The notes under the pieces: model-generated
The model's database searches: none
Told to the model about the DNA's origin: nothing
The model's input: the letters and a program-made list of their open reading frames with translations, nothing else
Shown: in pieces, positions 1-64,000 of the stretch
Layout of the letters: every line of letters starts with the position of its first letter
Position numbering within the stretch: position 1 is the first letter of the stretch
Program-made: the position numbers and the translations under genes
NCBI GenBank assembly: GCA_020350885.1
Contig: CP070727.1
Coordinates: 2,549,830-2,613,829, forward strand
Length of the DNA stretch: 64,000 bases
Reading direction: 5' to 3'
Source of the DNA: a bacterium
Lineage (GTDB): Bacteria > Krumholzibacteriota > Krumholzibacteriia > Krumholzibacteriales > Krumholzibacteriaceae

Positions 1-993
1 GCGGAGCTCGACGAGTATGCGCTCACGATACCCAATATTCCCCATGATTCGGTTCCGTATGGTACGTGTCCCGATCATAACGTGGAAGTCAGGCGCTGGG
101 GCGAGATCAAAGAGTTCCCGGAACAACCGCTCCCACACTGGGAGATCGGCGAGAAGCTCGGCATACTCGACCTCGCAGCCGCCTCCACGCTATCCGGAAG
201 CGGATTCATCCTTCTCAAAAACGACGGGGCTCTGCTCTCTCGTGCCCTCATCAACTTCATGCTCGATCTACACACGCGCCAGGGATACGAGGAACTTTCT
301 ATCCCCTACATGGTTACAAGAGATTGCATGGTTGGTACCGGACAGCTCCCCAAGCTGGTGGATGATATGTACCTCTGCGAACGGGACGACCTCTTTCTCA
401 TTCCCACTGCCGAGGTCCCGGTAACGAATATCCACCGGGGAGAGCTCATTGAGGGAGGAGTGCTCCCGATCAAATACACGGCATTCAGTCCCTGCTTCCG
501 GCGTGAAGCGGGCAGCTACGGGCAGGACACACGGGGGCTTATCCGTGTGCATCAATTCGACAAGGTCGAGATGGTGAAATTCACAAAGCCCGAGGCATCA
601 TACGACGAGCTGGAATCACTCGCCAGTGACGCCGCTGCGGTTCTCGAGGAACTCGAGATTCCGTATCGCATGATCGAGCTCTGCAGCATGGATCTGAGTT
701 TCAGCGCCGCCAAGTGCTACGACCTCGAAACCTATGCGCCGGGAGTCGAGCGGTGGCTCGAGGTCTCCTCGATAAGCAACTTCGAGGATTTCCAGGCGAG
801 GCGGGCGAACATCAGGTTCAGGAGAGACCGAAACGAAAAGCCCGAGTACGTACATACACTGAACGGTTCGGGGGTGGCTCTGCCCCGTCTCATCGCCACA
901 ATCCTCGAATTCAATCAGACACCCACGGGAAAGGTTCGTATCCCCAAAGCCCTCGTGCCTTACATGGGTGGTAAGGAATACATCGAGGCGTGA
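1..993 (+). CDS. serS: Seryl-tRNA synthetase, C-terminal part
   Basis: Charges tRNA-Ser (and tRNA-Sec) with serine in the cytosol. The reading frame is open from the first base of the window, so the N-terminal part (about 100 residues of coiled-coil tRNA arm in typical ~430-residue enzymes) lies outside. Visible here are the conserved junction 'NVEVRRWGE', class II motif 2 ('CFRREAGSYGQDTRGL') with the downstream 'HQFDKVE', and motif 3 ('GSGVALPRL', with the ATP-binding Arg). The stop is at 991-993, just before the kinase gene. In an organism that seems to use selenocysteine, this enzyme would also make the Ser-tRNA-Sec precursor. Confidence 0.97.
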   Translation, partial: AELDEYALTIPNIPHDSVPYGTCPDHNVEVRRWGEIKEFPEQPLPHWEIGEKLGILDLAAASTLSGSGFILLKNDGALLSRALINFMLDLHTRQGYEELSIPYMVTRDCMVGTGQLPKLVDDMYLCERDDLFLIPTAEVPVTNIHRGELIEGGVLPIKYTAFSPCFRREAGSYGQDTRGLIRVHQFDKVEMVKFTKPEASYDELESLASDAAAVLEELEIPYRMIELCSMDLSFSAAKCYDLETYAPGVERWLEVSSISNFEDFQARRANIRFRRDRNEKPEYVHTLNGSGVALPRLIATILEFNQTPTGKVRIPKALVPYMGGKEYIEA

Positions 994-1000
994 TGTTACA

Positions 1001-2242
1001 ATGAAAGTCTCAAGAAATCTTCCTTTCCTGCTGCGGGTATACTTCATCCTCGGAAGCATTATCCTGGTGACGCTCGCGCTGTACTACAACCACACCTTGA
1101 TCAGGCGAATGCGTGCCCAGGCCGAGGACATGACACGGCTCTTCTCGCGATTTATCGCCATCGAGCTTCGTGATGTTACGGATATGCACAGGTACGCTTT
1201 CATCCGGGAGGTGCGCAACGCGATCAACCTCCCGTTCGTTCTGACCGATGCGGGGGGAAGGCCTGTCATATGGAACCAGATCGGCATCGACATGCCGAGC
1301 GGTGAAAAGCTCTACACCAGAGTCCTCGATTTCGATCCCACCGCACCGAAGGATCCGATGCTCGAGAAGGTATATATGAAGGCGCACTCGTTCGATCGGA
1401 TAAACGCTCCGATACGGATCGAGATCGATAATACCTTTCTGCTCATCCATTACGGACCATCAAAGCTTGCCAGGGAGCTGGCAGTGGCACCATATATACA
1501 GCTGGCCGTTTTCGTTGCCTTCGTACTCTTCGGTTTTCTGGGATTCAGGGCGATGAAGATCGGTGAGCAACGATCGATCTGGGTGGGGATGGCGAAGGAG
1601 ACCGCACATCAGCTGGGCACACCACTTTCCTCGATCATGGGGTGGATCACGATGATCCGGGAGGATGTGGGGGAGACGGGATGCTCGGAAAAGCTCGCAC
1701 AGGCGATCGATGAGACGGCCGCCGATGTCGAGCGGTTGGGTAAGATCTCGTCCCGCTTCAGCAAGATAGGATCGATGCCGAAGCTCGAGTTTCACGAGCT
1801 CGCGCCGATAATCGAGGAAACGGTGGACTATTTCGAACGGCGCAGGCCGTCTCTGAAGATACACTCGACGATATCAGTCGAGCTCGAGGAACTGCCGCTC
1901 ATACGATGCAGCAAGGATCTCCTGAGTTGGGTCTTCGAGAACCTGATAAAAAATTCGATCGATGCAATTGCGGGTGACGCCGGAAAGATTCATATTACGG
2001 GTGGTTACAATAAGAGCGAAAAAAGGGTGGAGATCACCTTCAGCGACAACGGCAAGGGGATGAGCTCCGGTGTCCGGAGCCGTATCTTTTCACCGGGTTT
2101 CACGACCAAGGATCGCGGTTGGGGACTCGGTCTCGCACTCGTCAAGCGTATCCTGGAGGAGATCCACCACGGAACGATCAAGGTGGTGAACACCCAACCG
2201 GGAAAAGGGACGACCTTTCTCATAACGTTACCGGTCGGTTAG
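1001..2242 (+). CDS. Membrane sensor histidine kinase (possible PorY-like partner)
   Basis: A 413-residue sensor kinase. I chose ATG 1001 because an upstream GTG at 968 would overlap serS. Order of parts: transmembrane helix around residues 9-28, an extracytoplasmic sensor region of about 130 residues, a second helix around 165-182, then directly a dimerisation/H-box 'AKETAHQLGTPLSSIMGW' with His203 as the phospho-acceptor and no evident HAMP domain. The ATPase domain has the N box ('ENLIKNSIDAI'), G1 ('DNGKGM') and G2 ('GWGLGLALVKRI'). The 'KETAHQLGTP' H-box is of a style common in Bacteroidetes kinases (recollection). It ends 25 nt before the PorX-like regulator, so the two are probably one two-component system. 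Confidence 0.88.
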   Translation: MKVSRNLPFLLRVYFILGSIILVTLALYYNHTLIRRMRAQAEDMTRLFSRFIAIELRDVTDMHRYAFIREVRNAINLPFVLTDAGGRPVIWNQIGIDMPSGEKLYTRVLDFDPTAPKDPMLEKVYMKAHSFDRINAPIRIEIDNTFLLIHYGPSKLARELAVAPYIQLAVFVAFVLFGFLGFRAMKIGEQRSIWVGMAKETAHQLGTPLSSIMGWITMIREDVGETGCSEKLAQAIDETAADVERLGKISSRFSKIGSMPKLEFHELAPIIEETVDYFERRRPSLKIHSTISVELEELPLIRCSKDLLSWVFENLIKNSIDAIAGDAGKIHITGGYNKSEKRVEITFSDNGKGMSSGVRSRIFSPGFTTKDRGWGLGLALVKRILEEIHHGTIKVVNTQPGKGTTFLITLPVG

Positions 2243-2267
2243 ATTACTTGTTTGTGAGGGAGACGGA

Positions 2268-3818
2268 ATGAAGGGACGAAAGATACTCTGGGTCGACGAC
2301 GAGATAGACTTGCTCAAGTCGCATATCTTGTTTCTCGAGGAGAAGGGGTACGATGTCAGAGGGGTGGCGAGCGGTGACGAGGCCATCGGCGTGCTGCGTG
2401 ATGAACGGTTTGATCTGATCCTTCTCGATGAAACGATGCCCGGCAAAAGCGGCCTCGAGACGCTGCAGGAGATCAAGGAGATCGATTCGAACCTCCCCAT
2501 TATCATGATTACCAAGAACGAGGCTGAGAACCTCATGGAACAGGCGATCGGCATGAAGATAGACGATTACCTTCTGAAGCCGATCAATCCGTTGCAGATC
2601 TACTCGGCGGCAAAGCGTCTACTGGATGCGCACCGGATTCGTGAGGGTGCCGTAAGTAAGGATTACCTCCAGGTGTATCGGCAGGTCAACGAGTTGCTCG
2701 GAGAGCAGCCGACATGGAACGATTGGGCAAGGATCCATCAAGACCTCTCTGCCTGGGATCTCGAGTTCGATCAGTACAGCGAGACGGGGCTCGGACAGAC
2801 ACACAGCGATCTCAAGAGGAAGTGCAATGCGGACTTTGGGCACTACGTCGAAGAGAACTACCGAGAGTGGATCAATTCGGATCAGCGGCCGCTTCTCAGT
2901 GTCGGCATTTTCAAACACTATGTCCTGCCCCATATCTATACGAAGAGAAAGGCATACCTTATCATCATCGACTGTATGCGTTACGATCAATGGCTCACGA
3001 TCGAAGATCTCCTGGTGCCGTATTACAACATAGAGAGGGAGACCTACTACTCGATCCTGCCGACAGCCACGCCCTACTCGCGAAATGCGATCTTCTCGGG
3101 TCTTTTTCCCATTCAGATACAGGAGCAGTACCCGCAGTACTGGCTCGAACGCTCGAAGGACGAGTTGAGTAAGAACCGATTCGAGAACGAACTGATGCTC
3201 GGGCAGCTCCAAAAGAACGGGCTGGGGCATATAAGCAGCAAGTATTTGAAGATCTACGAGATCGAGGAGGCGAACGAGATACGGAAACAGGTCGACAGCT
3301 ATCGTACAATCGATTTTGTGGCCATGGTTTTCAATTTCCTCGACATCCTTTCACATGGAAGGAGTCAGAGCGAAATCCTTCAGGAGATCGCTCCGGATGA
3401 GAGCGCGTTCCGTTCGCTCATGCGCTCGTGGTTCAGTCACTCGGCCCTCTTCGAGATCCTTCAGACGATCTCCAAGCACGATGGGATCGTCTTCATCACG
3501 ACCGATCACGGATCGATACTCGGACAGAAGGCCAGCCTGGTTCACGGTAACCGTGACACATCGACAAACCTCCGGTATAAGTTCGGCGAGAATATCAACG
3601 GCGATAGCAAGCAGACGCTGCTGATACGAAAACCGCGCCAGTATAAACTTCCGTCGGAGAGCCCGTCGAAAAACTACATCCTCGCCAAGGAAAACTACTA
3701 CTTCGTCTACCCGACCAGGTTCCACGAGTACGAAAAGCAGTATCATGGTACCTTCCAGCACGGAGGAATCTCGCTGGAGGAGATGATCGTTCCCTTTATC
3801 ACCCTGACTCCCAAATAG
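2268..3818 (+). CDS. porX: PorX-like response regulator with PglZ alkaline-phosphatase-fold domain
   Basis: A 516-residue protein almost the same length as Porphyromonas PorX. Residues 1-118 form a receiver domain with the acidic pocket 'VDDE' (D10-D11), phospho-acceptor D54 ('ILLDETMPG') and K104 ('LLKP'). A helical linker leads to a PglZ domain from about residue 225: 'LIIIDCMRYD' (metal ligand D235), 'LPTATPYSRNAIFSG' (nucleophile-type T268), 'TTDHGS' and near the end 'QHGGISLEEMIVPF'. In Bacteroidetes PorX is phosphorylated by PorY and controls type IX secretion genes. The PglZ domain of PorX has been reported to cleave oligonucleotides. That architecture and the key residues are conserved here; the role in this organism is inferred. 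RBS 'GGGAGACGGA' precedes ATG 2268. Confidence 0.85.
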   Translation: MKGRKILWVDDEIDLLKSHILFLEEKGYDVRGVASGDEAIGVLRDERFDLILLDETMPGKSGLETLQEIKEIDSNLPIIMITKNEAENLMEQAIGMKIDDYLLKPINPLQIYSAAKRLLDAHRIREGAVSKDYLQVYRQVNELLGEQPTWNDWARIHQDLSAWDLEFDQYSETGLGQTHSDLKRKCNADFGHYVEENYREWINSDQRPLLSVGIFKHYVLPHIYTKRKAYLIIIDCMRYDQWLTIEDLLVPYYNIERETYYSILPTATPYSRNAIFSGLFPIQIQEQYPQYWLERSKDELSKNRFENELMLGQLQKNGLGHISSKYLKIYEIEEANEIRKQVDSYRTIDFVAMVFNFLDILSHGRSQSEILQEIAPDESAFRSLMRSWFSHSALFEILQTISKHDGIVFITTDHGSILGQKASLVHGNRDTSTNLRYKFGENINGDSKQTLLIRKPRQYKLPSESPSKNYILAKENYYFVYPTRFHEYEKQYHGTFQHGGISLEEMIVPFITLTPK

Positions 3819-3821
3819 CGT

Positions 3822-5507
3822 ATGCCGAAGGTTCCGCCGACAAGCTGTCGACTGTTTCCGGAGCGGACCGAACGCATTGTCGTATTGCTGCTTGTAGCAG
3901 CGGCACTCGTGATACGCCTCGTGTTACTCGATTCCGTCGATGTGATCGAGACCGACGGCTCGTACTACGGCAACATCGCCGGTGCGGTGCAGCGCGGTGA
4001 GTACCGGCAACTCTTCAATCCGGCCTGGCCGCCGCTCTATCCCGCGGTAACGGGCGTGGTCGCCAGGGTGACCGGCGATCTGGAGCGGGCCGGGGGGCTC
4101 GTGTCGGTATTCTGCGGCGCCCTCGTCGTAGGGCTTGTCTACCTACTCGGCAGGGCAGTGGGCGGCGGTAACGTCGGTCTGTTGGGTGCGCTGTTCACGG
4201 CTTTTCATCCCCGCCTCATCCTATACTCGGAGCTCTATCTCACCGAGAGCCTCTATGTACTGCTCTTCATCGCGGTCCTCTGCCTCGTCTCCATGGCACT
4301 CAGAAGGGGAAACATCGTGTATCTCTTCTGTACGGGGACGGCGCTTGCCCTCCTGTACCTCACACGGCCCGAGGGGATGGTCACTGGGGCCGCTGTAATG
4401 CTTTTTCTCTGTATGCCTTTCGGATGGAGGCGCCTCACCTGGCGCTCACTCCGTGCCGTTCTATTGCTCCCGCTCGGGGCGGCGATCCTCGTTGTGCCCT
4501 TCAGCGCCGGCCTCAAAATGCAGACGGGTTATCTGGCCCTGACCGAGAAGGGCCGTTACAACTTCTTTGTAACCCATCGGCACGAGTACCGGCGGGCGGG
4601 CATCGATGTCCGGACCGGCTGGATGAACCGGATTCCCCCGACTCCACCGGCCTCCGGGAACGGCGTAGGTGAATATGCTGACGGACCGAACGGTGATCCA
4701 AAGAGGCAGGGGCACCAAACGGACTATAGTATAAGGGAACTCATGCGCATGCGCTGGCCCGCCGTTCTGAAACATTTCTGCCGGACCTTCCTGGTAAACC
4801 TTCTCGACAAATTGCCCGGGGCGCACTACCACCTCCTCTTCATCCTGGCGGTATTGGGTCTGGCACTACCGCGCCGGCGTGCAGGAGAGGAGTGGCTCTG
4901 GGTAATGGTGATCATCTCCACGCTCTGCGCCCTCTCCTTCTATTTTCCGCTCAGACGCTTCTTCATCGGCCTGCTGCCGCTCTTGAACATCTGGGCCGCA
5001 TTCTGTATCACGGGATTGCTGATGCGTCTCTTCGGGCATCCTCCGGGGGAGACGGGTGAGGATCGTCTCAGTCCGGGTGCCGGGAGGAGACGTGCCCTTA
5101 TAGCTCTCCTGATCCTGGTGCCGGTTCTCGCTACGTGGTATTCCGCAGTCTCCATCCGCTCGAGAGAGTATCCGGTTGAGTACAGGAGGGCGGGGATCTG
5201 GCTTCGTGATTCATATGCCGGCCGGATCGTCATCGCCTCCCGAAAACCGGAGATTTCCTTCTATGCCGGTGGTGAATTCGTGCCCCTGCCGCATATGGAT
5301 CCCGATACCGTGGGAATGTGGATGGACCGGGAGGGAGTCACACACCTCTTCCTCGACGAATATCTCATCCCCCGTACACACCCCGAGTTCGTGCCCCTTC
5401 TCGAGGAGAGGATGGTCCCACCTTCACTCGTGGTAGTGTACCGTGACGGACCGGCTGGCCGGCGCGCCGTGATCCTCGCCAGGCGCCCGCAACCCGAAGT
5501 GCGATAG
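3822..5507 (+). CDS. GT39/ArnT-type membrane glycosyltransferase
   Basis: A 561-residue polytopic membrane protein starting 3 nt after the PorX-like gene, so likely cotranscribed. An N-terminal helix (about residues 18-36) is followed by 'DVIETDGSYYGNIA', the acidic first-loop motif of the dolichyl-phosphate-mannose protein mannosyltransferase/ArnT superfamily (PMT_2), and then many hydrophobic helices ('LYLTESLYVLLFIAV', 'LALLYLTRPEG'). A soluble C-terminal region of about 100 residues lies outside the last helix. Such enzymes move sugars from polyprenyl-phosphate carriers to lipids or proteins at the periplasmic face. The acceptor cannot be told from sequence. Linkage to a secretion regulator is suggestive only. 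Confidence 0.75.
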   Translation: MPKVPPTSCRLFPERTERIVVLLLVAAALVIRLVLLDSVDVIETDGSYYGNIAGAVQRGEYRQLFNPAWPPLYPAVTGVVARVTGDLERAGGLVSVFCGALVVGLVYLLGRAVGGGNVGLLGALFTAFHPRLILYSELYLTESLYVLLFIAVLCLVSMALRRGNIVYLFCTGTALALLYLTRPEGMVTGAAVMLFLCMPFGWRRLTWRSLRAVLLLPLGAAILVVPFSAGLKMQTGYLALTEKGRYNFFVTHRHEYRRAGIDVRTGWMNRIPPTPPASGNGVGEYADGPNGDPKRQGHQTDYSIRELMRMRWPAVLKHFCRTFLVNLLDKLPGAHYHLLFILAVLGLALPRRRAGEEWLWVMVIISTLCALSFYFPLRRFFIGLLPLLNIWAAFCITGLLMRLFGHPPGETGEDRLSPGAGRRRALIALLILVPVLATWYSAVSIRSREYPVEYRRAGIWLRDSYAGRIVIASRKPEISFYAGGEFVPLPHMDPDTVGMWMDREGVTHLFLDEYLIPRTHPEFVPLLEERMVPPSLVVVYRDGPAGRRAVILARRPQPEVR

Positions 5508-5682
5508 GTACCGTGCAATCATCGCCCATCGTCCCGGGATCCATGAAGGATGAGGTAGCTGTGCTATTCGCCGCTCTCACGGGTGCCCGGTGGAGAGCAG
5601 ATGCTCGGCTTCACGGAATCTGTTGCACTCCCATCTCGCTGCAGGGTAAGCTGAGTCGGTTGTGGATGAAGGAGATCGATCG

Positions 5683-6171
5683 ATGGATCGCTTGATACGC
5701 CTCGAAGGTGATATCGATAGGGCCGTTCTCACGAGCGATTCCCCGTCCCGGACAGTCGAGATCGGCAGGAAGCTCGGTGAGGTCGTACCGGCAGGTACGG
5801 TGATCTCCCTCGAGGGGGGTCTCGGTGTCGGCAAGACGCTCATGGCGAAAGGGATCTGTACGGGGCTCGGCATCGATAGGGATGTCCTGAGCCCGAGCTT
5901 TATCCTGGTCGAGGAGTACCGCGGGGAACTCCCCGTATTTCACTTCGACCTCTACCGACTCACCGAGCTGCACGAGGTCGAGGAGCTGGGGCTCTACGAT
6001 GCGGTCGATGGGAAGAACGTGGTCATCGTGGAATGGGGCGACCGGCTTCCGGAGGAGACATTGCAGATCGATGTCCGCCTGACTCTTCGGATCACTGGTC
6101 CTGAGACGCGCGAGATCGGAATCGAGACATGGACGGAGCTGATCGAAGCGCTCGTGGGAAGGGAGGCATAG
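5683..6171 (+). CDS. tsaE: tRNA threonylcarbamoyladenosine biosynthesis ATPase TsaE
   Basis: A 162-residue P-loop ATPase needed with TsaB/TsaD/TsaC to make t6A37 on ANN-decoding tRNAs. The Walker A is 'GGLGVGKT' at residues 45-52, followed by the family motif 'SPSFILVEEY', 'HFDLYRL' and the terminal 'VVIVEWGDR'. I chose ATG 5683 because 'AAGGAG' (5669-5674) sits 8 nt upstream; GTG 5662 would add seven residues. The 175 nt before it hold no other recognisable gene. tsaB follows after 2 nt. Confidence 0.93.
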   Translation: MDRLIRLEGDIDRAVLTSDSPSRTVEIGRKLGEVVPAGTVISLEGGLGVGKTLMAKGICTGLGIDRDVLSPSFILVEEYRGELPVFHFDLYRLTELHEVEELGLYDAVDGKNVVIVEWGDRLPEETLQIDVRLTLRITGPETREIGIETWTELIEALVGREA

Positions 6172-6173
6172 AC

Positions 6174-6896
6174 ATGCCGCTTATCCTTGCCCTCGACACC
6201 TCCCACATGAAAGGAAGTGTGGCTGTAGCACGGGGAGATGAGCTTCTCTGCGAAATCCTGTTCGATGCGAGTGATACGCACTCCGCCACACTCATGCCTG
6301 CAGTCGACGCCTGCCTCTACACGGCGGGTGTCGGGCTTGCCGAGATCGATCGATTCGCCATCGTATCGGGACCGGGAAGTTTCACCGGCCTCAGAATCGG
6401 CCTTGCCACCGTCAAGGCGTTCGCCGCTGTCGGGCGCCGTCCGGTGGTACCGGTGCCGAGTGTTATGGTGTTGGCCTCTGCGTTTCCATTCTGCGGGATT
6501 CCCGTGCTGCCTCTGATCGATGCGCGGCGCGGCGAGGTCTATGGTGGATTGTACGCGACCCCCAATGGATTCCCCGAAGAGATACTCGCACCGTTTTCGG
6601 CAAAGCCCGCTTCTGTGGGCAAGGTCATCGCTGACGCCGGTGTCACGGGCCCCGTCGTTGCCTGCGGTACGGGTCTCGAGCGGTACCGGGAGCAATTGTC
6701 ATCAGTGCTTGACCGCGTCAGCAGGTTCGCCCACAGCCGCTGGTCGATACCGTCGGCATCACTCCTTGCGGTTCTCTCACTTCGGTTGGAGCCGGTGCCG
6801 TACGATCGGCTGCCGGCGCTCGAGCCGCTCTACATCAGGCCGCCCGATGCACGCCTGCCGGCCGATACGAAACTGGGGGAGGGTGGCGGGAAATGA
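6174..6896 (+). CDS. tsaB: tRNA threonylcarbamoyladenosine biosynthesis protein TsaB
   Basis: A 240-residue inactive ASKHA-fold homologue of TsaD that scaffolds the t6A complex. It begins with 'LILALDTS' (the phosphate-1-like strand) and carries the hallmark 'SGPGSFTGLRIGLATVKA' and 'LIDARRGEVY'. The start at ATG 6174 gives the canonical N-terminus; an in-frame upstream start would overlap tsaE needlessly. The stop overlaps rimI by 4 nt, showing translational coupling in a tsaE-tsaB-rimI run, a common bacterial order. Confidence 0.93.
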   Translation: MPLILALDTSHMKGSVAVARGDELLCEILFDASDTHSATLMPAVDACLYTAGVGLAEIDRFAIVSGPGSFTGLRIGLATVKAFAAVGRRPVVPVPSVMVLASAFPFCGIPVLPLIDARRGEVYGGLYATPNGFPEEILAPFSAKPASVGKVIADAGVTGPVVACGTGLERYREQLSSVLDRVSRFAHSRWSIPSASLLAVLSLRLEPVPYDRLPALEPLYIRPPDARLPADTKLGEGGGK

Positions 6897-7351
6897 GCTG
6901 CACTGATTTCCTGGTCCGGTGGATGGTGGATGAGGATTTGGGGAAGGTTATGGAGATCGAGCAGGTCAGCTTTCCTACGCCGTGGACCGAATATATGTTC
7001 CAGTGCCAGCTCAGGTTGAAGGATATATCGATCAATCTCGTCGCGGTCCGAAACGACATAATCGATGGGTATGCCACTGCGTGGGTGGCGGCCGAGGAGA
7101 TCCATCTGCTCAGTATCGCCGTCCGGCCGGAGAGCCGCAGGGAGGGATGTGCCGAGACACTCCTCGGTGCAGTGATCGAGCAGGGAAGGGATAGGGGCGG
7201 CAGCAGTGTGATCCTCGAGGTTCGCATCGGGAATATCGAGGCACAGAGGTTCTACGAGAAACACGGCTTCCGGGTTGTCGGGAGACGGCAGAGATATTAC
7301 CGGGAGACGGGTGAAGACGCCCTCGTAATGGAGTTGGTGCTCGATCGGTAG
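6893..7351 (+). CDS. rimI: Ribosomal-protein-alanine N-acetyltransferase RimI
   Basis: A 152-residue GNAT enzyme, the expected length for RimI, which acetylates the N-terminus of ribosomal protein S18. The N-terminal 'EIEQVSFPTPW' is diagnostic for the RimI branch. The acetyl-CoA pyrophosphate loop reads 'RPESRREGCAETLL' (R-x-x-G-x-A form), and 'NIEAQRFYEKHGF' followed by 'RRQRYY' is the family's C-terminal signature. ATG 6893 overlaps the tsaB stop (ATGA). Confidence 0.93.
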   Translation: MSCTDFLVRWMVDEDLGKVMEIEQVSFPTPWTEYMFQCQLRLKDISINLVAVRNDIIDGYATAWVAAEEIHLLSIAVRPESRREGCAETLLGAVIEQGRDRGGSSVILEVRIGNIEAQRFYEKHGFRVVGRRQRYYRETGEDALVMELVLDR

Positions 7352-8225
7352 CTGTGCCCAGCATACACTCGAACCGTTCTACGGTCGTGCGGAGCTGGCC
7401 GTCGTACTCGGCTCCGGACTATCGGGCCTGACAAAGCGTCTCGAGACGGAGCACTCGCTGCCCTTTGAGGAGATTTCGGGTATTGATTCCCCCCGTGTCG
7501 AGGGCCATTCGGGACTGCTGACGCTTTCCCGGATAGGGGGTACGCCGCTCCTGATCCTGGCGGGCAGGAACCATTGCTACGAAGGTGCTGATTTCGAGGG
7601 GGCGGGGCGCTGTGTCACGCTCGCATCGGTCCTCGGTTGCCGCCGCGTCCTCATCACGAATGCTGCGGGGAGCCTGCACCGGGGACTGCCGGTAGGTGTG
7701 TGGATGCTGCCGTCCTCGATCATCGCCTTCCCCATGAGACAGGTGTCACGGGGTGCTGCGTCTTTCATCAGGGTACCGGGGGACGATCGTGGGGGATTTC
7801 GATCCGGTTCCGGTGCATTCTATTTGGAGCCGGTGCCGGAAGGGCGGCATCGAAGGGTTCATTCATATCCGGATGTCCCTCAGGCGGCGGGATTTGTGTC
7901 TGATATCCTGCGAGCCGCCTCCGAGGCGAACGTAACCCTTCCTCGGGGTGTGCTGCTCTGGAACCCCGGCCCGGCCTTTGAAACGAAGGCCGAGGCACAT
8001 GCGGCGCTATTCATAGGGGCCGATGCCGTCAACATGTCCGCCCTTCCCGAGCTCGTTGCCGCGGCCCAGACGGGTATCGAGGCGGCTTGCCTCAGTTGGA
8101 TCACGAATTATACGGCGAATGTCGAGGCGGGAGGAACGGATCATGCAAAGGTTGTCCGGATGGGCCCCAAAGGGGTAACGATACTGTTACGATTACTCGA
8201 CGCACTGCTCTCGAGGGGGACATGA
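7329..8225 (+). CDS. Purine nucleoside phosphorylase (start codon unclear)
   Basis: Cleaves purine nucleosides with phosphate to base plus (deoxy)ribose-1-phosphate. The homology is clear from about 7371: 'LAVVLGSGLSGL' (phosphate site), 'RNHCYEG', 'LITNAAGSLHRGLPVG', 'PGPAFETKAEA' (base-contacting Glu), 'GADAVNMSALPE' and 'ITNYTAN' (Asn for the purine). The frame is open from 7329 (TAA at 7326-7328) but has no ATG, GTG or TTG until GTG 7698, which would delete the phosphate site. The coordinates give the whole open frame; real translation may start at a non-standard codon near 7344-7395 or by coupling to the rimI stop (7349-7351), or a base may have been lost in assembly. Otherwise the domain is intact to the stop. 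Confidence 0.8.
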   Translation, partial: WSWCSIGSCAQHTLEPFYGRAELAVVLGSGLSGLTKRLETEHSLPFEEISGIDSPRVEGHSGLLTLSRIGGTPLLILAGRNHCYEGADFEGAGRCVTLASVLGCRRVLITNAAGSLHRGLPVGVWMLPSSIIAFPMRQVSRGAASFIRVPGDDRGGFRSGSGAFYLEPVPEGRHRRVHSYPDVPQAAGFVSDILRAASEANVTLPRGVLLWNPGPAFETKAEAHAALFIGADAVNMSALPELVAAAQTGIEAACLSWITNYTANVEAGGTDHAKVVRMGPKGVTILLRLLDALLSRGT

Positions 8226-8297
8226 TGCGTGAAAAAAGCTCTGGCCACATTTCGGTGCACGTATTACCATCCCAAAAGGATGGGAAGCCGTTGGGTG

Positions 8298-8324
8298 TGG
8301 TCCGGGTTTCTGCAAGGGGGACCA
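8298..8324 (+). promoter_or_regulatory. Hairpin covering the accD ribosome-binding site
   Basis: TGGTCC (8298-8303) can pair perfectly with GGACCA (8319-8324), leaving a 15-nt loop. The distal arm overlaps the AAGGGGGA ribosome-binding region just before ATG 8329. A second small hairpin, CCATCC/GGATGG at 8267-8283, lies upstream in the same 103-nt gap. The pairing is seen directly; a translational control role is inference. Confidence 0.35.
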
Positions 8325-8328
8325 GACG

Positions 8329-9234
8329 ATGAACTGGCTGAGGCGGGCGAAGCAGGGTATTAAGACTTGGAGAAAGAAATCGTTACCGGACGGACTCTGG
8401 GAGAAGTGTCCGTCCTGCGGTGAGATTCTCTACAAGAAAGAGCTCGTCCGGACGATGTCGGTGTGCCCGAAATGCACCTATCATTTCCAAATCGGTGCAA
8501 GGGATTATATCGGGATCATTACGGATCCAGGCACATTCATCGAGATGGATTCCACTCTCGTTTCAGGGGATCCGTTGGATTTCAAGGACAGCAAGCGATA
8601 CCGCGATCGTATCAAGGAGGCACGCAAGAAGACGAACATGAACTCCGCGGTGATGACCGGTACGGCAAATCTCGAGGGCCGACGAATCGCCATCGCAGTT
8701 CTCGATTTCGGATTCATGGGCGGGAGCATGGGATCGGTGGTGGGCGAGAAGATCGCCCGCCTGACGAGGCATGCCTTGGAGAAGGAGATTCCCCTGATCG
8801 TGGTAAGCGCCTCCGGTGGAGCGCGTATGCAGGAGTCTGTCCTGTCCCTCATGCAGTTGGCCAAGACTTCGGCTGCCATCGCCTCTCTCTCCGAGGCGGC
8901 CCTTCCCTTTATATCGATACTCACCAACCCTACGACAGGGGGCGTAGCTGCATCGTTCGCCTTCCAGGGGGATATCATTATCGCCGAACCAAAAGCCCTG
9001 GTTGGATTCGCCGGCCCCAGGGTGATTCGTGAGACGGTTGGAGAAGAACTCCCTGAAGGGTTCCAGCGCTCGGAGTTTCTACTGGAGCACGGGATGATCG
9101 ATATGATCAACAGCCGGCAGGAGCTCAAACAGATCCTGGGTTATCTCCTCGACAGTCTCACGCGGCGGACGGCGGAGAAGGAAGAGGAAAAGAGCCAGGA
9201 GGATGAGCAGAAGACACTCTCACTTATCCAGTAG
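8329..9234 (+). CDS. accD: Acetyl-CoA carboxylase carboxyltransferase subunit beta
   Basis: Forms, with AccA, the carboxyltransferase that moves CO2 from biotin to acetyl-CoA to make malonyl-CoA for fatty-acid synthesis. 301 residues, the usual length. The N-terminal zinc ribbon reads 'CPSCGEILYKKEL' and later 'CPKC'. The crotonase-like core contains 'MGGSMGSVVGEKI', 'SASGGARMQES' (oxyanion-hole glycines), 'NPTTGGVAASFA' and 'GFAGPRVIRETV'. The last ~20 residues are highly charged. accA is not in the window. The end overlaps folC by 32 nt. Confidence 0.96.
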   Translation: MNWLRRAKQGIKTWRKKSLPDGLWEKCPSCGEILYKKELVRTMSVCPKCTYHFQIGARDYIGIITDPGTFIEMDSTLVSGDPLDFKDSKRYRDRIKEARKKTNMNSAVMTGTANLEGRRIAIAVLDFGFMGGSMGSVVGEKIARLTRHALEKEIPLIVVSASGGARMQESVLSLMQLAKTSAAIASLSEAALPFISILTNPTTGGVAASFAFQGDIIIAEPKALVGFAGPRVIRETVGEELPEGFQRSEFLLEHGMIDMINSRQELKQILGYLLDSLTRRTAEKEEEKSQEDEQKTLSLIQ

Positions 9235-10618
9235 GGCCGGGACCTTCCCCAATGTCGATTTCTTGTTTTCCCTACGCCCGACGAGAATGAAGCTCGGCCT
9301 GGAGAATATCACGACACTGCTGGGCCGCCTGGGAGATCCTCAAAAACGCTTTCCCGCTATCCTTGTTGCGGGAACAAACGGCAAGGGATCGGTTACGGCG
9401 TTCGTCTCCTCCATCCTCCGCGCAGCGGGCCTGCGGGTCGGATCGTGCTACTCCCCGCACCTCTTTCGTATCAACGAACGGATCCGACTGAACGGTGAGG
9501 AGATACCCACCGGCGATCTGGACTCTCTCCTCGGCGAGCTGCGCGGGCACCACCGGGAGATTCCGTATACATACTTCGAGGGGATCACCGCCGCTGCGAT
9601 GCTCCACTTCGCACGACGGAGGGTCGACGTCGCTATCTTCGAGGTCGGGCTCGGCGGGCGACTCGATGCGACGAAACTGGTGAACGCCGCCGTTACGGTG
9701 ATTACGGGTATCTCCGTCGACCATGGCGAACACCTCGGCGGCACGCCTCGACAGATTCTCCGGGAAAAGCTCGGTATCGTGCGGGAGGGCGTACCGCTCG
9801 TCGCCAGTCTCGATTCACCCCTGCTTCTCAGGTCCGCCGGAAAGCACTGTGCGACGGTCGGTGCACCGTTTGTTCATGTAGAGGATGAAGTGAGCACATA
9901 TTTGATATCACTCGAACCGGATGGGATGGTTTTCGATGTGATAACGCCGGTTCACAGGTATACGGGGTGCCGTGTAAGGATGATCGGAACCGCACAGATG
10001 GCGAATGCCGCAACCGCCGTACGCGCAGTTGAGGTGCTCTTCGATACCATCCGCCGCTCGGTGCGTCACCCTGCAGTGAGGGGAGGCCGGGTGGGAGAGG
10101 GAACGGGAGCGAGACCGCTCCGTTTGTACTCGAAGCGGCTCCGGCAGCTCGCGGGGAAGAGACGCTACCCCGTTCGATCGGTCCGGGCTGGATTGGCGGA
10201 GACGTCGCTAGCGGGACGCTTCCAGGTACTTCCGGGTGCGCCGCGCATCGTCCTGGACGTGGCGCACAACGAGCAGGCGCTCGTCCATTCGGTCGAGACG
10301 CTGAGACGTATATCTCATCCCAGGCGGAACGTGATCATCTTCGGCATTCTTGCACACAAGCAGCTCGGTTCGTTTCCCCGCAAGGCGGCGGATTCGGCAC
10401 GGACGATCATCTGTACGGACCTTCGGGATGGGCGGAGCGCTCGGAGCGGTGAGCTGATAAAGATCTTCCGAACGAGTGGCCGGAAGCGTGTGATACTCGA
10501 GGCGATAGGGGGGATGGGGCGCGCCATGAAAACAGCTTTGAGTGGGCTCGGGACGGATGATACGCTCTTGATCCTCGGGTCGCATCTCACCGTGGAGGAA
10601 GCCGCGGCATTTCTGTAA
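9203..10618 (+). CDS. folC: Bifunctional folylpolyglutamate/dihydrofolate synthase
   Basis: A Mur-ligase-family enzyme of 471 residues that adds glutamate to dihydropteroate and folates. The start at 9203 lies inside accD; the family's N-terminal 'MKLGLENI' occurs at residue 29, so a shorter start at ATG 9287 is also possible. The P-loop is 'GTNGKGS' (residues 57-63), then 'GSCYSPHL', 'ERIRLNGEEI', 'FEVGLGGRLDATKLVN' and the Mur motif 'LDVAHNEQA'. Around residues 285-325 there is a basic Arg/Gly-rich insert between the central and C-terminal domains that I do not recall in model FolC proteins. accD-folC is a common bacterial neighbour pair. Confidence 0.92.
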   Translation: MSRRHSHLSSRAGTFPNVDFLFSLRPTRMKLGLENITTLLGRLGDPQKRFPAILVAGTNGKGSVTAFVSSILRAAGLRVGSCYSPHLFRINERIRLNGEEIPTGDLDSLLGELRGHHREIPYTYFEGITAAAMLHFARRRVDVAIFEVGLGGRLDATKLVNAAVTVITGISVDHGEHLGGTPRQILREKLGIVREGVPLVASLDSPLLLRSAGKHCATVGAPFVHVEDEVSTYLISLEPDGMVFDVITPVHRYTGCRVRMIGTAQMANAATAVRAVEVLFDTIRRSVRHPAVRGGRVGEGTGARPLRLYSKRLRQLAGKRRYPVRSVRAGLAETSLAGRFQVLPGAPRIVLDVAHNEQALVHSVETLRRISHPRRNVIIFGILAHKQLGSFPRKAADSARTIICTDLRDGRSARSGELIKIFRTSGRKRVILEAIGGMGRAMKTALSGLGTDDTLLILGSHLTVEEAAAFL

Positions 10619-10645
10619 TCGTTGTGTAATAGGAGGCAAGACCGT

Positions 10646-11584
10646 ATGGGTCGCATACTGGGAGTCGATATCGGTGGAACAAACACGAAGATCGGGATTG
10701 TAAAAGGTAGTGGGGAGATAGAATTGGACGATCAGATTCCAACACGGGCCGCCGAGGGTCCCGAGGCACTGGGTACCAGGATCAGGGAGTGGGTGGACGA
10801 GCACAGCAAGGACTATCCCGGAATCGATTCAGCGGGGTTCGGGTGCGCAGGCCTGCTCGACGGCGCCAGCGGCTATCTCTACGTATCGCCGAACCTGCCG
10901 GGATGGAGGGATCTGGCGCTCGCCGGTCTATTCGAACGTGCACTCTCTCTTCCGGTCGTCATAGAAAATGATGTTAATTGCCATGCCTACGGTGAATACC
11001 GGATGGGCGCCGGTAGGGGAACACAGAACTTCATATGCATTGCACTGGGAACGGGAGTGGGTGGGGGAATCATTATAAACGGCGAATTGTACCGGGGTTC
11101 ATCCGGTGTGGCGGGGGAGGTCGGGCATACCGTCGTCAAGGCGGGAGGGCCGCCCTGCTCCTGCGGTGGGAATGGATGTCTCGAAGCACTCATCGGTGCT
11201 GCGGCGATTGTTGACCGTGCGGTCATCGCTCTTGCGCGAAACGGAGATAGTATCCTGAGCGGCATCGATACCCTGACCGCGAAGGATATCTCACATGCCG
11301 CCGCACGGGGGGATGCCGTAGCGCTGGAGGTTCTCGCCGAGACGGGACGGTTTCTCGGTATCGAATTCTCCAACCTCGTGCATATATTCGATCCCGAGAT
11401 GATCGCCGTTGCCGGGGGTGTGGCGGGAGCAGGGGAGTTCATCATGGGACCGGCCCGGGAAGCGTTCAAGGAACATGCAACGCATCCGGTCCAGGAACGG
11501 GTCCGGATCGTCGTGGCCGAGCTCGGCAACAAAGCCTCCTTCATCGGTGCGGCGCTTCTCGCGATGGAGCGTCATGCCTTGTAG
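10646..11584 (+). CDS. ROK-family sugar kinase (glucokinase-like)
   Basis: A 312-residue cytosolic kinase that phosphorylates glucose or a related hexose. ATG 10646 follows a strong 'AGGAGG' (10631-10636). Motifs: ATP phosphate loop 'GVDIGGTNTKIG', 'IENDVNCHAYGEY' (catalytic Asp), 'LGTGVGGGIIINGELYRG', and the ROK zinc site 'GHTVV' followed by 'CSCGGNGCLEAL'. No DNA-binding domain is fused, so it is an enzyme rather than a NagC-type repressor. Glucose is the likeliest substrate but is not proven. Confidence 0.9.
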   Translation: MGRILGVDIGGTNTKIGIVKGSGEIELDDQIPTRAAEGPEALGTRIREWVDEHSKDYPGIDSAGFGCAGLLDGASGYLYVSPNLPGWRDLALAGLFERALSLPVVIENDVNCHAYGEYRMGAGRGTQNFICIALGTGVGGGIIINGELYRGSSGVAGEVGHTVVKAGGPPCSCGGNGCLEALIGAAAIVDRAVIALARNGDSILSGIDTLTAKDISHAAARGDAVALEVLAETGRFLGIEFSNLVHIFDPEMIAVAGGVAGAGEFIMGPAREAFKEHATHPVQERVRIVVAELGNKASFIGAALLAMERHAL

Positions 11585-11599
11585 CGGCTGGAGCCAGTG

Positions 11600-14500
11600 A
11601 TGCACACGTGGCTGCGTTTCACAAATCCTTTCAGCGGTTTCATACTTGCTCTCCTGCTGGTAGCCGTCAATGGGGGTACGTACGCCCAGCGCATTTCCCC
11701 CCGGCAGGTCCCAGATGAGGCGGACTCCACTACCTATCAAGTCTTTTCCGATCGACTGCGTTCAGCCGTCGAGGAGGGCGAGCGCGTCACCTATCTCGAG
11801 GGCGGTGTGCGGATCGAGCACCAGACGACAACGATCACGAGTGGAAGCGGCAAGCATTACCGCGAAAGGCAGTACGTCCGGCTCATCGACAATGTTCGAG
11901 TGCAGGACGGCACCCTGCTGATGCTGGGCGACATCGGTGAATATCACGGTCAGGTTGATGTACTGACGATGGAGGGTAACGTCAGGGGCTACGACAAGGG
12001 TTGGGAGATGTACTGCGACCGGGTGCGGTACGACCGGGAGCAAGCGATCGCCATATTGACGGGAAGGGTCCGTATCGCGGACAGCACCCGGGTGATATTC
12101 GCAGACAGCATTTACTACGATCGTGCCGAAGAGACCGCCGATGCATTTGGACGTGTCGTCCTGCTCGACCAGGTCGAGGATTATTCGATCGCCGGCAAGC
12201 ACGCCCGGTTCGACCGCTCGAAAGAGGAAGCGGTCGTTGACGAGCAACCGATACTGACCTTCGATCTCACGGCGGAGGAGAAAGGAACGGTAATCAGTCG
12301 CTGGATGCACTTCGACATCGATGATGAGATAGGTACGGCGGTCGGTGACGTTCGGATGGTGAAGGGCGAGACGAGGGCTTCGTGCGATTCGGCCGCGATC
12401 TACAACGAGGAGGGAAGGGTCGAGCTGTACGGTGGAGCGACCGCATCGAACGGTCCCTCGGGCATGACGGGTGAGAGCATGATCCTCTACTACAATGAGG
12501 ATGAGGTGGAGCGCGTTATTCTACCGGAATCGGGCAGATTGACCGAGTCGCCCCGTGAAGGTTCGCCGTGGCGCGAGGACTCATGGATCGATGGTGACTC
12601 GATCATAATCCATCTCACGGATGAGAAGGTCGACTCGGTGAGGATCATCGGTTCGTCCCGGGCAATGTACTATCCGATTGAAGGAGAGGAGGGAAAGGTA
12701 TCGAATAACTTCTCGACGGGGGATACGATGTTCTTCAGGTTCAAGGACCAGGATCTCAACTACGTACGGGTCTCCGGGAATTCGACCGGCATCTACAACT
12801 TTCTGAATCTGGCATCCAGCGAGACGATCGACAGTATTGCAGCGTCGATCGATTCGTCGGTTACCTACCGGGAGTTCAGAATGGAAGCCGAACGCATCCG
12901 GTACTCTGCACGGATGATCGAGTACTACGCGGACACAGAGGATATCGTTCTCAGCGGAAAGGCGGCGCTCCAGTACCAGGACAAGGGGCTCACGGCGGAT
13001 CACATCGATTTCAACTCGCGTATCAACGTGCTCGATGCCACAGGTGATCCGGTGCTCGAGGAGGCTAAACAGAAGATGTACGGACTCGACATGGGGTACG
13101 ATATGGATTACGAGTCGGGAATCGTACGTGACGGATCGACTAGGTATGATGCGGGATTCTACCGGGGGGGGCACATCTTCAAGGTCGGCAAGGATGTTCT
13201 CAAGGTCTACAACTCGAATTACAGCACGTGTGAGTATAAGCGCTCGCATTACTCCTTCCGTGCCAAGAAGATGAAAGTATACATCAACGACAAGATCGTC
13301 TCGGGTCCCATCGTTCTCTACATCGGCGAGATACCAATCTTCTATCTGCCGTTCATGGTGAACTCCCTTCGCAGAGAGCGGCACTCTGGATTCCTCAGGC
13401 CGAATTTCGATATCGGGATCGACAGCAGAGAGGGACGGTTCGTGCGGGGATTCGGTTACTATTGGGCAACAAACGACTACACCGATTTCATCATGACGAC
13501 CGATTTCAATGAACGGCGGAGCTTCCGGGTGCATCTCACGAACCGATACAAGATCAGGTATCTATTGGATGGAAACGTCAATTTGAATTTCTACCGTAAT
13601 CTCGTCAACTACACAAACGAGTGGACCGTGGCATCGCGGCACAACCAGAAGTTTTGGGGAAACGCGACCTTGAACAGCAATCTGAAATTCGTGAGCAGCG
13701 ACCGCGCGCAGATCGCAATGGACCAGGCCCAGGATGTGCAGAAGATCGTCGACCGGCGGATCTACTCGAGCGCAAGCTTCAGAAAGAGCTGGGGGGGAAC
13801 GAAGTTGAGTATATCGGCCAGCCGCAATCAGAAGCTGAACGTGACCTCCCCTACCCAGAGTAAGATCTCGGCCACGTTGCCCTCGCTTTCGCTGAACCTA
13901 CCGCGGACCTCACTCTGGTTCGGCGAAAAACACAAGGGCGCGGAGCGGGGATTCTGGGAACGGATGCTGGGAAGCATTCTCTTCTCCCCGAACCTGAAGT
14001 TCACACGCAAGACCGGTGAGAGTGACGCCCGAAAGACCGAAAACATCTCGGCACAATCGAGTGCCGGATTCAGCCAGCAGCACAAGCTGTTATTCATAAA
14101 CCTGTCGCCGTCGGTGAATATGGGATGGAACTACTTCAAGGTTCTTCGTGACGAAATCAATCCGGCATATGCAGATCAGGTCTCAGGCTTGATCAGGCCC
14201 GACGACCGGAACGAGTTCTCGTTGAGCCTATCGTCGGGTTTCGGTACCACACTCTACGGTATCTTCTATCCCAAGATCGGTTCGCTGCGCGGCATCCGCC
14301 ATACGATCAATCCAACCGTGAGCTACTCCTATTCGCCAAAGATCGGAGAGTCGCAGGTCGAGCGGAAGAGCGTCTCGTACTCGATCAGGAATGTCCTCGA
14401 CCTGAAGGTGATGCAGCGGGGGGAGGAGGTAAAAAAATCCAATGTAATTACCTGGAACGTCCGGGGTAGCTACAATCCGAAGCTTCCCGAGAAACAGCGG

Positions 14501-15085
14501 TTCTCGAGAATCAGCAGCAGCCTTCGCACTTCGCTCGGACTCCTCTCTTTCAGTCTCAACCACTCCATCGATCCGTACGAATGGGACATCCTCTCGACAC
14601 ACTTCAGCACAGGCTTGAATCTCAGCAGCACCTTCTCGTACCCGGGAAGCTGGATTGCGCCGAAACGCGAACGTATCACGGCCGCACAGGATGCCGAGGG
14701 AGCAGGGGCTTACGGAGATGGACTCGTGGCCGACCAGTACGGCGGGGGCGGTGCGCAATCATGGTCGTTGAATATGAGCTACAGCTATTCCCAGTCGGGA
14801 CAGGGCTTCTCACGGCGTGTCGACAGCCAGCTCAACCTGAGCGGCCAGCTCCAGGTCACGAAGGGGTGGCGTATCACATACAGCAGTCACTACGACGTCG
14901 ATTCCGGGAAATTCACCACACAGCAGTACAGCATCAAACGGGATCTGCATTGCTGGCAGGCGAGTTTCGTACACCGGAAATTCGGTAATGAATGGAGCTA
15001 CTACTTCCAGATCGCGATCAAAGCACATCCGGAGATCACGTATGAGCGGGGGCCGAGGGGGCTGCAGGGTCTGATGGGGTTCTGA
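11600..15085 (+). CDS. lptD: LptD/OstA-type outer-membrane LPS assembly protein
   Basis: A 1161-residue exported protein. A signal peptide with hydrophobic core at about residues 13-28 ends near 'TYAQ'. The N-terminal half (to about residue 520) is an OstA-type beta-jellyroll with repeated turns such as 'RVTYLEGGVRIEH' and 'VLTMEGNVRGYDKGWE'. From about residue 560 ('GPIVLYIGEIPIFYLPF', 'SGFLRPNFDIGI') it turns into alternating aromatic strands typical of the C-terminal barrel. In Gram-negatives LptD inserts lipopolysaccharide into the outer leaflet. It is larger than E. coli LptD (784), as is usual in FCB bacteria. GTG 11597 directly before ATG 11600 is an alternative start. Confidence 0.87.
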   Translation: MHTWLRFTNPFSGFILALLLVAVNGGTYAQRISPRQVPDEADSTTYQVFSDRLRSAVEEGERVTYLEGGVRIEHQTTTITSGSGKHYRERQYVRLIDNVRVQDGTLLMLGDIGEYHGQVDVLTMEGNVRGYDKGWEMYCDRVRYDREQAIAILTGRVRIADSTRVIFADSIYYDRAEETADAFGRVVLLDQVEDYSIAGKHARFDRSKEEAVVDEQPILTFDLTAEEKGTVISRWMHFDIDDEIGTAVGDVRMVKGETRASCDSAAIYNEEGRVELYGGATASNGPSGMTGESMILYYNEDEVERVILPESGRLTESPREGSPWREDSWIDGDSIIIHLTDEKVDSVRIIGSSRAMYYPIEGEEGKVSNNFSTGDTMFFRFKDQDLNYVRVSGNSTGIYNFLNLASSETIDSIAASIDSSVTYREFRMEAERIRYSARMIEYYADTEDIVLSGKAALQYQDKGLTADHIDFNSRINVLDATGDPVLEEAKQKMYGLDMGYDMDYESGIVRDGSTRYDAGFYRGGHIFKVGKDVLKVYNSNYSTCEYKRSHYSFRAKKMKVYINDKIVSGPIVLYIGEIPIFYLPFMVNSLRRERHSGFLRPNFDIGIDSREGRFVRGFGYYWATNDYTDFIMTTDFNERRSFRVHLTNRYKIRYLLDGNVNLNFYRNLVNYTNEWTVASRHNQKFWGNATLNSNLKFVSSDRAQIAMDQAQDVQKIVDRRIYSSASFRKSWGGTKLSISASRNQKLNVTSPTQSKISATLPSLSLNLPRTSLWFGEKHKGAERGFWERMLGSILFSPNLKFTRKTGESDARKTENISAQSSAGFSQQHKLLFINLSPSVNMGWNYFKVLRDEINPAYADQVSGLIRPDDRNEFSLSLSSGFGTTLYGIFYPKIGSLRGIRHTINPTVSYSYSPKIGESQVERKSVSYSIRNVLDLKVMQRGEEVKKSNVITWNVRGSYNPKLPEKQRFSRISSSLRTSLGLLSFSLNHSIDPYEWDILSTHFSTGLNLSSTFSYPGSWIAPKRERITAAQDAEGAGAYGDGLVADQYGGGGAQSWSLNMSYSYSQSGQGFSRRVDSQLNLSGQLQVTKGWRITYSSHYDVDSGKFTTQQYSIKRDLHCWQASFVHRKFGNEWSYYFQIAIKAHPEITYERGPRGLQGLMGF

Positions 15086-15171
15086 GGCATAACGGGAAAA
15101 AGAGGATTTTTGGTCAATTGTGCGACCCCTGAAAAATATTGTAAGGACGGGAAGAAATCGCTATAAAAGTA

Positions 15172-15200
15172 TTGACAAGGTTGGGAACTGGTTGTAAGGT
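15172..15200 (+). promoter_or_regulatory. Promoter for the HU/IHF gene
   Basis: A perfect -35 TTGACA (15172-15177) with a 17-nt spacer to TAAGGT (15195-15200), 36 nt before the start codon. The -10 is weak, as in the similar pair at 57676. Confidence 0.5.
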
Positions 15201-15236
15201 GGCGCTAAATCGGAGGTCGAGCAAAGGAGGTGAATG

Positions 15237-15530
15237 ATGAACAAGACCGAGCTGATCGAAAAAGTCGCCAAGAAAACGGGCATGACACTCAAGGATTCAC
15301 GTGCTGCTGTCGATGCAATCTTCAGCACTTCCCCCAAGGAGGGCATACTCGCCACGGAGCTAGCAGCGGGGAGGAAGGTGCAGATTACCGGATTCGGTAC
15401 GTTCCTGACGCGTCGTCGCAAAAAGCGCAAGGGACGCAACCCTCAGACTGGTGAGACGATTACTATTCCAGCAACCAGGTTCCCTGCATTCACATCGGGT
15501 AAGGCTCTGAAGAGCCGTATTGCCAAGTAA
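15237..15530 (+). CDS. HU/IHF-family nucleoid DNA-binding protein
   Basis: A 97-residue histone-like protein that bends and compacts DNA as a dimer. 'MNKTELIEKVAKKTG' is the canonical N-terminus, and the DNA-binding arm contains 'GFGTFLTRRRKKRKGRNPQTGE' split by the usual Gly and Pro. I took ATG 15237 over ATG 15234 because AAAGGAGG (15223-15230) is then 6 nt away. It is monocistronic, with its own promoter and a strong terminator. Confidence 0.95.
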   Translation: MNKTELIEKVAKKTGMTLKDSRAAVDAIFSTSPKEGILATELAAGRKVQITGFGTFLTRRRKKRKGRNPQTGETITIPATRFPAFTSGKALKSRIAK

Positions 15531-15547
15531 GAGGGATATTCAAGTTC

Positions 15548-15585
15548 GGGGGCAAGGAGTGATGATTCTCTTTGCCCCCCTTTGT
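15548..15585 (+). terminator. Rho-independent terminator after HU
   Basis: A 12-bp stem, GGGGGCAAGGAG (15548-15559) against CTCTTTGCCCCC (15568-15579), with one G-T wobble, an 8-nt loop and a T-rich tail. It is the clearest intrinsic terminator in the window and separates HU from the selenoprotein-type gene. Confidence 0.85.
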
Positions 15586-15627
15586 ATGGTACGTGTATAT
15601 TACTGCTGATCTGCAGTGAGGACGACT

Positions 15628-17007
15628 ATGAGAATGATTGCGGCGATCACGCTCTCGATTATCGTCGGTGCGTGCTGTGCAGGCTGTGGCGGCAAGAAGC
15701 CCGTTACGATCCTCTTCACCAGCGATGTCAGGGGCCGTATCCACCCTGCCGGTTGAGGAAAGAACGCCTTCGGCGGTCTGGCCCGGCGGGCCACGGCGGT
15801 AGAGAGAGCACGGGAAGAGAACCCCACACTTCTACTCCTTTCAGTCGGTGATTTCTACGGCCGGCCGCAAATCCTCGACAGGTATGTTGGCCGATTTATC
15901 GCCGAGAACATGGTCCGGATGGAGTATGCAGCTGTCGGGCTCGGCGAGCGAGAGCTCAATCACGGGCTCAAGGCGATCGATGAGTTGAACGAGACGGAGC
16001 TGCCCATGATCTGTGCGAATCTCTACCGGGATGAAAAGCGGCTCCTGCCCCCCTTGATTATCGAGCATGTGAACGGCTGGACGGTCGGCGTCTTCGCTGT
16101 CCTCGGCGAGGAACCCCGTGAGATCGGAGATTTCGAGCTACGGGATCCAGCCGATGAGGGTGAAAAGGTGGTGGCCAAGCTCCAGGATCTCGGGTGCGAC
16201 CTGATCGTCCTTCTGGCACACATGCGGCGGGACGAGCTTCTTTCGGCCCTGCCCTCCTTCAAAGGCGTACATCTCATTATTCGCGGACATGCGGGAACCG
16301 GGGAACAGATTACGGACAATTGCGCCGATACCCTGAGCGGAGGATTCGAGGACCTTCCTATCCCCGTGATCTTCGCCGGTGACAGGGGGCGGGTGATGGG
16401 GAAGGCGGTTCTGGCGGCAGGTGATGATGGCAGACCGGGCGTTGTTCACAGCGAGGTTATCGAACTCGATCAGTCGATTCCGGATGATCCCGAAGTTGCA
16501 GTCCTCATGAAGGAGTTCGGTCGGGAACAGGGTGTACGGGCCCGCGAGATACGGCTCCTCGAGTTCGTCTCCCGGGATGAGGTCACCGGCAAGATACGCG
16601 AGCGCTATCTGGGGCAGGAGAACTGCGGGAGATGTCATGGAGCACTTCTCGATGATTTCACCCTGAGCGGACATTTTCGTGCATTCGAGACCCTGAGTCT
16701 TCGCGGGGAAGACACGAATCCGGGTTGTGTTGCGTGCCACACGACGGGTTTCGGCCGGTTCAGCGGATACGATCCCAAGCTCGAAGAGAAAGGCGGCATC
16801 AACCTCCGGGGGGTACAGTGCGAGGCCTGTCACGGTCAGGGATCGCTGCACTCCAGGGACGGCTCCTATGTGAAATCCGCCAGGGAGTCGTGCCGAGCGT
16901 GCCATACACGGAAGTGGAGCCCCGATTTCGACTTCAATGTGTATTGGGAGCGGGCGGCTCACTGCGGTGAAGCCCACGGAAGGCCTCTCCAGAAGGGGCA
17001 CCAATAA
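15628..17007 (+). CDS. UshA-like metallophosphatase / multiheme cytochrome c fusion, probable selenoprotein
   Basis: The frame runs from ATG 15628 to the stop at 17005-17007 with one in-frame TGA (15754-15756, codon 43). Read as selenocysteine the protein has 459 residues. Signal sequence first ('VGACCAGC', lipoprotein-like), then a 5'-nucleotidase/UshA-type fold: 'LFTSDVRGRIHPAG', Sec, 'GKNAFGGLARRAT', 'LLSVGDFYG', 'VGLGERELNHG'. Homologues carry Cys at the TGA position ('PCGC'), and a Sec/Cys UshA-like family is known. From about residue 330 there is a c554-type multiheme region with four CxxCH sites (CGRCH, CVACH, CEACH, CRACH) and 'SPDFDFNVYW'. Probably a periplasmic or membrane-anchored redox protein. 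selD is in the same window. Confidence 0.82.
15754..15756 (+). other. In-frame TGA, probable selenocysteine codon
   Basis: Homology is continuous on both sides of the TGA ('RGRIHPAG' before, 'GKNAFGGLARRAT' after), with no shift of frame, and Cys occupies this place in relatives. A short hairpin CGCC-TTC-GGCG (15765-15775) starts 9 nt downstream, a position compatible with a bacterial SECIS, although it is small. Confidence 0.75.
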
Positions 17008-17115
17008 GCAGCACCGGGTGTAAAAGCTATGGGAGGGGCGTGGGATGGTGTAACAGAAGTCACGGCGCAGGGCGGCAGCGGTTCTGCGTTCTGTTGCATG
17101 TCGATTGGTGGTCCA

Positions 17116-17877
17116 ATGAGGCGAATCATTGTCATTACCATCATTGTTGGTGTGGCGGCGGTCGCGCTCCACCCGGTAGCGGTCGCCGGCGTCGACTTCA
17201 TTGTGCCGGGAGTCACCCTCGAATCCGTAGACTTCAAGGCTGGTGCCGACGTTTCCTATCTTGTTATCGTGCACGCCTACGAGACCAGTGATACCTCCGT
17301 GGTGAGACTGTCCGTTCAGGATGTCTCGGATGATTTCTGCGTACTCGAGATCTCATCTGGACCCTTTCCATCGAACGAAGAGGAGACCGCCACGATCAGG
17401 TTCCGGCTCGCGATGCGTTTCAAGGAATATTCCACCCCCGATGAGATATTTGATTGCATCGATCAGATTCGCGTGAGGAACGGTACCGAGCCGTTTCGCA
17501 TCCCCACCCAGGACGAGATTGAGGAGTTCGATCTCAAGCAGATCCTGCTCAATACGAACGAAAGTCGGCAGCGCCGCACATTGCCGGTCCAGGAGGTTGA
17601 AACGCGCGCAGGCTCGTTCCCCTGCGACGTCGTTGAATATACGATGCGCGATGTGCGCGCGGTGAACCTGGGCGGAGTCGAGGCGGAACGTTTGAGGGAG
17701 GAGCGATCCGTGCTCTGGTTCTCGTCTCAGATTCCCTTCTGGGGGCTCGTGAAGAGCAGGGTCGAGATGAGACGTACGACAACAATCCTCTCGGCATCCG
17801 TCCCTACGGCTCCACAGGGGAAACAGACGGTTACCGAATCTGTGCTGCTCTCGTTTAAGGATCCGTTCGCACGGTAA
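17116..17877 (+). CDS. Exported protein of unknown function
   Basis: A 253-residue protein with a signal peptide ('MRRIIVITIIVGVAAVALH', cleavage near 'VAVAG'). I took ATG 17116 because the frame upstream to 17029 encodes low-complexity sequence ahead of an ordinary signal peptide. The mature part looks like a beta-rich domain ('VSYLVIVHAYETSDTSVVRL') with a Cys pair far apart. I do not recognise a family. It lies 108 nt after the cytochrome gene on the same strand and may share its transcript. A periplasmic role is all that can be said. Confidence 0.65.
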   Translation: MRRIIVITIIVGVAAVALHPVAVAGVDFIVPGVTLESVDFKAGADVSYLVIVHAYETSDTSVVRLSVQDVSDDFCVLEISSGPFPSNEEETATIRFRLAMRFKEYSTPDEIFDCIDQIRVRNGTEPFRIPTQDEIEEFDLKQILLNTNESRQRRTLPVQEVETRAGSFPCDVVEYTMRDVRAVNLGGVEAERLREERSVLWFSSQIPFWGLVKSRVEMRRTTTILSASVPTAPQGKQTVTESVLLSFKDPFAR

Positions 17878-17938
17878 TTCTGCCAATGGTATCCCGTATG
17901 TTCCGCCTGCCTACTACCGAATAAGTAATAATTTTTGA

Positions 17939-17970
17939 TTGCGGTAAGCTCCCCTGAAACTTATTATACT
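17939..17970 (+). promoter_or_regulatory. Possible promoter for the metalloprotease gene
   Basis: TTGCGG (17939-17944), 17 nt, TATTAT (17962-17967), which overlaps a second -10-like TATACT (17965-17970). It lies in an AT-rich stretch 38 nt before ATG 18008, where GGAG and GGGGGGAAAG follow. Confidence 0.4.
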
Positions 17971-18007
17971 AAAAAGGAGTATAGGTAACTATACGGGGGG
18001 AAAGACT

Positions 18008-20335
18008 ATGCGCCTAGCACGTATCGTTATTGTTACCCTGGTAGCGCTCGTAGTGGGGTGGGGTTCGGTATCGGCTAATCCGTTCCAGGACCGCGGCCTC
18101 CAACGAGCTACCTGTATTATAGATAATCATGAACTAGACACCTTTCATGAGGCACAGGAGATCCTTACACGGAGAGGGGCAAAAGCCCTTCAGATGTTTC
18201 CCCCGGAGGCAATATTCGGGTACTTCCCATCCGGCGTGGAAGCGACAGAGCTCGGAGATCTGCCGGTCACGGTCGTTCGCTCGGCCCTGGATCTCGCATC
18301 CGCCGACATCGATCCAATCGTCAGTCGGGTTCTCAGGAATCTCTTTCACGAGGAATTGTACTACCAAAGCGCGACGTACGGCGATCCGGGCCCGATTGAT
18401 GATCTTCTACTACGCGTACCCGAGGAAATCGTCGAGCAGACGAAGGTGCGGGGACCACGGAAGGGGTCCCCGTCGATGATACAGGAACGCGGCATCAATC
18501 AGAACAGTGAATTCCTGATCGGGAAAGTCGTGGTCAATGTCATCTTTCCCGAAAGTAATGGAGGGAGCGAGGACTGGACGGAAGACGAGTTGGCATCTGC
18601 CATGAGCGGCATATCATTGGGTATTTCGCAGTACATCCAGAAAGCCCATTGGGTCAACCTGAGCTTCACGTACGAGTATCGTAAGCAGGTGCCGGTCTCC
18701 TACGAGCCGATCGAGAGCGGAGATTTCAATGTCCATCAAGTGTGGATGGGTGAAGCCCTTTCCTACTTGGGCTATTCACACAATCCATTCTGGGGCGCAC
18801 ATACACTGAACAACGATATGCGCCGCAAGCACAATGCCGACTGGGCATTCACCGCCTTCGTCGTCGATATGAGTGCTCACTACTCACCGCAGATGCCGCC
18901 AGGCTCGCCCGATTGCTGGGGCGGTTCTGGGTACGTCGCCTATGCGTACCTCGGCGGCCCCCTGATGGTCGTTCCCTATCCGGCCTGCCGCTACGGCTAC
19001 GAGCTCGGCTTCGGTCGAGTCTTCATTCACGAGATGAGTCATATCTTCTGGGCGCTGGACGAGTACGCCTCCGCCATGCAGGGTTGCGATGCGTATTCGG
19101 GATACCTGAATATTCCGAATAGAAACACGCTCTACATGTCCTGTCAGGAGACGGTGCCATGTATCATGCAGAGCGGTACGATACCGGGCCCACCGCTTCC
19201 GATCTGCCAGTACACGATGGGACAGGTAGGACTGGCCGATGAAAATGAAAACGATCTGCCTGACATTTATGAGCTACCTCCCACGATCGATTTCATCGTG
19301 ATCCCGGGCCTCAATATGGATACGATATACGACGGCACATGGGTCGTCTCCGCCAGGGCCATAAATGATGCCGTCCCCAACAGAAATCCCGATCAGACCG
19401 GAGATCGCATAGATTACGCCGCATGGATAATCAGCGGGGAGTACTCCCTCAACGGGAGCCCGTGGACCGAATTGAAACCGTCCGACGGCAAGTGGGACAG
19501 CTCCTTCGAGAGCATCGGTTTCTTCATGCGAGGCTTTACACCGGGAATGTCGAGCGTCCTCTTCAGGATAGAGAACTGCATCGGTTTATCCGCCGAGATC
19601 GAACGAGACGTTTTCTACATCGGAATGCAGTACTTCTCGACGTGGACGGAGGATTGGTCAAGCGATCCGTTCTGGACCGAGGAGGAACCCCAATGGGTCG
19701 ATCTGCATTGGAAGACTGCGGCCGAGGTATTCGGTGCCACATTCGATATCTACCGTAGGGATCTCACATCGGGGAGCGAAGAGGAATACATGGGGATGGT
19801 GATCGAGCCAGAGGATATCGGAACCTTGAGCAGGCATTACAAGTTCCGTGACGAAACAGCGGCCGCCGGCCACATATACAATTACCAGATTATTGCAGAA
19901 TTCGATCTCACAATCGACGGTGAGGATAAGCACTTCCGGTTCCCCTCCAGGGTGATAGAGAAGAAGGCAACGATACCGGTTTACGGAGCACTCATTTCCC
20001 ACCTGGTGCCGAATCCCACTATCGGGACTACAACCTTTACGGTTGATGTTCCCGTTACAGAGGATCCTTCGAGTGGTACGCGTGCGTCCAAACAGCCGGG
20101 AGTACGGCGGGCACCGGGACTCATGGAGACAACGACAAATGTCCTGGTCACGGTGTTCAATGTGAAGGGTGAAAAGGTGAGAACCATTCACGATCTGCCG
20201 GTCTACAGTGGACTGTTGACGTTGTCATGGGAAGGTGTTAACGATAATCATCTTCCCGTTTCTCCCGGGGTCTACTTCATACATGTTCGCGCTGGGGGAT
20301 TGGAAGCTGTACGAAAGATTGTCATTGTTCAATAG
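18008..20335 (+). CDS. Secreted zinc metalloprotease-like protein with C-terminal sorting domain
   Basis: A 775-residue exported protein. Signal peptide 'MRLARIVIVTLVALVVGWG' with cleavage near 'VSAN'. At about residue 345 it carries 'FIHEMSHIFWALDEY', an HExxH zinc site followed by an L-D-E-Y turn as in M64-like gluzincins, which suggests a peptidase. The middle contains Ig/fibronectin-like beta segments. The last ~90 residues ('NPTIGTTTFTVDVP' to 'SPGVYFIHVRAGG' and 'VRKIVIVQ') form a FlgD-like module of the type used as a T9SS sorting tail. It may therefore be exported across the outer membrane and processed at its C-terminus. The substrate is unknown. Confidence 0.75.
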   Translation: MRLARIVIVTLVALVVGWGSVSANPFQDRGLQRATCIIDNHELDTFHEAQEILTRRGAKALQMFPPEAIFGYFPSGVEATELGDLPVTVVRSALDLASADIDPIVSRVLRNLFHEELYYQSATYGDPGPIDDLLLRVPEEIVEQTKVRGPRKGSPSMIQERGINQNSEFLIGKVVVNVIFPESNGGSEDWTEDELASAMSGISLGISQYIQKAHWVNLSFTYEYRKQVPVSYEPIESGDFNVHQVWMGEALSYLGYSHNPFWGAHTLNNDMRRKHNADWAFTAFVVDMSAHYSPQMPPGSPDCWGGSGYVAYAYLGGPLMVVPYPACRYGYELGFGRVFIHEMSHIFWALDEYASAMQGCDAYSGYLNIPNRNTLYMSCQETVPCIMQSGTIPGPPLPICQYTMGQVGLADENENDLPDIYELPPTIDFIVIPGLNMDTIYDGTWVVSARAINDAVPNRNPDQTGDRIDYAAWIISGEYSLNGSPWTELKPSDGKWDSSFESIGFFMRGFTPGMSSVLFRIENCIGLSAEIERDVFYIGMQYFSTWTEDWSSDPFWTEEEPQWVDLHWKTAAEVFGATFDIYRRDLTSGSEEEYMGMVIEPEDIGTLSRHYKFRDETAAAGHIYNYQIIAEFDLTIDGEDKHFRFPSRVIEKKATIPVYGALISHLVPNPTIGTTTFTVDVPVTEDPSSGTRASKQPGVRRAPGLMETTTNVLVTVFNVKGEKVRTIHDLPVYSGLLTLSWEGVNDNHLPVSPGVYFIHVRAGGLEAVRKIVIVQ

Positions 20336-20531
20336 AACATCCGAAAGCTCCGGTCTCCGATGACACCCGTTCACATTGCCCCCTCCGGCTCGGGGGAGAT
20401 TGAGCTGCATCAGGCCGGAAGACACAATTTCCATTTTAAATTATTTCAGGTGCATCACTTGCAAATGACCTCTATTGATGCTATATTATCCTATGTTACA
20501 AATCGGTAACGATTTTTTTATTTGGAAAGAC
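20336..20531. other. Non-coding stretch after the metalloprotease
   Basis: About 200 nt without a plausible gene. A GC-rich inverted repeat, CCCCC/GGGGG around 20379-20397, may end the upstream transcript but has no T-run. The rest is AT-rich, leading into the promoter at 20532. Confidence 0.4.
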
Positions 20532-20560
20532 TTGACGTCACGGAGAAAACATGCTATAGA
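20532..20560 (+). promoter_or_regulatory. Strong sigma70-type promoter
   Basis: TTGACG (20532-20537), 17 nt, TATAGA (20555-20560). This is one of the best matches in the window; it would give an 80-nt leader to ATG 20647. Confidence 0.75.
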
Positions 20561-20646
20561 GCCCCTATATATTGTGTTTCGGGCATGTACCTCCACACCA
20601 TACTGTGGAGAAGGTTGTTTCTGATTTAGGGAAGGGAGGAGCGGTT

Positions 20647-20832
20647 ATGAAGCGAAACAACGAGGAGACATCAATTCTTAAGAAAGACAAGAACTACGTT
20701 AAGTTTCATAGATTGCTCGCCAAGGCGGAAGCTGAAGGTCGATTGGACGGGAAGTACCGGTGCCCCGTGTGTGGAATGCGGTACCTGAGTTCCCATGAGG
20801 CAGACGAATGCTGCCGTATTATCTCTCAGTAA
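20647..20832 (+). CDS. Small zinc-binding protein
   Basis: A 61-residue protein. GGGAGG (20633-20638) sits 8 nt before ATG 20647. The first half is charged and helical ('ILKKDKNYVKFHRLLAKAE'); the second has 'YRCPVCGMRYLSSHEADECC', with Cys-Cys plus His and Cys residues placed to bind one zinc ion. It resembles small FCB/deltaproteobacterial C2H2-type or zinc-ribbon proteins of unknown role. It is followed within 45 nt by another zinc-ribbon gene and sits behind a strong promoter, so it is expressed; nucleic-acid or protein binding is inferred. Confidence 0.7.
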   Translation: MKRNNEETSILKKDKNYVKFHRLLAKAEAEGRLDGKYRCPVCGMRYLSSHEADECCRIISQ

Positions 20833-20877
20833 CACACCATCATACAGTGCCTGATGAAGCGTAGCCGGGAGGTTCAT

Positions 20878-21324
20878 GTGGCTCAGCGGAGAGGGAAGGT
20901 GGCCAGCAAGCCGAATAAGCCGAGCAAGGCAATAGAGCAGTACTGCTCTGTTTGCAAGAAGAGCTTCGACATGCCTATCGTCGAAGAAGCTGAGACCAAC
21001 GACGTTATCTGGTTGAAGTGTCCCGGCTGTCAAGGGTATCTGCCCTTTATGACGGAAAAGGCCCATGACGGGCTGGTAGCCGAAGGTGAAACCAATCACG
21101 AAGAAGAGGGATTTCAGGATCTCGCACTCGAGGACATCGATATCGAAAAGGCGCGGGAGTATATTGAGTCGGATAGTTACAATGTCGGGGACATCATCTA
21201 CCACCGTTCGTGGAACGATTACGGCAAAGTGGTTGCCAAGGAAATCCTCCCGGGACATCGAAAGACGATACTCGTTCAATTCGTGAGCCAGGGTAAGATA
21301 CGGCTTCTCGAGGGAGTCGCATAA
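20878..21324 (+). CDS. Zinc-ribbon protein with C-terminal CarD/Tudor-like domain
   Basis: A 148-residue cytosolic protein. I chose GTG 20878 because GGGAGG lies 5 nt upstream; ATG 20854 adds eight residues but has no RBS. The N-terminus is basic, followed by a two-knuckle zinc ribbon ('YCSVCKKSF' and 'LKCPGCQGYLPF'). An acidic stretch leads to 'YNVGDIIYHRSWNDYGKVV' and 'ILVQFVSQGKIRLLEG', a small SH3/Tudor-like barrel resembling the UvrD C-terminus or the CarD RNA-polymerase-interacting domain. A transcription- or repair-linked role is plausible, not shown. Confidence 0.65.
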   Translation: MAQRRGKVASKPNKPSKAIEQYCSVCKKSFDMPIVEEAETNDVIWLKCPGCQGYLPFMTEKAHDGLVAEGETNHEEEGFQDLALEDIDIEKAREYIESDSYNVGDIIYHRSWNDYGKVVAKEILPGHRKTILVQFVSQGKIRLLEGVA

Positions 21325-21336
21325 GTAGGATACCCG

Positions 21337-22116
21337 TTGCGCACAATTGCATTCATCATCCCTTCCATCGCAATACTCGTTATCGTCATGGCGGTCGTGT
21401 GCCCATTACGGGCGAAGGGACTGTACCTTGATCTGCCGGGCTTCTTTTCTGTTGTCGATACGGCACGCACGTTCGTGACGATCAGACATGCAGACCTTCA
21501 GCGCGGCGAGGGGAGGGCCTCGATTATATCGGGTGAACTTGCCATCAGGCCCAGGAAGCGTGTGCGTGTGCGACTCGGGCTCTTGTATCCAAACATACAG
21601 CGTGAACAGGGCATCGTCCATGGAGTGGGAGATGGATTCATCCATGCAACGGCACGGATATTCGGCGACACACTCGATGCATCGGGATTCTTCCTGAGAG
21701 GGGATGCGCGGATTCCAATCGGGTCCGGCGGACTTCGTCCCCTCTCGTTCGGATCCCTTGACGGCGGCCTCGGAGTGGAGTTTCGCCGCCGGACTATGCT
21801 TCTCTCGCTTCGTCTTGTTGCCACATACACGCTCGTCGGCCAGCGGGTCAAGGAAGGACCGTTCACACACCGCAACTTTCTATTGACGGGATATACGGTT
21901 GATTTTCCGTTTGGCGATCGCGCATCCATCCAGTTTTCCGGGTTCTACGTACGCTTCCGCGGTGGTGGCTCTCGTGAAGCCTACCTTATCACAGCGCGGT
22001 ACCGCCTATCGGATGCGCTTGATCTCTGTACCAGCGGTATGCTCGAAGCCGGCAATGACGGGAACAGGGTTTTCAACTCGCTGGTAGCAATCGCAGTGAT
22101 GAGCCGGTTCCCGTGA
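21337..22116 (+). CDS. Predicted small outer-membrane beta-barrel protein
   Basis: A 259-residue protein starting at TTG 21337. Signal-type helix 'FIIPSIAILVIVMAVVC' is followed by alternating strands ('RKRVRVRLGLLYPNI', 'LLSLRLVATYTLVG', 'ASIQFSGFYVRF') and ends with 'AVMSRFP', aromatic at the C-terminus as barrels often are. I do not recognise a specific family. It starts 12 nt after the zinc-ribbon gene and probably belongs to that transcript. Confidence 0.6.
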   Translation: MRTIAFIIPSIAILVIVMAVVCPLRAKGLYLDLPGFFSVVDTARTFVTIRHADLQRGEGRASIISGELAIRPRKRVRVRLGLLYPNIQREQGIVHGVGDGFIHATARIFGDTLDASGFFLRGDARIPIGSGGLRPLSFGSLDGGLGVEFRRRTMLLSLRLVATYTLVGQRVKEGPFTHRNFLLTGYTVDFPFGDRASIQFSGFYVRFRGGGSREAYLITARYRLSDALDLCTSGMLEAGNDGNRVFNSLVAIAVMSRFP

Positions 22117-22300
22117 TGGAGTGATGTTGCAAATTCAAAATAGAAAACGTTTATGCATAATGCGAATCGCCCCTGCTCCAATAGTTCCTTATAATAGATG
22201 ACCGTTATCCTTCGTCCGACATAATTACGCCGGATTCGAGGCACGTCCTTTGCGTTTCCCGGAATAGAAGAGAGGTCCGTTGTCGTTGGAGGATACATCT

Positions 22301-23767
22301 ATGGTCGAGCTCAAGACCGGACCGGTTACCGATCAGCATGAGGAGAGTCGCACGATCGTGCACTCCGTCTCCACATCCTCGCTGAAAGCCATTCTCTCGC
22401 CTGTAGAACAGGGCATTGTCGTAATCGACGATTGCCGCAGCCTGGTCTTTGCGAACGACGCCGCCCTCAGGATGCTGCAGGCGGGGACGGAGGATGAGGC
22501 GTTTCACATCCTCATGCGGAGAGTACCTGCGAGCATATTCGACCAAGCAAGGGCTCAGACTGCCACCGTGACCTTTCTCGATGTTTCCAATGAGGAGCGC
22601 AGAAGTTTGATCGGTATCGAGATATCCTTTTTCGAGGAGCTGCTCGGAACTCCGAGCTACGTTATCTTCATGAATGATTTCTCGAAATGGCGCGAGCTCG
22701 ACGACCTGCACTCACGCTTCGCAACGTATCTCTCGCACCACTTGCGGACACCCCTCACGGCGGTGCGGAATGCCATGAGGATTCTAAGCCAGGAGGAGAA
22801 ACCCCTCGAGAAAACAGAGCACGACAAACTGCTCGACATCGGCTGGCGCAATGTCGAAAAGCTCATCACCTCACTCGATGAAATTCAGAAGATATTCATG
22901 ATCGAATCCGAAGAGATGAATGTATGCAGGACGCTCGTTAGAGCGAACCGGGAGATGAAACCGCTTCTCGACGATCTCGAATGCCAGGGAAAGATCAGGG
23001 GGTATAAGCTCAAGACACCCGATATCACGATCTTTGCAGGGCGCAGCAGGCTACATGATTTCGTTCGGACGGCCGTCGATGCCTACTGGAAGTGGATGGA
23101 CGAAGCGCCATTTATCGAGTGTGTCTATTCCATCAGAGAGGACATGCACTTTGTGGGAGACGATCACCGGATGCTTAAGATCTCGCTCAGACCCCGTTTT
23201 CACGTACAATCCGGACGTACGCGAGGCCGGCTGAAAGATTTTCTCTCTTACCACGAAGCCCATCGCGGGCTCGTGTTGACCCGCATCGCAATGGCGCTCG
23301 ATGGAGAGATCGATATCGATTCGAAGGATACGGTTAGCCTCCTTATACCTTTTGATCCGCCGTTCAATCGTGAAAAGGATCTCGTACACCCGATCCACGT
23401 GATGATAGAACGGGCCGGACTGACAGGCTGCCAATTCCACCTTACCGCAATGAGAATGGTAGGTGAAATGACCTTCGACGGCAGGTTCAAAAAACAGCTC
23501 GAGGAGTGTCTCTGCAGGAGCATTGGCAGCGATGGAATGGTATCCATGGGAGAGGAACCCCTCAGCTATTCGATATTCGTCATCAATAGATCTCTCGAAG
23601 AGGTGGCGGGGCTGATGAAGGGTATCCACCAACATTTCATACGTGCATGCAGCGAGAGTGGTGAAGAGATCTATCCCTCGATACGGTGGGAAGTCCGGTA
23701 CAGTTACACTCCGAGTACGGACGGGTCGACTATCGAAACCTCCCTCCTTGAAGATATCTGCAGTTGA
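22301..23767 (+). CDS. PAS-domain histidine kinase with degenerate ATPase domain
   Basis: A 488-residue soluble protein. ATG 22301 has GGAGGA 7 nt upstream; in-frame TTG codons further up are less likely. Residues 25-130 form a PAS-like fold ('EQGIVVIDDCRSLVFAND'). An intact H-box follows, 'YLSHHLRTPLTAVRNAM' (His146). The ATPase region keeps only traces: no N box, no 'DxGxG' G1, and a worn G2 ('GLVLTRIAMALDGEIDI'). A C-terminal extension of about 130 residues ('MIERAGLTGCQFHLTAM' onward) is of a type I do not know. It may act as a phosphotransfer or scaffold protein rather than an active kinase. No regulator gene is adjacent. Confidence 0.7.
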   Translation: MVELKTGPVTDQHEESRTIVHSVSTSSLKAILSPVEQGIVVIDDCRSLVFANDAALRMLQAGTEDEAFHILMRRVPASIFDQARAQTATVTFLDVSNEERRSLIGIEISFFEELLGTPSYVIFMNDFSKWRELDDLHSRFATYLSHHLRTPLTAVRNAMRILSQEEKPLEKTEHDKLLDIGWRNVEKLITSLDEIQKIFMIESEEMNVCRTLVRANREMKPLLDDLECQGKIRGYKLKTPDITIFAGRSRLHDFVRTAVDAYWKWMDEAPFIECVYSIREDMHFVGDDHRMLKISLRPRFHVQSGRTRGRLKDFLSYHEAHRGLVLTRIAMALDGEIDIDSKDTVSLLIPFDPPFNREKDLVHPIHVMIERAGLTGCQFHLTAMRMVGEMTFDGRFKKQLEECLCRSIGSDGMVSMGEEPLSYSIFVINRSLEEVAGLMKGIHQHFIRACSESGEEIYPSIRWEVRYSYTPSTDGSTIETSLLEDICS

Positions 23768-23841
23768 TTGGGACGTAGCAATTCCATTGAAATGAGATGA
23801 CGCTGGCGAATGCCCTATTTCGGCGGTTCGGTGCGGTCGGA

Positions 23842-25143
23842 TTATTTGGAGAGCATCGTGAAGAGCTTCTCGTCTTCTTCCGATCCGGCCGGCTCTACAG
23901 TCACCGGTTCCTCGGCGGGTCTCATCGAGAGGAGCAGCAGGCTCAGCGGTTCGGATATCGTGTGCTTGATGTTCGGCAGGTGGTTGTAGAAGAAGTACTT
24001 GCCGGCCTTCATGTTCATGAGTTCGTAGAACGCACGTTTCCCGTCGCAGCTCTTCCACCGGGCATGGATGATCTCCCCTTTTTCGAAGAAGATTTCTCCC
24101 TTTGCCTCTTTCGTCGATACGACGAGTCTTCCCGTCTTGAGGTTGCTGTTGATGAGTGAGACGATGTCAAGGATCGGGATGAGGCTCATACTACCTTGAA
24201 GGGGATAGGTCTTGGTGGTGGACCGTTTTTTCATGTTGAGGACGAGAAACGCCGCAAAGATACCGATCACGATGGCGATGATGTTATCGATGAGGAACCG
24301 TAAGACCCGTGAAGCCGGGCCCTCGAGATTGCGTATGGTCTGCATCCCGCTGTCGCGCGATTCTTCGCCGCCTGGCTTGGAGTCCGTTTTCTCGGCAAGG
24401 AGGTCGAGTTCCTTGAGCTGCTCCCTGGCCCACTTGTTCGAGGGATCTGTATCCAGGATCCTTCCGAGCGCCTGCCGGGCGGATTCCTCCATCTCCGGAC
24501 TATACCTGGCCAGGATGGCCTTCGCCTCTTTGATCAGTGTATTGAGCGAGCCTTTATCGATTCGCGCCTCGACCTCATCGAGGAGGGCTATGACGGTCGG
24601 ATTCGAAGGGTCCCGCTCGATCGCCTGGACAAGGTATTCCTTCGATGTCTCGAGGTTGTCGAGTGCGAGGTGGCATCGGGCGATCTGAATGAGTGGTATC
24701 GGATCGTAGGGTTTGATACCGAGATAGAGCGATAGCTTCGGGATCGCCCGGTCGTACTCACCATTACTCATGTAGGCTTCTGCCTCGGAAAGAAGCTTGT
24801 TCGTCAGCATCCGTTCGAGCTGTGCGAGCTTATCCCGTGCCCATGAGGCTTGCGGCTCCTGCTGCAGTCCGCGAAGGATCAGCCCACGGGCGTGCTCCAG
24901 TTTCCCCCGCTTTTCGTAAATCTGTGCCAGCTGCCAGATTGCAGATGTAAAGCTATCATCCTCCTGGAGAGCCTTCATCAAGAGCTGCTCCGCTTTTACA
25001 TCGTCACCGCGGGTGAGGGATCTCTGCGCCTCGACAAAGAGGTTTTCTGCACGTATCCGCGGCGTGCTCTGAGCACTCACCGGCCCGCTTATCAGGAGAA
25101 TCCCGGTGATCGTTACAATGCATAGGATTACAGCTCGTCTCAT
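23842..25143 (-). CDS. TPR membrane protein with C-terminal DUF4388 (PatA-like) domain
   Basis: A 433-residue protein. Signal peptide 'MRRAVILCIVTITGILLIS' (cleavage near 'VSAQ'), then about six tetratricopeptide repeats up to residue 250, a transmembrane helix around 283-303 ('IIAIVIGIFAAFLVLNM') and a cytosolic C-terminus with DUF4388: 'GSMSLIPILDIVSLINSN', 'GRLVVSTKEAKGEIFFEKG', 'IIHARWKSCDGKRAFYEL'. DUF4388 is common in deltaproteobacterial and cyanobacterial two-component and gliding proteins (PatA). A periplasmic TPR sensor joined to it would link envelope state to the cytosol. Convergent with the kinase at 22301. Confidence 0.75.
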   Translation of the reverse strand: MRRAVILCIVTITGILLISGPVSAQSTPRIRAENLFVEAQRSLTRGDDVKAEQLLMKALQEDDSFTSAIWQLAQIYEKRGKLEHARGLILRGLQQEPQASWARDKLAQLERMLTNKLLSEAEAYMSNGEYDRAIPKLSLYLGIKPYDPIPLIQIARCHLALDNLETSKEYLVQAIERDPSNPTVIALLDEVEARIDKGSLNTLIKEAKAILARYSPEMEESARQALGRILDTDPSNKWAREQLKELDLLAEKTDSKPGGEESRDSGMQTIRNLEGPASRVLRFLIDNIIAIVIGIFAAFLVLNMKKRSTTKTYPLQGSMSLIPILDIVSLINSNLKTGRLVVSTKEAKGEIFFEKGEIIHARWKSCDGKRAFYELMNMKAGKYFFYNHLPNIKHTISEPLSLLLLSMRPAEEPVTVEPAGSEEDEKLFTMLSK

Positions 25144-25364
25144 TATGCTCCTCCAAATGGCATTTGAGGCAAATACCGTTCCATCCGGGCGAAAAAAGTG
25201 AATATCAATGTGATGTTTTCACAGTGGGTTACGGTGCCGGTCTTTTCCAGGGTGTGGAAGATTGCTCCTTACCGCAGCGGGGAACTATCTATTGCTTGTG
25301 GTCGGCGGCTTCTGCTAAAATCGCCGGGCAGTACCCGATCCGTCTAGATACAAGGGAGGAGATA

Positions 25365-26516
25365 ATGGATTTCGAGCTGAGCACGGAGCAGAAGGATATC
25401 CAGCGGGCAGCCCGGAGCTTCGCCGAAGGTGAATTCACCAGGGAACTCGCTCTTAAGCATGAAAGAGAGCATTCATTCCCTCGTGAGATCTGGAAGAAGG
25501 CGTGCGAGCTCGGATTTATGGGCCTGCACTTTCCCGAGGAGTACGGCGGGCAAGGTCTCGGCGTCATGGAAAACGTTCTCGTGGTCGAGGAGTTCTGCCG
25601 GGTAGACTCCGGTATCGGGACAACCCTTGCACTTGCCGATTTCTCATCGGAGATCGTCATGCGTCACGGCACGAAGGAGCAAAAAAAACGCTACCTTCCC
25701 GCGGTTGCATCCGGGAAGATGATCTCGGCAGGGGCGTTCACAGAACCGAACCACGGCAGTGATATCACCAGGATGGACACGCGTGCCGTCAAGAATAACG
25801 GACAGTGGATTATCAACGGTTCGAAGATCTTTATCACGAACGGGGAGATAGCCGATTTCCACATTGTGCTCTGCCAGGTCGATCCGGATGCTTCACCGAG
25901 TTATCGCGGTATGGCGACCATCCTCGTGGAGAAGGGGACTGAGGGATTCGAGGCCAAGGACGTGGGAGAAAAGATGGGTATCAAGATGACCTCCACTGCC
26001 GAACTCTCGTTCAATGATGTCACGGTACCCCTCGAAAACCTGGTCGGTGTGGAGAACAAGGGGTTCTATCATGTTCTCGAGTTCTTCGACGAGAGCCGTA
26101 TCGAAATCGCCGCCACCGCCCTCGGTATCGCGCAGGGTGCCTTCAACCGGGCGCTCGCCTACTCGGAGGAGCGTGAACAGTTCGGGCGGCGGCTCGCCGA
26201 TTTTCAGGTCACACAGCACAAGCTCGCCGATATGGCGACCGCCATCGAAACGGCCCGTCTCATAACGTACAAGGCTGCCTGGAACTACGACCAGGGACGG
26301 ATCGATCCCGTGTTGACGTCGATGGCAAAGTACGTGGCGGGACGCACGGCGGTCACCGTTGCAGACGAAGCCATCCAGATACTCGGCGGATACGGGTACA
26401 CAACAGAGTACGAGGTCGAGCGTTTCTATCGTGATGCGAAGATTGCCGAAATTTACGAGGGGACGAGAGAGATACAGAAGAACACGATTGCAAGCAAGCT
26501 GGTATCGAAAAAGTAA
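25365..26516 (+). CDS. Acyl-CoA dehydrogenase
   Basis: FAD-dependent enzyme of 383 residues that oxidises acyl-CoA to enoyl-CoA, passing electrons to ETF. ATG 25365 with AGGGAGGAGA upstream gives the classical N-terminus 'MDFELSTEQKDIQRAARSF'. Signatures: 'GAFTEPNHGSDI', 'INGSKIFITNGEIAD', 'EEREQFGRRLADFQ', 'QILGGYGYTTEYEVER' and 'AKIAEIYEGTREIQKN', where the Glu in 'YEGT' is the catalytic base of the short/medium-chain branch. No ETF or other beta-oxidation genes are adjacent, so chain length is unknown. Confidence 0.92.
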   Translation: MDFELSTEQKDIQRAARSFAEGEFTRELALKHEREHSFPREIWKKACELGFMGLHFPEEYGGQGLGVMENVLVVEEFCRVDSGIGTTLALADFSSEIVMRHGTKEQKKRYLPAVASGKMISAGAFTEPNHGSDITRMDTRAVKNNGQWIINGSKIFITNGEIADFHIVLCQVDPDASPSYRGMATILVEKGTEGFEAKDVGEKMGIKMTSTAELSFNDVTVPLENLVGVENKGFYHVLEFFDESRIEIAATALGIAQGAFNRALAYSEEREQFGRRLADFQVTQHKLADMATAIETARLITYKAAWNYDQGRIDPVLTSMAKYVAGRTAVTVADEAIQILGGYGYTTEYEVERFYRDAKIAEIYEGTREIQKNTIASKLVSKK

Positions 26517-26522
26517 GGAAAT

Positions 26523-27092
26523 ATGATGCGCAAACGGTTCCTGCAACTTCTGCGAGGGTGCGTGTTGATCGGCACCTGCTTCTCTTTGCTGCTCGTCGGT
26601 GCCTGCGCTAAAAAGCAATCGGAAGAGGAACCGTCGCCCGGAGTCGCCAAACAAAACGATCCTGCTATCATGGAGCGGGAGGTATCCGTTCTCCTGCGGC
26701 ACATAGATGGAAAGACCGTACAATTCAGTGAGTACCGCGGCCGCATCGTCCTGGTGAACTTCTTTGCATCGTGGCAGCGGAAGGACTTTGCCGAACTGGT
26801 ACCCATCATGGCGGAGCTGCAACGGAAGACCCAGAAGCGTGTGGACGTGATATACGTGGCTATAGACGAGGCCAGTGAAGTTACCGTGAGGCGTTTCATA
26901 GAGGAACACAATGTAACGTACGATGTCTTTGTCAACGGCAAGGAGGTTGCCGGGGCGTTCGGCGGTGTCGGGAAGCTGCCTGCCACCTTCATCGTCTACG
27001 ATGACGGCAAGCTCATAGACCGGATCGAGGGGCTCCGTTCGAGACGGTATTACTGGGGAAGGTTGTTCCGAACGTTAAAAAGAAGAAGCTAA
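26523..27092 (+). CDS. TlpA-like thioredoxin-fold lipoprotein lacking the redox cysteines
   Basis: A 189-residue protein with lipobox 'LLVGAC' (Cys at about residue 28). The fold follows TlpA/ResA: 'LVNFFASWQRKDFAELVP', 'VIYVAIDEASEV' and the cis-Pro strand 'GKLPATFIVYDDG'. Where family members have WCxxC, this one reads W-Q-R-K, so it has neither active-site Cys and cannot act as a dithiol oxidoreductase. It could be a binding or scaffold protein at the membrane. It begins 6 nt after the acyl-CoA dehydrogenase stop. Confidence 0.8.
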   Translation: MMRKRFLQLLRGCVLIGTCFSLLLVGACAKKQSEEEPSPGVAKQNDPAIMEREVSVLLRHIDGKTVQFSEYRGRIVLVNFFASWQRKDFAELVPIMAELQRKTQKRVDVIYVAIDEASEVTVRRFIEEHNVTYDVFVNGKEVAGAFGGVGKLPATFIVYDDGKLIDRIEGLRSRRYYWGRLFRTLKRRS

Positions 27093-27111
27093 GAATGAGA
27101 GATTCGCTCTA

Positions 27112-28452
27112 ATGCCGTTCAACCTCACACAAGAGCAACTTCCGCTCATAAATATGCTTCTCAGGATCGCCGTCATGGCGGGGATCATCAGTCTCGTCGT
27201 GGGTTTCCGCTTCGTCGTCGAGTACCTGCTGCGGGCTTCCGCCTTGAGACGCGCCCAGGTTGGATTCGGGGTGCTGCTTGCGATCGTCTTTATCGCGGGG
27301 GTGCTTGTCAGGAAGCTGGTCAACCAGGCGGCGATGGATCTCTCACTTGAGGGTGCACTGATCGCTGGATTCCTCGGGGGCGTTTGGGTCGGGACCGGTG
27401 TCGGTGCGGCGATCGGATTCACGTGCTTTCTCATCGGCGAAACTGTCGCGCTTCCGTTTTACACGTGTGTCGGGTTCACAAGCGGTCTCCTCTTCCAACT
27501 GCTCGGTGTGAGGGGTGAGATCTGGAGCTTCTCGCTCAATCCGATATTTATTATCTACAATTTCATCGAGCGGCTCTTCAGGGGCAGGCTCGATCGCAAC
27601 TTTATTCCCTTTCTTCTCTGCCTGGCCTTTGCAGCGGTCAGGTACCAGATCCTCGATCGGCTCGGTTCACCGCGGCTTCTCTATGGTTACGTGCCGCGCC
27701 ACAGTATCCTCATGGCGCTCGACCTTGCGGTGCTCGTTTACACACTTGGGGTGGCCCTCAAGATCGCGAGCAACACGCGGTTCGAGATGATCCTGAGAGA
27801 GGAGGAACGCCAACTCATCCATGCCCGCCTCGCCACCCTTCGGAGCCAGATAAATCCTCATTTCCTCTTCAATACGCTGAACTCAATATCGGCGCTGATA
27901 CGTACCGATGCCGGGAAGGCGCGGGAGATGACGCACAAGCTCTCAGCAATCTTCAGAAAGTCGCTCGAGGATTACGCCGATGCGCACTCCCTCGCAGATG
28001 AGATACAGTTCATCGATGATTATCTATCGATCGAGCGCGTGCGGTTCGGTGACGAGAAGCTGAAGGTTGTCAAGGAGATCGAGCCCGGGGCTCTGGGCGC
28101 CGAGGTTCCCTCTATGATCCTTCAACCGCTCGTGGAGAATGCGATCAAGCACGGGATCTCCAAGCGAAAGGGCGGTGGTTTATTGCGGATTGCCGCCAGG
28201 AGGGAACGGGGGGGCGTCGAGATCCGGATCGTTAACAATGGTCCACCGGGTGATACGTACGAACTCGACACACTCTTCCTGCGGGGTACGGGCTTACGGA
28301 ACGTATACGAGCGCCTACAGATATATGCGTGCGATGACGGGGAGCTGAGCGTTATGCCGTGGAAAGACGGTGGTGTGGAGGTAAGGCTCTTTGTTCCGAG
28401 AATAGACGAGAGGAGGAGGGCCGTTGCAGATCCGTGTCATGATCGTCGATGA
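27112..28452 (+). CDS. LytS/YehU-type sensor histidine kinase
   Basis: A 446-residue kinase. Six or more hydrophobic helices fill residues 12-220 (5TM-Lyt-like; 'GALIAGFLGGVWVGTGVGAAIGF'-type Gly-rich helices). The His_kinase domain follows with 'LRSQINPHFLFNTLNSIS' (acceptor His), 'DYLSIERVRFGD', 'PSMILQPLVENAIKHG' (N box) and the short G-box 'RGTGLRNVYERL'. This class pairs with LytTR regulators, and its stop overlaps the start of exactly such a gene. The signal may concern cell envelope or small metabolites; not determinable here. Confidence 0.92.
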   Translation: MPFNLTQEQLPLINMLLRIAVMAGIISLVVGFRFVVEYLLRASALRRAQVGFGVLLAIVFIAGVLVRKLVNQAAMDLSLEGALIAGFLGGVWVGTGVGAAIGFTCFLIGETVALPFYTCVGFTSGLLFQLLGVRGEIWSFSLNPIFIIYNFIERLFRGRLDRNFIPFLLCLAFAAVRYQILDRLGSPRLLYGYVPRHSILMALDLAVLVYTLGVALKIASNTRFEMILREEERQLIHARLATLRSQINPHFLFNTLNSISALIRTDAGKAREMTHKLSAIFRKSLEDYADAHSLADEIQFIDDYLSIERVRFGDEKLKVVKEIEPGALGAEVPSMILQPLVENAIKHGISKRKGGGLLRIAARRERGGVEIRIVNNGPPGDTYELDTLFLRGTGLRNVYERLQIYACDDGELSVMPWKDGGVEVRLFVPRIDERRRAVADPCHDRR

Positions 28453-29185
28453 TGAGGAGCTTGCCCGTGATGAGATGCGGTATCTCCTGGGTGATGAGCA
28501 GGATGTGGCAATCGTGGGGGAGGCGGCGAGCGGTGAGGAGGCCGTCGAGCTGATCCGTGAGCAGAGACCGGACCTCGTCTTTCTCGATATCCAGATGCCC
28601 GAGATGGATGGTTTCCAGGTGGTCCGCAACCTCCTCGAGAACGACGAGGTGCCCCTCATTGTCTTCGCAACAGCCTATGACCAGTACGCCATAAGGGCTT
28701 TCGAGGTCAATGCACTCGATTACCTGCTCAAACCGATCGACAGGAATCGGTTGCATGCGGCTCTCGAACGCGCGAGAAGGGTGCTTCCCGACCGGGAGGA
28801 GTTCGTCCAAAGGATCAGGAAACTGACAGAGCAGATCAAGGTGGGCACCCGGTTTCTACCACGAATCGTCATTCGCAGAGACGACGAACTCACCCTCGTG
28901 GATGTTGAGAAGGTATCACTCCTGCACCGTGAGGGTGTCACGGTCGTCGCCCATACGGCGGATGGTGATTTCGAAACGAATTACCGTGACCTCGACGAGA
29001 TCGAGGTGCAGCTCGATCCCATCAGATTCGTTCGACTCGGCATCGACTATATCGTCAACCTGGGCAGAATTGCAGAGATCATGCCCTGGTCCGGCGGCAG
29101 GTACCTCATGGTGATGGATGACCGAAACAAGACCGAGGTACAGCTCAACCGCACTCAGGCGACACTTCTCAAGAGCAAGGTATAG
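28424..29185 (+). CDS. LytTR-family response regulator
   Basis: A 253-residue transcription factor. TTG 28424 follows AGGAGGAGGG and overlaps the kinase gene by 29 nt, so translation is coupled. Receiver domain: 'MIVDDEELARDEM', phospho-acceptor Asp in 'DLVFLDIQMPEMDG', 'FATAYDQYAIRAFEVNALDYLLKPI' split across two known motifs. The C-terminal LytTR domain carries 'RIVIRRDDELTLVDVEKVS' and 'FVRLGIDYIVNLGRIAEI', ending 'QLNRTQATLLKSK'. LytTR proteins bind paired 9-bp direct repeats; no target site was evident nearby. Confidence 0.93.
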   Translation: MQIRVMIVDDEELARDEMRYLLGDEQDVAIVGEAASGEEAVELIREQRPDLVFLDIQMPEMDGFQVVRNLLENDEVPLIVFATAYDQYAIRAFEVNALDYLLKPIDRNRLHAALERARRVLPDREEFVQRIRKLTEQIKVGTRFLPRIVIRRDDELTLVDVEKVSLLHREGVTVVAHTADGDFETNYRDLDEIEVQLDPIRFVRLGIDYIVNLGRIAEIMPWSGGRYLMVMDDRNKTEVQLNRTQATLLKSKV

Positions 29186-29209
29186 CAGGTGCTGTAAGGA
29201 GGTACATCG

Positions 29210-30586
29210 GTGGCCCGTGAGTACGATTGCGTCGTGATCGGTGGCGGGCCCGCCGGTTATCCGGCGGCGATCCGTGCATCGCAGCTCGGTGCCCGGGTGG
29301 CCCTGATAGAGAAGGGTCCGCTGGGGGGGACCTGTCTGAACTGGGGCTGTATTCCGACAAAGACACTCCATGCGACCGCTCACCTGATTGAAAGCGCCGG
29401 TGGAGCTGCCGGAATCGGTTTGCCGGATCGGGTGGCGGAGCCGGACCCGCAGGCCCTCTTTCAAAGAAAGAACGAAATTGTCGGCGAGCTCGTCTCTGGA
29501 GTGGAAAGACTTCTCAAATCGAGAAAGGTGCAGGTTCTCGGGGGGCATGCTTCGTTCACCGGCGAGAAAACGGTCGAGGTCGAGGGGGTTGGTGCCGTTG
29601 TCGGCAAGCGATTCATCATCGCATCCGGCTCGGAGGAGGTCCCGCTTCCCGGGATCGAATTCGATGGCGAACGGATCCTCTCCAGCAGGGATCTGCTCGA
29701 TCTCGGGAAGGTTCCGGACAGCCTCTGCATCGTCGGGGGTGGGGCGATCGGGTGCGAATTCGCATCCATCTTCAACGCCTTCGGTACCGATGTGACGATC
29801 GTAGAGATGCTGCCGCAACTCGTCGCCACGGAGGATCTCCAGGTGAGCAGGTACCTGCAGACCTTCTTTCGAAAAAAGGGCATCACTCTCCATCTGGGTA
29901 CGAAGGTGGCCGGCGCAACGGTTGCGGACGGGGCCGTGACCGCCACGCTTGATAATGGGAGGGACGTAACGACGGAGTTCCTCCTCGTCTCGGTCGGTCG
30001 TCGTCCGTATACCGGTGGTCTCGGAATAGAGAGAATGGATATCGCTGCCGACCGGTCCGGCGTCACCGTAAACCGGCGCATGGAGACGTCGATCACAGGT
30101 ATCTATGCGGCGGGAGATGTCATCGGAGGTTATCTGCTGGCCCATGTCGCCACCCGTGAGGGAATCGTGGCTGCGGAGAATGCGTGCGGCCTGAACCGCG
30201 AAATCCGATACGATGCGGTTCCGTCGACCATCTACACATTGCCGGAGATCTCACACGTCGGGCTCACGGAGCAGGAGGCGGCGGAGCGTGGGCTGGCGGT
30301 TGCGACCGGTCGTTTTCCCTTCGCTGCGAACGGAAAGGCGAAGGGGCTCGGTGAGAGTGAGGGTTTCGTAAAGTGGGTGGCGTCCGAAAAGGATCGAACG
30401 CTCCTCGGCCTGCATATCATCGGACCCCATGCAACCGAACTGCTGGCACCGGGTATCCTCGCAGTAGAGCATGGGATGACCGTGGATGAGTATACCGCAG
30501 CCGTATTCCCGCATCCGACACTCTCCGAGGCGCTCGCAGAGGCCGCCGACGGTGTGGAGGGCAGGGCGATCCACCTCGTGAAGTAG
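29210..30586 (+). CDS. lpdA: Dihydrolipoamide dehydrogenase (E3)
   Basis: FAD/NAD disulfide oxidoreductase of 458 residues that reoxidises lipoyl groups of 2-oxoacid dehydrogenases or the glycine cleavage system. GTG 29210 has TAAGGAGG 8 nt upstream. Features: FAD loop 'VIGGGPAGYPAAIRASQLG', redox pair 'GGTCLNWGCIPTK', NAD loop 'IVGGGAIGCEFASIF', 'GIYAAGDVIGG' and the catalytic His-Glu dyad 'FPHPTLSEALAEA'. No E1/E2 genes are next to it, so the complex served is unknown. Confidence 0.94.
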   Translation: MAREYDCVVIGGGPAGYPAAIRASQLGARVALIEKGPLGGTCLNWGCIPTKTLHATAHLIESAGGAAGIGLPDRVAEPDPQALFQRKNEIVGELVSGVERLLKSRKVQVLGGHASFTGEKTVEVEGVGAVVGKRFIIASGSEEVPLPGIEFDGERILSSRDLLDLGKVPDSLCIVGGGAIGCEFASIFNAFGTDVTIVEMLPQLVATEDLQVSRYLQTFFRKKGITLHLGTKVAGATVADGAVTATLDNGRDVTTEFLLVSVGRRPYTGGLGIERMDIAADRSGVTVNRRMETSITGIYAAGDVIGGYLLAHVATREGIVAAENACGLNREIRYDAVPSTIYTLPEISHVGLTEQEAAERGLAVATGRFPFAANGKAKGLGESEGFVKWVASEKDRTLLGLHIIGPHATELLAPGILAVEHGMTVDEYTAAVFPHPTLSEALAEAADGVEGRAIHLVK

Positions 30587-30649
30587 TGCATGATCGGCAC
30601 CGCGGGAGAGAAAGGCGGGGATGGTACCGTTTCGCAGGCTGATTTATGG

Positions 30650-30678
30650 TTGACCTGTCAGAATCGGTTTTATTAATT
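30650..30678 (+). promoter_or_regulatory. Possible promoter for ferredoxin-selD
   Basis: TTGACC (30650-30655), 17 nt, TTAATT (30673-30678) in an AT-rich patch; a second -10-like TATAAA lies at 30678-30683. It is placed about 100 nt before the ferredoxin start. Confidence 0.45.
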
Positions 30679-30777
30679 ATAAAGAAGCTTGTTACGTTCC
30701 AGGATAGCTCGGGTATACCTTTACCGCCCTGAACAGAGATTCACCTTTCCCGTAGCAGATGAGCGGAGGGGGACAAG

Positions 30778-30948
30778 GTGTATGTGATTACAGAAAACTG
30801 TATCTGCTGCGGTGCGTGTGTGCCCGAATGTCCCGTCGAAGCGATTTCTGAGGGAAACGAAGTTTATTTAATCGATGAGGAGATGTGCACCGATTGCGGG
30901 ACCTGTGTCGAAAGCTGCCCTGTCGAGGCGATAGAGGAGAGGGACTAG
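30778..30948 (+). CDS. Small 2[4Fe-4S] ferredoxin
   Basis: A 56-residue protein starting at GTG 30778 after GGAGGGGG (about 30765-30772). Two complete cluster motifs are visible: 'CICCGACVPECPVEAI' and 'CTDCGTCVESCPVEAI', each CxxCxxCxxxCP, as in clostridial-type ferredoxins. It carries low-potential electrons in the cytosol. It lies 52 nt before selD on the same strand, so it may share a transcript. Too short for most default gene cut-offs. Confidence 0.92.
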   Translation: MYVITENCICCGACVPECPVEAISEGNEVYLIDEEMCTDCGTCVESCPVEAIEERD

Positions 30949-31000
30949 TCGAGCTGTAGTTCCGTATTCAAACGGTGTAGCTGTGAGACTGGATAGGCAG

Positions 31001-32050
31001 ATGGCAAAGAAGAAGTATCGCTTGACGGCTATGGCTTCCTGTGCCGGTTGAGCATCGAAGCTCAGCCCAACGGAGTTGTGGCCCATCCTCAAACATCTAC
31101 CGGAGCAGGATCATCCCGATCTGCTGATAGGGTACAATCAGGCGGATGACAGTGGTGTCATGCGCCTTGACGATGATCGGGCGATCGTGTTCACGGTGGA
31201 TTTCTTTCCCGCCATCGTGGACGATCCGTATATTTTCGGCCAGGTAGCAGCGGCGAATGCCATGAGCGATGTCTACGCAATGGGTGGTCGCCCCCTCTCC
31301 GCGCTGAATATCGTCGGGTTCCCGGTCAAGGACCTGCCGATCGATCTCCTCGAGGATGTACTCAGGGGCGGTGCCGAGAAGGTGAACGAGGCGGGTGCGG
31401 TCGTTGTGGGGGGGCATACGATCAAGGATTCGGAGCTCAAGTACGGTCTCGCCGTGGTCGGACTCGTCGACCCCCGTCGTATTCTAAGGATCAATGGCGC
31501 CCGGCCGGGCGACCGGCTGGTTCTGACAAAACCGATCGGTACCGGTATATACTCCACGGCCTTGAAAAAGGAGGAGCTCTCGGGAGCGCAGGAGAAGCTC
31601 TTCTACGATGTGATGACAACACTCAACAGGGCGGCCAGCGAGGAGCTCGGCAACCACCAGGCGAGTGCCTGTACCGATGTCACCGGCTTCGGTCTCCTCG
31701 GGCACAGCCTCGAGATGGCGGAAGAATCGGATGTCACCGTTGCCATCGACGCTGCCTCCGTGCCGAAGCTCGACGGCGTTCTCGATCTCGCCGGTCGGGG
31801 ATTCCTCACCGGCGGTGGCATGGCAAACAGGGAATACGCCGCCGGGAAGCTGCGTTTCGAGAGCGATCCCTCCACTGAGCTCGAGATGCTCCTCTACGAT
31901 GCACAGACCTCCGGAGGACTGCTCGTTTCGCTCCCAGCCGGCAAGGCGGATTCCTACGTCACGAAGATTCATGCCGCGGGTGTGTCGGGCGCGGCGATAA
32001 TCGGTGAGGTTCATGAGCCGGCGGATGTTCGAATTATCGTGAATGTATGA
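31001..32050 (+). CDS. selD: Selenide, water dikinase, itself a probable selenoprotein
   Basis: Makes selenophosphate from selenide and ATP for selenocysteine and selenouridine. The frame from ATG 31001 contains TGA at codon 17 (31049-31051), exactly the position of catalytic Cys17 in E. coli SelD: 'RLTAMASCAG', Sec, 'ASKLSPTELWPIL'. Many SelD proteins have Sec here. Read through, it is 349 residues. Downstream: 'NQADDSGVM' (ATP site), 'FTVDFFPAIVDDPYIFGQVAAAN' in the usual two motifs, 'VVGGHTIKDSELKYGL' and 'TDVTGFGLLGHSLEM'. The RBS is weak. Conventional gene callers would start it falsely at 31076. Confidence 0.93.
31049..31051 (+). other. In-frame TGA, selenocysteine codon of selD
   Basis: Position-for-position equivalent to the catalytic Cys/Sec of SelD. 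A 5-bp stem AGCTC (31059-31063)/GAGTT (31073-31077) with a 9-nt loop begins 7 nt downstream and could be the SECIS hairpin, though it is modest. Confidence 0.85.
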
Positions 32051-32067
32051 TCAGGAGATCCGGCCGT

Positions 32068-32637
32068 TCAGCCCTTTTTCTGCCTTCTTATCTTCGATTC
32101 CTCCCGGCTCAGCAGACAACCGCAATAATCCTGTCTGGTCAGGCAGAGCTCCTTACTCCGATCGACACTGATATTGAAACCGTCCTTCTTCTTGAAGTCC
32201 TCCGCGTAGAATGTGAGACCGTACCGGGCGACGGCCTCACGCCCGATCGCCTCGATCCGGGTATAGATCTTGTGGGGGCTCACAGAGAGTGTTGTGGTTA
32301 TCACTTCGATGTCGAGATCGGCGGCCATTCGCGCTGTCTCCTCGAGCCGGATACGGTAACATATCCAGCAACGCTCGCTCTTCTCCGGCAGGTTACGGTA
32401 TGGTTCTATCGCCTCCCACCACGTTTCCGGTTGGTAGGTTCCCTCGATGAAGGGCACACCGATCCGCCGGCACAGCGCGCGCATCTCCTCCAGGCGGAGC
32501 CGGTACTCCGCATCCGGATGAATGTTCGGATTGAAGTAAAAAGCGGCGACGACGAATTGCTCCTGCAGATGCGGGAGGACATAGCACGCGCATGATGCGC
32601 AGCACACGTGGACGAGGATTGTATTCTTCTCAATCAT
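32068..32637 (-). CDS. queH: Epoxyqueuosine reductase QueH
   Basis: The DUF208-type, non-B12 enzyme for the last step of queuosine synthesis in tRNA wobble position 34. 189 residues with the diagnostic cysteines 'HVCCASC' near the N-terminus, 'RCWICYRIRLEETA' in the middle and 'RQDYCGCLLS' near the C-terminus, which bind the [4Fe-4S] cluster and adjacent metal site. Also 'FYFNPNIHPDAEY'. It converges on selD with 17 nt between stops. Confidence 0.93.
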   Translation of the reverse strand: MIEKNTILVHVCCASCACYVLPHLQEQFVVAAFYFNPNIHPDAEYRLRLEEMRALCRRIGVPFIEGTYQPETWWEAIEPYRNLPEKSERCWICYRIRLEETARMAADLDIEVITTTLSVSPHKIYTRIEAIGREAVARYGLTFYAEDFKKKDGFNISVDRSKELCLTRQDYCGCLLSREESKIRRQKKG

Positions 32638-32679
32638 GGACGGGTAACGGGTCGGTGAAGGAGGAAAGGAGCTGTGTCC

Positions 32680-33987
32680 TCACCGGTTGGCCCCTTTGAC
32701 ACTTTCCGGAGGCGGCACCGCCTCGGCGAAGTGCTCTGTTCGCCAGTCTTCGATCGGTATCCCGTGAAGCTCGACCAGCCACTTGTCTCTGAGCTCGATA
32801 AACCGGACCAAGTTCTCTTCGCTCACCGGCTTGGCCGGTGGGAGCTTTATCCTGCGCGGATTCACGAACCGCCCGTTCTTCTTCACCCGGTAGTCGAGGT
32901 GCGGTCCCGTGGTGTATCCTGTCGAACCGACGTAACCGATCACCTGTCCCTGCTTCACCTTCGACCCTTGCCGTATCCCCTTGGCGAAGCGGGAGAGGTG
33001 CATGTAGTAGGTAATGTAATTCTGGTTGTGTCTGACCTTGACGTAGTTTCCGTTGGCCCTGGTTCGGGATGCCTTGATCACCGTTCCGTCGCCGGTGGAC
33101 ATGACCGGAGTGCCCACCGGAGCCGCGTAGTCGATACCCAGGTGCGGGGCAAAGTGGTGGAGTACGGGGTGGTATCGCCGGCGGCTGAAGCTCGAGCTTA
33201 TTCTGGTATACGAGAGCGGTGCCTTGAGAAGCTGCTTTCGAAGAGAACGTCCCTTCTCATCGAAGTAATCGGAGAATCGTTCCTCGTTCTCGAAGAGGAA
33301 CGCATAGTGGCTTTCGCCCTGTGTGTTGAACTCCGCCGTGATGATACGCCCGATCTTCTTCAGTCCATCGAAACGCGTCTTCGCTTCGTAAATGACACGG
33401 TAGTAGTCGTTCTTTCTGAGCTCAACGAAGAAGTCGATATCCCAGGCGAAGATGTCGCATAACTTTGCGCCGAGCTCGAGCGGCAGCCCCTGCTCTTGGA
33501 GTGAGTTGAAGAGAGAGTGCTTTATGATCCCGGAGGCTGCCCTGTATTCGATCTCGAACGGGTAGGATTTCCGTTCGGCCGCGAAAGCATTGTCGCACCG
33601 CACCACCTCGATGTAGTCTTCTTCGTTTATCGAGAAGGTGAGTGAATCGAAGGCACCCCCGCTGTCGGCGAAGATTTGATAGCTCTGACCAGGGTAAATT
33701 CTCCTGAAATCATAGTGGGGATTGGATACCTTCTTGATCTCGTGTATCTCCTGGGGGCTCATGCCGCAGCCGAGCATAAGGTCGAAGAAGCTCGTGTTCT
33801 TTCCTACGATGCCCGCATAGGTTGGTGAGGGCGGTTCGAGTTCGGCGATAACGGTGTCTTCCGCCTCGAGCACAGGCTTCTCGCTTACGACCGTCTCGGT
33901 TTCAGGTGGCCGTCCCAGGGCAATGACGATCAGTATGACCAGGGCTACTGTGCAATAAATAACTATTCTTGTTCTTTCAGCTGTCAT
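32680..33987 (-). CDS. M23-family murein endopeptidase, membrane-anchored
   Basis: A 435-residue protein; ATG at 33987 puts a transmembrane anchor ('IVIYCTVALVILIVIALG') at residues 6-24. Residues 50-110 resemble the LysM/OapA region found in large M23 enzymes ('IKKVSNPHYDFRRIYPGQ'). The peptidase domain near residue 290 has 'HHFAPHLGIDYAAPVGTPV' (zinc H-x3-D), 'YYMHLSRFAKGI' and 'TTGPHLDYRVKKNG', where the last ligand motif is H-L-D instead of the usual H-x-H; this variant occurs in the family. It probably cleaves peptidoglycan cross-links. It lies 42 nt downstream of queH's start on the same strand. Confidence 0.9.
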   Translation of the reverse strand: MTAERTRIVIYCTVALVILIVIALGRPPETETVVSEKPVLEAEDTVIAELEPPSPTYAGIVGKNTSFFDLMLGCGMSPQEIHEIKKVSNPHYDFRRIYPGQSYQIFADSGGAFDSLTFSINEEDYIEVVRCDNAFAAERKSYPFEIEYRAASGIIKHSLFNSLQEQGLPLELGAKLCDIFAWDIDFFVELRKNDYYRVIYEAKTRFDGLKKIGRIITAEFNTQGESHYAFLFENEERFSDYFDEKGRSLRKQLLKAPLSYTRISSSFSRRRYHPVLHHFAPHLGIDYAAPVGTPVMSTGDGTVIKASRTRANGNYVKVRHNQNYITYYMHLSRFAKGIRQGSKVKQGQVIGYVGSTGYTTGPHLDYRVKKNGRFVNPRRIKLPPAKPVSEENLVRFIELRDKWLVELHGIPIEDWRTEHFAEAVPPPESVKGANR

Positions 33988-34010
33988 GGCATAATTCGTA
34001 ACTTGCTGAA

Positions 34011-34039
34011 AGATAGCCAGCAAGCCGATTTTTCGTCAA
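34011..34039 (-). promoter_or_regulatory. Promoter for the M23 peptidase gene
   Basis: Read on the minus strand: TTGACG (34039-34034), 17 nt, CTATCT (34016-34011), 23 nt before the start at 33987. Confidence 0.5.
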
Positions 34040-34056
34040 GAGAAAGTTATATGCGT

Positions 34057-34136
34057 GTTACCGGTTGCAAGAAGTGGACCCGGAGGGCCGCAGACCGAGC
34101 CTCTCCCGGGCTGTATAGCCCCTGATGAGTGGTAAC
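34057..34136. ncRNA. Candidate structured RNA element
   Basis: An 80-nt block closed by GTTACC (34057-34062) and GGTAAC (34131-34136), with internal helices: CCCGG/CCGGG and AGG/CCT, or alternatively GGGCT-GTAT-AGCCC. It is followed by TTTTATT. It lies between the two divergent promoters, so it is not the leader of either neighbour as I place them; it could be a small RNA, a terminator or a protein site. It matches no riboswitch consensus I know. Confidence 0.3.
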
Positions 34137-34221
34137 TTTTATTGGAAAAACAACTTATGAACTATAGGAGTGCCTGATACGGAAATGCTTATTCCATCAC
34201 AGTTCGGTATGGAAAAAAATA

Positions 34222-34250
34222 TTGAAATCGTTTTGTCCTCTTCGGATAAT
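34222..34250 (+). promoter_or_regulatory. Promoter for the radical SAM gene
   Basis: TTGAAA (34222-34227), 17 nt, GATAAT (34245-34250), leaving a leader of about 118 nt before ATG 34375, which has GGGAGGG as RBS. Confidence 0.6.
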
Positions 34251-34374
34251 ATCATCCGTGGATGTATCACCGAAATGAGGTTGCACCGTTAATTTTTTTT
34301 TAAGCTGTTCGTGAGACACCGTACAGAGCCTCTATGCGGACCGGAAGGGGAGGTATCAATCCAGGGAGGGTGCA

Positions 34375-36003
34375 ATGAAGAATCCGGAAGCTGTTGACCC
34401 TGATAGTTTGCCGGAAGAAATCGAAATCATCCATGAAACGGTACCAATTTCTACTTCACGACGTTCACCGGCCACGCAGGCCACGCCAAAAGGTCTTCCA
34501 AAAACGATCGTCTCTCTTTGCCCGGAATGTTGCAGAAAGCTGGACGCAACCCTCTACGAGGAGGACAACAAGGTCTACCTGACGAAGACCTGCCCCGAGC
34601 ATGGCGTGATACGGGATTGCATCTCGAGTGATGCCAAGTTCTATCTCAAAATGGAGAAGTGGACATTCGAGGATGAGAAAGGGATCGATACTCCGATCGT
34701 GACCGATCCTGCATCCTGCCCCGATACATGCGGACTGTGCAGGAATCATTTGGCGACTGCATGCCAGCTCAATATCGATCTCACCAACAGATGTAATTTG
34801 AACTGCCCCTGTTGCTTTGCCAATGCAAATGCAAGCAATACACTCTATGAGGTCTCCCGTAGCCAGATCGAACATATGCTTCAAACATCGCGCAATGTAA
34901 GGCCCCGTCGTAACAAGACGATCCAGTACGCCGGAGGGGAGCCGACGATCCACCCGGACTTCGTGTGGGCGGTGCGGCGTGCGAAGGAGATCGGTTTCAC
35001 CTATGTGATGGTGGCGACCAATGGTCTCACATTCGCCCGGAACCGGGACCTGGCATATAGATCCAAGGAAGCAGGGCTCGATGCGCTCTATCTCCAGTTC
35101 GACGGCACTACCGATGAGATATATATGAGGACACGGGGCAGGCCGATCGCCGAGCTCAAGTATCGTGCAATCGAGAACGCAAGGGCGGCCGGTATCCGGG
35201 TGGTTCTCGTACCCACCTTGATCAAAGGTGTCAATGATCACGGGATAGGAGACATTATCAAATATGCCCTGGGAAACCTGGACGTTATAAACGGAATCAG
35301 CTTTCAGCCGATCTCGTTTACCGGGCGGATTCCGCCCGAGAGACGTAAGAATCAACGGTTTACCATGGCGGATCTCGCCTGGGCGGTGAAGGAACAGACA
35401 GGCTACCTCGATCCCTACCGTGACTGGTATCCCCTCTCGTTCGTCTCGCCGCTCTCGAAGCTCATGGAAAAGCTAGGGGGCAAGCCCACGATGACGATCT
35501 CCTGCCACAGTGATTGTGGCGTAGGGGCATACGTGATCTCCGACGGCGAGGGTACCGTGGTGCCGATCACACAGTTTGTAGATATCGAGAATGTGATGAT
35601 GGAGATCAACAGGATGAGCAAGAAGATGATCTCCTTTCTCAACAGACCGATCTTCCTCGCCCAGTTCTACAATGTGCTGCGCAGGCATTATCTCGGTGAC
35701 GAGCTGCCGGAGGGATTCAGATTTTTCGACTTCCTCAAAGCCCTGGCGCCGACACTCCTCAGAAGGGCATCCAGTATAGGCAAGAAGTATCAATGGCGTT
35801 TCCTGATCGTCCTGTCGATGCACTTCCAGGATCTCTACAACTACAACCTCGATCGTATCCGTCGCTGCAATGTGCACTATGCAGCCCCGAACGGCCGCAT
35901 CTACCCCTTCTGCACCTACAATTCCGGACCCATGTACCGTGAAGCGATCGAGCGGGAGTTTGCCCGGCCGTTCGAAGGAACGGGGGAGACCGGAACTCCC
36001 TAG
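34375..36003 (+). CDS. Radical SAM protein related to tetraether lipid synthase (Tes/MJ0619 family)
   Basis: A 542-residue enzyme. The N-terminal iron/zinc knuckle has 'LCPECCRKLDATLYEEDNK' and 'CPEHG' (residues 49-77), then 'CPDTCGLCRNH' (115-125), then the radical SAM motif 'RCNLNCPCCFANANA' with C140, C144 and C147 (CX3CX2C). The SAM-side 'YAGGEPTIHPDF' and late cysteines 'CHSDCGVGAYV' and 'YPFCTYNSGP' complete the layout of the archaeal tetraether synthase family, which joins lipid alkyl chains carbon to carbon using extra Fe-S clusters. Bacterial homologues exist and are mostly uncharacterised. Whether this one makes membrane-spanning lipids is inference. It is transcribed from its own promoter. 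Confidence 0.82.
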   Translation: MKNPEAVDPDSLPEEIEIIHETVPISTSRRSPATQATPKGLPKTIVSLCPECCRKLDATLYEEDNKVYLTKTCPEHGVIRDCISSDAKFYLKMEKWTFEDEKGIDTPIVTDPASCPDTCGLCRNHLATACQLNIDLTNRCNLNCPCCFANANASNTLYEVSRSQIEHMLQTSRNVRPRRNKTIQYAGGEPTIHPDFVWAVRRAKEIGFTYVMVATNGLTFARNRDLAYRSKEAGLDALYLQFDGTTDEIYMRTRGRPIAELKYRAIENARAAGIRVVLVPTLIKGVNDHGIGDIIKYALGNLDVINGISFQPISFTGRIPPERRKNQRFTMADLAWAVKEQTGYLDPYRDWYPLSFVSPLSKLMEKLGGKPTMTISCHSDCGVGAYVISDGEGTVVPITQFVDIENVMMEINRMSKKMISFLNRPIFLAQFYNVLRRHYLGDELPEGFRFFDFLKALAPTLLRRASSIGKKYQWRFLIVLSMHFQDLYNYNLDRIRRCNVHYAAPNGRIYPFCTYNSGPMYREAIEREFARPFEGTGETGTP

Positions 36004-36127
36004 ACGGATGCAGATTCCTTTCCGGTTACCCATGTTGCAATCTCGGTCGAAGTGCGGTATTCTTCCCTATCCTGCGGTGCCGGGCGGCCCCGGACCCGGA
36101 AATCGGCTTTATACAGGTGATACAGGT

Positions 36128-37057
36128 ATGGTCAAGTACGAAAACGACTTGCGAAGACAACTCGAGGCACTCAAGCAGAGGGCCGAGGGGGTTTTCAAAG
36201 GGAGGAAGTCCATACCGTATCGAGGGATGGGGCGCTCCACTCCATCAACGGAGCGACCTCCCGAAGGTGATGGCGGGCGACGGGGGCGTCGGATACGGAT
36301 GGGCGCTGAGCCGTCCGTCCGTCTATCCGGGCCGCTGGAGCGGCTCATTCCCGGTGAATCCTTCGATTTCGGGGGCTGGACGTTCTACCGTGTGCTCACG
36401 GATGCCGAGACCGTCTGGGAGGATGCGGGGACCTTTCATCGGGATTACCTCGAAACACTCGCCAGCCCCTTTCCGCCAGAATTCGAGGAGCTGGTGCCGC
36501 TGAAGGTGCTCCAGGAGGTTTCACCCGAAGAGATCTGTTACCTCGATCTTGAGACGACGGGGCTTGCAATGGTGCCGCTCTTTCTCGTGGGGCTCATGTA
36601 CACATCGAACGACCGGCTGGTGCTCGATCAGCTCTTTGCGCGGGACTACACCGAGGAGTCCTCGGTGCTGCGCTTTACACAGGATTTTTTGAAACGGTTC
36701 AGAGTTGTAGTGACGTTCAACGGCATCACCTTCGATCTTCCCTTTCTCGGCCAGCGGATGACCTATTCCGGGATCGAGTTTGTCACGCCCGAGATACATC
36801 TCGATCTTCTGCCGCTGGCCCGGGGATTGTTGCGGGGAAGAACGCCGAATCACCGGCTCCAGACCCTGGAGCGATACCTCTGCAACCGGAAACGTATCGG
36901 AGATGTGCCGGGAAGCGAGATCCCGGGCGTCTATCACGAGTTCGTCCGATCCGGTGATGCAGGCGATTTGACCGGTGTCTTCCACCATAACAGGCTCGAT
37001 CTGTTGACCATGCTCCAGCTGGCCACCGTCTTTCTGTCTGGCCGGTACCGGGTGTGA
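36128..37057 (+). CDS. mrfB: RNase H-like 3'-5' exonuclease, MrfB/YprB type
   Basis: A 309-residue protein starting at ATG 36128; the same frame upstream overlaps the radical SAM gene and is not coding. After a basic, Arg/Gly/Pro-rich N-terminus of about 65 residues comes the YprB-type DEDD exonuclease: 'CYLDLETTGLAMVPLFLVG' (D and E), 'VTFNGITFDLPFL' (N and D), 'IHLDLLPLARGL' and 'HHNRLDLLTMLQL' (final D). In Bacillus subtilis MrfB acts with helicase MrfA to repair mitomycin-type DNA damage. Here the helicase follows after 86 nt on the same strand; the order is reversed relative to Bacillus. Confidence 0.85.
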   Translation: MVKYENDLRRQLEALKQRAEGVFKGRKSIPYRGMGRSTPSTERPPEGDGGRRGRRIRMGAEPSVRLSGPLERLIPGESFDFGGWTFYRVLTDAETVWEDAGTFHRDYLETLASPFPPEFEELVPLKVLQEVSPEEICYLDLETTGLAMVPLFLVGLMYTSNDRLVLDQLFARDYTEESSVLRFTQDFLKRFRVVVTFNGITFDLPFLGQRMTYSGIEFVTPEIHLDLLPLARGLLRGRTPNHRLQTLERYLCNRKRIGDVPGSEIPGVYHEFVRSGDAGDLTGVFHHNRLDLLTMLQLATVFLSGRYRV

Positions 37058-37143
37058 CGTGTGGTTGGGTTGCGGGCGGAGCGGGTATCGGGCACGCGTG
37101 CTGAAAAGACTCGAACATAGCCTTCAGCCCGAAGGGGTTCGTC

Positions 37144-39588
37144 TTGGACACAGGAAAATTCCTACAGAAGATACAGGTGGAGGATTTCTACCGGGATCAA
37201 ATCGTCCATAAGCACACCATACCGCTGCGCAAGGCACGCTTCGGGAAGCTACAGGAGCAGCTTCCGAAAAAACTTTTGGCGGTGCTCGAACGCTCGGGCA
37301 TCGAGAGGCTCTACACGCACCAGGTCGTAGCGATCGGGCAGCTGCGCCGTGCCAGGGATGTCGTGATCGTAACCTCGACAGCCAGCGGCAAGACGCTCTG
37401 TTACAATGTGCCGGTGCTCGAGAGTGTCATCGAGGATGCGGAGAGCCGCGCCCTCTATCTCTTTCCCACGAAGGCGCTGGCCCAGGATCAGCTGAGGGTA
37501 CTGAACCGGTACGGCGGTGAGGGTGGGGTGCACTTCCTGGCGGGAACCTACGACGGGGATACACCCACATCGCAGCGTCGCAAGCTTCGTGAAGAAGCGA
37601 AGGTGCTGCTGACCAATCCGGACATGCTTCATTCCGGGATCATGCCAAACCACGCCAAGTGGGCGGGTTTCTTCTCACGGCTGAGATACGTTGTCGTCGA
37701 CGAGATCCATTCCTACCGCGGCATCTTCGGTTCCCATGTCGCCAATGTTATGAGGCGGCTGGAACGGATCTGCAGGCACTACGGTGCGTCTCCGGTCATC
37801 GCCGCCTCCTCGGCGACGATCGCCAATCCGGGCGAGCATGCGGAGAAGCTCATCGGTCGGAAGATGAAGGTTGTCAGCAAGGATGGCGCACCGCGCGGCA
37901 GAAAGCACTTCCTCTTCTGGAATCCACCAGTTATCGACACGGGGATGATGGAGCGCCGGAGCGCAAACATCGAGGCATCGGATATCGTCACGAGGCTTGT
38001 TCTCGATGATATTCAGACGATCGCCTTCGTCCGTGCCCGGGTGATAAGCGAGGTGGTCACCCGCTACGCCCGCGAGGAGCTGGGAAGGCACCGTCCGGGC
38101 CTCGCCGATTCTGTGCACCCGTACCGCGGTGGTTACCTTCCGGAGGAGAGGCGCACGATCGAGAAGCGGCTCTTCGGCGGAGATCTCAAAGCCGTGATCA
38201 GCACGAATGCCCTCGAGCTCGGGATCGATGTGGGGGCGCTGCATGCCTCGGTCATAGTGGGGTATCCGGGGACGATCGCCTCAACATGGCAGCAGGCGGG
38301 ACGCGCGGGGCGCGGGAGCGAGGAGGCACTCGTCATTTTCATACCCTACAATACGCCGCTTGATCAATACTTGGCGAACCATCCCGATTACTTTTTCGGT
38401 CGATCACCCGAGAATGCGATCATCGATCCCGAGAATCCGCACATACTCATGAGCCACCTGAGAGCCGCCGCCTTCGAGCTGCCCCTCGGCGTGAAGGAAG
38501 TAGAAGCGATGGGCGAATACGCTCCATCGATCGCAACACTTCTCGAGGACGAGCGGGAGCTCAACTTCGTCAAGGGGCGCTGGTACTGGCGTGGGAAGGG
38601 ATATCCGAGCGCCGATGTGAGCCTCAGAAACATCTCACCGGATATCTATACGATTGTCGACGAGACGCAGGAGAACAAGGTGATCGGTACGATCGACGAA
38701 TCGAGCGCCTTCCAGCAGGTCCATCCGCAGGCGATCTACCTCCATGAGGCAGAGACATACTTTGTCCGGGATCTCGATACGGAGAAAAAAATCGCGTTCG
38801 TCGAGCGGACGAATGTCGATTACTACACCCAATCGATCACCGAGGTTCAGGTGAAGGTCGATCATGAGGAGAAGCGTCAGACCTGGAGGCTGAGCACCGT
38901 CGCCTTCGGCGATGTCTCGGTAACCTCGCTGACCTTCATGTTTAGAAAGATCAAGTTCGGAAGCCGTGATTCGATCGGTTACGGCAAGTGCGAGCTCCCC
39001 CCGCAGGTGCTCGAGACGTCCGGTTTGTGGATCGTACCGCCGCCGGATGCACTGGCCGCCGTGCGCAGGTGTGGTCGGGTGCCGGGGGAGGGGCTCCTGG
39101 GGCTCTCGAACGTGCTGCGTGAGGTCGTCCCGCTCTTCGTCATGTGTGACCCCCTCGATATCGGCACGACGGTGAATTCCCGATCCACGGGCAGTCCCGC
39201 AGTCTACCTCTACGACAAGTATCCTGGCGGTCTCGGATTCTCACTCAAGGCCTATGATCTCATCGAGTCGATCATGGAGGCGGCACTCGAGCTTATTGGT
39301 ACCTGTTCGTGCAAGCACGGCTGTCCGAGCTGCGTTGGCTCGCCGATACCGCCCTTCTCCCAGCTCGATCCCGATACGGGGGGCAAGGGTATGATCCCCG
39401 ACAAGGAGGCGGCCCTGGTAATCCTCCACTATCTCCTCGAGAAAGAGCCCTATCAGCCGCCGCCGCCCGAGCGCAGTATCGAGATCGAGGAGACCTTCGA
39501 GCGTCCGGAGGGAAAACCGATTCCCGTGGAGCTCGAGAGCAAGCTCCGCGCCGGACTCAGGAGGAAACGCATGCGCTCTCGTGGGTGA
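37144..39588 (+). CDS. mrfA: DEAD/DEAH helicase with DUF1998, MrfA/YprA type
   Basis: An 814-residue superfamily 2 helicase starting at TTG 37144. The Walker A is 'TSTASGKT' (77-84), DEIH box at 186-189, 'AASSATIANPGEH' (motif III), and 'ISTNALELGIDVGAL' with 'QQAGRAGRG' (motifs V and VI). The C-terminal DUF1998 region ends with the four-cysteine set C721, C723, C727, C730 ('CSCKHGCPSC'), the metal site required in MrfA. Forms a probable damage-repair pair with the exonuclease upstream. Confidence 0.93.
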   Translation: MDTGKFLQKIQVEDFYRDQIVHKHTIPLRKARFGKLQEQLPKKLLAVLERSGIERLYTHQVVAIGQLRRARDVVIVTSTASGKTLCYNVPVLESVIEDAESRALYLFPTKALAQDQLRVLNRYGGEGGVHFLAGTYDGDTPTSQRRKLREEAKVLLTNPDMLHSGIMPNHAKWAGFFSRLRYVVVDEIHSYRGIFGSHVANVMRRLERICRHYGASPVIAASSATIANPGEHAEKLIGRKMKVVSKDGAPRGRKHFLFWNPPVIDTGMMERRSANIEASDIVTRLVLDDIQTIAFVRARVISEVVTRYAREELGRHRPGLADSVHPYRGGYLPEERRTIEKRLFGGDLKAVISTNALELGIDVGALHASVIVGYPGTIASTWQQAGRAGRGSEEALVIFIPYNTPLDQYLANHPDYFFGRSPENAIIDPENPHILMSHLRAAAFELPLGVKEVEAMGEYAPSIATLLEDERELNFVKGRWYWRGKGYPSADVSLRNISPDIYTIVDETQENKVIGTIDESSAFQQVHPQAIYLHEAETYFVRDLDTEKKIAFVERTNVDYYTQSITEVQVKVDHEEKRQTWRLSTVAFGDVSVTSLTFMFRKIKFGSRDSIGYGKCELPPQVLETSGLWIVPPPDALAAVRRCGRVPGEGLLGLSNVLREVVPLFVMCDPLDIGTTVNSRSTGSPAVYLYDKYPGGLGFSLKAYDLIESIMEAALELIGTCSCKHGCPSCVGSPIPPFSQLDPDTGGKGMIPDKEAALVILHYLLEKEPYQPPPPERSIEIEETFERPEGKPIPVELESKLRAGLRRKRMRSRG

Positions 39589-39618
39589 TATGCGCCGGCA
39601 TATACATCAATCGGGTAA

Positions 39619-39647
39619 TTGACGCCCACCTTCGCCTGTGGTATAGT
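39619..39647 (+). promoter_or_regulatory. Promoter of the sdhCDAB operon
   Basis: TTGACG (39619-39624), 17 nt, TATAGT (39642-39647), close to consensus and 48 nt before the sdhC start. Confidence 0.75.
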
Positions 39648-39695
39648 CCTCCAAAATTTTCAGCCACTTTGACTTCCAAAACGAGGAGGAACCCG

Positions 39696-40070
39696 ATGAG
39701 GGTGATTAAGCATTACCGGGTACACCTGGGTACACTCGCGTGGATCCTGCATCGCCTATCCGGTCTCGCACTCATCTTCTACCTTCTCCTCCACATTTGG
39801 GTGATCCATCACCTTATCGGCGGGGAGGAGTCGTTCGACGGGATCATGGAGCGGTTCAATAATCCCCTGTTCAAGTTCCTCGAGGTCGGCCTTATAGGGG
39901 TGATTATGTTCCATCTCTTCAACGGGCTGCGGGTGACACTGATCGATATGGGGGTGCTCGTGGAGAGGCAGAAGCTGCTCTTTGGTATAGCGGTCGCTCT
40001 CTGGCTGGTATGCTGGTTTGTGATCTCCGTCGCAATGATTTCCCGCTTCGGCGGCGTTCCATTCAGCTAG
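39696..40070 (+). CDS. sdhC: Succinate dehydrogenase cytochrome b subunit, SdhC
   Basis: A 124-residue membrane anchor with three helices. ATG 39696 follows GAGGAGG; the frame upstream of this runs into the helicase gene and is not real. 'WILHRLSGLALIFYLLLH' contains the S-G/R and His residues of the quinone/haem site, and 'GVIMFHLFNGLRVTLID' supplies the second-helix haem ligand His. First gene of sdhCDAB. Confidence 0.9.
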   Translation: MRVIKHYRVHLGTLAWILHRLSGLALIFYLLLHIWVIHHLIGGEESFDGIMERFNNPLFKFLEVGLIGVIMFHLFNGLRVTLIDMGVLVERQKLLFGIAVALWLVCWFVISVAMISRFGGVPFS

Positions 40071-40085
40071 GGGAAGGAGGATGTA

Positions 40086-40451
40086 ATGAAGTACCGGGAA
40101 CACGTGAGATCCGGCGGAGCGATTCTCTGGTTCTTCCAGCGGGTTACAGGAATCTACCTGGCTGTGGTCCTTTTTCTCCACGTCTGGATTCTGCACTACG
40201 CCCTCAAGGAGGAGCTTGGTTTCGCTGCAGTCAAGGACCGTATCGCGACACCGATGTGGAAAACAATCGATATATCGTTTCTCGTGATCGCACTCTTTCA
40301 CGGCCTCTACGGTCTGTGGATCGTGCTAGACGATTACATTCACAAGGGATGGTTACGTGTGTTCATCTTCGGGGCGATCGCAGTGATCGCCCTCATCTTC
40401 GTAACCCTCGGCATACTCACCATCCTTCCGTTCAATCCTGGAGGTTACTAG
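40086..40451 (+). CDS. sdhD: Succinate dehydrogenase membrane subunit, SdhD
   Basis: A 121-residue three-helix subunit. 'WFFQRVTGIYLAVVLFLHVW' and 'VIALFHGLYGLWIVLDDY' mirror the SdhC helices, giving a His in helix I and one in helix II. With SdhC it anchors the flavoprotein and iron-sulfur subunits and reduces quinone. RBS GGGGAAGGAGG lies just upstream, 15 nt after sdhC. Confidence 0.87.
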   Translation: MKYREHVRSGGAILWFFQRVTGIYLAVVLFLHVWILHYALKEELGFAAVKDRIATPMWKTIDISFLVIALFHGLYGLWIVLDDYIHKGWLRVFIFGAIAVIALIFVTLGILTILPFNPGGY

Positions 40452-40454
40452 ATC

Positions 40455-42239
40455 ATGGCTACTATAGATCCTGAGACCATCCACGACGTGGAGGGTATTG
40501 GCGTACATAACATTCACCGCCATGATGTCGTGATCGTCGGTGCCGGGTTGGCGGGACTCAGGGCTGCGGTGGAGGCGTCGGAGGAGTACGATGTGGCGGT
40601 CATCAGCAAGGTGTTCCCGACACGTTCGCACAGCGGTGGCGCTCAGGGTGGGATCGCCGCCTCGCTCTCGAACGAAGAGGAGGATCACCTGGAATGGCAT
40701 ATGTTCGACACCGTGAAGGGCTCCGACTACCTGGGGGATCAAGATGCAATCGAGATCCTCGTCAAGGAGGCGCCGGTCGTGGTGCGGGAGTTCGAGCACT
40801 TCGGCGCCCCGTTTTCACGGACTCCTGAAGGGCGGATTGCACAGCGCAAGTTCGGCGGCCATACAAAGGATTTCGGCCGCGGGGGCCCGGTGCTGAGGGC
40901 CTGCTATGCCGCCGACCGGACGGGGCACGTGCTGCTCCACACCCTTTACGAGGTCTGCATAAGGAACGGGGTCCGGTTCTACCCGGAATTCTATGCCCTC
41001 TCGCTGATTATCAGGGACAACATCTGCCGGGGTATCGTCGGCTGGGACGTGATAAACGGCGGCATCCACGTATTCCATGCGAAGGCCGTGATGTTCGGTA
41101 CGGGAGGTTACGGCAGGGTCTACAAGATCACCTCGAATGCCCTCTCGGGAACCGGTGACGGGTTGAGCCTCGTACTCCGTGCCGGATTGCCACTCGAGGA
41201 TATGGAGTTCGTTCAGTTTCACCCGACGGGTCTCTACCAGCAGGGTATCCTCGTGAGCGAGGCCGCACGTGGAGAGGGTGGCTACATAATCAATGACACG
41301 GGTGAACGATTCATGGAACGTTACGCTCCCGAGAAGATGGAGCTCGCCCCCCGGGATCTCGTCTCACGCTCGGAGCAGACTGAGATCAACGAGGGGAGGG
41401 GGATCGGCGGCAAGGATTATGTGCACCTCGATCTCCGCCACCTGGGCTCCGAGAAGATCATGAAGCAGCTTCCGCAGATCCACGAGCTCGCATGGAAGTT
41501 CCTGCATGTCGATTGCATCAAGGAACCGATCCCCATACAGCCCACGGCGCACTACTCGATGGGCGGGATCCCTGTTGATAAGGATTGCCAGGTCTTTGCC
41601 GACGGGAAAAAGGAAATGGTACAGGGCTTCTACGCAGCCGGTGAGTGCGCCTGTGTGAGCGTGCACGGCGCCAACAGGCTGGGTACGAACTCGTTGCTGG
41701 AAGCCTCGCTCTTCGGCAGGCGGGCCGGGAAGGCGATCCGCCGGTTCCTGGGCGTTCAGCGTGAGTTTCCCGATCTTCCTCCGGATGCGGCGAGTTCGGC
41801 GATCGAGGAGGTGGAGCGTCTTCTCTCCTCCTCCGGAACCGAGCGAGTGAGCAGTATCCGCGAGACACTCCAGGAGAAGATGAGCCTGGAATGCGGAATA
41901 TTCCGCGAGGCGGACCAGCTTCAGCGTCTTAAAAAGGAACTCAGGACGCTCGAAGAGCGTTTCAGAAATATCAAGATCGACGACCGGAGCAAGCGGTTCA
42001 ATGTGGATCTCCTCGAAGCTCTCGAGCTCGGCCATATGCTCGACTTCACGGAGATCATCGTCGAAGGTGCGCTCAACCGCAAGGAGAGCAGGGGAGCGCA
42101 TTACCGGACCGACTTTCCGAAGCGAAACGATGGGGACTGGCTCAAGCATACACTCGCATGGAAGAAAGACGGTGAAATCATCTTCGACTACAAGCCTGTC
42201 GTCATAACGCGCTTTCAGCCGAAAGAGCGGACGTATTAA
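40455..42239 (+). CDS. sdhA: Succinate dehydrogenase flavoprotein subunit
   Basis: A 594-residue FAD subunit of complex II. FAD loop '[18 protein letters not shown]', covalent-FAD His in '[15 protein letters not shown]', '[20 protein letters not shown]' (substrate site; Thr and Arg region), '[13 protein letters not shown]' and '[17 protein letters not shown]'. It oxidises succinate to fumarate at the inner face of the membrane. There is a 17-residue N-terminal lead before the dinucleotide fold. ATG 40455 is 3 nt after sdhD. Confidence 0.96.
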
Positions 42240-42252
42240 AGGAGGCCCCGAT

Positions 42253-42966
42253 ATGGCTACACATGCTTTCAAGATCAATCGCTACAATCCGGACGATGAG
42301 CGGCGGGGCCACTACATGCAGGAGTACCCGCTGGATGTCCAGAAGGGATGGACGATCCTCGACTGCCTCAACGAGATCAAATGGAAGCAGGATGGCTCGC
42401 TGACGTTCCGGCGTTCGTGCCGTAGCGGCATCTGTGGTTCATGCGCCATGACGGTGAACGGTGTGAACATGCTCGCTTGCGAGACACAGGCCCTCACACT
42501 CAAGTCCTCGACGATCGTTGTAGAACCGCTCCGCGGCTATCCGGTCATCAAGGATCTCGTGGTAGATCTCGAGCCGCTCGTAGAGAGCCTTTACGCGGTC
42601 AAGCCGTACCTCATTACCAAAACCCCACTACCCACGGATCAGGAGCGGTTCCAGAGCCCCGAGGAACGGGCAAAGATCGACGGTCTCTACGAATGCATTC
42701 TCTGCGGCGCCTGCACATCCTCGTGCCCTTCGTTCTGGGCGGACAAGAAATATATCGGTCCGCACGGGTTTCTCAAGGCGTACCGTTTCGTGGCCGATAG
42801 CAGGGATGAGGGGACCCGTGAACATCTCGAGGCACTCGATGACAAGCACGGTCTCTGGAGGTGTCACACGATCTTCAACTGCGTCGAGGCGTGCCCGAAA
42901 GATCTGAATCCGACGAAGGCGATCTCAGAGCTCAAGAAGGAGCTCGTACGGGAGAAGATCGGGTAA
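42253..42966 (+). CDS. sdhB: Succinate dehydrogenase iron-sulfur subunit
   Basis: A 237-residue subunit with three clusters: [2Fe-2S] ligands in 'CRSGICGSCAMTVNG' and the following 'LAC', [4Fe-4S] in 'CILCGACTSSCP', and [3Fe-4S] region 'CHTIFNCVEACPKDLNP'. It passes electrons from SdhA's flavin to the quinone site. Start ATG 42253 follows AAAGGAGG, the end of the four-gene operon. Confidence 0.96.
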   Translation: MATHAFKINRYNPDDERRGHYMQEYPLDVQKGWTILDCLNEIKWKQDGSLTFRRSCRSGICGSCAMTVNGVNMLACETQALTLKSSTIVVEPLRGYPVIKDLVVDLEPLVESLYAVKPYLITKTPLPTDQERFQSPEERAKIDGLYECILCGACTSSCPSFWADKKYIGPHGFLKAYRFVADSRDEGTREHLEALDDKHGLWRCHTIFNCVEACPKDLNPTKAISELKKELVREKIG

Positions 42967-42992
42967 CGTCACGGCGGGGGAGGAATGCCGGT

Positions 42993-43979
42993 ATGGTGAG
43001 GGTATCCCGGAGAAACTTCCTGAAATTTTCAGCCGCGCTCAGTGCGGCGGGGGGCATCGTTCCGCTCGATTCGCTATTTACCGCTTCGTCCGCCGGTGCG
43101 GGATCGAAGCCGGTCGTGATATCCACCTGGAACCACGGTGTCGCCGCCAACGATGCCGCTTGGCGGGTGCTCTCGGGAGGCGGCTCGTCGCTCGATGCGG
43201 TCGAGGCGGGTGTCCGTATCTCTGAGGGAGATCCGAAGGTGATGAGCGTCGGATTCGGCGGTCTTCCCGATGAGGACTGCACCGTGACCCTTGATGCGTC
43301 GATCATGGGGCCCAACGGAAATGCAGGTGCCGTCGCCTTCGTGCAGCATTACAAGCACCCGATATCGATCGCCCGGAAGGTGATGGAGAAGACCGATCAT
43401 GTTATGCTCGTCGGGGAAGGGGCAGAGGAATTCGCCCGCAGGCAGGGTTTCGAACGGCGGGAACTCCTCACCGAAGAAGCCCGGAAACGGTGGCTCGAGT
43501 GGAAGGCCGGAATGAGTGAGAAGGACGACTGGCTCGCCCCGGCGGTCAATCACGATACCATTGGAATGGTGGCGCTCGATTCGGCCGGCGATCTCGCCGG
43601 TGCCTGTACCACCAGCGGCCTTGCCTTCAAGATTCACGGCCGTGTGGGGGATTCACCCCTGATCGGTGCCGGGATGTACGTGGACAACGAGGTTGGCGCC
43701 GCCGCGGCGACGGGAAAGGGAGAGGCGGTCATCAGAACATGCGGGAGCTTCCTTGTTGTCGAGGGGATGCGCGATGGTCTGTCTCCTCAGAAGGCGATCA
43801 AGCGGGCCCTCGAGCGGATCATCGAATGGCATGGCGGCGGGGTGGATTTTCAGGTCGCATTTGTCGCCGTGAACAGGAGTGGCAAGACGGGTGCGCTCGC
43901 GATCCAGAAGGGTTTTCAGTACGCGCTGGCCCGAGACGGTACCAACGAATTGATCGATTCCGAGTATCTTCTCGAGTAA
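42993..43979 (+). CDS. Tat-exported N4-(beta-N-acetylglucosaminyl)-L-asparaginase-like hydrolase
   Basis: A 328-residue Ntn-hydrolase. ATG 42993 gives a twin-arginine leader 'SRRNFLKFSAALSAAGG', so it is folded before export to the periplasm. Core: 'VISTWNHGVAAN', 'GGSSLDAVEAG', 'DASIMGPNGNAGAV', and the self-cleavage site 'NHDTIGMVALD', whose Thr becomes the catalytic N-terminal residue after autoproteolysis. Homologues remove Asn-linked N-acetylglucosamine. It comes 27 nt after sdhB but is unlikely to work with it. Confidence 0.88.
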   Translation: MVRVSRRNFLKFSAALSAAGGIVPLDSLFTASSAGAGSKPVVISTWNHGVAANDAAWRVLSGGGSSLDAVEAGVRISEGDPKVMSVGFGGLPDEDCTVTLDASIMGPNGNAGAVAFVQHYKHPISIARKVMEKTDHVMLVGEGAEEFARRQGFERRELLTEEARKRWLEWKAGMSEKDDWLAPAVNHDTIGMVALDSAGDLAGACTTSGLAFKIHGRVGDSPLIGAGMYVDNEVGAAAATGKGEAVIRTCGSFLVVEGMRDGLSPQKAIKRALERIIEWHGGGVDFQVAFVAVNRSGKTGALAIQKGFQYALARDGTNELIDSEYLLE

Positions 43980-44022
43980 AATAACGCTTTATCGTACCAC
44001 TCCGGAAAGGGGATAGACAAAG

Positions 44023-44868
44023 GTGTTCATTAGACGAGCAAAAATCGTGAAATACCTATGTATCGGTCTTCTGGTGTCGACGCTGGCCCTTGCATGCTCC
44101 TGTTCGGGGAGGATCGAGAAGCCGGAGGATGCCGTAGAACGCATGGTCCGTGCCTATGGGGGGCGTGAAAGAATAGCGATGCTAACAAGCTTCAAGGGTC
44201 TGGGATTCATAAAGGACCTCAGGAGTGACACCGTGGCGAGGAGCTATCCATACGATATCTATCAGAAGGGAACACTGTTCAAAAGCAGGATCACGGTGAT
44301 CAAGAGCAGCGTGGTAGTAGATGTCCGTATCAGTATAGACGACGGCAGGGAACGCTATCTCTGGCAGCATTCGAGTGGTAAACGCAACGTGCCGGAATGG
44401 GAATTCGAGCTGATCAAGTATAAATTCCCCCTCGCCCTGGAGTGGCTTCAGGATCCCGAGGTTGCAGGTACGGTCGTTACCACTCCCGATGATACCGGTT
44501 CTTACCGTCTTCGCTATGAGGTCGGCGATGACATTGTAACATACACGATCAACGGTTCGAGTTGGCTGCTCGAGAAGATGGAAGTCGCAAGCGTTTCGGA
44601 CACCAGCTTTTCGTTCAGCGAGGCGTATGGCGACTACCGCAAGATTGAAGGGAATATGCCGTTCCCGAACCGCTTCACGGGTGTCTATAGGGAAATGCCG
44701 TACTATGAGTTCTTCATTCCCGTCATCGAGTACGGTATCGATATTCCCGATGCGTTCTTCAGGGTGACGGCGGAAGATACGCACGGGGTCGTCAAGCTGG
44801 TTCCGGCCGAAAAGGCCAAGGAGCCCGCAGGCGAGGTTCCTCCCGAGAAGAGCGACACTGCGCCGTAG
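44023..44868 (+). CDS. Lipoprotein, outer-membrane lipoprotein-sorting-like fold
   Basis: A 281-residue protein from GTG 44023 after GGAAAGGGG. A signal helix 'YLCIGLLVSTLALAC' ends with lipobox-type 'LALAC'. The start of the mature part, 'AVERMVRAYGGRERIAMLTS', resembles LolA/LolB-like beta-half-barrel proteins that bind lipids, and alternating strands follow ('YRLRYEVGDDIVTYTI'). The C-terminal ~25 residues are Pro/Glu/Lys rich. Function unknown; membrane-attached. Confidence 0.65.
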   Translation: MFIRRAKIVKYLCIGLLVSTLALACSCSGRIEKPEDAVERMVRAYGGRERIAMLTSFKGLGFIKDLRSDTVARSYPYDIYQKGTLFKSRITVIKSSVVVDVRISIDDGRERYLWQHSSGKRNVPEWEFELIKYKFPLALEWLQDPEVAGTVVTTPDDTGSYRLRYEVGDDIVTYTINGSSWLLEKMEVASVSDTSFSFSEAYGDYRKIEGNMPFPNRFTGVYREMPYYEFFIPVIEYGIDIPDAFFRVTAEDTHGVVKLVPAEKAKEPAGEVPPEKSDTAP

Positions 44869-44895
44869 CACGGTCGTTCGTCCAATTCATCGAAT

Positions 44896-45432
44896 CTACA
44901 GGAGTTCGGATACCTTGAAGAGGGAATCGAAGGGGTAACCCGCCTCGGCAACATACCCGGTGGCGCCCTCCTCGCGATCGACGATCGTGTAGATGCCGAT
45001 CACCTTTCCACCACAGCTCGATATTGCATCGGCCGCCCTCAGCAGCGAACCTCCGGTCGTCGCCACGTCCTCGAGGAGAATGACCCGCATTCCCTCCTCA
45101 CATCTTCCCTCGACCAGGCTCCCGGTCCCGTGACCCTTCCGTTCCTTTCTCACGAGAAGTCCGTGTTTTTCGAGTCCCCGTTCGGCGCACAGTGTCAAGA
45201 GTGCACCGATAATAGGATCGGCGCCGATCGTGGGGCCTGCAAACGCTTCGTACTCGAGGTTCTCGAAGCGTTCGAGCAGGAGCTTGGCGGATAGGTAGAG
45301 TCCCCGGGAATGGAGCGAGGTCATCTTGCCGTTTATGTAGTAGGTACTCTTACGTCCTGAGACGAGGGTGAATTCCCCCTTCATGATCGAGCGCGCCTTG
45401 AGAATCTGTTTCAGCTCGTCACGTTCGTTCAT
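44896..45432 (-). CDS. pyrE: Orotate phosphoribosyltransferase
   Basis: A 178-residue pyrimidine enzyme making OMP from orotate and PRPP. 'GEFTLVSGRKSTYYINGK' is the OPRT N-terminal signature, 'FAGPTIGADPIIGA' the substrate strand, 'LVRKERKGHGTG' the flexible catalytic loop and 'VILLEDVATTGGSLLRAAD' the PRPP loop. It converges with the lipoprotein gene at 28 nt and has no other pyr gene beside it. Confidence 0.94.
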   Translation of the reverse strand: MNERDELKQILKARSIMKGEFTLVSGRKSTYYINGKMTSLHSRGLYLSAKLLLERFENLEYEAFAGPTIGADPIIGALLTLCAERGLEKHGLLVRKERKGHGTGSLVEGRCEEGMRVILLEDVATTGGSLLRAADAISSCGGKVIGIYTIVDREEGATGYVAEAGYPFDSLFKVSELL

Positions 45433-45512
45433 GCCCGTCCTTTTGTTATCGGTGTTCCCGGCTACGATATAGCCGCTGCCGCGTGATCTTCATGTGGATC
45501 GGATACGGCCCT

Positions 45513-46142
45513 TCAACCAGTGAAGATCATGATTCCAAATACGATTTGATATAACTGTGCACGCTTCTCTCCCGTGTAGCAATGCATCATATCGCCACCG
45601 GATAGGATGTAGTGATACTTGCCCTGCATATTCAACGAGAGACTCTGTGTCAGTTTGTACAGAACACCTGCGCCGCAGTACATACCGAACTGGTTGTCGG
45701 TCAAGTGGCCCTCGAGCATGCCGGCATGAATGATGGTCGTGATCGTGTAGAGTCCGAATCCGGCTTCCCCCGAGATCGAGAATTTTTCCCCCAGCGAGCG
45801 GATGCCGAAGAATGCAACGGTCGCAGAGTAGATCTGCATCTCGACGTTGCGGTTCCATTGCGTGCATTCAATATTCTTGTCCCGGTCCTTCGAGTCCCCG
45901 AAGTTGTGGGAGGAGACGGCCACGGAAAGACCGAACCAGGAGCCGAGCCCCTCGATAAAGTGGAGCTCGATCTCGGTACCTTTGCCGTAGGCGTTCTCGA
46001 GCGCATTCGATCCGAACACTCCACCGATCCGAATACCGAAGAGCTCCCGGCCGCCGATATCGGTGCCGTGCAGGGGCTGCGATGCGCCGATGAGAGCGGC
46101 TGCGGTTGCAAGTACGAATCCTATGCGGGTATATCTATTCAT
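45513..46142 (-). CDS. Predicted small outer-membrane beta-barrel protein
   Basis: A 209-residue protein; the start at 46142 gives a signal peptide 'RIGFVLATAAALIGAS' followed by 'GTDIGGRELFGIRIGGVFG'. Alternating amphipathic strands run to the C-terminus ('LSLNMQGKYHYILSGGDMM', ending 'IVFGIMIFTG'), as in small barrel proteins (OmpW/OmpA-like). The ATG-extended form upstream to 46271 is Arg/Lys-rich and unlikely. It resembles the gene at 60838 in layout but not visibly in sequence. Confidence 0.62.
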   Translation of the reverse strand: MNRYTRIGFVLATAAALIGASQPLHGTDIGGRELFGIRIGGVFGSNALENAYGKGTEIELHFIEGLGSWFGLSVAVSSHNFGDSKDRDKNIECTQWNRNVEMQIYSATVAFFGIRSLGEKFSISGEAGFGLYTITTIIHAGMLEGHLTDNQFGMYCGAGVLYKLTQSLSLNMQGKYHYILSGGDMMHCYTGEKRAQLYQIVFGIMIFTG

Positions 46143-46267
46143 CGTCGCTACAGTAACATACGTTCTTTTGGACGGCGAAGCAAAAACTTTCGTAGGGTAT
46201 CCATCGAGGATTTTGTTGCCGTGAAACATTTTTCTCGATCGTCGGGATCGATGCTGATGCGTACCCG

Positions 46268-48154
46268 TCAACGGACGAGCATGAGCTTACAGGAAGCGAC
46301 CGTCGTAGCGTTGTGGCGGAGGATGGCGAAGTAGAGTCCACTCGGAAGGATTTTTCCCTTCCGATCGCATCCGTTCCAGCGATAGGTTCCGGTTCCGGTT
46401 CGATCGGTTGCAATCGAATGGCGGAGCAGTTCCGTGCCGGCAACGGAGCAGATGATGATGTCGATCCGGCTTCCGGGGGCGTGTTGAATCACGATCTCCG
46501 TGTGCGGGTTGCAGGGATTCGGATAGCACACGACAGAGGGAGGGGGTGGGGTGGGATCGGTGTCGGCGGCCGAACCGGCCGTGCGAGCAACCATGCGCCT
46601 ACCGGGCTTGATCGGAATCGGTTCGAATCCGTCATGGGGTGATGGCACGATCCCTGTTTGCCGTTCCTCGATACCGTCGACATTGATGTGTCCGAACGGT
46701 GCGCTGGAGTCGTCGACAATCAGCAGATACACGCGCCGTCCCCGGAAGGGCGTGAGATCCCAGAAACGTTCGGTCATCGTTTCGATCCCGAGGCCGGTCT
46801 CACGGAAGAGGATCTGCCCCGTGTGCTCGTCGCAGAGTGCGACGTAGCAGGAGTCAGGATAGTTACCGCCGCCGACGAGGAGGCGCATCGAGCACCCCGT
46901 GACGGGGAAGCTCTCCGAACGGATCGCACCCCGCGGCGCATCCCCCTGGAAATCCCCCGGTGTGGTGCCCGTGAGAGGGCCGCAGAAGCTCTCGTATGTA
47001 CCGATCCACCAGTTCCCTTCGAAGCCGACGAAGGTGGTATCATCGCTGCGGTACCACGGGTTGTTGCCGAAGACCGGCTGGTGCTCGAAGGCATCCCCCC
47101 ACAGTACGGACCATGATCCCGCCAACGGGTCGAACATATCGACAACGGGTGTATCACCTTCCCAATGAAGGGAATCGAAACGAATCGAGGACACGACGGC
47201 CCCGTACGGACCCTCATATGTCGTATGCCGGGAAATGAGATGCCGGTCACCGCCGATGCCGGTGAGCTCTGCCGCATGTCCCTCGTCGATGATGATGCGC
47301 CCGACGATATCCCATCCTGTTGTCAGGGAGTCCGAGGACATGTGCGAGATTCCTCCAACGGCCTCCTCTGTGAAGAAGAGGTGGTATCGACCGTCCCTCT
47401 TCAGGAGAAACGGACTTTCCAGAGCGTGCCAAGAGTTGTGTATGTATAGGGGCCCTACGTCCATCCAGGAGAAGTAATCATCGCTTCGGGCCAGCGCGAT
47501 CGCCCCGAGCCGGCTTTTCGTGGTGGCGGTCTGCACCAGGTAGCAGGTGCCGCCTTCGTCGTGGAAGCACGGATCGCGGTAATTGGACCATTTATCCTCC
47601 CGCCACAACGTCCATGAGGTATCGCCGTGGAAGGGAGTGAAGAGTGCGGTCGAAGCCTTTGTCCAGAGCGATGGTATTCTCGTCAGTGCGAGGCAGGTGC
47701 GCTGAGCGATGCTGTCGTTTACACCGGTGTAGTACATCAGGAGGTAATGGGGGAAATTCGGGTATTCGACGATGCAGGGAGCCCATATGTTGTAGCAATC
47801 CCACTCCTCGGGGCCTGTCTCGAGAACCGGATCGTGGATCGTCCAATGACGGAGATCCGGTGAGGTGGCATACCCGAAGCTCTGCTGTGTGTGACGTATG
47901 TAGTAGAGGTGAAAGGTACCGTTGCGCTGGACAAGGGCATGATCCTTGACGATCTTGAACGGTTCGATGAAGACGGTTTGTTCGAAATCGTAGTGCACCG
48001 TGCCCTGCGCTCCCCCCACGCAAACCAGTATGCATACAAAGACGAGCACCGTCCCTGCGAATATTCTCGGTAGCGGTGCTTCACCAGTACTTCCGGATGG
48101 ATTGCACGAGTAGCAAGCCGGGTGGAGGTGCGTATTACAGGTAACCGTGTTCAT
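46268..48154 (-). CDS. Secreted GH32/GH43-like five-bladed-propeller protein with C-terminal sorting domain
   Basis: A 628-residue protein. An export helix 'FAGTVLVFVCILVCVGG' is preceded by about 30 residues, so the start may be later; no clear RBS is seen at 48154. The propeller has 'DHALVQRNGTFHLYYI', 'WAPCIVEYPNFPHYLLMYY', 'YRDPCFHDEGGTCYLV' and 'ESPFLLKRDGRYHLFFT', matching GH32/43 blades (D, RDP and E regions). A beta-sandwich follows ('MRLLVGGGNYPDSCYVAL', 'FGHINVDGI') like GH32 C-terminal domains. The tail 'VVCYPNPCNPHTEIVIQ' to 'ILPSGLYFAILRH' is a T9SS-type sorting module. Probably an extracellular glycosidase. Confidence 0.75.
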   Translation of the reverse strand: MNTVTCNTHLHPACYSCNPSGSTGEAPLPRIFAGTVLVFVCILVCVGGAQGTVHYDFEQTVFIEPFKIVKDHALVQRNGTFHLYYIRHTQQSFGYATSPDLRHWTIHDPVLETGPEEWDCYNIWAPCIVEYPNFPHYLLMYYTGVNDSIAQRTCLALTRIPSLWTKASTALFTPFHGDTSWTLWREDKWSNYRDPCFHDEGGTCYLVQTATTKSRLGAIALARSDDYFSWMDVGPLYIHNSWHALESPFLLKRDGRYHLFFTEEAVGGISHMSSDSLTTGWDIVGRIIIDEGHAAELTGIGGDRHLISRHTTYEGPYGAVVSSIRFDSLHWEGDTPVVDMFDPLAGSWSVLWGDAFEHQPVFGNNPWYRSDDTTFVGFEGNWWIGTYESFCGPLTGTTPGDFQGDAPRGAIRSESFPVTGCSMRLLVGGGNYPDSCYVALCDEHTGQILFRETGLGIETMTERFWDLTPFRGRRVYLLIVDDSSAPFGHINVDGIEERQTGIVPSPHDGFEPIPIKPGRRMVARTAGSAADTDPTPPPPSVVCYPNPCNPHTEIVIQHAPGSRIDIIICSVAGTELLRHSIATDRTGTGTYRWNGCDRKGKILPSGLYFAILRHNATTVASCKLMLVR

Positions 48155-48160
48155 GCAGGA

Positions 48161-49399
48161 TTAACGTAGCAGGATGAGCTTTTTCGTGAAAGTCTCTTTT
48201 CCGATCCGCAGCCGGCAATAGTAAACCCCCGAATGGATATTGCCTCTCCCGGAGAGGGCCGGATTCCATCTGAAGGTATGCTCTCCGACCGGTTTGGTAC
48301 CGAGATCGAATGTATCGACGAGCCTTCCCGAGACGTCGAAAAAGGATATGCTAACCGGCTTGCTCCCGTTTGACGGACCTACCGTGAACGGTATCGTTGT
48401 GGCGGGATTGAACGGATTAGGGTAGTTCTGACCGAGTGCGCTGGTGATCTGCGGTGTTATGCCAGCTACCATGATCGGTCCGTACCGTGAGGGGTCGGTG
48501 GGATCGTGCTCGACGATGAAGTAATAAAGATCCTCGGTCGGGTCGTCGCACGGATCGAAGAATCGGTATGAGCCGTCGGGGTAGACGGGTGTAGTGTTCC
48601 GTTTTTCCATCACTTCCAGCAGTCCACAGGAACCCCGGTAGACATCGAATCCGGCCTTGTGGCGGCAGCAGATCGTCGACCAGGTAAGCAGAACACCGCC
48701 GGCTACCCGCTCTGCTGATGCGAAGGCGATCGTTACGGCTGTGATGCTTGTGAGTGTGATCGAGACATGTTCGGTCTCGCCGTCACCGACCTCGAGTGCG
48801 CCGATCGTTGTGTCCCGATATCCCGGCGCCGAGGCGTACATGGAGAACACGGCCGGTGGAAGAAACTCAAAACAGAAACAGGAATCCACAAAGGAGGTGC
48901 AAGACCCGATCAAGCTCCCAAGAGAGTCGTAGAGTGTAATGCATGTTCCCTCCGGCACGCCGGTGGGGGGATTGGAGTGTACCTCACCCTCGATGCGCCC
49001 GGTCGGTTGCTCCAGCGAGTATGCATAACTCGTATCATTGAAATGGAAATAGTAGTAACCGCTGTCGGCGAGGATCGCACCTATGTTTGGAGGATTGTAA
49101 TCATACTCGGCGATGCCCCAGACACCGCTCCAGCCCCAGTGCTTGGGCAAGTAGGAGCCGTTCGCCGTAAACTTAAAGAAGACGGTGTCCGGATCTCCCG
49201 GCTCGTTGATGAACATGAGCTTCCGCCAGAGATGGTCGCCCATTTTTTCCATATTACTGGAAGTGTCGTTTGGTTCGCAGGTGAAACCGTTCCCGTTCCC
49301 CACGAGCTGGATCGAGGATATATCTAGCCCTCGAGCACCACTCGTCAGTAGAAGGAGGGTGCCTACGGCCAGGAAGATGATGTAGCGCCGGTACCCCAC
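48161..49399 (-). CDS. Secreted protein with 'YPNPFNP' C-terminal sorting domain
   Basis: A 412-residue exported protein. Signal peptide 'RRYIIFLAVGTLLLLTSG'. The N-terminal beta domain ('FFKFTANGSYLPKHWGWSG') is followed by a carboxypeptidase-regulatory-like fold around residues 130-215 ('GRIEGEVHSNPPTGVPEGT'), a segment 'GVLLTWSTICCRHKAGFDV' and the tail 'LGQNYPNPFNPATTIPF', 'SISFFDVSGRLVDTFDL', 'SGVYYCRLRIGKETFTKK'. This tail is the textbook T9SS/FlgD-like module. No catalytic motif; perhaps surface binding or structural. It is 6 nt upstream of the GH-like gene, so the two form a cargo operon from the promoter at 49494. Confidence 0.78.
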   Translation of the reverse strand: MGYRRYIIFLAVGTLLLLTSGARGLDISSIQLVGNGNGFTCEPNDTSSNMEKMGDHLWRKLMFINEPGDPDTVFFKFTANGSYLPKHWGWSGVWGIAEYDYNPPNIGAILADSGYYYFHFNDTSYAYSLEQPTGRIEGEVHSNPPTGVPEGTCITLYDSLGSLIGSCTSFVDSCFCFEFLPPAVFSMYASAPGYRDTTIGALEVGDGETEHVSITLTSITAVTIAFASAERVAGGVLLTWSTICCRHKAGFDVYRGSCGLLEVMEKRNTTPVYPDGSYRFFDPCDDPTEDLYYFIVEHDPTDPSRYGPIMVAGITPQITSALGQNYPNPFNPATTIPFTVGPSNGSKPVSISFFDVSGRLVDTFDLGTKPVGEHTFRWNPALSGRGNIHSGVYYCRLRIGKETFTKKLILLR

Positions 49400-49465
49400 C
49401 TCTTCTTTCCTCTTCTGATGCGCATCTCTGGAGCCGGTACGAAAAGGATATATTTTTACCTCATA

Positions 49466-49494
49466 AGTATACCGTAATTCTTAGTCAAAGTCAA
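49466..49494 (-). promoter_or_regulatory. Promoter of the two-gene secreted-cargo operon
   Basis: On the minus strand: TTGACT (49494-49489), 17 nt, TATACT (49471-49466), 66 nt before the start at 49399. A near-consensus promoter. Confidence 0.75.
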
Positions 49495-49876
49495 TTTCAT
49501 TCAATCGGTTACAGTAATCGCCTCCTTGCTTGATAAATCACGGCCCCTATTCCCACCTAAGTCACTAACTATATGTAATGTAAATAGCAAAGAACGTACC
49601 CCGAATCGATCGCTCCCCATTGTGACACGGGTTCGCTTATTCTTTTGAAAGCCTGCCGAAGCACCGACGATACGGGCGCCGCCCGACGGTGTTGTGCAAC
49701 TGGTATCGCACATGTTCATAAGGCATTAGCGGTACGGTTTTTGCAGCGTTGTTGTACGGCCAGGTGTACCGTTGTAGATGTGAGGAATTAAGTATAGGTT
49801 TCCGTTACAGCTACAGCGATCGGTGACGTACGGCAACTGAGAGGCTCTTGCTGTACTTTGCAACGGAGGGTAGCGA
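49495..49876. other. Intergenic region without a recognised gene
   Basis: About 380 nt between divergent genes. Short frames on the minus strand (to 49962) have no RBS or family resemblance. Composition is more AT-rich than the genes. A promoter for the TPR gene must be here; TTGTAC (49752) followed by TAGATG is a weak candidate. Confidence 0.4.
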
Positions 49877-50377
49877 TTGGCAACAGAGACGTTAAAGGTA
49901 AACGAAACCTTCGAATCACGCGAGTACTTCAGCAAGGCGGATGCATGCATCAAGCGGGGCAACTACAAGCGCGCTGCAGCCATCCTTAACGAGGCGCTCA
50001 AGATCTCGCCGAACAATACGTTATATCTCTCACACCTCGGACTCTGTATCTGCATGGAAGGTAACCTGCAGGCCGCAGAGAGTATGTGCCGGAAGGCATT
50101 GCATGCATCTCCGCTTGATCCGGTGCTTCTCGTGAATCTGGGGCGTGTGCTCGTCGAACAGGAAAGGCGAAAGGAAGCGAGGGATCTATTGACGCGGGCG
50201 TATGCACTCGATAACACGAACGCGCAGGTGGCCCTCGAGCTTTCTCGCATGGGCGTACGGCGTGCACCCGTGCTCCCGTTTCTCAAGCGAAGTCATCCCG
50301 TGAATATCTTTCTCGGCAAAATCCGTTACAAGGCCATCGGCATACGCCAGACCTATTTCAAGAGGACGCACCCGTAG
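49877..50377 (+). CDS. Small TPR-repeat protein
   Basis: A 166-residue protein from TTG 49877, with GGAGGG 7 nt upstream. Three tetratricopeptide repeats fill residues 15-115: 'YFSKADACIKRGNYKRAAAI', 'YLSHLGLCICMEGNLQAAES', 'LLVNLGRVLVEQERRKEARD'. A basic tail follows ('FKRTHP'). No signal peptide, so a cytosolic adaptor. Its repeats resemble the TPR lipoprotein encoded just downstream. Confidence 0.8.
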   Translation: MATETLKVNETFESREYFSKADACIKRGNYKRAAAILNEALKISPNNTLYLSHLGLCICMEGNLQAAESMCRKALHASPLDPVLLVNLGRVLVEQERRKEARDLLTRAYALDNTNAQVALELSRMGVRRAPVLPFLKRSHPVNIFLGKIRYKAIGIRQTYFKRTHP

Positions 50378-50671
50378 GGCACGGTGGCGTACCGGATTCC
50401 CTTCTAAAGATAACGGTGTTGCTGTGGCGCACCGGTTTTGCATTCGAACAGGTTCTGGTATCCTCCAGGCGTACCGGTATCCAATATAAAAAGCACTGGC
50501 ATCGCCGAGTGGCCCGGAGTAGAATGCTTTCCCGTGCGGTGCGAAACACCCAGCGTGTGGTGTACCGTGAAAGCACCCGTACCGTCTGCACGGGGTGAAC
50601 ACGGTGCATGCATCAGTCGATATCCATTTCGGTATCAGGTAAAGCGTTTGGAAAGGGGTCCGAGCATAAGG
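50378..50671 (+). other. Non-coding or extended 5' region with degenerate short repeats
   Basis: Open in the frame of the next gene from 50438, but the encoded Cys/Pro/Trp-rich segment does not look like a protein terminus. It holds three similar blocks, GGCGTACCGG (50386), GGCGCACCGG (50426) and GGCGTACCGG (50468), spaced 40 and 42 nt, whose meaning is unknown. Confidence 0.4.
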
Positions 50672-51847
50672 TTGCTATTGTCCGTTTTCCTCCTCCTTCT
50701 GTTTTTCCTTTCCTGTGCAGGTCCGCAACGGGGGGAAGGGGACCATGTGGCTGTTCGGTGGAGCGACGAACGTGCCGCAATCGACATCGAGATCCTCACG
50801 CTTCTCGAACACAATCAATATGGGCGGGTCGTCGCACTGGCGGATAGTGCCATCGGGGCGGGGCATGGGGATCCACGGATTCTCGGACAGAAAGCGCAGG
50901 CACTCGGATCGCTCGGCAGGTACGATGAATCGATAGCCGTCTTCGAGAAGGCGATCATCGGCGATTACCAGAACTGCGAAAACCATCTCAATTTCGCAGT
51001 CATGCTCATGCGGGCGGGCAAGACCGGGCGGGCGATCACAGAATTCATGGTCGCAAAACGCTTCTGTCCTCCCAATCGCTTACCACTGATCAACCGCAAC
51101 CTCGCAGTCGCCAATATCAAGCTCGGGGAGTCCGATCAGGCCATGCAGTATGTGCGGGACGGTCTGCGTATCGATCCCCTGGATCCTTACCTACGGGGTC
51201 TCGAGGGGATGCTCGTCGCCGATTCCGATCCCGCACGGGCCGAAAGTCTCTTCGTGCGTCTACGGCAGGCAGGCGATGTCGATCCCGAGTTTCTGTACCA
51301 GTTCGGCCTACTGTTACTCAGGACGGAACGGTCCGGCGAGGCGGTCGAGGTACTCTCTGCGGCGAGCAAACGCCGTCCCGGCGATTCCGCCATTCAGATC
51401 AATCTCGCCGAGGCGCTTAGCCGTGCGAGGCGTGATGATGAGGCCGAGACAGTGCTCCGCTCCCTCCTGGATAGTGAGGTCGGTCGCGATGCGACACGCA
51501 AGCTTGCCCGCCTGCTATTCAGGCAGGGGCGCTACGCTGAAGCTCTTGAGTACTACCGGGCGCTCCCGCCGACACCGGAATCCATGGACCGGATTGCCAT
51601 GTGCCTGCACGGTCTCGGGAAGCTCGATGAAGCAATCGAGTGGGCGCGCAGGGCCCTCGAAGCGCGCCCCGAGTGGCCGGCGGCGATGGTGAACATGGCG
51701 GTGATCCTGGCGGCGAGTGGGGAGTTAGACGAAGCGGAATCGCTGCTCATACGGGTACTGGAGCTCGAGCCGGATAACATGACGGCCCGCATAAACCTCG
51801 ATCGGCTTCGGCGTGCCCGCGCCAACGAGCCTTCCCGCCACCGGTAA
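50672..51847 (+). CDS. TPR-repeat lipoprotein
   Basis: A 391-residue envelope protein. I chose TTG 50672 because it yields a clean lipoprotein leader 'LLSVFLLLLFFLSCAG'; earlier in-frame starts (ATG 50438, TTG 50648) add a tail that is not signal-like. About eight TPR units follow, e.g. 'GKTGRAITEFMVAKRFCPPN', 'SGEAVEVLSAASKRRPGD', 'GKLDEAIEWARRALEARPEW'. TPR lipoproteins usually scaffold envelope machines. The partner is not evident. Ends 'RARANEPSRHR'. Confidence 0.75.
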   Translation: MLLSVFLLLLFFLSCAGPQRGEGDHVAVRWSDERAAIDIEILTLLEHNQYGRVVALADSAIGAGHGDPRILGQKAQALGSLGRYDESIAVFEKAIIGDYQNCENHLNFAVMLMRAGKTGRAITEFMVAKRFCPPNRLPLINRNLAVANIKLGESDQAMQYVRDGLRIDPLDPYLRGLEGMLVADSDPARAESLFVRLRQAGDVDPEFLYQFGLLLLRTERSGEAVEVLSAASKRRPGDSAIQINLAEALSRARRDDEAETVLRSLLDSEVGRDATRKLARLLFRQGRYAEALEYYRALPPTPESMDRIAMCLHGLGKLDEAIEWARRALEARPEWPAAMVNMAVILAASGELDEAESLLIRVLELEPDNMTARINLDRLRRARANEPSRHR

Positions 51848-51855
51848 GAAAAAGA

Positions 51856-51885
51856 TTGTTCGATCGGGGCAGAATCCGATACAAT
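51856..51885 (+). promoter_or_regulatory. Possible promoter for the zinc-ribbon membrane gene
   Basis: TTGTTC (51856-51861), 18 nt, TACAAT (51880-51885), 78 nt before ATG 51963. Confidence 0.45.
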
Positions 51886-51962
51886 ACCCGCTGGGTCGAG
51901 AAACAATCCTTCGCTGGAATTCGTAATAAATAATGAGGGTTCCAGAATCGGAGGTTTCCGGA

Positions 51963-52394
51963 ATGTATTGCAAGTACTGCGGAAAAGAGATCGCCGGGAA
52001 CGAGGAGATCTGCATCCACTGCGGGAAACGGCTCAGGAGCGAGCCGTTCATGAGGCGGATGTACAGCTACGATCTCACCAAGCTGAAGCTGCCGAAGGAG
52101 AGTAAGAATCCGGGTGTGGCTGCGGCGATAGGCTTTTTCCTGGGGTGGATCTGTCTCGGCCCGCTCGGCTATGTCTACCTCGGCCAGTGGAACTGGTTCT
52201 GGATCACGTTCGTTGTGGAGATCGTTGCATATGCTCTCACATTGTTCTTCGGGGCATATATCATTCTTCCCATTATCTTCGCAATCCACCAGTACCAGAT
52301 GGCCAAGGATCTGAACGAGATGCTGGCTCAGGAACGCAAGAAGGCGCAGGAAGAGCCCGAAGCGGCCGAAGGTACTGGGCCGGTCGGAGAATAG
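51963..52394 (+). CDS. Zinc-ribbon membrane protein
   Basis: A 143-residue protein starting at ATG 51963. It begins with a double zinc knuckle 'MYCKYCGKEIAGNEEICIHC' and then two or three membrane helices ('NPGVAAAIGFFLGWICLGPL', 'WFWITFVVEIVAYALTLFF', 'AYIILPIIFAIHQ'), ending in a charged coiled tail. The helix region resembles TM2-type domains ('GPLGYVYLGQWNWFWI'). Function unknown. GlpX follows after 21 nt on the same strand. Confidence 0.72.
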   Translation: MYCKYCGKEIAGNEEICIHCGKRLRSEPFMRRMYSYDLTKLKLPKESKNPGVAAAIGFFLGWICLGPLGYVYLGQWNWFWITFVVEIVAYALTLFFGAYIILPIIFAIHQYQMAKDLNEMLAQERKKAQEEPEAAEGTGPVGE

Positions 52395-52415
52395 TAACCC
52401 GAGAGGACAGAGAAA

Positions 52416-53363
52416 TTGGATCGAAACCTTGCCCTTGAGCTGGTCCGGGTGACGGAGGCTGCTGCCCTCGCTTCGGCCCGTTTTTACGGGAAAGGCGAGC
52501 CGCTCCAGGCCGACCGTGCCGCGGTCGATGCGATGGAGCTCGCAATTCAAGGCGTGAAGATCATGGGACACATCGTGATCGGTGAGGAACGCACGGGAAG
52601 CAGCTCGAAGCTGTGTGCGGGTGATATCATCGGTGCGGGTGATGAGCCCGAGGTCGATGTGGCCCTCGATCCCCTCGAATGCATCAACTCCCTTGCCAAC
52701 GGCGGTTACAATGCGATATCGGCCATTGCACTCGGATTGCGTGGCGCCTTCAAGAACTTCAAGGGTGACTACATGCGGAAGATCGCCGTCGATAACGAGG
52801 CCGCCGACAGTATCGATCTGAACGCCTCCGTATTCGATAACCTCGTTGCCATTGCGGGTGCAAAGCGTGTCTATGTCGAGGATCTCACCGTCTCGATCCT
52901 GGACCGGCCACGACATGCGCAGCTCATCGAGGAGGTTCGTGATGCGGGAGCGCGGATCGAGCTTCTCCACGACGGGGATCTGGCAGCGGCGATCGCCGCA
53001 GCTCTTCCGGGTACGGGTATCGATGTGGCGATGGGTGTAGGCGGTAAGAAGCAGGGTCTCATCGCAGCGGCGGCACTCTCGTGTATCGGGGGAGGCTTCC
53101 AGGCGCAGCTCCTGCCCGATGCGGATGCCGATCCCACTGCCCTGCCGGACGAGTTTCAAAGGACATACGGCCGGAGTGAGCTCGTCGGCAGCGAGAATCT
53201 CATGTTCGCCGCAACTGGTGTCTCGCACAGCGACTTCCTCGAGGGGATCATGTTCCGCCCGGGTGGGGCTATTACGAACAGCGTCGTCTTCCGCAGCAAG
53301 TCCGGGACGATTCGGTATCTCAGGACGGAACACTTCTTCGACAAGAAGCCCGATTATACGTAA
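52416..53363 (+). CDS. glpX: Class II fructose-1,6-bisphosphatase
   Basis: A 315-residue gluconeogenic phosphatase hydrolysing fructose-1,6-bisphosphate to fructose-6-phosphate. TTG 52416 with GAGAGGACAG upstream. 'RVTEAAALASARFYGKGEP', 'IVIGEERTGSSSKLCAGD' (metal-site Glu), 'VDVALDPLECINSLANGG' (the D-P-L-E/D-G-like metal motif reads D-P-L-E-C), 'LTVSILDRPRHAQLIEEVR', 'DGDLAAAIAAALPGTGIDV' and 'GGKKQGLIAAAALSCIGG' are all GlpX hallmarks. The Thr/Gly in the usual 'DPLEGT' are replaced by C-I, a change worth noting because it lies in the active site. Confidence 0.93.
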   Translation: MDRNLALELVRVTEAAALASARFYGKGEPLQADRAAVDAMELAIQGVKIMGHIVIGEERTGSSSKLCAGDIIGAGDEPEVDVALDPLECINSLANGGYNAISAIALGLRGAFKNFKGDYMRKIAVDNEAADSIDLNASVFDNLVAIAGAKRVYVEDLTVSILDRPRHAQLIEEVRDAGARIELLHDGDLAAAIAAALPGTGIDVAMGVGGKKQGLIAAAALSCIGGGFQAQLLPDADADPTALPDEFQRTYGRSELVGSENLMFAATGVSHSDFLEGIMFRPGGAITNSVVFRSKSGTIRYLRTEHFFDKKPDYT

Positions 53364-53468
53364 CGGATGAGCCGGTGGGAAGGGGGAGAGGGCGGAACGG
53401 GCGGCATATTCTCTATATTGCTAAATCACGTCCCGCTACAGAGCGTATACAGGTAACGATTTCTCACC

Positions 53469-54800
53469 GTGCAGGATCTCTTTTCTCAACATGTGCCGAC
53501 ACCGCTTGCCGACCGGGTGAGGCCCCGTACACTCGATGAGTTCGTGGGTCAACGGGAAATCGTCGGTGAGGGGAGGATACTGCGCCGCATCATCGAGAAG
53601 GGCCGGCTCGAGTCCTCGCTCATCTTCTGGGGGCCGCCGGGATGCGGCAAGACGACCCTGGCGCACCTCATCGCCGGCTCGGTCGAGGCGAACTTCGTCT
53701 TTTTCTCCGCCGTCACATCCGGGATTGCCGATGTAAAACGGATCGCTCACCAGGCGGATTCGCTGCTCAAGATGCACGAGAGGCGCACCATCCTCTTCGT
53801 CGATGAGATCCACCGTTTCAACAAGGCGCAGCAGGACGCCTTCCTTCCCTACATAGAGAAGGGGACGATTGTTCTCATCGGTGCCACGACCGAGAACCCG
53901 AGCTTCGAGGTGATCGCCCCGCTCCTGTCGAGATGCCGTGTCTTCATCCTGAAACCCCTCACCGAGGAGCAGATCGTCACGATCCTCGAGCGGACAATTG
54001 CAGATACCGAACGAGGATTCGGTGCACAGGCAATCGTGATCTCCGGAGACGATCTCGCCTATCTTGCCCACCTCTCGCATGGCGACGCCCGTGCCGCACT
54101 CAATGCACTCGAGATGGCGGTCGGGTCCCTGGACGAGACAGATGGCGAACGGGTGCTCACACGAGAGCTGGTAGAGGAGGCGCTGCAGAAGAAGAGTATC
54201 CTCTACGACAAGCAAGGTGAGGAGCATTTCAACCTGATCTCGGCGTTGCACAAGAGCCTCCGGGGCGGCGATCCCGATGCATCCCTCTACTGGCTGGCCC
54301 GGATGCTCGAGGCGGGGGAGGATCCGCTCTACATCGCACGGCGCCTTGTCCGCTTCGCCTCCGAGGATGTCGGGAACGCCGATCCGCAGGCCCTCCAGGT
54401 CGCCATCAATGCAATGGAGGCATTCCATTTCGTAGGCATTCCCGAGGGAAAGCTCGCCCTGGCACAGGCCGCTGTCTATCTCGCCGTTGCACCGAAGAGC
54501 AACGCCCTTTACACGGCCTACGATGATGCCGCCCGTGATGTACACGAACACGGCCCCCTCCCCGTACCCCTCTGGCTGCGCAACGCCCCGACCGACTTCA
54601 TGAAGCGGATCGGCTACGGTAAGGGATACCGCTATCCCCACGAGGAACCCGGGGGCATCGTCGATCAGGAGTATTTTCCCGAAAAGCTAGCCGGCACCAC
54701 GTACTACCATCCCATCGAGCGGGGATTCGAGCGTGAGATCATAAAGAGGATCGAGTACTGGCGCCGGGTGCGTGAAGAGGAAAGCCGTAGTAAGGATTGA
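53469..54800 (+). CDS. rarA: Replication-associated recombination protein A (RarA/MgsA)
   Basis: A 443-residue clamp-loader-like AAA+ ATPase acting at stalled forks. GTG 53469. 'PLADRVRPRTLDEFVGQ' N-terminus, Walker A 'GPPGCGKTTLAHLI', Walker B 'ILFVDEIHRFNKAQQD', sensor 1 'VLIGATTENPSF' and 'LSRCRVFILKPL', 'SHGDARAALNALEMA' (sensor 2), then 'SALHKSLRGGDPDASLYWLA' and 'YGKGYRYPH' of the family's C-terminal tetramerisation domain. Full length. Confidence 0.96.
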   Translation: MQDLFSQHVPTPLADRVRPRTLDEFVGQREIVGEGRILRRIIEKGRLESSLIFWGPPGCGKTTLAHLIAGSVEANFVFFSAVTSGIADVKRIAHQADSLLKMHERRTILFVDEIHRFNKAQQDAFLPYIEKGTIVLIGATTENPSFEVIAPLLSRCRVFILKPLTEEQIVTILERTIADTERGFGAQAIVISGDDLAYLAHLSHGDARAALNALEMAVGSLDETDGERVLTRELVEEALQKKSILYDKQGEEHFNLISALHKSLRGGDPDASLYWLARMLEAGEDPLYIARRLVRFASEDVGNADPQALQVAINAMEAFHFVGIPEGKLALAQAAVYLAVAPKSNALYTAYDDAARDVHEHGPLPVPLWLRNAPTDFMKRIGYGKGYRYPHEEPGGIVDQEYFPEKLAGTTYYHPIERGFEREIIKRIEYWRRVREEESRSKD

Positions 54801-54872
54801 ACTTTCAAAAGGTTGCGTCGTTCGTCGCAGATACCGCTTGAAAGCACCATCCCCACCTGCGACGAGCTTATC

Positions 54873-54901
54873 TTGACTTTTCCAATTCACTGTGAGATAA
54901 T
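54873..54901 (+). promoter_or_regulatory. Promoter of the Cys-rich secreted protein gene
   Basis: TTGACT (54873-54878), 17 nt, GATAAT (54896-54901), 66 nt before ATG 54968. Confidence 0.7.
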
Positions 54902-54967
54902 TAATTACGAGAAGTTACGTGAATCGGCCTTGATTATTATGCTTAGGTACATCAAGGGAGCTGCATC

Positions 54968-55954
54968 ATGCGAAAGGCCAGGCCTGTTCTTGTTACCGTT
55001 TTCCTGCTGGCAATCCTGATGCCCCTTCAGGGGGAGACGTATACCCAGTGCTACGGTCCCCTTGCCCTGGCTGAGAGCTACTTCGAGTTCGACTATCTCG
55101 TGCGCCTCGCTGTGCACTTCGGGAACCTGTCCGACCTGCCGGACAATATCGTCTGCTGCAGGGCGGCCACGCCCGGGGAGTCGCCGATCGAGGTTCCGAT
55201 CTACGCCTATAATCTGCACGAGGGTATCACTGGAATCGAATTCACGGTGGAGTCGAACGATTCCATCGCCGACTTCGTGCCTGCACACTGCTTCTGTATC
55301 CATCAGAAGGACGTGTGCAAGTACACTGATTATTGGTGTATCGACCTCCAGCTCTGCACGTGCGAGATGATATGCGGACCGGTGCTGGTCGGCCATGTTG
55401 TGGTCATCCCCGTCTCGGGAGCCGATCCCCTCTTCATCGATCTCGTGCCCAACCGGCAGACGCACCAGATGCTTGCCTCCGATGTGCACGGCAGGGAGCA
55501 CAACGTCTTCTCGCCCCACCACGGGGGTTACATCGGAGACGGTTTCCTGTACGCGTGCCAGGAGCCGATCTGCGAGGAGCCGAACTCGCCGGTGCTCGAT
55601 TTCGACGCCTCGATGGGGCATGTCTGCGCGGTGAGGCTTGCATGGCGCGCCGGAGGGGGCAACCGCACCGTGATCCGGTTCCGGACCGATCAGTATCCGA
55701 CCGGATACGAGGACGGTGAGCTGGCGATAGAGATTGCCACCATACCGGGACGGACGTATCTGTTCTACCACACGCACTTCCCGACGGAGCACTACCTCTA
55801 CTACAAGGCATTCTCGATAACCCGCGATGCGGCGGGAGATGTCGTGAACAACTCCTTTGTGGAATGCTCGTCGGTCGACTGCCTTCTTGCTACCTGCGTA
55901 AACGCAACGGAGGAATCTTCGTGGGGTAGCATCAAGAAGCAGTTCACCGAGTAG
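54968..55954 (+). CDS. Cysteine-rich secreted protein of unknown function
   Basis: A 328-residue protein with a signal peptide ('MRKARPVLVTVFLLAILMP'). The mature part has roughly seventeen cysteines, many paired ('IVCCRAA', 'HCFCIH', 'LCTCEMICG'), so it is probably disulfide-bonded and extracytoplasmic. 'GITGIEFTVESNDSIADF' resembles the cohesin-like beta-sandwich seen in FCB secreted proteins. It lacks a 'YPNP' sorting tail. I do not recognise the family. It has its own promoter and lies convergent with a HAD gene. Confidence 0.65.
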   Translation: MRKARPVLVTVFLLAILMPLQGETYTQCYGPLALAESYFEFDYLVRLAVHFGNLSDLPDNIVCCRAATPGESPIEVPIYAYNLHEGITGIEFTVESNDSIADFVPAHCFCIHQKDVCKYTDYWCIDLQLCTCEMICGPVLVGHVVVIPVSGADPLFIDLVPNRQTHQMLASDVHGREHNVFSPHHGGYIGDGFLYACQEPICEEPNSPVLDFDASMGHVCAVRLAWRAGGGNRTVIRFRTDQYPTGYEDGELAIEIATIPGRTYLFYHTHFPTEHYLYYKAFSITRDAAGDVVNNSFVECSSVDCLLATCVNATEESSWGSIKKQFTE

Positions 55955-55990
55955 GGACAGTGTGTGTAAGGAAATCGGTCTGGCGTTTGT

Positions 55991-56689
55991 CTAACGATTG
56001 TCCGGGTCTCGGATCAGACGGAGGAGTGTGAGTAGCTCGTCCATACTCCCGAGTGTGAGATCGGCGCCCTGGAGATCGAATCCCCTCGTAATCGGTGTCT
56101 CGATAATGATCACGTCCATACCCGCGCCCTTTGCACTCCTGATCCCCTTTTCGGCATCCTCGATTGCACAGCAGCGCTCTGGCGGCATGCGGATCGCACC
56201 GGCCGCCGTGACGTACGTTTCGGGATCGGGCTTGTAGCGTGTGATGCCGTCCTTGCCGACGACGGCGCCGAAGAACGTCTCGAGTCCGTTGGCTTTGAGA
56301 ATCGCCCGGATATCCTGCTCGTACGAACCGGAGGCGATGGCAAGCGTGTAGCCGGCCGCATCGAGCTCACGGATAACCTGTTCGGCGGCGGGGACGAGGC
56401 CGATCTCCCCGCTCCGGCAGAATGCGGAGTAGATAGGGTCCTTGTATCGTCTGACCTCGTCTGGATCGAGGTCGAGATTGTACCGCCTGATCTCCCCCTC
56501 GGCGCCCCCTCCCTTCGATGTCCACTCCCGCCAGTACTCCTTGCGGTCGAGCACATGATTCCATTTGGCGAAAGCCCGGGAGTATGCCTCGAAATGATAC
56601 GGCTCCGAGTCGACGATGATGTTATCAAAATCGAATATGACGCCGTCGGTACCGTCGAGGATCCGCCGGAGTCGCTCTGTGTTCTGCAC
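55991..56689 (-). CDS. HAD-superfamily phosphatase (beta-phosphoglucomutase-like)
   Basis: A 232-residue enzyme. I chose GTG at 56689 since AAAGGAA lies 6 nt upstream and it follows the neighbouring stop; ATG at 56725 would overlap that gene. Motif I 'VIFDFDNIIVDSEPYH' (nucleophile Asp and acid Asp), motif II 'LAIASGSYEQD', motif III Lys in 'RYKPDPETY' and motif IV 'CCAIEDAEKGI'. The cap follows motif I (subfamily I). Beta-phosphoglucomutase or a sugar-phosphatase fits; the substrate is open. Confidence 0.85.
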   Translation of the reverse strand: MQNTERLRRILDGTDGVIFDFDNIIVDSEPYHFEAYSRAFAKWNHVLDRKEYWREWTSKGGGAEGEIRRYNLDLDPDEVRRYKDPIYSAFCRSGEIGLVPAAEQVIRELDAAGYTLAIASGSYEQDIRAILKANGLETFFGAVVGKDGITRYKPDPETYVTAAGAIRMPPERCCAIEDAEKGIRSAKGAGMDVIIIETPITRGFDLQGADLTLGSMDELLTLLRLIRDPDNR

Positions 56690-56702
56690 GGTCGTTCCTT
56701 TC

Positions 56703-57551
56703 TTACCATTCCTTTCCGAGCACATCGACGCCGCGCCGCAGGGGCACGAGAAACCGCAGGAAGCGGTACATCAGATAGCATTCCAGTGCGAAGGAGAGGA
56801 ACCCGAGATAGCCGAGCACCGGCATCTCGAAGAGCTTGATCTCGGGCAGGTACGGCACGTGGTAGTTCCACTTCGTACCTGCCCAGAAGTTCCAGAATTC
56901 CCAGAGAACCCCGCAGACCGCCCCCGAGAGAATAAGGGAAACGAAGAAGCGGTAGTTGCCCCTTCGAAACATCGCCGAGAACGAGCCGACATTCAGATGA
57001 TCGTTCATTCCCTCGAACCAGAGCAGCACGCTGATCCAGGGAAGGGGGCAGAGGTAGCGGGAGGGAAAGAGGAGTGTGACGACAAAGAGCACAAAGCCGG
57101 TGTAGAAGAATCCCTGCACCACCCGGGGGCTGAAATTCACGGGCCGGCGGCCCGTCAGACGTTCGCCGAGGAGTGTTTCGATGAGCTCCGCCGTCAGTAG
57201 GATCCCCGGAAGGATCGTCCCGTACGACCAGGCATAGCCGATCCAGCGCGCAGCGGTGCCCTCCGGCAGGTTGATGTATGACCAGTTCTTGAGCAGGAGG
57301 TTTACACCCTCGAAGACGTACCAGGTGATGATCGAGAGCGGCCAGAGGAGCAGGAACTCGGCACGGCGCGCCGTCAGGGGGGATTCGCCCTTGAGGGATG
57401 CTATGAGGGCATCCATGAGCAGGATGTAGCCGGTCCAGACGAGGGGCGTGAAGTAGGTTTCGACGAATGCATTCCCCCTGAAGAGGAGAATCTCGCCGAT
57501 GACGAGAATCGCAACGCCGATCAGGCCATGTATGGGGAACCGTCGCTTCAT
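56703..57551 (-). CDS. Polytopic membrane protein of unknown function
   Basis: A 282-residue protein with about eight helices ('IHGLIGVAILVIGEILLF', 'TYFTPLVWTGYILLMDALI', 'VVQGFFYTGFVLFVVTLLF'). Between them are aromatic Trp-rich stretches 'LWEFWNFWAGTKWNYHVPYL' that suggest a conserved family, but I cannot name it. It is upstream of and probably cotranscribed with the HAD gene (14 nt). Confidence 0.65.
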   Translation of the reverse strand: MKRRFPIHGLIGVAILVIGEILLFRGNAFVETYFTPLVWTGYILLMDALIASLKGESPLTARRAEFLLLWPLSIITWYVFEGVNLLLKNWSYINLPEGTAARWIGYAWSYGTILPGILLTAELIETLLGERLTGRRPVNFSPRVVQGFFYTGFVLFVVTLLFPSRYLCPLPWISVLLWFEGMNDHLNVGSFSAMFRRGNYRFFVSLILSGAVCGVLWEFWNFWAGTKWNYHVPYLPEIKLFEMPVLGYLGFLSFALECYLMYRFLRFLVPLRRGVDVLGKEW

Positions 57552-57675
57552 GGTATCACACGATCGTTTCGTTCGATGCATCGCCTCGGCTTTTCAATGC
57601 GGTTGGTATGCAACTCTCCAGAAAGAAACATAAGGTCGAGCGCTCCTTGACGATGCACCGTAAGGCAATATTCGA

Positions 57676-57705
57676 TTGACGGTACGGCTGCAAACCTCGT
57701 AAGCT
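57676..57705 (+). promoter_or_regulatory. Possible promoter for the anion transporter
   Basis: TTGACG (57676-57681), 18 nt, TAAGCT (57700-57705), 68 nt before GTG 57774; an alternative TTGACG starts at 57648. Confidence 0.4.
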
Positions 57706-57773
57706 ATGGGAGAAAAGTACCATCGATTTCTCATTTCCTCAAGTAGTCCTTTGGATTTGTCTGGAAGGGGCTC

Positions 57774-59354
57774 GTGAACTCGCCTGCTGCCGGAACACCA
57801 TCCCCCCGCAGGGGCACCATCGGCTTGGTTCGGAAGACTCCCTACGGTTTCCGTAGCCGGTTCGGCCTGCTGCTCGGTCCCCTTCTCTTTGTTGTCTTCC
57901 TCGTTCTTCCCGAACGTGTCCTGGAGGGCGATGCGAAACGGGTGGCGGCGGTGGCTGCACTGATGGCCGTGTGGTGGATCTGCGAGAGCATCCCCCTTGC
58001 GGCGACGGCCCTCATACCTCTTGTGGCCTTTCCGCTGCTCAAGGTTGTGCCGTGCCGGACGGCCGCCTCTTCGTATGCGGCCCCGGAGATATTCCTCTTC
58101 ATGGGCGGCTTCTTCATCGCCATCGCCATGCAACGCTGGAACCTCCACCGGCGGATCGCACTCGGTATCGTGCGCCTCGTGGGGGTCCGTGGCGACCGGA
58201 TAATCCTGGGATTCATGCTGGCCACGGCGTTTCTGTCCATGTGGATCTCGAACACGGCAACCACGATGATGATGCTTCCGATCGGGCTGGCGGTGCTCAT
58301 GACCCTCGAGGAACACACCACGGGGGCCTGCGGGGAACGGTTCTTCGAATTCAAGACTGCCCTCATGCTTTCGATTGCATACGCCGCAAATATTGGCGGT
58401 ATCGGAACCCTGATCGGCACACCGCCCAATATCGTATTCGCAGCCCAGGTCCGTACCCTCTTTCCCCGCGCTGGGGAGATCAGTTTCGTCAAGTGGATGG
58501 CGGTGGGGCTCCCGCTCGTGGCCGTCTTCATACCGATTACCTGGCTCGTGTTGACGCGGCTGGCCCTGCGGGGTGCGCACATCGTTGCGGGAAGCGGCGC
58601 GGATGCGATCGAGCGGGAGCATGCCGCACTCGGACCGATGAGCCCGGGTGAGAAGCGCACCCTCGTGGTCTTTCTGGCAACGGTTGCCGCCTGGATCACG
58701 CGTGCGGATATTACGGTGGGCGAGTTCACATTCAGGGGATGGGCATCTCTCTTGTCACTCGGCCCGTTCGCACACGATTCGACGGTTGCCATGGCTGCGG
58801 CGATCACCCTTTTCCTCGTGCCTGTCGACTGGAGAAGGGGGATCTTTCTACTCGACTGGAAGTCCGCTCGAGAGATCCCCTGGGGGATACTCATCCTCTT
58901 CGGTGGTGGAATCGCCCTCGGCAAAGGTTTTTCCGAGAGCGGACTGGCGGCGAAGATCGCCGGGGCGATGGAGATGTGCGGGGGTGCACCGATCGTGCTC
59001 CTGATCGTTCTCACAGCCCTCCTGGTGACCTTTCTCACCGAGATTACCTCGAACACGGCGGTCGCCACGATCTTCCTGCCGATACTTGCGGCCACCGCTG
59101 TCGGGCTCTCTCTCCATCCCTTTCTGCTCATGATCCCGGCGGCGATCTCCGCCTCGTGTGCGTTCATGCTGCCGGTTGCAACGCCGCCGAACGCCATCGT
59201 CTTCTCGAGTGGTGCGATTCCCATGACGGGGATGGTGCGGATCGGCGTGATGATGAACTTCATCGGCATCGCACTCGTTACACTCGTCGTCTATCTGCTG
59301 GCGATCCCGGTCTTCGGGATTCTTGTATCGAGGCTGCCTGAATGGATCGGTTAA
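57774..59354 (+). CDS. DASS-family sodium:dicarboxylate/sulfate symporter
   Basis: A 526-residue inner-membrane transporter of the SLC13/DASS family. Key parts: 'MWISNTATTMMMLPIGLAVL' (SNT motif of the first Na+/substrate site) and 'FLTEITSNTAVATIFLPI' (second SNT), 'IAYAANIGGIGTLIGTPPNI' and 'CAFMLPVATPPNAIVFSSGA'. The two SNT repeats and P-P-N are the pseudosymmetric substrate sites. Likely takes up C4-dicarboxylates, which would feed sdh; sulfate or other anions remain possible. GTG 57774. Confidence 0.9.
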   Translation: MNSPAAGTPSPRRGTIGLVRKTPYGFRSRFGLLLGPLLFVVFLVLPERVLEGDAKRVAAVAALMAVWWICESIPLAATALIPLVAFPLLKVVPCRTAASSYAAPEIFLFMGGFFIAIAMQRWNLHRRIALGIVRLVGVRGDRIILGFMLATAFLSMWISNTATTMMMLPIGLAVLMTLEEHTTGACGERFFEFKTALMLSIAYAANIGGIGTLIGTPPNIVFAAQVRTLFPRAGEISFVKWMAVGLPLVAVFIPITWLVLTRLALRGAHIVAGSGADAIEREHAALGPMSPGEKRTLVVFLATVAAWITRADITVGEFTFRGWASLLSLGPFAHDSTVAMAAAITLFLVPVDWRRGIFLLDWKSAREIPWGILILFGGGIALGKGFSESGLAAKIAGAMEMCGGAPIVLLIVLTALLVTFLTEITSNTAVATIFLPILAATAVGLSLHPFLLMIPAAISASCAFMLPVATPPNAIVFSSGAIPMTGMVRIGVMMNFIGIALVTLVVYLLAIPVFGILVSRLPEWIG

Positions 59355-59830
59355 ACGGAATAAGACTGGGAATAAACAGCCAGGTGCTCAAGATAACCGT
59401 GCTGAATCCGCAGCTCGAGATGGATGTGCACCAGATCCTTCGGGAGCTGGGGCTCACTTCCCGCTGGATAGCGCGTTCCGAGCTCTTCGCCTGCCTCGAT
59501 ACGCACGGCAGGGTGGAGGGAATCGCATGTACCAAGGTCTTCGGTGAGGACTGCTTGCTCTTGCTCGTGGCCGTGCGGCAAGGGGTGCAGCGGAAAGGGC
59601 GCGGAAGCGCCCTTGTAAATCATGTCCTGGGGTATTATGCTGGGAACTGTAAGCGGGTGTACGCCCTCGCAGCCGGCGCCGAGTCGTTCTTCCTGCGATT
59701 CGGCTTTCAGGCGGTCCCGGCGGGAGGGCTTCCCGAGACGATAACGGGCTCACCGGAGCTCGGGGAGCACCTCACACCGGAGATGGCGGCGATGGTGCGT
59801 TCCCTTCCCCGGAAGACGGTTATCACGTAA
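59342..59830 (+). CDS. GNAT-family acetyltransferase
   Basis: A 162-residue enzyme starting inside the transporter gene (13-nt overlap), so translationally coupled. The acetyl-CoA loop is 'VRQGVQRKGRGSALVNHVLG' (Q/RxxGxG/A). 'GIACTKVFGEDCLLLLVAV' is the strand before it and 'ESFFLRFGFQAVP' the C-terminal substrate part, somewhat like citrate-lyase-ligase or ArgA-type GNATs. Substrate unknown. Confidence 0.8.
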   Translation: MDRLNGIRLGINSQVLKITVLNPQLEMDVHQILRELGLTSRWIARSELFACLDTHGRVEGIACTKVFGEDCLLLLVAVRQGVQRKGRGSALVNHVLGYYAGNCKRVYALAAGAESFFLRFGFQAVPAGGLPETITGSPELGEHLTPEMAAMVRSLPRKTVIT

Positions 59831-59950
59831 CGGTGCTATCGGGACGTACTTCCAGGACGTCCCCGGAAATCGGTTACCTGCTAGTGTTGCTGTTAGGGGC
59901 GGCTACACCCGGAATTCCCCGGAAATCCTTGATTGGATAATATTGCATAA

Positions 59951-59979
59951 TGGACATGCGGGTGCAGACCTGCTATATT
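59951..59979 (+). promoter_or_regulatory. Promoter of the PP2C gene
   Basis: TGGACA (59951-59956), 17 nt, TATATT (59974-59979), 27 nt before ATG 60007. Upstream (59854-59930) CCCCGGAAATC occurs twice as a short direct repeat. Confidence 0.5.
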
Positions 59980-60006
59980 GGGATGTCTTTTTGTCGAGGT
60001 GATCTG

Positions 60007-60768
60007 ATGTCAGGGAGTGCTTCACAGGATATATTCGAGATCGGTGCGGCGAGTGACCGCGGCTCGGTTCGTGAGTTCAACGAGGACTACTACGGGGTAT
60101 TCGAGCCGGAGACCGAGGAGCTCATGGCGAGCCGGGGGGTCCTGACCGTTGTCTCGGATGGAATGGGTGGGCATTTCTCCGGGGGTGCCGCCAGCAGGAC
60201 GGCCGTCGATGCCCTGGGCGAGGTCTATTTCGAGGACTCGCAAGGGGACGCCTTGAACGCGCTCAGCTGGGCCTTCAAAGAGGCCAACCGCCGTGTCTTC
60301 GAGAAGGTCGGTGAGGGGCGGAAGGGTCTTGCCGGTACGACCTGCACCGCGGTCGCTCTCTTCGGTGACAGGGTTCATATCGCACATGCGGGGGATTCAC
60401 GGGCCTATCTGGTTAGGGATGGTGCAATGCACCAGCTCACACGGGATCACAGCGTCGTCGGGGAACTCGTGCGCCAGGGAATGCTCGATAACGATGAGGC
60501 GCGCAGCCACCCGCACCGCAATATCATCACGCGGGCCGTGGGCTTGCGTGATGAGATCGATATCGATATCTGCAGGGATATCCGTATCGAGGAAGGTGAT
60601 ATCGTTCTCCTCTGCTCGGACGGACTCTTCTCGATGATCGCCGAGGACGAGATCGCCGAAATCGCATCCGGCGCACCACCGGAGGATGCGTGCGAGCGGC
60701 TTGTCAAGCGGGCGAAGGAGGAGGGGGGCACCGATAACATCACGGTCATAATCGCCAAACGACTGTAA
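60007..60768 (+). CDS. PP2C-type serine/threonine phosphatase
   Basis: A 253-residue metal-dependent phosphatase (PrpC/Stp type) that reverses Hanks-type kinase signalling. 'ASDRGSVREFNEDYYG', 'VVSDGMGGHFSGGAAS' (metal Asp-Gly), 'TTCTAVALFGDRVHIAHAGD', 'LTRDHSVVGELVRQG', 'NIITRAVG', 'VLLCSDGLFSMIAEDE' and 'GGTDNITVIIAKRL' are all in register. ATG 60007 gives the normal length; upstream in-frame ATG 59950 would overlap the promoter. No kinase gene is adjacent. Confidence 0.93.
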   Translation: MSGSASQDIFEIGAASDRGSVREFNEDYYGVFEPETEELMASRGVLTVVSDGMGGHFSGGAASRTAVDALGEVYFEDSQGDALNALSWAFKEANRRVFEKVGEGRKGLAGTTCTAVALFGDRVHIAHAGDSRAYLVRDGAMHQLTRDHSVVGELVRQGMLDNDEARSHPHRNIITRAVGLRDEIDIDICRDIRIEEGDIVLLCSDGLFSMIAEDEIAEIASGAPPEDACERLVKRAKEEGGTDNITVIIAKRL

Positions 60769-60837
60769 GAACCGCTCACGCGCGAAATTGCCGCATCCGT
60801 GCGATATCCCCACACAACACTATACCAATCCAAATAT

Positions 60838-61485
60838 TTAAAAGATTACATTGAAGCCGGCACCGAAAAGCACCGTATCGTTGAGGGAGATCTCTGTGAA
60901 CACCTGGTATTCATGCGTGATGCTTACATTCACACCCGCCCGAATCACCGTGTCGGTATCAGAATCCCAGTCGTCCTCGCTGCAGGGCCAGCACTGGCCG
61001 CGCTCTTCGCCGCATGACGGTCGTTTGACGAAGTAGGTGGTAAGAAGCATTAATGAGGCGTATGGCTCTATCGGTACGTTTGTCTCCGCCCGAAGTATAC
61101 CGCTCGCCATGATGGTCAGGCCGAGCTGGTTGCGGTTGTAGCTGCCCGAGCGGAAGTGGCCGAAGGAGAGCCCCGCCGCCAGATCGACCGGGAAGTCCGA
61201 GGAGCTGCTTATGGGATAGTATTTGAAGTCGACGCCCGCCCCGATGGAGTTCTCCCCGCACTCACGGTCGTATCCGATCTGGAAGCCGATATCGCTCCTG
61301 CCGGTGACGAGGAACCGGGCCATAACACCTGCGCGGATGGCCTCCTCGCCGGCCAGGAGAAAGAATCCCCCCTCACCCTCGCTTGCGACGGCCGCCGTCG
61401 TGAACTGGCCGAAGCTCTGGGTGTGGGCGGCAGGCGGGTGGGTGAGGAGCACGAGGAGCGGCAGGATCAGCAGCGCTTTCTTCAT
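60838..61485 (-). CDS. Predicted outer-membrane beta-barrel protein
   Basis: A 215-residue protein with signal peptide 'MKKALLILPLLVLLTHPPA' cut near 'AHTQS'. TAAGGAG (61498-61504) is the RBS. Alternating strands ('GFQIGYDRECGENSIGAGV', 'PVDLAAGLSFGHFRSG', 'YQVFTEISLNDTVLFGAGFN') end in the aromatic 'VIF', as is usual for BAM-inserted barrels. A Cys-rich loop ('CGEERGQCWPC') is notable. Function unknown. Confidence 0.68.
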   Translation of the reverse strand: MKKALLILPLLVLLTHPPAAHTQSFGQFTTAAVASEGEGGFFLLAGEEAIRAGVMARFLVTGRSDIGFQIGYDRECGENSIGAGVDFKYYPISSSSDFPVDLAAGLSFGHFRSGSYNRNQLGLTIMASGILRAETNVPIEPYASLMLLTTYFVKRPSCGEERGQCWPCSEDDWDSDTDTVIRAGVNVSITHEYQVFTEISLNDTVLFGAGFNVIF

Positions 61486-61668
61486 CCGATTGTCTCCTTA
61501 CAGGGCACAGCTTCGAACCACTATAGCACGCGGGGGATCGAGATGCGAATGGTAAAGTGCAATTCAAGTCTTTACATTTGTTAATTATTTGTTATAATTA
61601 TAATTAGGGGTGATTCTATCGGCGCATCGACCCCATATTCAGCCCGAATCTTTTTTTCTAATTTTGTA

Positions 61669-61696
61669 TTGACACCCTATATCTGGTGTGTAATAT
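61669..61696 (+). promoter_or_regulatory. nrdJ promoter
   Basis: TTGACA (61669-61674), 16 nt, TAATAT (61691-61696). The spacer is almost filled by an NrdR-type box, so a bound repressor would cover the polymerase site. The leader is about 83 nt. Confidence 0.75.
61674..61689 (+). promoter_or_regulatory. NrdR box 1
   Basis: ACCCTATATCTGGTGT matches the 16-bp NrdR consensus acaCwAtATaTwGtgt at 13 positions by hand alignment, and it lies between -35 and -10 of nrdJ. Confidence 0.65.
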
Positions 61697-61707
61697 TCAA
61701 CGTCGCC

Positions 61708-61723
61708 ACAAGATATAGAGTAC
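61708..61723 (+). promoter_or_regulatory. NrdR box 2 (weaker)
   Basis: ACAAGATATAGAGTAC matches the NrdR consensus at 11 of 16 positions. It begins 34 bp after box 1, close to the about three helical turns usual for paired NrdR boxes, just past the expected transcription start. Confidence 0.45.
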
Positions 61724-61785
61724 GTCGGCTACGGGTCAACTAACGAATCTGATATCGCTAACTTGTTAATATATTGGAGGTTATC

Positions 61786-64000
61786 ATGGCTAACACCCAT
61801 TGGAATTCGCGTCTTACCGAGAACGCCATGCGCGTGCTGGAGAAGCGATATCTGCGGAAGGATATCGACGGCAAGCTCACCGAATCACCCGAGGAGATGT
61901 TCCGCAGGGTCGCCTCCAACGTTGCCTCCGCCGAGCGGCTGTACGGTAAGTCCGAGCGATGCAAGAAGTGGGAAAAAGAGTTTTACACCATGATGGCCTC
62001 GCTCGATTTTCTGCCCAATTCACCGACGCTGATGAATGCCGGCGCAGAGCTCCAGCAGCTCTCGGCCTGCTTCGTTCTTCCGATAGACGATTCGATGCAA
62101 TCGATCTTCGAGACGATCAAGCACACGGCCCTCATTCACAAGAGTGGTGGCGGGACGGGCTTTTCATTCTCGAGGATCCGCCCCAAGAATGATGTCGTAA
62201 AGACCACGAAGGGTATCTCGAGCGGACCGATCTCCTTTATGACCGTCTTCGATGCGGCCACGGAGACCGTCAAGCAGGGAGGCACGCGCCGGGGCGCGAA
62301 CATGGCGATCCTTCGAGTCGACCACCCGGACATTCTCGATTTCATCACCGCCAAGCGAGACAACAGGAGACTCAACAACTTCAACATCTCCGTCGCCGTA
62401 ACGGAGGAGTTCATGGCTGCGGTGAAGGAGGACCGGGACTACGAGCTCATCAATCCGCACGGCGGTGACGTGGTCGATCGGATCTCGGCACGGAAGGTCT
62501 TCGAGATGGTCGTCGAGCTCGCCTGGAAGAACGGCGAGCCGGGGATCATCTTCCTCGATCGCATCAACGAGCACAATCCGACGCCCCATGTGAGAGCGAT
62601 AGAGAGTACGAACCCCTGCGGCGAGCAGCCGTTGCTTCCGTATGAATCGTGCAACCTCGGCTCCATCAATCTCGCCCATATGGTGAAGCGGACGAACGGG
62701 GGCACCAACATTGACTTCGACAAGCTCGGCGCCAGTGTCAAGAAGGTGATCCGGTTTCTCGACGATGTGATCGATGTGAACCGCTACCCGCTTGAGAAGA
62801 TCCGCGAGATGACGCTGAACAACAGGAAGGTGGGGCTCGGGGTCATGGGATTCGCCGATATGCTTGTCCAGATGGAGGTTCCGTACGACTCCGACGAGGC
62901 CCTCGAGATCGCCGAGGAAGTGATGGGGTTCATTCAGCGCGAGTCGAAGGCGGCGAGCGCCGAGCTCTCCAAAGAGCGTGGTCCCTTCCCGTACTACAAG
63001 GGGAGCATCTACGATACGGGTGACGACTCCAAGATGCGAAACGCAACGACCACCACGATCGCGCCGACCGGCACGCTGAGTATCATCGCCGGGTGCTCGA
63101 GCGGGATCGAGCCCCTCTTCGCCGTGGCCTTCATCAGGAATGTGATGGACAACGACGAGCTGGTCGAGGTGAATCCGCTCTTTCAGGAGATCGCCGAGCG
63201 TGAGGGCTTCTACAGCGAGGAGCTCATGAAACACATCGCCGAGGAGGGTTCGGTGCAGGGGATCGAGGAGATCCCTGAGAAGTGGCGGCGGATCTTCGTC
63301 ACCGCCCACGACATCACGCCCGAGTGGCACGTACGTGTGCAGGCGGCCTTCCAGAAGTACACAGATAACGCGGTCTCGAAGACCGTGAACTTTCCCAAGT
63401 CAGCCACCAAGAAAGAGGTCGAGGAGGTCTATCTCAGGGCGTACGAGCTCGGCTGCAAGGGGGTCACGATCTACCGGGACGGGAGCCGCGAGGAACAGGT
63501 GCTCAATATCGGCAAGGTGAACAGGGGGGAGGCCGAGGCGGCGGAGGCCATGGCCGGGGGCGATATGGAGCTCGAAGGGCTCACCCCGCGGGCACGGCCG
63601 TCGGTGATCACCGGAAGCACGCGCAAGATGACCACCGGATGCGGCAACCTCTACATTACGATCAACGAGGACGAGCAGGGCCCGTTCGAGGTCTTCACCC
63701 AGATGGGCAAGGCCGGCGGGTGCTCGGCCTCGCAGGCCGAGGCGATCAGCCGCCTGATCTCACTGTCACTCAGGGCGGGGATCGACTGCAAGGAGGTCAT
63801 AAAGCAGCTCAGGGGCGTGCGCTGCCCGAACCCCGGGTGGGAGAAGGGTGGGATGATCCTCTCGTGCAGCGATGCGATCGCCAAGGCACTCGAGCGTTAC
63901 CTCCTGGAGAGGAAGACGCCGGTCGGCCAGAAGGTGAAGGCGATGTCGGCCGGCTATCTCGAGCGGGTGCCCGGATTCTGCCCCGACTGCGGCGGCGCCC
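61786..64000 (+). CDS. nrdJ: Adenosylcobalamin-dependent (class II) ribonucleotide reductase, cut off at the window end
   Basis: Reduces ribonucleotides using a B12-generated thiyl radical and so works with or without oxygen. 738 complete codons are present. ATG 61786 follows TTGGAGG. Landmarks: 'LDFLPNSPTLMNAG', 'ELQQLSACFVLPI' (redox Cys), 'HKSGGGTGFSFSRI', 'STNPCGEQPLLPYESCNLGS' (thiyl-radical Cys, Glu and Asn active site), 'TTTIAPTGTLSIIAGCSSGI', and a C-terminal extension 'GCGNLYITINEDEQGPFEVF'. The window ends inside the last zinc-ribbon, 'PGFCPDCGG'. The operator suggests NrdR repression. Confidence 0.95.
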   Translation, partial: MANTHWNSRLTENAMRVLEKRYLRKDIDGKLTESPEEMFRRVASNVASAERLYGKSERCKKWEKEFYTMMASLDFLPNSPTLMNAGAELQQLSACFVLPIDDSMQSIFETIKHTALIHKSGGGTGFSFSRIRPKNDVVKTTKGISSGPISFMTVFDAATETVKQGGTRRGANMAILRVDHPDILDFITAKRDNRRLNNFNISVAVTEEFMAAVKEDRDYELINPHGGDVVDRISARKVFEMVVELAWKNGEPGIIFLDRINEHNPTPHVRAIESTNPCGEQPLLPYESCNLGSINLAHMVKRTNGGTNIDFDKLGASVKKVIRFLDDVIDVNRYPLEKIREMTLNNRKVGLGVMGFADMLVQMEVPYDSDEALEIAEEVMGFIQRESKAASAELSKERGPFPYYKGSIYDTGDDSKMRNATTTTIAPTGTLSIIAGCSSGIEPLFAVAFIRNVMDNDELVEVNPLFQEIAEREGFYSEELMKHIAEEGSVQGIEEIPEKWRRIFVTAHDITPEWHVRVQAAFQKYTDNAVSKTVNFPKSATKKEVEEVYLRAYELGCKGVTIYRDGSREEQVLNIGKVNRGEAEAAEAMAGGDMELEGLTPRARPSVITGSTRKMTTGCGNLYITINEDEQGPFEVFTQMGKAGGCSASQAEAISRLISLSLRAGIDCKEVIKQLRGVRCPNPGWEKGGMILSCSDAIAKALERYLLERKTPVGQKVKAMSAGYLERVPGFCPDCGGA

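Follow-up and report, generated by a model that had tools for sequence, protein, structure and literature searches.

A probable selenoprotein with UshA-like and tetrahaem cytochrome domains, and its missing partner cysteine in one order of Krumholzibacteriota

UshA-like proteins with the motif CxU occur widely, and for almost two decades they have been counted among the selenoprotein families (PMC2398784, 2008; PMC9312934; PMC13188914). No function for them was found in the literature searched, and the examined passages of these three papers make no mention of haems for the UshA-like entry. A literature search for UshA, multihaem and selenocysteine, or cytochrome c554 and selenocysteine, in combination likewise returned nothing. 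The NCBIfam family NF041198 (UshA_like_PCGU) is defined by an UshA-like N-domain, the motif PCG[UC] and a C-terminal multihaem region, and its profile itself spans the haem domain (positions 381–519).

The protein considered here has the same layout, matching NF041198 in both the N-domain (profile positions 5–248) and the haem domain (394–518). Its score of 216 bits is below the curated cut-off of 275 bits; two relatives from the same order scored 178–193, and CxU and CxC members from the phylum 246–283. The motif is PAGU rather than PCG[UC], and its cysteine is missing order-wide. Membership in NF049981, UshA-like (seleno)protein family 2, was rejected, as the score was 41 bits with a curated cut-off of 140. 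The closest relatives are in records labelled Candidatus Krumholzibacteriota, where the family is present in 74 of 80 genomes; a contig scan with a single protein as the query gave no match, while the alignment as the query did. Fusions with four haem motifs were also found in records labelled Eisenbacteria, Nitrospirae, Deltaproteobacteria and Acidobacteria, and further in Planctomycetota, Armatimonadetes, Gammaproteobacteria and others. An earlier note on this DNA had considered the joining of a Sec-containing UshA-like domain to haem sites unprecedented. This claim is not upheld, as NF041198 covers the haem domain and such fusions are spread over many phyla. As part of our overall explanation, we consider it probable from the alignments that the protein represents a divergent order-level subfamily of the UshA-like (seleno)protein superfamily.

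The reading frame and decoding of its internal TGA

The window, that is, the whole analysed stretch of 64,000 nucleotides, contains a frame of 460 codons that starts with ATG at 15628, preceded by a Shine-Dalgarno-like GAGG, and ends with TAA at 17005–17007. A single TGA, codon 43, interrupts it, in the context HPAGUGKNAFGGLARRA. The features are as follows.

15628..17007, + strand: whole gene, UshA-like domain (~residues 25–310) and tetrahaem c-type cytochrome domain (~325–445), read through one TGA
15628..15687, + strand: lipoprotein-type signal peptide predicted from the sequence, with a likely lipidated Cys20
15748..15750, + strand: Ala41, at the position of the CxU/CxC cysteine of nearly all other lineages
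15754..15756, + strand: TGA codon 43, predicted to be read as selenocysteine; motif P-A-G-U
15775..15797, + strand: SECIS-like stem-loop, core GGCCC-GGC-GGGCC, loop beginning 28 nt after the TGA
16012..16014, + strand: Cys129, fully conserved within the order and the CxU group sister to it, seldom present in other lineages
16321..16323, + strand: Cys232, present throughout the order (22/22) and in none of 83 others at this column
16624..16638, + strand: haem site 1, CGRCH, residue 333
16726..16740, + strand: haem site 2, CVACH, residue 367
16819..16833, + strand: haem site 3, CEACH, residue 398
16891..16905, + strand: haem site 4, CRACH, residue 422
17116..17877, + strand: conserved downstream neighbour with no Pfam match and a weak structural resemblance to YmcC/LolA-like lipoproteins
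30983..32050, + strand: selD, itself read through a TGA at 31049–31051 (SCAGUASK)

The earlier note had likewise counted four CxxCH sites. The column of Cys20 is occupied by Cys in 16 of 22 order members, and the leader in relatives ends with LLAGC or LFSGC.

The earlier note had also placed the TGA within unbroken homology and had looked to homologues with Cys or Sec at this column, a full set of Sec genes and a SECIS element for support. All of these were found, the last as a SECIS-like hairpin. The TGA column is kept both in the order, where all 24 members having the gene carry it, and in wider homologues: an alignment of 59 full or near-full proteins shows TGA in 56 and Cys in three. In the 58 genomes searched, nearly every close relative contains exactly one TGA at the matching place; where more stops were counted, the additional ones are those that end the gene. 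Homologues are 30–54% identical to the target, with homology on both sides of the TGA, and its retention at identities down to ~30% excludes an error, a pseudogene or chance. In one order member (L040, G012:C310) the gene seems to be divided between two frames, possibly by a frameshift or an assembly error; one homologue (L162) has lost both motif residues (PSGR) and keeps four haem sites.

The genome encodes tRNA-Sec with the anticodon UCA (72.5 bits), selA (481 bits) and selB (380 bits); in the phylum, selA is present in 78 of 80 genomes and tRNA-Sec in 68. The selD gene, which the earlier note had reported as nearby, lies at 31 kb in the window; its start by standard ORF calling, 31076, is too late.

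One could still read the TGA as a true stop, a sequencing error or the mark of a pseudogene, with a short ORF downstream from 15910, which is the start that standard gene callers would pick. However, dozens of genomes that were assembled independently of one another have TGA at this codon, their proteins being only 30–54% identical and homologous on both sides of it, other homologues have Cys in this column, and the genome carries the Sec machinery; we regard this reading as highly improbable and reject a stand-alone ORF from 15910 together with the pseudogene and sequencing-error readings. Reassignment of TGA, for example to Trp, is more improbable still: TGA terminates nearby genes, among them the LptC/A/D-like ORF and selD, so the code is standard, and the codon 43 column contains U or C, never W. 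We therefore predict with high confidence that the product of 15628–17007 is a selenoprotein.

The hairpin just 3' of the TGA, GGCCC-GG[CA]-GGGCC, is centred on the A-R-R-A codons and can form in nearly all members. The distance from the TGA to its loop is within the usual range for bacterial SECIS elements. The mean hairpin energy is −13.9 kcal/mol in Sec genes as opposed to −7.3 in Cys homologues encoding similar residues, and the pooled mean z relative to synonymous codon shuffles is −1.38 (56 sequences), compared with −0.10 in 347 control windows from the same genes. Covariation was observed at two pairs: 27:39, present in 49 of the 52 distinct sequences (43 at most in 1000 shuffles), and 24:42, present in 37 of 52 (33 at most), the sequences being related and the counts therefore not independent. 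Tests on single sequences were often weak, with 18 of 56 falling below 0.05 and a value of 0.145 for the target, and it is as a pooled signal with covariation that the hairpin provides strong support for a SECIS-like element. An Rfam search of the window gave no match.

An UshA-like fold with altered catalytic residues and a tetrahaem domain

Pfam yields a cytochrome c554 match (PF13435, c554-like tetrahaem; 46.6 bits with a cut-off of 20.8) and a borderline Metallophos match. Besides the four CxxCH motifs, the haem domain has conserved extra histidines at 349, 408 and 445. The AlphaFold model has a 5'-nucleotidase domain fold with pLDDT of 87.8, falling to only ~57 in the Sec loop, and the nearest folds of the N-domain in Foldseek are 5'-nucleotidases (UshA/CD73) with E about 1e-20. 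The catalytic residues of UshA and CD73 are well established. In the alignment to solved 5'-nucleotidases, GNHEFD is replaced by GERELN and DxH by DxR, so that the GNHExD dyad and the DxH ligand of metallophosphatases are missing. The term metallophosphatase in the earlier note thus holds for the fold and not for the function: with the catalytic His and a metal His lost, hydrolase activity of the product is doubtful. In this order a possible ligand is retained at five of the seven metal-ligand positions; the seven differ from phylum to phylum, in contrast to Sec/Cys43, G49-G50, R53 and N131, which are near-invariant.

These observations bear on the possibility that the protein is a modified metallohydrolase in which Sec43 acts as a metal ligand or as an activator, with haems that are structural or serve another step. 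The nearest folds would agree with it, as would the retention of D33, D75, E107, H198 and H221 in 21–22 of 22 order members and the location of D33 ten residues before Sec. Still, neither the His-Asp dyad nor the DxH histidine has been kept, the ligand positions vary outside the order where Sec/Cys43 is constant, and the four haems are left unexplained; we consider this unlikely.

A redox role near the metal site is plausible, and we think that the product is probably a periplasmic and lipid-anchored redox enzyme that depends on Sec and passes electrons to or from its own tetrahaem domain, its partner thiol having been moved or dispensed with. The catalytic nucleophile would be Sec43, located in the loop that follows strand 1 of what was once the metal site, and electrons would pass between this residue and the haems, as the co-occurrence of Sec and haems suggests. 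Thiol, sulfur or peroxide chemistry for the substrate are guesses.

The gene neighbourhood in other phyla (multihaem cytochromes, DUF1573, DsbA-like, MauE and DoxX proteins) points to a periplasmic redox setting. In Krumholzibacteriota, the selenoprotein gene directly follows an HU-type gene and an LptC/A/D-like gene; in the window, as in many genomes of the phylum, these are a single large LptC/LptA/LptD-like ORF (11597–15085) and then the HU gene (15237–15530). In this order, the conserved protein 17116–17877 and a FlgD-Ig-tailed protein (18008–20335) follow the selenoprotein gene. The conserved gene order gives no clue to the substrate. Further downstream, the 156-aa product of 20854–21324 has counterparts at 20 named loci and no Pfam or NCBIfam match.

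The missing motif cysteine and Cys232

According to the earlier note, the TGA replaces the Cys of a PCGC motif. Sec indeed occupies the position of the second Cys; what was overlooked is that the first Cys is Ala here. In all 24 order members having the gene, the first Cys has given way to A, F, S, G or Y while Sec is kept, with motifs such as PAGU, AFGU, PSGU and PYGU, whereas 44 of 46 homologues in a second, wider set retain it. With the motif columns left out of the tree, the 22 full-length order members cluster as a single group (SH-aLRT 100) beside CxU sequences, so that C41 was lost once.

The same 22 proteins all have Cys232, which is found at that column in none of 83 others. It lies in a loop about nine residues longer than elsewhere, following the GH(221) metal-ligand position, and any Cys in this loop is seen in only three of the 83. 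C41 was exchanged for C232 in one evolutionary event, and the link between the two changes may be coincidental.

The same genome encodes two haem-less paralogues. One (L077; C1:2490095–2490868, minus strand) is a second UshA-like selenoprotein with PCSU and an N-terminal hydrophobic helix, and all its orthologues in its family are CxU; the other (L078; C1:289414–290193, minus strand) has SCGC and is lipoprotein-like. Since the orthologues of these paralogues across the order retain CxU and CGC, the loss of the first Cys is specific to the haem-bearing protein.

In the CxU and CxC relatives, the adjacent Cys would resolve oxidised Sec, while in members of this order Cys232, or Cys129, or direct haem reduction could take its place. 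Sec might also act with no resolving thiol at all, its reduction coming straight from the haem domain or from a thiol partner outside the protein: C41 is missing in every order member, the tetrahaem domain is always retained, and DsbA-like, MauE and DoxX proteins are neighbours in other phyla. Yet the same clade has the new invariant Cys232 as well as the invariant Cys129, and CxU relatives with a like haem domain retain their Cys; we view the absence of any resolving thiol as possible but rather doubtful. Our own most specific proposal is also tentative: a Sec-dependent periplasmic oxidoreductase that would use a 5'-nucleotidase fold no longer catalytic as such and be connected electronically to the four haems of the same polypeptide. 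Its Sec-resolving thiol would have moved in one lineage from C41 to C232 in a distant loop, with haem-less CGU and CGC paralogues kept in the same genomes.

Comparison with known systems

Single genomes of the order hold a natural series of CGC, CGU and AGU, and the order also provides a clade in which the partner Cys is gone and Sec remains, so that the roles of Sec, the partner thiol and the haems can be tested by point replacement. Automatic annotation would truncate such proteins, as the first ATG ORF after the TGA, at 15910, begins 94 codons in.

Compared to UshA and CD73, the protein has the N-domain fold in common, but lacks the dyad of catalytic His and Asp as well as some metal ligands, and carries a tetrahaem domain in place of their nucleotide-binding C-domain. 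It resembles the cytochrome c554 family (PF13435; PDB 1bvb, 1ft5) in the four CxxCH motifs and three conserved extra histidines; unlike c554, which itself has no Sec, it has the haem domain fused to a predicted selenoprotein domain. The N-domain of NF049981 is related, with a CxxU motif according to PMC13188914. Like the COG0737/UshA-like selenoproteins of PMC2398784, PMC9312934 and PMC13188914, it would be a Sec-containing UshA-like protein, although their published motif is CxU and this order has AxU, FxU, SxU, GxU or YxU types. With NF041198 it shares both domains and a Sec in the second motif position, differing in PAGU for PCG[UC] and in the new Cys232 in a longer loop. Thus, the Sec-containing UshA-like family and its haem fusion were already known; what is unusual is the order-wide loss of the partner Cys with Sec retained, and the new Cys232.
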